32,893 bases of DNA from Bacteroidaceae bacterium (lineage in GTDB: Bacteria > Bacteroidota > Bacteroidia > Bacteroidales > Bacteroidaceae), in NCBI GenBank assembly GCA_017535725.1, contig JAFXTO010000012.1:1-32893 (forward strand), in the 5' to 3' direction. Below, piece by piece: positions 1 through 32,893 of this stretch; the first letter of the stretch is position 1, and the number at the start of each line of letters is the position of its first letter. A program made the position numbers and the translations under genes. Below the pieces are notes generated by a model, which saw only the letters and a program-made list of their open reading frames with translations, ran no database searches and was not told the origin of the DNA.

Positions 1-117
1 ATCTTTGTTTGCTCTTGCCTCTTTTTGGCATCTTTGCTTCCAAGTTCTTGGGACATAGCCCGCTATGCCCCTGCGACCTTGAATGCAAACCTACGCAAAA
101 ATTGTCTAAGATCAAAT
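1..117 (-). repeat. possible dispersed repeat / non-coding left edge
   Basis: No gene can be assigned to this stretch before ribF. On the minus strand one frame reads FDLRQFLRRFAFKVAGA followed by a stop, directly after an upstream stop, and another frame stays open to the window edge with no start except an internal Met. I recall similar short peptides recurring in Bacteroidetes annotations, which would point to a dispersed intergenic repeat, but that is memory and not something visible here. It could also be the 3' end of a neighbouring gene lying outside the window. Confidence 0.25.
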
Positions 118-145
118 CAAAGCTAATTTATAGAACCCACCTTAA

Positions 146-1030
146 TTGGGTTACGTCGCAACCATAGGTTTCTTTGATGGTGTCCATCGTGGCCATCAGT
201 GCCTCATCCGTCAAGTGTTGGATGAGGCACGGTTGCGTGGTGCGCCTTCGTTGTTGATTACGTTCGATCGCCATCCAAGAGCTGTTTTTGCTCCTGGCGG
301 GGTTCCACCATTGCTGACTACCTCAGAGGAGAAGATGGAGTTGTTGCGCGCAACGGGTGTCGATGACATCCACGTACTACCGTTTGACCGGGCTATGGCC
401 ACCCTCACCGCCCGTGAATTTATGGAGCAAGTGCTGCGCGACACTTTGGGAGTCAGTACCTTGGTCATCGGCTACGACCACCACTTCGGGCGTCCTCAGG
501 GTGAGAGTTTTGAGGATTATCAGGATTATGGCCGGGAGTTAGGATTCGATGTTGTCCTTGCTCACGAGCTGGAGGGCGAGCATGTCAGCAGTTCTGCTAT
601 CCGTCGGGCCTTGGAAGATGGTGATGTGCGTCAGGCAGCCCACCTGCTGGGGCGTCCCTATAGGTGGATGGGGCACGTCGTTCACGGTCACGCCGTTGGT
701 CGTCGTCTCGGCTTTCCTACCGCTAACCTTGTTGCCTCGGAATCGGAGAAAATGTTGCCTGCCCGTGGGGCATACGCCGTATTGGTTGACGGAAAGCATG
801 CCATGCTCAATATCGGTCGGCGCCCCACTTTGGATAATGGCAACGATACCACTATCGAGGCACATCTGCTGGATTTCGAGGGCGACCTCTACGGGAAGAC
901 CCTCACCTTATCTTTTATTGCACGCCTGCGCGAAGAGCGTCGATTCACCGATGAAGTAGCACTTGCCGCCCAACTGAAGCAAGACCGTGAGGACGCTCGG
1001 GTGGCACTCATAAATTATCGTGACCAATGA
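146..1030 (+). CDS. ribF: bifunctional riboflavin kinase / FAD synthetase RibF
   Basis: Cytoplasmic enzyme that phosphorylates riboflavin to FMN and adenylylates FMN to FAD. The N-terminal FAD-synthetase nucleotidyltransferase domain shows ATIGFFDGVHRGHQ (residues 5-18) with the H-x-G-H motif at 14-17, and the SSSAIRRAL motif in mid-protein. The C-terminal riboflavin-kinase domain has the GRRLGFPTANL segment with its PTAN motif, and a typical end. At 294 residues it is slightly short for the family (about 305-310). The reading frame opens after a TAA at 143-145, and the first usable codon is TTG at 146, so the protein lacks the usual 10-15 residues before the ATIGFFDG strand. Its stop overlaps the start of the next gene (ATGA), suggesting cotranscription. 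Function is confident; the exact start is less so. Confidence 0.93.
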   Translation: MGYVATIGFFDGVHRGHQCLIRQVLDEARLRGAPSLLITFDRHPRAVFAPGGVPPLLTTSEEKMELLRATGVDDIHVLPFDRAMATLTAREFMEQVLRDTLGVSTLVIGYDHHFGRPQGESFEDYQDYGRELGFDVVLAHELEGEHVSSSAIRRALEDGDVRQAAHLLGRPYRWMGHVVHGHAVGRRLGFPTANLVASESEKMLPARGAYAVLVDGKHAMLNIGRRPTLDNGNDTTIEAHLLDFEGDLYGKTLTLSFIARLREERRFTDEVALAAQLKQDREDARVALINYRDQ

Positions 1031-1827
1031 TTACAGGAAAAGATTTCAACAAAATTCTACTGGCATTTTTCTTCATTTGCCTGTTCTTCATCTGTCAGGG
1101 GGTGGGTGGTTTCGCCACGGTATTCCTGAATTTCCTGGGATTGTCTCTTGATCAGACGATGTCTGTAGCCCTTGCACTGGCTAACATACTCGGTATTTCA
1201 TTCTTTGGATTTTATTGTCTGGTCGCCCGTCCGGCTGACCTCACGTGGAAGACAACTTTCCGTGGAGTCGGCGATGCCCGTTTGTGCCGCCGTTCCCTGC
1301 TCTCCCTATTGTTGGCTCCCCCGCTGATATTCCTCGTTAACTGGTTGATTGAGATTCTACCGAGCTTACCCGACTGGGTGGGCGAGCAGAATTTGGAGGG
1401 ACTGATGCGCCAGCCGCTTGGCCTGTTGGTGGTGAGTGTAGTAGGCCCCGTATGCGAGGAGTTGCTCTTTCGCGGCGGCGTGCAACGTAGCCTGCATCGT
1501 GCGTTTTCCCCCAAGGTGTCCATCTGTTGTGCGGCCCTGCTCTTCGGCTTTGCTCACCTAAATCCTGCTCAGATACCCGCCGCGTTCATCCTCGGGTTGC
1601 TCCTTGGCTTTGCCTATTGGTGGACAGGTTCGCTCATTGCTCCTATCTGCATTCATATTCTCAACAACTCGCTTGCCTGTGCGATAGGGCTCCTCTCTCC
1701 CGATGATGATAATATTGTTCACTTGGTTGGTGGAACGACCAATGCGGGAATCATCGTCCTTGTTTGTCTCTTTTTGCTCTATATTCTCTGGCGTGCGGTG
1801 CAAAAAGAGGGCTTTCAAGAGGTATAA
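1027..1827 (+). CDS. CPBP family intramembrane glutamic/metallo-protease (Abi-like)
   Basis: Polytopic inner-membrane protein of 266 residues with several hydrophobic segments (about 10-35, 45-65, 88-110, 130-142, 163-175, 183-218 and 235-256). It carries the three CPBP (Abi/Rce1) motifs: EELLFRG with E144, E145 and R149; FAHLNPAQ with H177; and HILNN with H210 and N213/N214. This family includes CAAX-prenyl-protease-like enzymes and bacteriocin-immunity proteins, but the substrate cannot be told from sequence. The ATG overlaps the ribF stop codon, so it is probably translated from the same mRNA. The following 93 nt hold the topA promoter. Confidence 0.88.
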   Translation: MITGKDFNKILLAFFFICLFFICQGVGGFATVFLNFLGLSLDQTMSVALALANILGISFFGFYCLVARPADLTWKTTFRGVGDARLCRRSLLSLLLAPPLIFLVNWLIEILPSLPDWVGEQNLEGLMRQPLGLLVVSVVGPVCEELLFRGGVQRSLHRAFSPKVSICCAALLFGFAHLNPAQIPAAFILGLLLGFAYWWTGSLIAPICIHILNNSLACAIGLLSPDDDNIVHLVGGTTNAGIIVLVCLFLLYILWRAVQKEGFQEV

Positions 1828-1884
1828 TTCGCCGAAATAACATTTTTTGTCTTATATAATAAGGTGTAGTTCGTATTTTTTATG

Positions 1885-1892
1885 TAGTTTTG
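1885..1892 (+). promoter_or_regulatory. putative topA promoter -7 box
   Basis: TAGTTTTG matches the Bacteroidetes -7 consensus TAnnTTTG and lies 28 nt before the topA ATG in an AT-rich spacer. No convincing TTTG -33 box sits at the expected 19-21 nt spacing, so this is a one-element prediction. Confidence 0.45.
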
Positions 1893-1920
1893 CGCCCAAA
1901 ATTTCATAAAAAGCAAGACA

Positions 1921-4287
1921 ATGTCCAAAAATCTGGTTATCGTAGAGTCTCCTGCCAAGGCGAAAACTATTGAGAAATTCCTCGGCAAGGAGTATAAAGT
2001 GATGTCGTCATACGGACACATCCGCGATTTGAAGAAACGTAATTTTAGTATCGATACTGAGACATTCAGGCCGCAATATGAAGTGCCTACTGACAAGGCA
2101 CACTTGGTCACCCAGTTGAAACAAAGTGCCCGTAAGGCAGAAATGGTCTGGTTGGCATCCGATGAGGACCGCGAGGGAGAAGCCATCTCGTGGCACCTGC
2201 AAGAGGTGCTGAAGTTGAAGCCCGAGACGACCCGTCGTATCGTTTTCCACGAAATCACCCAGCCGGCAATCCTTGCTGCTATTAAGAATCCCCGTCAGGT
2301 GGATATGGCTCTTGTCAATGCGCAGCAGGCACGTCGTGTCCTCGACCGCATCGTGGGTTTCAAGTTGTCGCCAGTACTGTGGCGAAAGGTGAAGCCTTCG
2401 CTTAGTGCCGGGCGTGTGCAGAGTGTGGCCGTCCGCCTTATCGTGGAACGTGAACGTGAGGTGCAGGCTTTTGTCAGCGAGGCATCCTACAGAATCACGG
2501 CGCTGTTCAATACTCCCGACGGTAGCCAGATGAAAGCCGAGCTGAATCGCCGCTTTGCAACGCGCGAGGAGGCCGAGGCCTTCTTGAAAGAAGTGGCTAC
2601 TGCATCCTTCAAGATAGAGGATATCCAGACCAAGCCTATCCGTAGGTCACCGGCACCACCTTTCACCACCAGTACCATGCAACAGGAGGCGGCCCACAAG
2701 CTGGGTCTGCCGGTGGCACAAACCATGCTGATAGCCCAACACCTTTATGAGAGTGGACTTATCACCTACATGCGAACCGATAGTGTGAACCTCTCGCAGC
2801 TCGCTCTCGGAGCCTGCAGTAGAGCTATCAAGGAAATGATGGGCGAACAGTATGTGAAGACTCGTCAGTTCCACACGTCCATCAAAGGTGCACAGGAAGC
2901 CCACGAAGCCATTCGTCCCACATATATGGACCGAACGGATCTTCAGGGCTATAGCACACAGGAACGCCGCCTATATGATTTGATATGGAAGCGCACGGTA
3001 GCCAGTCAGATGGCCGATGCTGAGATGGAGAAGACCACGGTCTCTATTGGCATCAGCGGGCGCGAGGAACAGTTCATCGCCGCAGGTGAAGTTATCAAGT
3101 TCGATGGTTTCCTCAAGGTTTATCGTGAAACAACCGACAATGGTGATCTCACGGAATCCTCGGACGTTGCTGAGACCTCCACCTTGTTGCCACCTTTAAC
3201 CATGGGTGACACCATTGAACGGGTGGAAATCGTTGCCACAGAGCGTTTCACACAACGGCCTGCACGTTTCAATGAAGCCAGCCTTGTACGCAAGCTCGAG
3301 GAACTGGGCATAGGACGTCCATCCACATACGCCCCCACTATCAGCACGATTCAGCAGCGTGAGTATGTGACCAAGGGTGACAAGGCTGGTGAGGAACGCA
3401 GTTTCATCACCATGACTCTCACGGACGAGGGCTTGAGGAGTGAGACGAGCACTGCTATCTTTGGTGCTGAGCGAAACCGTCTTCTTCCCACGGATACGGG
3501 TGTCGTGGTCAACGACTTCCTCATGGAATATTTCCCCATGATTATGGACTATAACTTCACCGCTGACGTGGAGAAGGAATTTGATGCTATCGCTGATGGC
3601 AAGGAGGAATGGACGGGCATGATTCGTAACTTCTGGACTACGTTCGAACCTCTCGTGGAGGAAACCTTGAATTCCAAGAACGAGCTACGTGCTGGCGAGA
3701 GAGTGCTGGGCGTTGACCCGGAATCAGGTAAGCCGGTCAGTGTGAAGATAGGTCGTTTCGGACCTGTGGCGCAGATTGGTTCTGCTGAAGACTTGGAGAA
3801 GCCTCGCTTCGCACAACTGCGGAAAGGCCAGAGTATAGAGACGATTACATTGGACGAAGTCCTGGAACTGTTCCGCCTGCCTCGTCATCTGGGAACCTAC
3901 GAGGGTGATGAGGTCGTCATCGGGACAGGGCGCTACGGCAATTATGTATCTTTCCAGAAGAAGTTTATCTCCTTGGATCCAGATGCAGACCCGCTCACCA
4001 TTGAACTCGACGATGCCATCAAGGTCATCGAAGAGCGTCGCAAGGCAGAAGCAGACCGCTTCATCAAAAGATTTGATGAAGAACCGGATTTGGAAATAAT
4101 AAGAGGCAGATTCGGTCCTTACCTCACCTATAAAGAACAGAACTACCGCCTGCCCAAAGCCATGCAGGAACGTGCTGCTGATCTCACGCTGGCCGAGTGT
4201 CTTGGACTCATCAAGGACTTGGAGGAAAAAGCCAAGAATGCAGCCCCGGGAAGTCGACGCTATGCGCGTAAGAATAAACAAGGTTAG
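1921..4287 (+). CDS. topA: DNA topoisomerase I (type IA)
   Basis: Relaxes negatively supercoiled DNA by transient single-strand cleavage. The 788-residue protein begins with the TOPRIM domain (NLVIVESPAKAKTIEKFLG, catalytic E9; acidic DEDREGE at 81-87). The active-site tyrosine is Y283 in ITYMRTDSVNLS, and the LSAGRVQSVAVRL strand lies near 161-173. The C-terminus has topoisomerase C-terminal repeats (GRFGPVAQIG, GRYGNYVSF, GRFGPYLTY) rather than the four-cysteine zinc ribbons of E. coli TopA, which fits Bacteroidetes homologues. It ends in a basic tail (RRYARKNKQG). The shikimate kinase gene starts 4 nt after its stop, indicating a shared transcript. Confidence 0.97.
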   Translation: MSKNLVIVESPAKAKTIEKFLGKEYKVMSSYGHIRDLKKRNFSIDTETFRPQYEVPTDKAHLVTQLKQSARKAEMVWLASDEDREGEAISWHLQEVLKLKPETTRRIVFHEITQPAILAAIKNPRQVDMALVNAQQARRVLDRIVGFKLSPVLWRKVKPSLSAGRVQSVAVRLIVEREREVQAFVSEASYRITALFNTPDGSQMKAELNRRFATREEAEAFLKEVATASFKIEDIQTKPIRRSPAPPFTTSTMQQEAAHKLGLPVAQTMLIAQHLYESGLITYMRTDSVNLSQLALGACSRAIKEMMGEQYVKTRQFHTSIKGAQEAHEAIRPTYMDRTDLQGYSTQERRLYDLIWKRTVASQMADAEMEKTTVSIGISGREEQFIAAGEVIKFDGFLKVYRETTDNGDLTESSDVAETSTLLPPLTMGDTIERVEIVATERFTQRPARFNEASLVRKLEELGIGRPSTYAPTISTIQQREYVTKGDKAGEERSFITMTLTDEGLRSETSTAIFGAERNRLLPTDTGVVVNDFLMEYFPMIMDYNFTADVEKEFDAIADGKEEWTGMIRNFWTTFEPLVEETLNSKNELRAGERVLGVDPESGKPVSVKIGRFGPVAQIGSAEDLEKPRFAQLRKGQSIETITLDEVLELFRLPRHLGTYEGDEVVIGTGRYGNYVSFQKKFISLDPDADPLTIELDDAIKVIEERRKAEADRFIKRFDEEPDLEIIRGRFGPYLTYKEQNYRLPKAMQERAADLTLAECLGLIKDLEEKAKNAAPGSRRYARKNKQG

Positions 4288-4291
4288 GCAA

Positions 4292-4819
4292 ATGGTTAGA
4301 GTCATCCTTATTGGTTACATGGGAGCGGGAAAGACCACTGTCGGCAAAGCCTTGGCAGCGGAACTGGGCGTCCCTTTCTACGACCTCGACTGGTTCATCA
4401 CTACACGCTATCGCAGGTCTGTGCCCGAGATATTTGCAGAACGGGGCGAAGAAGGCTTTCGCGATCTGGAGCACCGTATGCTTCACGAGGCTGCCGAATT
4501 CGAGGACATCGTGCTCAGCTGCGGAGGAGGTACTCCTTGCTTCTATGACAACATGGAATACATGAATTCTCTGGCGGACACGATTTACCTCAAAGCCACT
4601 CCAGAGGTGTTGGCCATGCACCTGCGAATGGGTAAAGGCAAACGACCATTGCTTGAGGGTAAGTCTTCAGAGGAATTGGAGGACTTTATTCAACAGATGC
4701 TTGTTGAGCGGGAACCTTTCTATAAGAAGGCAAAATATACCCTCGATGTCTCGCTCCTTGACTCTTCGCTCAAAATCCAGGAGAGTGTTCGGCTCATTCG
4801 TGAAATGTTGGGAATATAA
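4292..4819 (+). CDS. aroK: shikimate kinase
   Basis: Phosphorylates shikimate to shikimate 3-phosphate in the chorismate pathway. The 175-residue protein has a Walker A P-loop (GYMGAGKTT, 8-16), the shikimate-binding DLD (31-33), R57 in FRDLE, the GGGTP motif (78-82) and the lid arginine in GKGKRPLL (R118). The start at 4292 puts the P-loop at the usual distance from the N-terminus and leaves a 4-nt gap after topA. An upstream ATG at 4262 inside topA would add a basic 10-residue extension and is less likely. The DLDWFI segment and the GGGTPCFYDNMEYMN stretch look typical of Bacteroidetes homologues. Confidence 0.95.
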   Translation: MVRVILIGYMGAGKTTVGKALAAELGVPFYDLDWFITTRYRRSVPEIFAERGEEGFRDLEHRMLHEAAEFEDIVLSCGGGTPCFYDNMEYMNSLADTIYLKATPEVLAMHLRMGKGKRPLLEGKSSEELEDFIQQMLVEREPFYKKAKYTLDVSLLDSSLKIQESVRLIREMLGI

Positions 4820-4851
4820 GTCGATAATTTGTTAACTTGTAATTCGTTAAA

Positions 4852-6744
4852 ATGAAGAAGTGGCGTATTGAAGACTCTGAAGAACTCTATAACATCAAAG
4901 GATGGGGAGTTAATTATTTCGGTATCAACGAGAAAGGTCATGTCTATGTAACTCCCAAGAAAAATGGAGTGCAGATAGACTTGAAGGAGGTCATCGACGA
5001 ACTGACCACCCGCCATGTCACGGCTCCCGTGCTGCTGCGCTTCCCGGATATTCTTGACAACCGCATCGAGAAAACCGACGAGTGCTTCCGAAAGGCTGCC
5101 AAGGAATATGACTACCAGGCAGAGCATTTCATCATCTTCCCCGTGAAGGTGAATCAGATGCGACCTGTCGTAGAGGAAATCATCAGCCACGGAAAGCGCT
5201 ATAACCTTGGCTTGGAAGCGGGCTCCAAGCCGGAACTCCACGCCGTACTTGCCACGAACATGGATTCCGATAGTCTCATCATCTGCAACGGACACAAAGA
5301 TCAGAACTTCATCGAACTGGCTTTGCTGGCTCAGAAGATGGGCAAGCGCGTGTTCCTTGTGATAGAGAAACTACCAGAATTAAAGATTATTGCCGAGACG
5401 GCTCAGCGTCTGGGCGTTCGTCCCAACTTAGGTATTCGCATCAAGCTGGCGGCCAATGGTTCTGGCAAGTGGAGCGAGAGTGGCGGTGATGCCTCGAAGT
5501 TTGGTCTGAACTCCTCCGAACTATTGATGGCACTGCAACTGCTGGACGAGATGGGACTTCGTGATTGCCTGAAGTTGCTGCACTTCCACATAGGAAGTCA
5601 GATTACGAAGATTCGCCGCATCTCTACCGCCTTGCGCGAAGCCGCACAATTCTATGTGCAGCTCCACGCCATGGGATTCAATATCGAATTCATTGATTGT
5701 GGCGGTGGCCTCGGCGTGGATTACGACGGTACTCGTTCCAGCAACAGCGAATCCTCTGTCAACTACAGTATTCAAGAGTACGTAAATGACTGCGTCTATA
5801 CGCTTGTAGAAGCAGCGAATCAGAACAATATTCCCCATCCGAATATCATCACTGAGGGTGGTCGCTCCCTGACGGCTCACCATAGTGTGCTCATCGTTGA
5901 TGTGTTGGAGAGCGTCTCGGCACCTCAGATGCCCGAGGACTTCCAGCCGGGAGAAACCGACCATAAGCTTGTCCATGACCTCACAGAGATTTGGGATAAA
6001 CTGTCCTCCCGCTCTTTGCTTGAGGACTGGCACGATGCCGAAGACATCCGCGAAGAAGCACTCGACCTCTTCCGTCATGGTATCATTGACCTGAAAACAC
6101 GTGCACAAATAGAATCCCTCTATTGGGCCGTTAGCCATGAAGTCGCCGAGCTGGCTCACCATCAGAAGCACGCTCCCGACGAGCTTCGGGCATTGGACAA
6201 ACAGATGGCAGACAAATATTTCTGCAATTTCTCGCTATTCCAGTCGATGCCCGATTCCTGGGCGCTGGACCAGCTCTTCCCGATAATGCCTATTGCCCGA
6301 CTTACGGAACAACCTACCCGCAGCGCTACGCTTCAGGACATAACTTGTGACTCCGATGGTAAGATTACCACCTACGTCAATGGAGGTCATCAGACGAATT
6401 ATATACCCCTGCACCCCGTAAAGGCTGATGAACATTATTATATAGGTGTCTTCCTCGTGGGGGCCTATCAGGAAATTCTCGGCAACATGCACAACCTCTT
6501 CGGCGATACGAACGCCGTGCATATCACCGTGAACCGCGACGACTACGAGATAGAGCAGATTATTGATGGCGAGACCGTTGCAGATGTCCTTGAATACGTA
6601 CAGTATGACCCGAAGAAGCTGGTTCGCAGACTCGAAATCTGGGTCAGTCGTGCCATAAAGGATGGTAAGATTACCGAGGCCGAAGGCAAGGAATTTATCT
6701 CGAACTATCGAGCTGGGTTGTACGGTTATACTTATTTGGAATGA
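4852..6744 (+). CDS. speA: biosynthetic arginine decarboxylase SpeA
   Basis: PLP-dependent fold-III enzyme converting arginine to agmatine, the first step of the agmatine route to putrescine. The length of 630 residues is normal for the SpeA family. The PLP-binding lysine is K99 in FPVKVNQMR. The barrel signature HFHIGSQ lies at 244-250, the glycine-rich phosphate loop DCGGGLGVDYDG at 282-293, and EGGRSLTAHHS at 335-345. The active-site cysteine supplied across the dimer is C499 in DITCDSDGK. The gene starts 32 nt after the shikimate kinase stop, and its own stop overlaps the argB start. No separate promoter is clear. The pairing with argB links arginine synthesis to polyamine synthesis. Confidence 0.97.
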   Translation: MKKWRIEDSEELYNIKGWGVNYFGINEKGHVYVTPKKNGVQIDLKEVIDELTTRHVTAPVLLRFPDILDNRIEKTDECFRKAAKEYDYQAEHFIIFPVKVNQMRPVVEEIISHGKRYNLGLEAGSKPELHAVLATNMDSDSLIICNGHKDQNFIELALLAQKMGKRVFLVIEKLPELKIIAETAQRLGVRPNLGIRIKLAANGSGKWSESGGDASKFGLNSSELLMALQLLDEMGLRDCLKLLHFHIGSQITKIRRISTALREAAQFYVQLHAMGFNIEFIDCGGGLGVDYDGTRSSNSESSVNYSIQEYVNDCVYTLVEAANQNNIPHPNIITEGGRSLTAHHSVLIVDVLESVSAPQMPEDFQPGETDHKLVHDLTEIWDKLSSRSLLEDWHDAEDIREEALDLFRHGIIDLKTRAQIESLYWAVSHEVAELAHHQKHAPDELRALDKQMADKYFCNFSLFQSMPDSWALDQLFPIMPIARLTEQPTRSATLQDITCDSDGKITTYVNGGHQTNYIPLHPVKADEHYYIGVFLVGAYQEILGNMHNLFGDTNAVHITVNRDDYEIEQIIDGETVADVLEYVQYDPKKLVRRLEIWVSRAIKDGKITEAEGKEFISNYRAGLYGYTYLE

Positions 6745-7547
6745 ACATCACGATTATTAAAGTTGGCGGTGCGGTCGTCGAAGATCCTGCGCAGCTCTCC
6801 GTTCTGCTGGACTCCTTTGTGAAGGTGGAAGGACCAAAAGTGCTGGTTCATGGCGGCGGACGCACTGCCACCAATATGGCGAAACGACTTGGCATTGAAA
6901 GTAAAATGGTGGGTGGACGTCGCATCACGGACGCAGAAATGCTGCGCGTGGTCACGATGGTCTATGGCGGCTTGGTCAACAAGAATATCGTGGCTCAGTT
7001 GCAGGCACGTGGTATTAACGCCCTCGGTCTCACTGGTGCCGACCTCAACCTTATTCGCGCTCATCGTCGTCCCATCACCCCCGAAGGCATTGACTTCGGA
7101 TTCGTAGGCGATGTGGACAGCGCCGATGGTGCCCGCCTCCTCCAACTCCTCAATAGTGGCATCACTCCTGTGATTGCTCCCCTCACACACGATGGCGAAG
7201 GTCATCTCTTGAACACGAACGCTGACACGATTGCGCAAACCATTGCTACTGCTCTCACCGATGTGGTCGGCGGTTTGTCCGCCGACAATTTCACCCTCGC
7301 CACGTCTTCTTCCGTCACCCTCACCTTCTGCTTTGAGCTAATCGGTGTCATGCGTGACCCCGCTGATACCTCCACCCTCATTCCTCACCTCACTGAGTCG
7401 GATTTCCGGACACTCGTGTCCAACGGCATCATTGCAGGAGGCATGATTCCTAAGTTGGAAAACGCTTTTGCCGCTCTCCGTGCTGGCGTGTCATCGGTAC
7501 GCATCACCAATATCTGTGACCTGCAGGGAGGAACGCTTATTGAGTGA
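6741..7547 (+). CDS. argB: acetylglutamate (or N-succinylglutamate) kinase ArgB
   Basis: Amino-acid kinase family enzyme that phosphorylates the gamma-carboxyl of an N-acylated glutamate in arginine biosynthesis. Visible motifs are the N-terminal KVGGAV (7-12), the HGGGRTATNMAKRLG substrate/phosphate loop (37-51), GLTGADLNLI, NTNADTIAQTIATAL, and the C-terminal GGMIPKLENAFAALRAGVSSVRI. The length of 268 residues is typical. In Bacteroides the pathway is known to use N-succinyl intermediates, so the true substrate may be N-succinylglutamate; sequence alone does not settle this. Its ATG overlaps the speA stop (ATGA), and the sigma-factor gene follows immediately, so all three are probably translated from one mRNA. 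Confidence 0.95.
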   Translation: MNITIIKVGGAVVEDPAQLSVLLDSFVKVEGPKVLVHGGGRTATNMAKRLGIESKMVGGRRITDAEMLRVVTMVYGGLVNKNIVAQLQARGINALGLTGADLNLIRAHRRPITPEGIDFGFVGDVDSADGARLLQLLNSGITPVIAPLTHDGEGHLLNTNADTIAQTIATALTDVVGGLSADNFTLATSSSVTLTFCFELIGVMRDPADTSTLIPHLTESDFRTLVSNGIIAGGMIPKLENAFAALRAGVSSVRITNICDLQGGTLIE

Positions 7548-7549
7548 AT

Positions 7550-8071
7550 ATGGACTTCCGCGCAGATATCCTTCCTCACCGCGACCGACTCTATCGTCTG
7601 GCACTCGGCATTACCCTTCATGCTGCTGAGGCTGAGGATATCGTTCAGGATACGATGTTGCGTGCTTGGGAACGGCGATCAGAATGGCCACAGATACAGA
7701 ATGTCGAAGCCTGGCTGATGCAAATATGCCGCAACCTCGCTCTTGATCGCAAGAAACATGCACAATATGAAGTCAAAGGAGAAACGTTCAGCCATACTAC
7801 TGTTCAAGACCCTTCTGTAGATTCGAAGCAGCCTGCCATGCACCCAGACGATATGGATGCAAGAGAGAGCCTGCGTTTAATATTGAGACTCATTGGCCTT
7901 CTGCCGCCACCGCAGGATGAAATCATTCGATTGCGTGACATCGAAGGGTTCAGCTATCGGGAGATAGCAACACAGCTGGAACTTACGGAGGATCAAGTGC
8001 GTGTTTATCTCCACCGAGCACGTCAAAAACTACGTCAACAATATCTTAGTATTCAGTCCTATGGCTTGTAG
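7550..8071 (+). CDS. ECF-type RNA polymerase sigma factor
   Basis: Group 4 sigma factor of 173 residues. Region 2 covers roughly residues 12-68 (LYRLALGITLHAAEAEDIVQDTMLRAWERR, then WLMQICRNLALDRKK). Region 4 is near the C-terminus, with a helix-turn-helix (FSYREIATQLELTEDQVRVYLHRARQKLR). A poorly conserved acidic linker lies between them, and no extra domains are present. An ATG at 7550 gives a 2-nt gap after argB; a GTG at 7544 overlapping the argB stop is also possible and would add two residues. It is the last gene of the topA-aroK-speA-argB series and is followed by a strong terminator. The likely anti-sigma gene is not adjacent but lies beyond hsp20 at 8997-9461. Confidence 0.92.
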   Translation: MDFRADILPHRDRLYRLALGITLHAAEAEDIVQDTMLRAWERRSEWPQIQNVEAWLMQICRNLALDRKKHAQYEVKGETFSHTTVQDPSVDSKQPAMHPDDMDARESLRLILRLIGLLPPPQDEIIRLRDIEGFSYREIATQLELTEDQVRVYLHRARQKLRQQYLSIQSYGL

Positions 8072-8086
8072 TACATCATATAATAG

Positions 8087-8121
8087 GACACCCCCGCTTT
8101 CTCTGTGGAAGCGGGGGTGTC
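8087..8121. terminator. bidirectional intrinsic terminator between sigma factor and hsp20
   Basis: Perfect 13-bp stem (GACACCCCCGCTT pairing with AAGCGGGGGTGTC) around a 9-nt loop, 16 nt after the sigma-factor stop and 40 nt from the end of the convergent hsp20 gene. It is GC-rich with AT-rich flanks on both sides, so it can serve both transcripts. Confidence 0.85.
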
Positions 8122-8161
8122 ATTATTCTGCAATCTTTTTGCTGTTTGGTTCAATGTGGGC

Positions 8162-8602
8162 TTAGCAGACTTCAATCTGACGGCTAAGTTTCACTTCTTC
8201 TTTCTTCATTTTTGGGAGTACGATGGTGAGTACTCCGTCTTCGACCTTAGCGGAAATCTGTTCTTTGTCGACATCCTCCGGCAGGGTGTAGCTTTGCTGG
8301 TAGTTGCAGTAAGAGAATTCGCGGCGGAGGTAGTGGTGGCGAGGCTGTTCCTTGTCGGCCTCCTTGTGTTCGAGTTTGTTCTCAATGGCGATTTTGAGGT
8401 TGCCATTGTCATCGATGTCGACGCGGCAGAATTCTTTCTTGATGCCTGGTACGGCAACTTCCATGGTGTAGGCTGTGGCATCTTCGCGGACGTTGACGGC
8501 AGGTGCTGTGCAGGCGGTTGTTGAACGGGTTGGCATTACGTTGTCAAAGAAGTCGTCAAAAACGGTGGGGAACCATGAATTTCTAAGCATTACTGGTAAC
8601 AT
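8162..8602 (-). CDS. small heat-shock protein, Hsp20/alpha-crystallin family
   Basis: ATP-independent holdase chaperone of 146 residues. The N-terminus (MLPVMLRNSWFPTVFDDFFD) is the usual short variable arm. The alpha-crystallin domain runs from about residue 35 to 138: PAVNVREDATAYTMEVAVPGIKKE at its start, the YCNYQQSYTLPEDVD strand, then the signature VEDGVLTIVLPK near the end. A strong AGGAG ribosome-binding site lies 9 nt before the ATG, unusual among the genes here and supporting this start. A second Met five codons in is possible. The gene is convergent with the sigma gene and separates it from the probable anti-sigma gene. A sigma-54-like promoter lies about 130 nt upstream. Confidence 0.95.
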   Translation of the reverse strand: MLPVMLRNSWFPTVFDDFFDNVMPTRSTTACTAPAVNVREDATAYTMEVAVPGIKKEFCRVDIDDNGNLKIAIENKLEHKEADKEQPRHHYLRREFSYCNYQQSYTLPEDVDKEQISAKVEDGVLTIVLPKMKKEEVKLSRQIEVC

Positions 8603-8734
8603 AGTTGTAATCTCCTATACTTTAAAGGGTTTAACATTAGTTTCTTTTCTTGCCTTAGCTCCTTGCTTCCATCTTTCTGACCTTCATGGGTCTTCTGATT
8701 TCCGCTTGTTGCTTGCGGCGTTCACCCTTTATTC

Positions 8735-8750
8735 TGCAACGACTGTGCCA
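8735..8750 (-). promoter_or_regulatory. putative sigma-54 promoter of hsp20
   Basis: On the minus strand the sequence TGGCACAGTCGTTGCA fits the sigma-54 consensus TGGCACG-N4-TTGCW with one mismatch (A for G). The invariant GG (-24) and GC (-12) have the correct spacing. Predicted transcription would start near 8724 and give a leader of about 120 nt to the hsp20 ATG. No activator site was identified. Confidence 0.45.
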
Positions 8751-8913
8751 AGGCCATTTATGCCATCTTTACGTGTCATTTTGTCCTTGATTGTGACATA
8801 AACAGCTTAAAATCTTTAACATACAGGACAGATTGTCAGTTAGACAGCAACTAACAGTAGGAATGACCATGCACTTGTAGAAGTACGAAAGAATGTTAAA
8901 ATGAGGTATCTCC

Positions 8914-8939
8914 TGTAACTTTTGGACGGCTGAATCGTC
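8914..8939 (+). promoter_or_regulatory. putative ECF sigma promoter of the anti-sigma gene
   Basis: TGTAAC (8914-8919) and CGTC (8936-8939) are separated by 16 nt. These resemble the common ECF -35 'AAC' motif and the -10 'CGTC' motif. The pair lies about 58 nt before the ATG at 8997, whereas most other promoters here are of the TAnnTTTG type. It could be the autoregulated promoter read by the nearby ECF factor. Confidence 0.45.
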
Positions 8940-8996
8940 TTCATTGTAGAAAAGAATAAAAAGAATAATAGGTATTACCCCTAAACCGCCTGAGAT

Positions 8997-9461
8997 ATGG
9001 ACTTCAAGTACATCGAACAACTGCTGGAGCGCTACTTTGCTGCAGAGACAACCGTTCAGGAAGAGCGTCTGTTGCGAGATTTCTTCTCGCAGGATGAGGT
9101 CCCTGCGCATCTGAGGAAGTGGCAACCTCTGTTTCTTGCAGAGAAGTCCCTTGCCGAGGCCCATCTGGACGAACACTTCGACCTGCGATTGTTGCAACTG
9201 ACGGGCGAGGAACATGTCCAGGCTCTCCGCATCACCTTGGCGCAACGACTGCGCCCGTTGTTCAAGGCTGCCGCTTTCGTGGCGTTCGCCATTGTTCTGG
9301 GTACGGCGGTGGAGCACGCCTCAGAATATCAGCAGACGGGGAACCCTGTCCAGACTGCCTTTCAAGGTGAGGATGAACTGGACGCCAACGAGACCACTGT
9401 GATAGACATCCGTTCGGCTAATGCGGAACCAGTGGACTCCACAGACCAGAAACTACCATAG
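8997..9461 (+). CDS. probable single-pass membrane anti-sigma factor
   Basis: 154-residue protein with a cytoplasmic, charged, helical N-terminal domain (about 1-85, MDFKYIEQLLERYFAAETTVQEERLL...). One transmembrane segment follows (about 88-105, PLFKAAAFVAFAIVLGTAV), then a short acidic C-terminal region that would lie in the periplasm. This layout is typical of anti-sigma factors paired with ECF factors in Bacteroidales, although no zinc-binding anti-sigma motif is visible. The only sigma gene nearby is at 7550-8071, separated by the opposing hsp20. The role is inferred from topology and context, not from a diagnostic motif. It may alternatively be an uncharacterised membrane protein. Confidence 0.65.
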   Translation: MDFKYIEQLLERYFAAETTVQEERLLRDFFSQDEVPAHLRKWQPLFLAEKSLAEAHLDEHFDLRLLQLTGEEHVQALRITLAQRLRPLFKAAAFVAFAIVLGTAVEHASEYQQTGNPVQTAFQGEDELDANETTVIDIRSANAEPVDSTDQKLP

Positions 9462-9588
9462 ACTTCATTTTTGCTTTTTCTCTATAAAATAATCAAGTGT
9501 GCGACTGTTTTACCTTGAAAACCGCAACACTGTAAAGAAGGGACGACCGTGAGGCCGCCCCCTTCTTGTAGTGCCAATAAATACCTTT

Positions 9589-9678
9589 CTTGTAGTGCCA
9601 AGGGACTACAAGCAAAACGGCTGGATGTATCGGCCCATTCATATAGTGGTGTTGCTTGTAGTCCCTTGGCACTACAAG
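9589..9678. repeat. 24-nt perfect inverted repeat, candidate bidirectional terminator
   Basis: Copies at 9589-9612 and 9655-9678 are exact reverse complements separated by 42 nt. Each is itself nearly palindromic (CTTGTAGT...ACTACAAG ends). A partial third copy (CTTGTAGTGCCAA) lies at 9564-9576, next to a G/C-rich imperfect hairpin at 9537-9565. The right copy ends 1 nt from the stop codon of the minus-strand protease gene, so the structure sits between two convergent genes. It resembles REP/BIME-like intergenic repeats. Confidence 0.7.
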
Positions 9679-9679
9679 T

Positions 9680-16369
<6,690 letters not shown>

Positions 16370-16413
16370 AGATAACACTTTCTTATCCATTTATGACTCC
16401 TTTCAGAAAATCC

Positions 16414-16445
16414 TTTGGCCATATCCAAGAATTGCTTTATCTTTG
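16414..16445 (+). promoter_or_regulatory. promoter of the GH36 alpha-galactosidase gene
   Basis: -33 TTTG (16414-16417) and -7 TATCTTTG (16438-16445) with exactly 20 nt between them, 41 nt before the ATG at 16487. The -33 box starts an imperfect dyad TTTGG-N6-CCAAG with the same half-site spacing as the operator at 12060-12079. Confidence 0.75.
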
Positions 16446-16486
16446 CACGCAGATATTCATCCAAAAGTCATTTAATCCACAACACA

Positions 16487-18655
16487 ATGAAAAAAGTTCT
16501 TCTTTTCCTCTTGGCCCTGTGCTTTGCGGTTTGTCCGCAAGGTTTCGTCAAGGCCGAAAACATCTTCATCAACACTCCGAAGACCACCCTTATGCTCACC
16601 GCCAATGAGGGCGGCACACCCCGCATCCATTATTATGGTTCGCGCATCACACCCGCTCAGGGTCACGAAGTCCTCGATGCCATGAGTATCAACTACGATG
16701 CCTATCCCGCTTTTGGTCGCAACAGCTTCGATGAGACCGCACTCAGTGTGACTCACGCCGATGGCAATATGACCACGGAGCTCGCTATCACTGGCACCCG
16801 TACCGAAGGTGACCTCACCATCATCTCCCTGAAAGACAAGGCCTATGAGTTCTATGTGGATCTTTATTACAAGGCTAACGACAAGAGCGATGTCATTGAG
16901 ACCTGGACGGTCATTCGCAATGGAGAGAAGAAGCCTATCCGATTAGAGCAGTACGCCAGCGGTGTGATGACATTCCGTCAGGAAGGTGCTTGGATTACCC
17001 ATTTTCACGGTGCCTGGGGACAGGAGGCACGCATGACCGAAGAGCCGCTGAGTGCAGGCCTCAAGACCATCGTCAATCACGACGGTGTACGAGCTGGTAT
17101 GGATGATCGCGCCGAAGTGATGATTTCCCTTGACGGCAAGCCTCAGGAAAACAGCGGACGTGTCGTTGGGGCAGCCCTCTGCTGGACGGGTAACTACAAG
17201 ATTCGTTTGGACACACGTGGACTCTACCGTCACACCCTCATTGCAGGAATCGATGATCTCCATACCGCCTATACCCTGAAGCCGGGCGAGACCTTCCAGA
17301 CACCAGAGTTGGCTCTGGCCTATAGCACAGAAGGTAAGGGCGGTGTCAGCCGTGCCTTCCACCGTTGGGGACGTGCAGGCAAACTCCACAACGGACGTGG
17401 CCTGCGCGACATTCTGCTCAATTCCTGGGAGGGAGTCTATATGAACGTCAATCAGGAGGTCTGCGAGCAGATGATGGATGGCGTCAAGGAACTGGGAGGA
17501 GAACTCTTCGTCGTGGATGATGGCTGGTTCGGTCGTAAATATCGCCGCACGGACGATACCCAGGGTCTGGGCGATTGGATTACCGATACCGAGAAGCTAC
17601 CTAACGGCGTGCCAGCCCTGTTGAAGGCTGCCGAGGACCGCGGCTTGAAGTTCGGCATCTGGATTGAACCGGAGATGACGAACAGCAAGAGCGAACTCTT
17701 CGAAGACCATCCAGATTGGGTGGTCGCACACCCCACCCGCGAACTCTCCAAGGGACGTGGCGGCACACAGCTTGTTCTGGATATGTCCAACCCCAAGGTG
17801 CAGGACTTCGTGGTAGGCATCGTTGACAACCTTGTCAAGGAGAACCCACACCTTTATTATATTAAGTGGGACTGCAATATGTCGATGAACAACTTCGGCA
17901 GTTCTTATCTCACAGCCGACAAGCAAAGCCATCTCTTTGTGGACTTCCACCTCGGTTTGCGCAAGGCACTGGAGCGTATCCGTGCAGCCCATCCGAATCT
18001 CGTCATCCAGCTGTGCTCCAGCGGTGGTGGTCGTGTGAACTGGGGTTTCTTGCCCTACTTCGATGAGTTCTGGTGCTCCGATAACACTGATGCTCAGCAG
18101 CGCCTCTTCATCCAGTGGGGTACCAGTCACTTCTTCCCCACGATGGCTATGGCACAGCATGTCAGCGCTTCGCCCAACCACCAGACCGGTCGCATCATTC
18201 CTCTGAAGTTCCGTTTCGATGTTGCCATGACTGGTCGCCTTGGTATGGAGATGAAACCCAGCGACCTCAACGACCGCGAGCGCGAGTACGCCAAGCAGGC
18301 CGTCGCTTTCTATAAGGAAATACGTCCCGTTATCCAGCTCGGCGATCAGTATCGCCTGCTCTCCCCCTACGAGGGCAACGGCTTCTGCAGCGAGATGTTC
18401 GTCAACGAGGATAAGTCCGAAGCCGTATTCTTCTGCTACAAGTTTGAGAACTACGTAGGTCTACAGACTCCACGCTGGCACATGGCAGGCCTCGATCCCG
18501 ATGCCACCTACCAGCTTACGGAATTTGGTAGCACCGAACGCCAACACTACTTCGAAGGCAAGAACTTCAGTGGTCGTTTCCTCATGGAGACGGGCTTTGA
18601 TGCCAACCTCTCTGGCCAGTTCGGTAGCCGCGTCATCCGACTTCGCAAAGTATAA
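16487..18655 (+). CDS. exported GH36 alpha-galactosidase
   Basis: Retaining alpha-galactosidase of 722 residues, acting on terminal alpha-1,6-galactose as in raffinose-type sugars or galactomannan side chains. A signal peptide (MKKVLLFLLALCFAVCPQGFVKA) precedes an N-terminal beta-sandwich (about 30-300). The (beta/alpha)8 barrel follows, with VVDDGWFGRK, FGIWIEPEM, the nucleophile D462 in IKWDCNMSMN, CSSGGGRVNWGFLPY and the acid/base D532 in WCSDNTDAQQR. A short C-terminal beta domain ends the protein. No sorting tail is visible, so it is probably periplasmic. It has its own promoter 117 nt after the GH2 stop. With GH2 it forms a galactoside-degrading pair without a SusC/SusD transporter nearby. 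Confidence 0.95.
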   Translation: MKKVLLFLLALCFAVCPQGFVKAENIFINTPKTTLMLTANEGGTPRIHYYGSRITPAQGHEVLDAMSINYDAYPAFGRNSFDETALSVTHADGNMTTELAITGTRTEGDLTIISLKDKAYEFYVDLYYKANDKSDVIETWTVIRNGEKKPIRLEQYASGVMTFRQEGAWITHFHGAWGQEARMTEEPLSAGLKTIVNHDGVRAGMDDRAEVMISLDGKPQENSGRVVGAALCWTGNYKIRLDTRGLYRHTLIAGIDDLHTAYTLKPGETFQTPELALAYSTEGKGGVSRAFHRWGRAGKLHNGRGLRDILLNSWEGVYMNVNQEVCEQMMDGVKELGGELFVVDDGWFGRKYRRTDDTQGLGDWITDTEKLPNGVPALLKAAEDRGLKFGIWIEPEMTNSKSELFEDHPDWVVAHPTRELSKGRGGTQLVLDMSNPKVQDFVVGIVDNLVKENPHLYYIKWDCNMSMNNFGSSYLTADKQSHLFVDFHLGLRKALERIRAAHPNLVIQLCSSGGGRVNWGFLPYFDEFWCSDNTDAQQRLFIQWGTSHFFPTMAMAQHVSASPNHQTGRIIPLKFRFDVAMTGRLGMEMKPSDLNDREREYAKQAVAFYKEIRPVIQLGDQYRLLSPYEGNGFCSEMFVNEDKSEAVFFCYKFENYVGLQTPRWHMAGLDPDATYQLTEFGSTERQHYFEGKNFSGRFLMETGFDANLSGQFGSRVIRLRKV

Positions 18656-18664
18656 ATAACTGAA

Positions 18665-18679
18665 GCAAGCCCTGCTTGC
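18665..18679. terminator. short hairpin between GH36 and licD-like genes
   Basis: GCAAGC and GCTTGC form a 6-bp stem with a 3-nt loop in the 29-nt gap between two convergent genes. It is a weak terminator by itself; the 16-bp inverted repeat just inside the licD-like gene may do more. Confidence 0.4.
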
Positions 18680-18684
18680 AGGTC

Positions 18685-19503
18685 TTAGTAAATCTCGACT
18701 TTCGCCGTATGCAGATGGATGCTCTCCAGGTCTGGCATACGGCGAAAGTCGCCGTATATACGGGTGAGATAGGCCGCAGGGTCATGGGGTGCCAGAAAAG
18801 GATACCCTTCGAAGTCAATGGTACTCAGCGGGAATAGGTCTTCGGGACGGCGCGTGCTCTCGTAGGGAATGCCCAAGCCATAGTGCAGCACCTTTTGTGG
18901 AAACAGACGACCTATCCAGCGCAAGACGGGATAGATATACCGAACGTTCAACTCAAAAAGCTTGCTGGTCTTGCGCAGTATTTGCTGGTCGTTGTACTCC
19001 GGGTTGCGCATAATCTTAAAGATGTGTCCGATGGTACGGTTCGAGAGCCAGTGTAGCGGCGCAGGAATCTTCTCGACGTAGAAGAGATCGATGAACAACC
19101 CTTGCAGTTGGCAACGGCGGTCGTAGTGGTTCGTCTCTTCGATGTAACTGCGACGGTCACGTAACTTGGCGTAGGTGAAGACATAACCAGGGTCGGTCTC
19201 ATGGGTCTGCAGGGCATAGTCTGTGCCCTTGCATTCTTCAGGCAGTACTCGCAGCAGTTGCTGGTAGTCCGCTTTGGGCAGTTCGACATCCACATCATCG
19301 TCCCAGGGGATGAATCCTCCGTGACGAACGGCACCAATCAGGGTTCCCGATCCTAACCAATAGCGAATGTGATGGCGCCGACACACGGCATCCAACCAAA
19401 GCAGCATTTGGAACATTCGTTCCTGTTGGCGACGTAACAGCGAACCTTCGGGAGCAAAGCGCTCGCGCAGGGCTCGATTCTCGGATTCTGAAAGAAGTGC
19501 CAT
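18685..19503 (-). CDS. LicD-family phosphotransferase
   Basis: 272-residue cytoplasmic protein of the LicD/fukutin-like nucleotidyltransferase-fold family, whose known members transfer phosphocholine or a similar group from a CDP-activated donor onto a surface glycan. The signature WLGSGTLIGAVRHGGFIPWD (49-68) continues into DDDVDVELPK, supplying the catalytic acidic residues. Further conserved parts are the LRDRRSYIEE and GLFIDLFYVEKIP segments. It diverges from a nucleotidyltransferase::aminotransferase fusion gene, a natural source of an activated donor. The last 20 codons contain a perfect 16-bp inverted repeat and an atypical ending (HLHTAKVEIY). Acceptor and transferred group are unknown. 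Confidence 0.88.
   Translation of the reverse strand: MALLSESENRALRERFAPEGSLLRRQQERMFQMLLWLDAVCRRHHIRYWLGSGTLIGAVRHGGFIPWDDDVDVELPKADYQQLLRVLPEECKGTDYALQTHETDPGYVFTYAKLRDRRSYIEETNHYDRRCQLQGLFIDLFYVEKIPAPLHWLSNRTIGHIFKIMRNPEYNDQQILRKTSKLFELNVRYIYPVLRWIGRLFPQKVLHYGLGIPYESTRRPEDLFPLSTIDFEGYPFLAPHDPAAYLTRIYGDFRRMPDLESIHLHTAKVEIY
18697..18750. repeat. perfect 16-bp inverted repeat overlapping the licD-like 3' end
   Basis: GACTTTCGCCGTATGC (18697-18712) pairs exactly with GCATACGGCGAAAGTC (18735-18750), with a 22-nt loop. It lies in the last codons of the minus-strand gene, ending about 9 nt before its stop. Confidence 0.85.
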
Positions 19504-19528
19504 AGGTAATCAAATTGCGTTTTCGGTG

Positions 19529-19618
19529 CAAAGATACGTAAAAGTTTAAAGTTTAAAGACATGACAAGCAAAAACTTTAAACTTTAAACTTTAAACTTTA
19601 AACTTTTCCGTATCTTTG
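19529..19618. promoter_or_regulatory. divergent promoter region with AAACTTT tandem repeats
   Basis: A minus-strand -7 box (TATCTTTG read from 19536 to 19529) faces the licD-like gene. A plus-strand TATCTTTG (19611-19618) faces the fusion gene. Between them, AAACTTT is repeated five times exactly (19572-19606), and its reverse complement AAAGTTT occurs twice plus a partial copy (19541-19558). No TTTG -33 box sits at the usual 20-nt spacing for either gene; the repeats occupy that place. Confidence 0.6.
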
Positions 19619-19647
19619 CGCCCTGAAACTAAAAAAAGGAACGAACT

Positions 19648-21465
19648 ATGCAAGCGATAATCCTTGCCGCAGGGATGGGACGCCGCCTTGGCGAACTCAC
19701 GCGAAATCAGACGAAGTGTATGATAGAAGTCGGAGGAGTCCGGCTGATAGACCGTATGCTCATGCAGTTGCGGTCTCTGCCACTTACCCGCGTCATCATC
19801 GTTGTAGGCTATCAGGCCGAAGGGCTTCGTCAGCATATCGGCGACCGGTATGCGGACTTGAATATCGAGTATGTGGAGAACGAACTGTACGACCGCACGA
19901 ACAATATTTATTCGTTGGCACTTGCTCGTGAACTCTTGGTGGAGGACGACACGTTGCTCATCGAGAGTGACTTGATTCTTGATGACCGTCTTTTCCCCCT
20001 CTTGTTGGACAATCCCTGGCCCAACCTTGCACTCGTGGCTAAGTACCGTTCGTGGATGGACGGCACGATGGTGCGATTGGACGAGGACCTCTGCATCACC
20101 AGTTTCGTACCTAAAAGCAGTTTCCACTACGAAGAGCGCGATCAGTACTACAAGACTGTGAATGTCTACAAGTTCAGCCGCGATTTTCTGCGGACTAAGT
20201 ATGTGCCGTTCCTCGAGGTGTATATGCGCACCGTGGGCGAGAACGAATACTACGAACAGGTGTTGCGCGTGCTGACTTTCCTCGACCGTACGGAACTCAA
20301 GGCATTGCCTATTGGTGATGAGCACTGGTATGAAATTGATGATATTCAGGATCTTGACATCGCTGAGACGATGTTTGCTGAAGGACGGGAGCTTTGGCGT
20401 TCCTACTCTCGTCGCTTTGGTGGCTTCTGGCGCTTCCCGGATTTGCTGGACTTCAACTATTTGGTGAATCCCTATTTCCCTTCGGAACGGTTGAAGACGG
20501 AGTTGATGGCCAGCTTCGATGTCCTCCTGACCCAGTACCCTTCGGGTATGCAGGTCAACTCACTTTTGGCTGGCAAGTGTTTCGGAATAGCTCCTGACCT
20601 TGTGGTTCCAGGCAATGGAGCTGCAGAGCTGATAAAGGTGGTTATGGAGCACACCCCCGGTCGTTTGGGTGTCGTCTATCCGACCTTTGAAGAATACCCC
20701 AATCGCAAGGAAGCCGAGGATCTTGTTATCTATACCCCTGATAATGCGGACTTCGCCTACACCGCCGATGACTTGATGGCCTTCTTTGCCGACAAGCAAC
20801 TCTCCATGCTCTTGCTTATCAACCCTGACAATCCCAGTGGCAATTACATTCCTCGTTCTGAAGTACTCAGCCTGCTGGCTTGGTGCGAGCAACGGGGCAT
20901 CAAGTTGCTTGTAGATGAGTCCTTTGTGGACTTCGCCCGCTGCTACCCTGAAGGCACCTTACTTTCCGACGATCTCCTGCGTGCCCATCCGTCGCTGATT
21001 GTTATGAAGAGTATCTCCAAGAGCTACGGCGTGCCTGGTTTGCGCCTCGGTATTCTGGCTACAGCAGACAGCAAGATGATTGCTGCTTGTCGTAGGGAGG
21101 TCAGCATCTGGAATATCAATTCCTTTGCGGAGTACTACATGCAAATTTATGGGAAGTATGTAGCTGATTACCAGCGTGCATGCCGCCTCTTTCAAGAGGA
21201 ACGCGACCGCTTCGAGGGCGAACTGCGTAAGATTTCCTTTCTGCGTGTCATCCCCTCCGAGGCCAACTATTTCCTCTGCGAGGTCAACAACCGCTTCTCT
21301 TCCTCCGAACTGGCCATCCTCCTTATCAAGCGGGTTAACATTCTCATCAAGGATTGCGGCTACAAGAAGGCGTTTGGGTGTAAGAACTATGTCCGCATAG
21401 CAGTCCGTAACACGGCAGACAACGACCGCCTGTTGCAGGCGCTGCACGAGTTGGATCAGGCTTGA
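19648..21465 (+). CDS. fusion of sugar/amino-alcohol-phosphate nucleotidyltransferase and class I aminotransferase-fold PLP enzyme
   Basis: 605-residue two-domain protein. Residues 1 to about 245 are a LicC/RfbA-like nucleotidyltransferase: MQAIILAAGMGRRLGELT is the NTP-binding loop, TKCMIEVGG supplies a lysine, and the EYVENELYDRTNNIYSLALA and LIESDLILDD segments are typical of choline- or aminoalkyl-phosphate cytidylyltransferases. Residues about 265-605 form a fold-type-I PLP enzyme of HisC/CobD type, with INPDNPSGNYIP, LLVDESFVDFA, the PLP lysine K458 in SISKSYGVPGLRLG, and a C-terminal YVRIAVRN carrying a carboxylate-binding arginine. The fusion suggests the PLP domain makes or uses an amine whose phosphate is activated by the first domain. 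An AAGGAA-like site precedes the ATG, and the opine-type dehydrogenase follows by 25 nt. Confidence 0.85.
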   Translation: MQAIILAAGMGRRLGELTRNQTKCMIEVGGVRLIDRMLMQLRSLPLTRVIIVVGYQAEGLRQHIGDRYADLNIEYVENELYDRTNNIYSLALARELLVEDDTLLIESDLILDDRLFPLLLDNPWPNLALVAKYRSWMDGTMVRLDEDLCITSFVPKSSFHYEERDQYYKTVNVYKFSRDFLRTKYVPFLEVYMRTVGENEYYEQVLRVLTFLDRTELKALPIGDEHWYEIDDIQDLDIAETMFAEGRELWRSYSRRFGGFWRFPDLLDFNYLVNPYFPSERLKTELMASFDVLLTQYPSGMQVNSLLAGKCFGIAPDLVVPGNGAAELIKVVMEHTPGRLGVVYPTFEEYPNRKEAEDLVIYTPDNADFAYTADDLMAFFADKQLSMLLLINPDNPSGNYIPRSEVLSLLAWCEQRGIKLLVDESFVDFARCYPEGTLLSDDLLRAHPSLIVMKSISKSYGVPGLRLGILATADSKMIAACRREVSIWNINSFAEYYMQIYGKYVADYQRACRLFQEERDRFEGELRKISFLRVIPSEANYFLCEVNNRFSSSELAILLIKRVNILIKDCGYKKAFGCKNYVRIAVRNTADNDRLLQALHELDQA

Positions 21466-21490
21466 ACTATTATTCCTGTCTGTTGAAAGA

Positions 21491-22492
21491 ATGAAAACGA
21501 AAGTATGTATCTGTGGTGGTGGCAATCTGGCCACCGTTTGTGCCGGCTTTTTGGCTGCTCAAGAGACGGTTGCCGTGAGTCTGCTTACCCGGAAACCGCA
21601 GGCGTGGGTATCCGAAGTGGAAGTTATAGACCCCGATGGCCGTTGTTTCCGAAGTCAGCTGCAACGCATTAGCGACCGCCCAGAGGATGTCGTTCCGCAG
21701 GCAGACCTCGTCCTATTGTGTCTGCCTGGCTTTGGCATAGAGCCTACTTTGATGGCTATCAAGCCTTACCTCTCTTCCACGACCGCCGTCGGTTCCGTGG
21801 TCTCCAGCACGGGTTTTTTCTTCTTCGCGCATAAACATCTCCCCGCCCAGCAACCCCTTTTCGGCTTCCAGCGCGTACCCTTCATCGCCCGCACAGAAGT
21901 CTATGGCCATCGTGCTCACCTTCTGGGCTATAAGAAAGAGCTCTCCGTTGCCTTCGAGAACGATTCGGCAGGTTATTCGATTTTAGAAAACCTATTCCGC
22001 ACACCGATTCGCCGCCTGAATAACTTCTATGAGGCAAGTCTCACCAACAGCAACCCCATCCTGCACACGGGTCGTCTCTTCACCCTCTGGCATGACTGGA
22101 ACGGCGAAGCCATTGCCACGCCCATCCGTTTTTATGAGGAATGGACAGATGAGGCTTCCGCCTGCATCCTAGCTATGGACGACGAACTCATGTCCCTGAC
22201 TCGCAAGCTCGGTATCGACGAACAGGCTGTACCCTCACTGCTAACGTATTACGAATCCACCGATGCCCCCTCGCTAACCCACAAGATTCGTAGCATAGCC
22301 GCCTTCCAGGGTATTCTGGCTCCTATGTGTCAGACCTCAGCCGGCTACGTCCCCGATTTCAACAGCCGTTATTTCATAGAAGACTTCCCCTTTGGACTCC
22401 GTTTCATCCGTCAACTACTTCACGAGCACGAGCTCCCCTGTCCACACGTTGATGAAGTGTATGCTTGGGGGATGCAAAAGGTACGTTCGTAA
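21491..22492 (+). CDS. NAD(P)-dependent opine (octopine/nopaline) dehydrogenase family protein
   Basis: 333-residue two-domain oxidoreductase. The N-terminal Rossmann domain starts CICGGGNLATVCAGFLA, a dinucleotide-binding loop close to the start, with LVLLCLPGFGIEPTL around the next beta strands. The C-terminal helical domain has NSNPILHTGRLF, the place of the catalytic histidine in opine dehydrogenases, and ends with SRYFIEDFPFGLRFIRQL. Family members reductively join an amino group to a 2-oxo acid (octopine, nopaline, staphylopine-like products). The gene is 25 nt after the fusion gene and is probably cotranscribed, so its amine substrate may be the product of that fusion. The actual substrate is unknown. 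Confidence 0.88.
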   Translation: MKTKVCICGGGNLATVCAGFLAAQETVAVSLLTRKPQAWVSEVEVIDPDGRCFRSQLQRISDRPEDVVPQADLVLLCLPGFGIEPTLMAIKPYLSSTTAVGSVVSSTGFFFFAHKHLPAQQPLFGFQRVPFIARTEVYGHRAHLLGYKKELSVAFENDSAGYSILENLFRTPIRRLNNFYEASLTNSNPILHTGRLFTLWHDWNGEAIATPIRFYEEWTDEASACILAMDDELMSLTRKLGIDEQAVPSLLTYYESTDAPSLTHKIRSIAAFQGILAPMCQTSAGYVPDFNSRYFIEDFPFGLRFIRQLLHEHELPCPHVDEVYAWGMQKVRS

Positions 22493-22516
22493 ACGCCCAC
22501 ACGTATATACGTTTTT

Positions 22517-22800
22517 GGTGTTTCGATCATTCCTTTTTGGCCATTGTTCTGTATGTCAGAGAATTAAGGTGATGCTCATCCCTCGTTTTCGGTCACTTTT
22601 CGGTCACTTTTCGGTCATTTTCAATCACTTTTCGGTCACAAATCTATGACAAAAGTGATGACTAAGTGATGACCGAAAGGTGACCGAAAAGTGACTGAAA
22701 AGTGACTGAAAATGACCGAAAGATGACCGAAATTTGAGAGGACTGCCTTTCCTAACCATTGGTAGCCAAAGACTTATAAGAAAAGTGTGATCGAAACGCC
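22517..22800. repeat. foldback element with 11-nt tandem units in two inverted arms
   Basis: The outer ends are inverted repeats, GGTGTTTCGATCA (22517-22529) and TGATCGAAACGCC (22788-22800), 12 of 13 matching. Inside, five units of the form TTTTCGGTCAC (22586-22639) are followed by six units of the reverse complement GTGACCGAAAA with small changes (22669-22732). It fills most of the 325-nt gap 22493-22817; no gene is seen in that gap. The whole could fold into one long hairpin. Confidence 0.75.
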
Positions 22801-22817
22801 CGGAAACACAAAAATAC

Positions 22818-23447
22818 TCAGAAATTCACCTTGTAGTGCTGCTTGTATAGGGCATGGTTGAAAAAGGCGACGCCGTAAGTGTAGAGGTCGAAGGTGATTC
22901 CTGTGTGCGGATCTGCTTGAATGGCACGCCATATTTCCATTGCCTCCCGGTTCTCATGAATCCCCTCGCAGACCATCATCCCTTGCGGCGGCATTGCCAC
23001 CGCATACCTCGCCGCTTCCCCCAGATATTCCCTCCCGATAAAGACGAACTCCGCCTTCATCTCTACCATTTTCCTCTCTCTCTTCGTATCCCCTTTTCCC
23101 CTTCCCGTGTTGGTGCTCAGCGGTTTTCCCGCTGAGATGATTTCTGCCCTCGGCACCGCCGCCCGCACATATTTCTTCGCCACTTCATCCTCCGTCAGCA
23201 GCACCACCGTCTTCGGCTCCGCGAAATTCGCGAGCCGGAAGAGCAACTGGCGGCAGGACAGGGGATACATCCGCCCCCACCGCACCCACCAGGGATGCAG
23301 CTGGGCCAGCTCCGAGTAGGCATAGTACGGAGTCGTCTCCAATACGACCCCTCGAATGAACGAGTATGCGAAGGGAGAATGCACGCCATAACCTTTTCTA
23401 TTGCGGAAGCGTGAGACCCAAATCCAAGGCTTACGAACCAGTTTCAT
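22818..23447 (-). CDS. methyltransferase-like protein of unknown function
   Basis: 209-residue protein if started at the Met at 23447 (MKLVRKPWIWVSRFRNRKGYGVHSPFAYSFI). An upstream in-frame Met at 23495 would lie upstream of the predicted -7 box (CAAAAGTA on the plus strand, 23473-23480) and is rejected. It resembles Bacteroidetes proteins with an N-terminal RNRKGYGVHSPFA motif and a Rossmann-like body similar to O-methyltransferases, ending TGITFDLYTYGVAFFNHALYKQHYKVNF. A canonical SAM-binding GxGxG loop is not visible, and a charged insert (GRGKGDTKRERKM) lies in the middle, so activity is doubtful. The gene diverges from the DUF4954 gene. Family resemblance is from memory. Confidence 0.65.
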   Translation of the reverse strand: MKLVRKPWIWVSRFRNRKGYGVHSPFAYSFIRGVVLETTPYYAYSELAQLHPWWVRWGRMYPLSCRQLLFRLANFAEPKTVVLLTEDEVAKKYVRAAVPRAEIISAGKPLSTNTGRGKGDTKRERKMVEMKAEFVFIGREYLGEAARYAVAMPPQGMMVCEGIHENREAMEIWRAIQADPHTGITFDLYTYGVAFFNHALYKQHYKVNF

Positions 23448-23522
23448 AGGGAAAAAATCCTTTTTTCGGCTGCAAAAGTAAGAAATAATTGTCAAAGTGC
23501 AATGAGTTTCGCCTATTTTCTG

Positions 23523-23530
23523 TACTTTTG
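23523..23530 (+). promoter_or_regulatory. -7 box of the DUF4954 gene
   Basis: TACTTTTG matches TAnnTTTG, 28 nt before the ATG at 23559. It mirrors the minus-strand box at 23473-23480. No good TTTG -33 box is seen at 20-nt spacing. Confidence 0.5.
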
Positions 23531-23558
23531 CACCGGAATTCCCTTACAAAACGAAATT

Positions 23559-25553
23559 ATGGAACCCATCACGACAAGACAATTAACAGCAGCTGAGATT
23601 CAGAAGCTGCAGGAGCAAGGCTGCTCTTCCGAGGACTGGAGCAACATCTATATTACCGATGAGGCCAGCCTGAAATACATCCGTGCCACACGCTTCTCAG
23701 GAGAAATCCGATTAGGACGTTTCGAGAAGAGCTTTGAGATGCCTGGCGGCATGCATAAGCACTCCGGCCTCTTCCATACCACGCTGCACAACGTCACCAT
23801 CGGCGACGACTGCTGTATCGAGAACATCAAGAACTACATCGCCAACTATGATATTGAGAATGACTGTTTCATAGAGAATGTGGACATTATTCTCTGCGAT
23901 GGCCCCACCAGCTTCGGTAATGGTGTCGATGTGGCCGTCCTGAATGAGACCGGAGGCCGCGAGGTCACCATCCACGACCGTCTCACCGCCCACGAAGCCT
24001 ACCTCGAGGCGTTCTACCGTCATCGTCCTTTGCTTATCGACCGCCTGAAGCAGTTTGCCGCCCAGCGTACGGCGGAGCAGACAAGTTCCCGAGGAACCAT
24101 ACGTCACCACAGCACCATCGTGGACACTGGTTACATTAAAAATATGTACGTGGGCGCGTACGCGAAGATTGAAGGTGCCGGTCGCCTGAAGAATGGCACC
24201 CTGAACAGCCGCCGCGAGTCTCCCATCCATATCGGCTACGGCGTCATTGCCGATGATTTCATCATCCAGGACGGCTCCGTCGTCGAGGACTGCACCACAC
24301 TGACCCGTGTCTACGTCGGACAGTCCTGTACCTTGGGTCACAGCTACAGCGCCTCCGACAGCCTCTTCTTCTGTAACTGCCAGGAAGAGAACGGTGAAGC
24401 CTGTGCCATCTTTGCAGGTCCCTTTACCGTCACTCACCACAAGTCCACCCTCCTCATCGCCGGCCTCTTCTCCTTCATGAATGCCGGTTCTGGTTCGAAC
24501 CAGAGCAACCACATGTACAAGCTTGGTCCTATCCATCAGGGAGCTTTGGAGCGTGGTGCCAAGACCAGCTCGGACAGCTACATCCTCTGGCCTGCTCGCA
24601 TCGGAGCCTTCTCCCTCGTTATGGGACGCCACTCCTCACACCCAGATACTTCCCTGTTGCCCTTCTCCTATCTTATTGAGAAGAAAGGTGAGACCTATTT
24701 GGCTCCTGGTGTCAACCTGCGTTCGGTCGGTACTGTGCGCGATGCCCAGAAATGGCCCAAGCGCGACCGTCGTGCCAAGGAAGGCCGCATCGATGCCGTG
24801 AACTTCAACCTCCTCTCGCCCTATACCATCGATAAGATGTTCCATGGTCTGCAGATTCTCACCGAGTTGGAACGCCTGAGCGGTCCCACCAGTGATGTAT
24901 ATGCCTACCAGAGCGCTAAGATTTCCAACAGCTCGCTCTATCGTGGACAGAAACTCTATCGTATTGGAATAGAAAAATTCCTCGGCAATAGCCTTATCTC
25001 CCGCTTGGAGAAAATCGACTGTTCCTCTGTCGAGAGCGTCCTCGAAGGCATCAAGCCCACCTCGAAGAACGGACTCGGACAGTGGGTGGACCTGGCCGGA
25101 CTCATTGCTCCAAAGGAACTCGTCAAGGCCCTGCTCGATGACGTCGAGGCAGGTCGCTGCAACAGCCAGGCAGAGTTCGACGCAGCCCTGCGAACGCTTC
25201 ATGCTGACTACTATGAACTCGAATGGACGTGGGCCTACGAGAAGATGCTGGAATACTACCAGCTCACCGACGACCGTATCACCATCGAAGACCTCATCGC
25301 CATCGTCCGCCAATGGAAGCAGAGTGTCGTGGAACTCGACCGTATGCTCTATGCCGATGCTAAGAAGGAGTTCTCCCTTTCTGCCCGCACAGGCTTCGGA
25401 TTCGATGGTGCCAGTCGCCGTACCATAGAGGCTGACTTCGAGCAAGTGCGTGGGGAATTCGAGACGAATCCCTTCGTGACCGAGGTGCAGGCACATATCG
25501 AGCGGAAAAGCGTACTTGGAGACCGCATAATAGCGATGTTAGAGGCTCTGTAA
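23559..25553 (+). CDS. DUF4954 family protein (left-handed beta-helix-like)
   Basis: 664-residue cytoplasmic protein with no signal peptide. Its first two thirds consist of hexapeptide-like turns (IGDDCCIENIKNYIANYDIENDCFIENV, IHIGYGVIADDFIIQDGSVVEDCTTLTRVYVGQSCTLGH) typical of left-handed parallel beta-helices found in acyltransferases and sugar nucleotidyltransferases. HH and histidine-rich patches (FTVTHHKS, GRHSSH) recall the acyltransferase catalytic histidine. The C-terminal third is helical (EKFLGNSLISRLEKID... to MLEAL). I match it to DUF4954, common in Bacteroidetes, with no established activity. I chose the start at 23559 because of the -7 box just upstream; an open frame to 23502 includes that box. 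A terminator follows. Confidence 0.82.
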   Translation: MEPITTRQLTAAEIQKLQEQGCSSEDWSNIYITDEASLKYIRATRFSGEIRLGRFEKSFEMPGGMHKHSGLFHTTLHNVTIGDDCCIENIKNYIANYDIENDCFIENVDIILCDGPTSFGNGVDVAVLNETGGREVTIHDRLTAHEAYLEAFYRHRPLLIDRLKQFAAQRTAEQTSSRGTIRHHSTIVDTGYIKNMYVGAYAKIEGAGRLKNGTLNSRRESPIHIGYGVIADDFIIQDGSVVEDCTTLTRVYVGQSCTLGHSYSASDSLFFCNCQEENGEACAIFAGPFTVTHHKSTLLIAGLFSFMNAGSGSNQSNHMYKLGPIHQGALERGAKTSSDSYILWPARIGAFSLVMGRHSSHPDTSLLPFSYLIEKKGETYLAPGVNLRSVGTVRDAQKWPKRDRRAKEGRIDAVNFNLLSPYTIDKMFHGLQILTELERLSGPTSDVYAYQSAKISNSSLYRGQKLYRIGIEKFLGNSLISRLEKIDCSSVESVLEGIKPTSKNGLGQWVDLAGLIAPKELVKALLDDVEAGRCNSQAEFDAALRTLHADYYELEWTWAYEKMLEYYQLTDDRITIEDLIAIVRQWKQSVVELDRMLYADAKKEFSLSARTGFGFDGASRRTIEADFEQVRGEFETNPFVTEVQAHIERKSVLGDRIIAMLEAL

Positions 25554-25559
25554 GCCTTC

Positions 25560-25594
25560 GGTTTGGTTAAAAATGTTTAACAAACCACGTTTTT
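25560..25594 (+). terminator. intrinsic terminator after the DUF4954 gene
   Basis: GTTAAA/TTTAAC (loop AATG) extended by GGTTT/AAACC with one bulged G gives an 11-bp stem, followed by ACGTTTTTA with a T-run. It starts 7 nt after the stop codon. A weaker CTTCGG/CCGAAG pair encloses it. Confidence 0.65.
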
Positions 25595-25630
25595 AACACC
25601 CGAAGCGTAAAACATTTCAGCCTTTACTCC

Positions 25631-25638
25631 TATATTTG
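25631..25638 (+). promoter_or_regulatory. -7 box of the 1243-residue secreted protein gene
   Basis: TATATTTG fits TAnnTTTG and lies 80 nt upstream of the ATG at 25719. The leader is A/T-rich, and no TTTG -33 box is seen at the standard spacing. Confidence 0.5.
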
Positions 25639-25718
25639 CAGCCGACAATGTACATAATACGTGTCCCAAAGCAAGAAATCATTTCAAATTTTACTAACCC
25701 TTTTAATTAATCTAAAGT

Positions 25719-28700
25719 ATGAAGAAAATTTACGTACTTATGGCAATGCTGTTTGGGCTTTTCGGTTCAAGCGCATTCGCACAGGACGCCTATGACCTTG
25801 GCTTCACTGTCGATTTGACAGCGTTGTCCAGCGCAGACGGCTACACTGTCGATGACCAGTCGCCACTCATTCTGGACGTATGGGAACAGTTGTATGGCGA
25901 AGAGGGCGAACTCAACCCCTGCTGTGATGCTGGCGAAGGTTCTGAGTGGGCTCTTTTAGGTGAAACCAAACCTGATGAAGTCACGAATCGTAACACGAAC
26001 GATTTCTGGCATTCCAACTGGCACAATGGCAACCAGCCGGTTGGTAGTCATTACCTGCAGGTGATGATGACCGATGACCTCGATCCTGAGACTCTCATCA
26101 TGTTTGCCTTCACACGTCGTAATGCTGACAATGACCATACTACCGTTTGGTTGGTGGTTGGTACCGATGACCCCGAGGCAACGAAGGAGGAGTGCGAGGA
26201 GATTGCACTAATCGAGACTCCTTTCAGCAGCAACACGGAAACCTTGCTGTCCACCCCCTTTAAGCGTGGAGAGTACCAGTATCTGCGTTTTTATTCCGAG
26301 GAACAGAAAGGTAATAATTCCGACAATTACAATCGCGGCTATTTCCACATGAGTCGTTTCAACATCTTCCCCGCTGTTAAGTTGGAAGAAACTGACGTGG
26401 CATGGAATAAGGCTACGAAGCTCTATGACGATTATAGTGCAGCTTACGATTCCTTCTATGGCCGCACGGGAACAGACCCCGGTGACTATAGCGAGGAAGC
26501 TGTGCAGGCATTCTTGGATGCATACGATGCATACGACAACCTGAACAACGCAACCGCAGCACAAATCCTTGAATGGTGCGATCAATTAGTTGCAGCCTAC
26601 GATGCCATCGCTCCCACGAAGGTTCCCTTCACGGCCAAGAACCTTGCCAATGGTTACTACCGCATCAAGGGTGGCATGTTGTACACCAACGATGACGAAG
26701 ATGTCGAGAAGTACATGGTTGGTACTCGTAATGATGGAAAGCTCTGGGGTGAATGGATGACACCTAACCTCGATGATGAAAAGGAAAGTATCCAAGCCCT
26801 TTGGAAGATTACTGCCGTCACCGACACCACCTTCGACGTACAGAATATGTACCACAAAGGTCGCTTCTTGCCTGTTACTCGCAGTGGAAATGTTGAAATG
26901 AGTCTGGAGTCCGATAGCCTGCTGGCCTTCGATGCCGTTGCTACGAATCATGACGAAGAGCCACCTATCAGCTATGTGAACATCCGTCTTGCTGGCCAGG
27001 AGGCCAACGGTTTTGTCTACCTCCATCAGGGTGGTCACAGCGATGGCTCTGGTGTCAGCGGTAACCTCGTAGGCTGGTGCACAACTTGGGGCGATGGTCC
27101 TAAGGCTTCTGAATGGTACTTCGAGAAGGTTGATGATGCCGAGGCTCAGGCAATCATTAATAGCTTCAATGACGAAGAAGATATCTGGAGGGCTGACTAC
27201 ATTAATATCTTGAAGCAGGCTCCCGATATGATCGAGGTGACCAAGGACGTCCAAAAACTGGTGGACGAGGAGAAGCCCGCCGTTTCAGACGAATATCCCA
27301 TCACCAGCCCCTGCTCCGACAGCGCCGAGGGTCAGCACATCGAATACCTCTGGGACGGTAACACGGGTAACTTCTGGCACTCTGACTGGCATGGTGAATA
27401 CACCAACGAGGATCACCACTATCTCCAGGTAGAGCTCCCGACCCCCGAAGATTATGCAAGTGCAGTCTTCACCTTCACACGTCGTAACACCACCTCTGGT
27501 AACCAGATTTACAAGTGGAATGTTGTAGGCTTCGATGACGATGACTTTGAGCTCGTACAGGAAGACGGTGAACTGCTTGCAGAAATCGAGACTCCCTACC
27601 ATGCAGGCAACAACGCCGAGTCCTATATCTCCGATGTCTTCAATGCCAATAACCACAAGTACCTCCGCTTCTACTGCATGGGTACGAAAGGCAATGACGG
27701 TGCTGAGGCACAAAGTAAGTTCATGCACCTTGCCGAGTTCCAGGTATATCCTGGCCGTATCTATCAGTCGCCGACTTGTCAGTATGTCCTCATGGGTGAC
27801 GTCGCCAAGAACTTCGAGGATGCTTACGAAGAATTCAAGGATGTCGATGCCGCTGATGCTACTAGGGAAAACTATGACAAGCTGAAGGGCGCTTACGATG
27901 CTTTCATTGCCAAGTATGTGAATCCTCAGGACCTGCGCGATACGATTTCTCTGGCAGAGAACCTGTTGGTATCTGTTGTTGAAGGTACGAACCCCGGTTT
28001 CTATCCCGTTGGTATTAGCTCAGTTCTGAAGAACCTTATTAGTAATGCAAAGACTTACGATGAGGCTGGTGCTTACACGAAGGCTCAGAGCAGCGAATTC
28101 CTCGCTTCCATGAAGGAGCAGATGGCCACGATTGAAGCTTCTCCTATCAAGATTCAGGAAGGCAAGTGGTATCGTTTCCGCTTCGGTACAGAAGAAGAGT
28201 ATGACAAGTATAAGTGGAGCAAGGAAGGCAACTATCCTAACTATTACATTGTTGACGAAGATACCCTTGGAACGTACAACTATGGTAACTTTGGTAAGTA
28301 TATCGCTGTTGCCTATAGACAGAATGAGGTTCTTGGTCAGAACGATGCAGGCGACGATGTGAATGGTAGTGTCATCGTACCCATTGCCAAGGAAGAAGTG
28401 ATGTTCGAGAAGTCCATTCATGGTATTGACCTTGCAGCACTCGAAGATCAGGATATGGCACTCTGGCGCTTCGTGAACATTGGCGACAGCGCATACGCTA
28501 TCCAGAACAAGGCCACTGGTCTCTACATCAATAATGGTGGTTCGCTGAGCGTACAGCCCGGTCTCTTCACCCAGCACCCCTCTGGCTATGGTCAGAATGC
28601 ATTCTTCAACAAGTCTCTCGAAGGCAAGACCCACAGTCCTCTGCACCTGGCTCAGAGCCAGACCGTCCTCTGTGCTTGGGGTAACGAATCTGGTCAAGGT

Positions 28701-29450
28701 TGGACAGATTCCGACGGCCGTCGTGGTAGCTTCTTCGTAGAGGAAGTAGAAAACGTGGCTGCTGACTTCCCCACAAGTGGTATCTTACAGATGTCTCTCA
28801 CTCCTGGTGACATCTATGGCCGCTGCCTCCCCGTTCCCCTCACGCTGCAGACTCCTGACGTGGCTAAGCTTTGGACGGTTGACCACATTGAGCGCACCGC
28901 CGATGCAGAGGATGCTGCTGTTGAGACAGTGAAGGTTACCTTCGCTCAGATCGCAAGCAATCAGGTCGTCGCTGGCCGTCCCTTCTTCATTGTTGCTGAT
29001 GGTGACATGCCTGGTGAATATGACGAGTATGATCCCCTTATCGCTAAGTTCGCATTCACCTTCGACCTCGTCAACAAGCCTCAGACTTCTGGCTACCTGA
29101 AGGGTGTCTTTGATAGCAAGGAGATTCCTGTGAGGTTCCTGACAACAGGTACTGGTCACGAAGACGAAGCTCTTGAATGGAAGACTGCAAACACCAGTGT
29201 TAGTGGCAACCGCGTGTACATCACCGATATCGCCGAAGGTTCCGAAGGCTTCCTGCGCAAGGCTGAGTTTGAAATTGACTTCGATCCAGCTCTGCCTGAT
29301 GGCATCAACACCGCTATCAAGAACATCAGTCGCATGGGTGGCATCTACACCATCGACGGTCGCTTCGTCCAGAATGGTAACATCAACTCCATCTCCAACC
29401 TGCCGAAGGGTGCATACATCATCAACGGCACGAAGGTCATCGTGAAGTAA
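25719..29450 (+). CDS. large secreted multidomain protein with duplicated discoidin-like domains
   Basis: 1243-residue exported protein: signal peptide MKKIYVLMAMLFGLFGSSAFA, then mature QDAYD. Two related beta-sandwich domains of F5/8 or discoidin type are visible, about 90-226 and 545-678. Each starts with an N-x-FWHS-x-WH motif followed by HYLQV, an FTRRN strand, an IETP segment, KYLRFY or QYLRFY, and a FxxFPA or EFQVYP ending. Between and after them are helical spacer segments (YDAFIAKYVN type) and ricin-like or lipocalin-like beta regions (NGYYRIKGGMLYTN..., ALWRFVNIGDSAYAIQN). No catalytic motif is visible and the protein is very acidic. It ends in a short sorting tail (GGIYTIDGRFVQN...LPKGAYIINGTKVIVK) also seen on the next protein. 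It is probably a surface glycan-binding or adhesive protein; the function is unknown. Confidence 0.8.
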   Translation: MKKIYVLMAMLFGLFGSSAFAQDAYDLGFTVDLTALSSADGYTVDDQSPLILDVWEQLYGEEGELNPCCDAGEGSEWALLGETKPDEVTNRNTNDFWHSNWHNGNQPVGSHYLQVMMTDDLDPETLIMFAFTRRNADNDHTTVWLVVGTDDPEATKEECEEIALIETPFSSNTETLLSTPFKRGEYQYLRFYSEEQKGNNSDNYNRGYFHMSRFNIFPAVKLEETDVAWNKATKLYDDYSAAYDSFYGRTGTDPGDYSEEAVQAFLDAYDAYDNLNNATAAQILEWCDQLVAAYDAIAPTKVPFTAKNLANGYYRIKGGMLYTNDDEDVEKYMVGTRNDGKLWGEWMTPNLDDEKESIQALWKITAVTDTTFDVQNMYHKGRFLPVTRSGNVEMSLESDSLLAFDAVATNHDEEPPISYVNIRLAGQEANGFVYLHQGGHSDGSGVSGNLVGWCTTWGDGPKASEWYFEKVDDAEAQAIINSFNDEEDIWRADYINILKQAPDMIEVTKDVQKLVDEEKPAVSDEYPITSPCSDSAEGQHIEYLWDGNTGNFWHSDWHGEYTNEDHHYLQVELPTPEDYASAVFTFTRRNTTSGNQIYKWNVVGFDDDDFELVQEDGELLAEIETPYHAGNNAESYISDVFNANNHKYLRFYCMGTKGNDGAEAQSKFMHLAEFQVYPGRIYQSPTCQYVLMGDVAKNFEDAYEEFKDVDAADATRENYDKLKGAYDAFIAKYVNPQDLRDTISLAENLLVSVVEGTNPGFYPVGISSVLKNLISNAKTYDEAGAYTKAQSSEFLASMKEQMATIEASPIKIQEGKWYRFRFGTEEEYDKYKWSKEGNYPNYYIVDEDTLGTYNYGNFGKYIAVAYRQNEVLGQNDAGDDVNGSVIVPIAKEEVMFEKSIHGIDLAALEDQDMALWRFVNIGDSAYAIQNKATGLYINNGGSLSVQPGLFTQHPSGYGQNAFFNKSLEGKTHSPLHLAQSQTVLCAWGNESGQGWTDSDGRRGSFFVEEVENVAADFPTSGILQMSLTPGDIYGRCLPVPLTLQTPDVAKLWTVDHIERTADAEDAAVETVKVTFAQIASNQVVAGRPFFIVADGDMPGEYDEYDPLIAKFAFTFDLVNKPQTSGYLKGVFDSKEIPVRFLTTGTGHEDEALEWKTANTSVSGNRVYITDIAEGSEGFLRKAEFEIDFDPALPDGINTAIKNISRMGGIYTIDGRFVQNGNINSISNLPKGAYIINGTKVIVK

Positions 29451-29464
29451 GACATTCCATCTTA

Positions 29465-29524
29465 GAGGCGCAAGCCTCCAAGACCTCAGAATAGCAGGAG
29501 GGAAACGGCGACGTTTCCCTCCTG
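29465..29524 (+). terminator. tandem GNRA-loop hairpins, terminator of the secreted-protein gene
   Basis: A 13-bp perfect stem (CAGGAGGGAAACG at 29495-29507 with CGTTTCCCTCCTG at 29512-29524) closes a GCGA loop. It is preceded by a 5-bp hairpin with a GCAA loop (29465-29478). Both loops are GNRA tetraloops. There is no long T-run, so it may act as a terminator or as a 3'-end stabiliser. Confidence 0.7.
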
Positions 29525-29599
29525 TTGCGTAGATAAACTACACCTTATAGATATAATACGCATGAAAACGGCCTTCGAAGAAGAAAATGTGTCGCAAAA

Positions 29600-29631
29600 T
29601 TTGGTGGGTCACCAATAATGTTGTACTTTTG
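29600..29631 (+). promoter_or_regulatory. promoter of the M60 peptidase gene with overlapping dyad
   Basis: -33 TTTG (29600-29603) and -7 TACTTTTG (29624-29631) with exactly 20 nt between them, 45 nt before the ATG at 29676. A dyad TTGGTG-GGT-CACCAA (29601-29615) covers the -33 box. Confidence 0.75.
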
Positions 29632-29675
29632 CAACGCTAAACCGTTAACAATAACTAACTAAAGCTACATTGGAT

Positions 29676-32600
29676 ATGAAAAGATTCTACTTATTTCTTC
29701 TTGCTTTCATAGGAGTCGTGGGAAGCATGATTGTCAGTGCAGCCGATTTTCCTACGGGATTGGTTCGGCTGAAAAGCGACCGTACTTCCTGGTACCTCTC
29801 GACAGCGACGAATGGCGCTGCCACCACCACGGAGAAAAACCTCAACACCCTCAATCAGGTATGGATTCTTCTGGCAAACGCTGATGGCTACACCCTCCGG
29901 AGCGCTAATACCGGCGAATACCTGCAAGCCGATTACACCACTCCCGCCAGCGGAAAGACCACTCTTTACATCCGCAAGAGTCCCAATGCCACCACTTCGA
30001 AGGCCTTGTTCAACGTCTCGTCGGACAGCAGCTTCGGCGGCAAGTTCCTGAACACCAATACTGGCCACGGTCTCTTCAGCTATTCGATGGACGCAGGCTG
30101 TGACTGGTACATCGAGGCTGTGGAGAACTACACGATGGAAGAGATTCGCGAGCGCATCATGAGCTCTTTCCCCTACGCTAAGGAACTCAAGGACGGTGCT
30201 TACTACCGCCTCATGAGCTACTACGACCTCGCCCTCACCGCTGGTGATGATCTTTCGGCTAAGAACGTCGATTCGCAGAACTACAATCAGTACTGGCTAC
30301 TGACCAAGAACGGCACGGGATGGACCATCCAGTCTGTGGTCTCGCAGAAGTATATCCAGCACCAGACGCAGACCAGCGCGCCTTATCATTTGGGCGACAC
30401 GCAGGTAACTTTCAACATCAAGCTCGTACAGGATGAATGGGACTACCGCTGGACCATTTATTATGGAAACGAGAAGTCAGGCCTTCATGATGCCAGCACT
30501 CAGGGACACAACGTGGTCTATTGGAGCACCGATGCTGCTGCCAGCGAATGGCACTTTGAGGAGGTGGAAATCGACCCGGATGAACTCGACAGGATTCGTG
30601 AAGAGCAGGGCATGTATGAGGACCTCGTGAAGAATAAAACCAAGATTCAGCTGAACCTTGACAACCTCTTCGAGGACAAGGCTTGCACCACCCTGAAGGC
30701 CGACATACAGGCACTCTCGGACGAGGCACTGGCTGCCAACGAAGACTTTGCCGCTTTGCCAGCAGCCATGCAGGCCATGGTGCTGAAGGTGAAGAACGAT
30801 ACGTGGCAGCAGTACACCGATAAGACTACAGACTACACTGCTGGCTACGAGAAATTCTTCCGCATCGCTGATTACAACGTGTACAGCAATTGTGACAAGA
30901 TGGGCAACGCCGATAACTTCACCATGAGTAATGCCTTCGGCCGGCTCTCCGGTCCTACTGGAATCGTCGCCAATCCGGGTGACATCATCTATGTGTATGT
31001 CAACAACAACCCGTCGCCCGATTGTACGTTGCAGCTCGAGGCTGTGAGCACCGATGGCGTGCCCGGCAATCATTCCACCGGTTCGTTGACCACGCTGAAG
31101 GCCGGTCTGAATCTCCTCCGCTTCTCCGAGCAGAAAGTGCTCTATGTCCTCTACCAGCTCACAGATACGAGGAAGTACCTCAAGGATTATGCAGATATAA
31201 CCGTCCACTTCGAGGGTGGTCAGCTGCAGGGTTACTGGGATGCTACTCGCGGCATGACCAATGCCGACTGGAAGCTGCTGCAACAGGATCTCCTCAAGGT
31301 CTGCAACTACCTCAACCTGAAGACCAAACACCTGGTATTCCAGATGCATGCTGACCTCGTCAAGCAAGCTGAGCCCACTGAGATGGAAGGACTGATGCGC
31401 ATCTGGGACCGTGTCGTGGAGAACGAGGATCGTTTCATGGGTGTCGAGGACTTCGAAGGACGTTACAATAACATCTGGAACGCCTTCAGCGGAGCCACCT
31501 CCTACATGCATTCCACCACTCGTGGCACTTGGTATGATGAGAGCACTATTCCTACCGTGATGAATTATAAGAAGATGTCAACACAGGCTGGCAACCTCTG
31601 GGGACCCAGCCATGAAATTGGCCACAACCACCAGGGAAGTATCAATGTCATTGGTACCACGGAGAGTTCGAACAACCTCTTCTCAAACATCAATACGTTC
31701 GAATCGGGCATTCTGAACTCCCGCCGCTACTATCCGAGCCAGAACTTCGATTATATGGTAGAAGGAACCCCGTGGCTGGAGCGCAACATCTGGATGACGA
31801 CGGGTATGTTCTTCCAGCTCTACCTCTACTTCCACGTACAAGGTCATGATCCCAACTTCTATCCTAACCTCTTCCGCCAGATGCGTAAGAAGCCCATCAA
31901 CAAGTGGAGCGGTCCCGGCAGTCCTACTTCCTACGGTAAGGATGACTACCTGCATCTCGCCAAGATGATTTGCGATGTGGCTCAGGCTGACCTCAGCGAG
32001 TTCTTCGAGGCATACGGTATGTTCATTCCTGTGAAGATGCTGGCCGTTGGCGACTACAGTAACTATACCGTCACGACGACTCAGTCTCATATCGATGCTG
32101 CCAAGAAGTACATGCAGAAGTACGAGAAAAAGCTGGGTAACATCATGTTCATTGACGACCGTATCATCCAAAAGTCAGCCGACCCCGATAACATCTTCGG
32201 ATGTGTTCCTGCCTCTGACGGTTTGAAACGTGCTAACGAGGAGTATCCTTACCTGATGGCATCGGAAAGAGCTTCATACGTCGGTGGTGACTACGAATCC
32301 TTCACCGCTGATGCTGCGCCCGTTACTGATGACTGGTACAAGCTGTCGAGCAACGGCAAGACCATCACCTTCCAGGGAACCAAGAACTATGCCGGCCACA
32401 AGTTCTATGATGCCGACGGCAACCTCATCTGGGCAACAAACACCATGAAGGCAACCCTGCCGAAGGTCGTGCTCGACCTCGGCATCGAGAACGTGACCAT
32501 CATGACTGCTAACTACGATATGACCGACACGCCTTGCACCGACCAGAAGCCCGAAGACACTGTGAACGAACTGCAAATGGGTGCTGTGCCTGCCACGAAG

Positions 32601-32690
32601 CAGGTGTTCGACATCACGGGACGTCGCGTGGGAAGCATCTCACAGCCGGGTATGTACATCGTGAATGGGAAAAAGGTGTTTGTTAAGTAA
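29676..32690 (+). CDS. secreted peptidase M60 (enhancin/mucinase-like) with N-terminal lectin-like domains
   Basis: 1004-residue exported zinc peptidase. After the signal peptide (MKRFYLFLLAFIGVVGSMIVSA) come two ricin-like beta-trefoil-type regions (about 25-150 and 165-300; YLSTATNG..., SANTGEYLQ, QYWLLTKNGTGWTIQS). A helical spacer (about 300-380) leads to the M60 domain: a beta-sandwich with FGRLSGPTGIVANPGDIIYVYV, then the zinc motif GPSHEIGHNHQG (H646, E647, H650) and the third ligand E663 in GTTESSNN. M60 proteins of gut bacteria cleave mucin-type O-glycoproteins, so host mucin or another glycoprotein is a likely substrate. It ends in a short sorting tail (KQVFDITGRRVG...GMYIVNGKKVFVK). 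I chose the ATG at 29676; a TTG two codons earlier is unlikely. Confidence 0.93.
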   Translation: MKRFYLFLLAFIGVVGSMIVSAADFPTGLVRLKSDRTSWYLSTATNGAATTTEKNLNTLNQVWILLANADGYTLRSANTGEYLQADYTTPASGKTTLYIRKSPNATTSKALFNVSSDSSFGGKFLNTNTGHGLFSYSMDAGCDWYIEAVENYTMEEIRERIMSSFPYAKELKDGAYYRLMSYYDLALTAGDDLSAKNVDSQNYNQYWLLTKNGTGWTIQSVVSQKYIQHQTQTSAPYHLGDTQVTFNIKLVQDEWDYRWTIYYGNEKSGLHDASTQGHNVVYWSTDAAASEWHFEEVEIDPDELDRIREEQGMYEDLVKNKTKIQLNLDNLFEDKACTTLKADIQALSDEALAANEDFAALPAAMQAMVLKVKNDTWQQYTDKTTDYTAGYEKFFRIADYNVYSNCDKMGNADNFTMSNAFGRLSGPTGIVANPGDIIYVYVNNNPSPDCTLQLEAVSTDGVPGNHSTGSLTTLKAGLNLLRFSEQKVLYVLYQLTDTRKYLKDYADITVHFEGGQLQGYWDATRGMTNADWKLLQQDLLKVCNYLNLKTKHLVFQMHADLVKQAEPTEMEGLMRIWDRVVENEDRFMGVEDFEGRYNNIWNAFSGATSYMHSTTRGTWYDESTIPTVMNYKKMSTQAGNLWGPSHEIGHNHQGSINVIGTTESSNNLFSNINTFESGILNSRRYYPSQNFDYMVEGTPWLERNIWMTTGMFFQLYLYFHVQGHDPNFYPNLFRQMRKKPINKWSGPGSPTSYGKDDYLHLAKMICDVAQADLSEFFEAYGMFIPVKMLAVGDYSNYTVTTTQSHIDAAKKYMQKYEKKLGNIMFIDDRIIQKSADPDNIFGCVPASDGLKRANEEYPYLMASERASYVGGDYESFTADAAPVTDDWYKLSSNGKTITFQGTKNYAGHKFYDADGNLIWATNTMKATLPKVVLDLGIENVTIMTANYDMTDTPCTDQKPEDTVNELQMGAVPATKQVFDITGRRVGSISQPGMYIVNGKKVFVK

Positions 32691-32709
32691 ATAGAAGACC
32701 CTCCCCCCG

Positions 32710-32727
32710 CCCTCCCTTTAGGGAGGG
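32710..32727 (+). terminator. hairpin after the M60 gene
   Basis: CCCTCCC and GGGAGGG form a 7-bp stem with a TTTA loop, 20 nt after the M60 stop. It resembles the C-rich/G-rich repeats inside the GH2 gene (15746-15860) and may be a member of the same dispersed family used as a terminator. Confidence 0.6.
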
Positions 32728-32837
32728 AGTAGTAACTTTCAAGAATAGGCTAATTATATGAAACGTACATGAGCGACTTCGTTCGCCAAAGGGAATGAAA
32801 AAGGGTTGCCCCTTGCACATAGTTGCAGGATTTTAGC

Positions 32838-32845
32838 TACCTTTG
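32838..32845 (+). promoter_or_regulatory. -7 box of the gene at the right edge
   Basis: TACCTTTG fits TAnnTTTG, 32 nt before the ATG at 32877. A TTG-containing sequence near 32813-32815 is a possible but poorly spaced -33 element. Confidence 0.45.
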
Positions 32846-32876
32846 TCGCCACATAACCCCTTAAAGAGCGAATGAC

Positions 32877-32893
32877 ATGAGTAAGAACGTAGA
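32877..32893 (+). CDS. start of a gene cut by the window edge
   Basis: An ATG at 32877 opens a frame reading MSKNV before the window ends. A nearby ATG at 32872 stops after one codon. The upstream -7 box supports a real start, but five residues do not allow identification. Confidence 0.35.

Follow-up and report, generated by a model that had tools for sequence, protein, structure and literature searches.

A candidate three-gene surface-tailoring module built around a nucleotidyltransferase::CobD-like fusion in Bacteroidales

The window analyzed here, a 32,893-nucleotide stretch of a Bacteroidaceae genome, contains three neighboring genes whose open reading frames (ORFs) match exactly those called in an earlier note on this DNA. 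On the minus strand, positions 18685 to 19503 encode a LicD-family phosphotransferase of 272 aa (PF04991, E = 3.7e-42). Diverging from it, with the two starts 144 nt apart, is a 605-aa fusion of a nucleotidyltransferase and a CobD-like PLP enzyme (19648 to 21465, plus strand), followed after 25 nt on the same strand by a 333-aa enzyme of the octopine dehydrogenase family (21491 to 22492; PF02317, E = 1.6e-28). Both the short downstream spacing and the divergence of licD, as previously described, are seen in the ORF coordinates. A GH36 glycosidase gene and a DUF4954 gene adjoin the module in the window.

The stretch separating the divergent genes (19504 to 19647) is a shared promoter region, with TATCTTTG in both orientations and AAACTTT-type heptamer repeats in between. 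The motif TAnnTTTG is presumably the -7 element of Bacteroidota. A similar back-to-back layout was seen in 8/8 sequences compared (the window, L031, L032, and L102 to L106), with each promoter box of L104 carrying one extra base. The recurrence of such a layout suggests that LicD and the fusion are under common regulation.

Within the fusion, Pfam recognizes NTP_transf_3 at residues 3 to 122 and Aminotran_1_2 at residues 317 to 599. Fourteen relatives align across it at 59 to 81% identity, and a full-length match was found in 68 of the 72 fusion-positive genomes of the family, the other four giving pieces or partial matches. Judged by these alignments, the fusion is real and no chance joining. 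Its first domain (approximately residues 1 to 245; 19648 to 20382, plus strand; PF12804, E = 6.5e-12) had been called LicC-like, and this call holds, since its nearest solved relatives are PntC (6pd1, E = 7.9e-13) and LicC (1jyk, E = 1.6e-10), with 7whr (E = 1.5e-07) as the third. PntC Glu104 is positioned to contact the amine of 2-aminoethylphosphonate (AEP), while LicC has the smaller Asp105 (PMC6697681, available part of the text). At this amine-binding position, the window enzyme has Glu106, which is present in all 76 rows with a nucleotidyltransferase domain in an alignment of 83 (the other seven being PLP-only), and which is kept in loci with an opine dehydrogenase, with an OCD, with neither, and in unfused and AEP loci. 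The counterpart of a second PntC residue, Glu196, was not placeable with certainty in the fusion alignment. Among NCBIfam models, the best match of this half is an archaeal GlmU-type model, at 72.1 bits against a cut-off of 292.1. A structure model reached a pLDDT of 70.1 from 15 sequences and 93.6 from 83 sequences. We infer domain 1 to be a CTP:phosphoethanolamine cytidylyltransferase.

The second domain (approximately residues 251 to 605; 20398 to 21465, plus strand) indeed has its PLP lysine at K458, as had been proposed: this residue aligns with the PLP lysine K216 of CobD, and the domain has the CobD fold. On the fusion, the CobD model TIGR01140 scores approximately 178 to 180 bits (178.2 in the HisC/CobD test; cut-off, 290.55) and the HisC model TIGR01141 approximately 131 to 132 bits (130.9 in the same test; cut-off, 276.55), both under their cut-offs. 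The genome has a separate HisC on another contig (C67), on which the HisC model scores 315 bits, over its cut-off, and the CobD model 186; a further CobD-like gene (at C51) reaches 236 bits, below the cut-off. Since a HisC over the cut-off is thus encoded elsewhere and the preference between the two models is reversed, the PLP half is, by these scores, distinct from the housekeeping HisC, the identity which the earlier note had named as fatal to its reading. It fits better as CobD-like than as HisC-like. Its best solved relatives are SMUL_1544 (6oux, titled a decarboxylase), which we take to act on serine-phosphate, and Salmonella enterica CobD. For the Campylobacter jejuni capsule, Cj1436 is described as converting serine-phosphate to ethanolamine phosphate by decarboxylation (PMC12409886, available part of the text). 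Domain 2 is predicted to be an L-serine(threonine)-O-phosphate decarboxylase.

The dehydrogenase scores 100 bits with PF02317 (gathering threshold, 30) and matches octopine dehydrogenase 3iqd over residues 1 to 331 (E = 1.5e-29). Its H192, R293, and D298 align with octopine dehydrogenase H212, R324, and D329, presumably catalytic/substrate residues, and are invariant in 21/21 aligned rows, the window included and two of them from AEP loci. We predict that it N-carboxyalkylates an amine; while octopine dehydrogenase (3iqd, 3c7a), which it resembles in this span and in these residues, uses an amino acid, the amine here would be (CDP-)ethanolamine phosphate or AEP. The LicD protein scores 145.4 bits with PF04991 (gathering threshold, 22.6) and contains IPWDDD. 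When we searched the window's genome (assembly 76% complete) for LicD, both matches fell within this one gene. NCBIfam gives it a single match, a diacylglycerol cholinephosphotransferase, whose cut-off of 225 bits it misses with a score of 64.3. We regard it as a putative transferase moving a CDP-activated group to a surface acceptor.

The earlier note had proposed a search for these genes as neighbors across genomes and would have dropped its reading had they rarely co-occurred. We screened 301 genomes of the family, using both the fusion and the dehydrogenase as queries. A genome counted as fusion-positive if it had a match of ≥280 residues with ≥51% identity (G289, with a contig-edge piece of 70 residues, fell among the negatives) and as opine-positive if it had a match with E < 1e-50 (the weaker G021, G026, and G075 being counted negative; the G026 match is a 110-residue contig-edge piece of 51% identity). 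Of the 72 fusion-positive genomes, 47 had a close opine dehydrogenase, compared with 2 of the 229 fusion-negative ones (Fisher p = 5e-34). LicD lay within 4 kb in 39/71 family loci and was absent from that range in 32/71; among the 80 named loci, a set kept from 538 relatives that partly comprises the same genomes as the family set (e.g., L121 and G180), 59 had it at this distance. Among 50 genomes searched, LicD was present in 29 of 30 fusion-positive and 12 of 20 fusion-negative ones, with one to six matching pieces each; with so few pieces per genome, a randomly chosen gene should seldom have a LicD at this distance (an estimated ∼2% or less). Fusion, dehydrogenase, and LicD are therefore linked far beyond chance, and in five genomes (L037, L040, L048, L058, and L095; Pfam domains on L037 and L095) the opine dehydrogenase and LicD are even fused to each other.

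The slot directly after the fusion was scored by tblastn in 71 of the 72 family loci. It holds an opine dehydrogenase in 43, an OCD/mu-crystallin reductase in 12, and LicD in 3; the remaining loci have an opine dehydrogenase elsewhere in the locus (3) or none recognized (10). Opine dehydrogenase and OCD occurred together in 0/71. These numbers supersede an ORF-based count (69/72 loci scored: opine 42, OCD 11, LicD 3, other 13), which missed genes under longer overlapping frames (L049, L063, L077, and others). Similarly, the 80 named loci comprise 51 with opine dehydrogenase, 14 with OCD, 5 with LicD, 2 with opine dehydrogenase nearby, 7 with none, and 1 at a contig end, with both dehydrogenases together in a single locus, L122. 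Among these, the locus of Bacteroides cellulosilyticus DSM 14838 (L150) has the OCD form, and that of Alloprevotella rava DSM 22548 (L126) the form with opine dehydrogenase and LicD. In a phylum-level sample, the fusion matched at E ≤ 1e-60 in 2 of 395 genomes, one being the window's own; in an order-level sample, 22 of 295 matched, again including the window's own, 11 of them over the PLP part only. We take the order of the fusion-bearing relatives to be Bacteroidales. Three named loci carry labels from outside it, as recorded: Verrucomicrobia (L122) and Fibrobacter (L147 and L175).

An example of exchange in the slot is given by L043 and L045. Their DNA is 93% identical across the 4,037 bp that end with the fusion; L043 then continues with an opine dehydrogenase and L045 with an OCD, and after the swapped gene the identity is 97% over 1,931 bp, spanning the next gene and reaching into LicD. 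By eye, the gene after the swap appears flippase-like. A quick tree built from 75 fusions, 13 of whose rows bear the OCD label, requires 11 gains or losses of that label; branches with SH-aLRT ≥95 force no fewer than 9 of them, and the label is scattered about as much as shuffled labels are. Opine dehydrogenase and OCD have unrelated folds, yet both perform imine/amine chemistry beside a carboxylate. The presence of two unrelated, imine/amine-handling folds in a single slot argues more strongly than anything else for a reductive N-alkylation at this step.

The genes upstream of the dehydrogenase are exchanged as well. In L182, a nucleotidyltransferase gene is followed by genes for PEP mutase (417.8 bits; cut-off, 319.55), phosphonopyruvate decarboxylase (512.6; cut-off, 312.5), an AEP transaminase split into two frames, and the opine dehydrogenase. 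L183 has the same gene order with the transaminase intact (469.1; cut-off, 360.8), its mutase and decarboxylase being placed by sequence match alone. In both, the AEP pathway occupies the site of fusion and opine dehydrogenase in L035, the flanks of L182 and L035 being 80% identical in DNA upstream and 68 to 73% downstream; this exchange was seen in two genomes, both belonging to one genus. Ethanolamine phosphate and AEP are isosteres, the latter being a phosphonate. With an AEP pathway standing in for the fusion ahead of this dehydrogenase, ethanolamine phosphate is the probable product of the fusion, and the amine is probably the aminoethyl (C2) group of AEP or of ethanolamine phosphate. No AEP gene match was found in the eight regions read from 12 matches among the 295 order-level genomes, and no fusion was found within the stretch examined around distant opine dehydrogenases (24 to 28%) in L250 to L255. 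As the window's own substrate, AEP was rejected: PEP mutase (TIGR02320) gave 0 matches in its 76% complete genome.

Elsewhere in the order, outside this family, the two halves have unfused homologues, at 34 to 37% and 30 to 31% identity, respectively. In seven loci (L222 to L228), unfused nucleotidyltransferase and CobD-like genes precede a CDP-alcohol-phosphotransferase-like gene, confirmed by PF01066 in 4/4 tested; the gene right after a distant fusion in L189 is LicD-like. These CDP-alcohol phosphotransferase neighbors of the unfused relatives are supporting evidence for CTP activation. Together with the AEP exchange, they favor the amino-alcohol phosphate and CTP steps of the original proposal, whose amine we would now narrow to an aminoethyl (C2) phosphate. 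Taken together, the OCD swap, the AEP exchange, the LicD fusions, and the unfused cassettes are best read as a core that makes and CTP-activates an amino-alcohol phosphate, a sink that is either LicD or a CDP-alcohol phosphotransferase, and N-alkylation as an optional, exchangeable insert. Such part-swapping among relatives is strong but indirect evidence for the role of each part.

We consider it likely that the three genes together serve as a module for surface tailoring. What the sequences show is family membership, genetic linkage, slots with exchangeable content, and gene fusions; the substrates, the acceptor, and the sequence of reactions are predicted. In the pathway we propose, the CobD-like half would convert phospho-L-serine (less likely phospho-threonine) to ethanolamine phosphate, which the LicC/PntC-like half would activate with CTP to give CDP-ethanolamine. 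The opine dehydrogenase would then join the free amine to a 2-oxo acid, pyruvate being the simplest, and reduce the imine, yielding an N-(1-carboxyalkyl)ethanolamine phosphate, or "phospho-opine," and LicD would pass the phospho-opine group to a surface glycan. The order of the middle steps is a weak suggestion: because Glu106 is unchanged with or without the dehydrogenase, N-alkylation may come after CTP activation and act on CDP-ethanolamine. With some hesitation, we also lean toward a broader picture in which CMP-activated aminoethyl phosphate or phosphonate is N-carboxyalkylated widely in Bacteroidales by an exchangeable dehydrogenase, opine-type or mu-crystallin/OCD-type, the two perhaps having opposite stereochemistry. 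The usual cationic phosphoethanolamine and AEP groups of the surface would thereby become zwitterionic phospho-opines, and the front ends, nucleotidyltransferase::CobD fusion or AEP pathway, would be interchangeable.

Among the other readings, the one that survives best, while unlikely, retains the module and changes the amine, with the PLP domain using threonine-phosphate to make (R)-1-amino-2-propanol phosphate, or transaminating dihydroxyacetone phosphate to serinol phosphate. The same opine dehydrogenase family being served by the AEP pathway at the same site favors a C2 amine instead. Also against this reading, 6oux, the best sequence match of the PLP half, is titled a decarboxylase, and Glu106 resembles the residue of PntC, an enzyme with a small pocket (PMC6697681, available part of the text). 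That the product is destined for a lipid rather than a glycan strikes us as quite unlikely. The CDP-alcohol phosphotransferase cassettes of L222 to L228 would suit a lipid, as would the below-cut-off NCBIfam match of the window LicD, but among the scanned neighbors of other loci (105 of 239), in which methionyl-tRNA synthetase is the commonest family (7) and acyltransferases number 5, Polysacc_synt (flippases; 5), GDP_Man_Dehyd (4), and Epimerase (4) recur, and L182 and L186 are polysaccharide-type clusters. Improbable, too, is a dehydrogenase slot whose product is a free opine or some other metabolite and which just accompanies the fusion in polysaccharide loci, leaving LicD to attach unmodified ethanolamine phosphate: opine dehydrogenase::LicD fused proteins, the repeated opine/OCD exchange directly after the fusion, and the recurrence of the dehydrogenase behind the AEP pathway argue against it, even though LicD directly follows the fusion, without a dehydrogenase, in 3/71 family and 4/11 order-level loci (e.g., L213, L214, and L189) and the opine dehydrogenases of L248 and L249 lie on a different contig from the fusion of the same genome. 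Finally, a chance-joined sugar-1-phosphate nucleotidyltransferase and housekeeping histidinol-phosphate aminotransferase, compatible with generic Pfam families and the GlmU-type best match, is very improbable given the separate HisC, the opposite model preferences, and LicC and PntC as best solved relatives.

In its working, the preferred module would resemble the Pnt and Lic pathways, and in its construction PntC-AEPT, a CobD-type supplier taking the place of the AEP transaminase. To our knowledge, neither pathway has an N-alkylation step. PntC-AEPT of Treponema denticola (Tde1415; 6pd1/6pd2), which provided the top rows of a Foldseek search, likewise has a cytidylyltransferase N-terminal to a substrate-supplying PLP enzyme, a Glu at the amine, and LicD-like genes nearby (PMC6697681, available part of the text). 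In contrast, its PLP enzyme is a class-V AEP transaminase, while that of the window is CobD-like (class I/II); the window's genome also differs from the Pnt pathway in giving no PEP mutase match and in the added N-alkylating dehydrogenase. CobD and, by its description, Cj1436 (PMC12409886, available part of the text) resemble the PLP half in CobD fold, PLP lysine, and, as we infer, ethanolamine phosphate as a product, but the window enzyme is fused to a cytidylyltransferase and scores below the CobD equivalog cut-off. With the Lic phosphocholine pathway (LicC plus LicD), the module shares an NTP_transf_3 cytidylyltransferase and a LicD transferase; it differs in lacking genes for a choline kinase or importer, in Glu106 replacing LicC Asp105, in a substrate presumably made by the fused PLP domain, and in the extra dehydrogenase.

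Proteus carries N-[(R)-1-carboxyethyl]ethanolamine phosphate (Cet-EtnP). Likened by the name of the structure, this group of enterobacterial O-polysaccharides would be the product of the module if the oxo acid is pyruvate. Its standing as a known O-polysaccharide constituent, part of the original argument, is borne out by a Proteus/Klebsiella review that lists it as such (PMC9630907, available part of the text). In the literature searched, which covered few subscription papers, we found neither genes nor a pathway for N-(1-carboxyethyl)ethanolamine phosphate, and no description of either the fusion or the N-alkylation step. The module thus offers a concrete four-activity candidate for making this group. 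If the proposal is true, it would constitute a surface chemistry that alters amine charge in rumen and gut Prevotella-like bacteria and in Bacteroides, and its swappable parts would allow strain-by-strain prediction of whether plain, opine-type, or OCD-type ethanolamine phosphate or AEP is displayed.

A single locus, L071 (L071:7929-14879), holds the fusion of nucleotidyltransferase and CobD-like PLP enzyme and the opine dehydrogenase together with homologues of two phosphonate genes of L182, a locus in which an AEP pathway takes the place of the fusion. One is a homologue of the PEP mutase (L071:10936-12237), the other of the phosphonopyruvate decarboxylase (L071:13743-14879); between them sits a 494-aa protein which, judged by eye, looks like a radical SAM part joined to a cytidylyltransferase-like part.

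In the closest relative, L031, whose fusion is 88% identical, a transposase-like ORF, by eye of the RAYT type (roughly L031:6801-8195), separates the fusion from the opine dehydrogenase; at this position L102 carries an ORF of 482 aa. In the window, heptamer repeats of the AAACTTT type (window 19540-19607) lie between the LicD promoter and the divergent promoter of the fusion. Because related repeats occur in L031, L102, L104 and L105, this array may possibly vary in length.

The window module is adjoined by a 683-aa DUF4954 + DUF6819 protein (window 23502-25553). Downstream of fusion, opine dehydrogenase and LicD in L069 lies a gene for an SDR dehydrogenase::CTP_transf_like protein (L069:12378-13565), an unusual domain pair within one protein, a relative of which is present in L041.

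Distant opine dehydrogenases (24-28% identity) are found without the fusion in what by eye are polysaccharide-type gene clusters (L251:6963-8174 and L252:7839-9113), perhaps serving N-carboxyalkyl amino-acid or amino-sugar substituents. CobD-like PLP genes with no adjoining nucleotidyltransferase (L229:7890-9026, L230:8074-9195 and L231:8168-9298) have different surroundings, with a glutamine-synthetase-like gene (by eye) next to the first two. Finally, a LicC-like nucleotidyltransferase, a CobD-like PLP enzyme and a CDP-alcohol phosphotransferase form a conserved three-gene cassette in L222-L228 (for example, L224:7354-9935), found in further families of the same order, which possibly provides a route from serine-phosphate to CDP-ethanolamine-type phospholipid.
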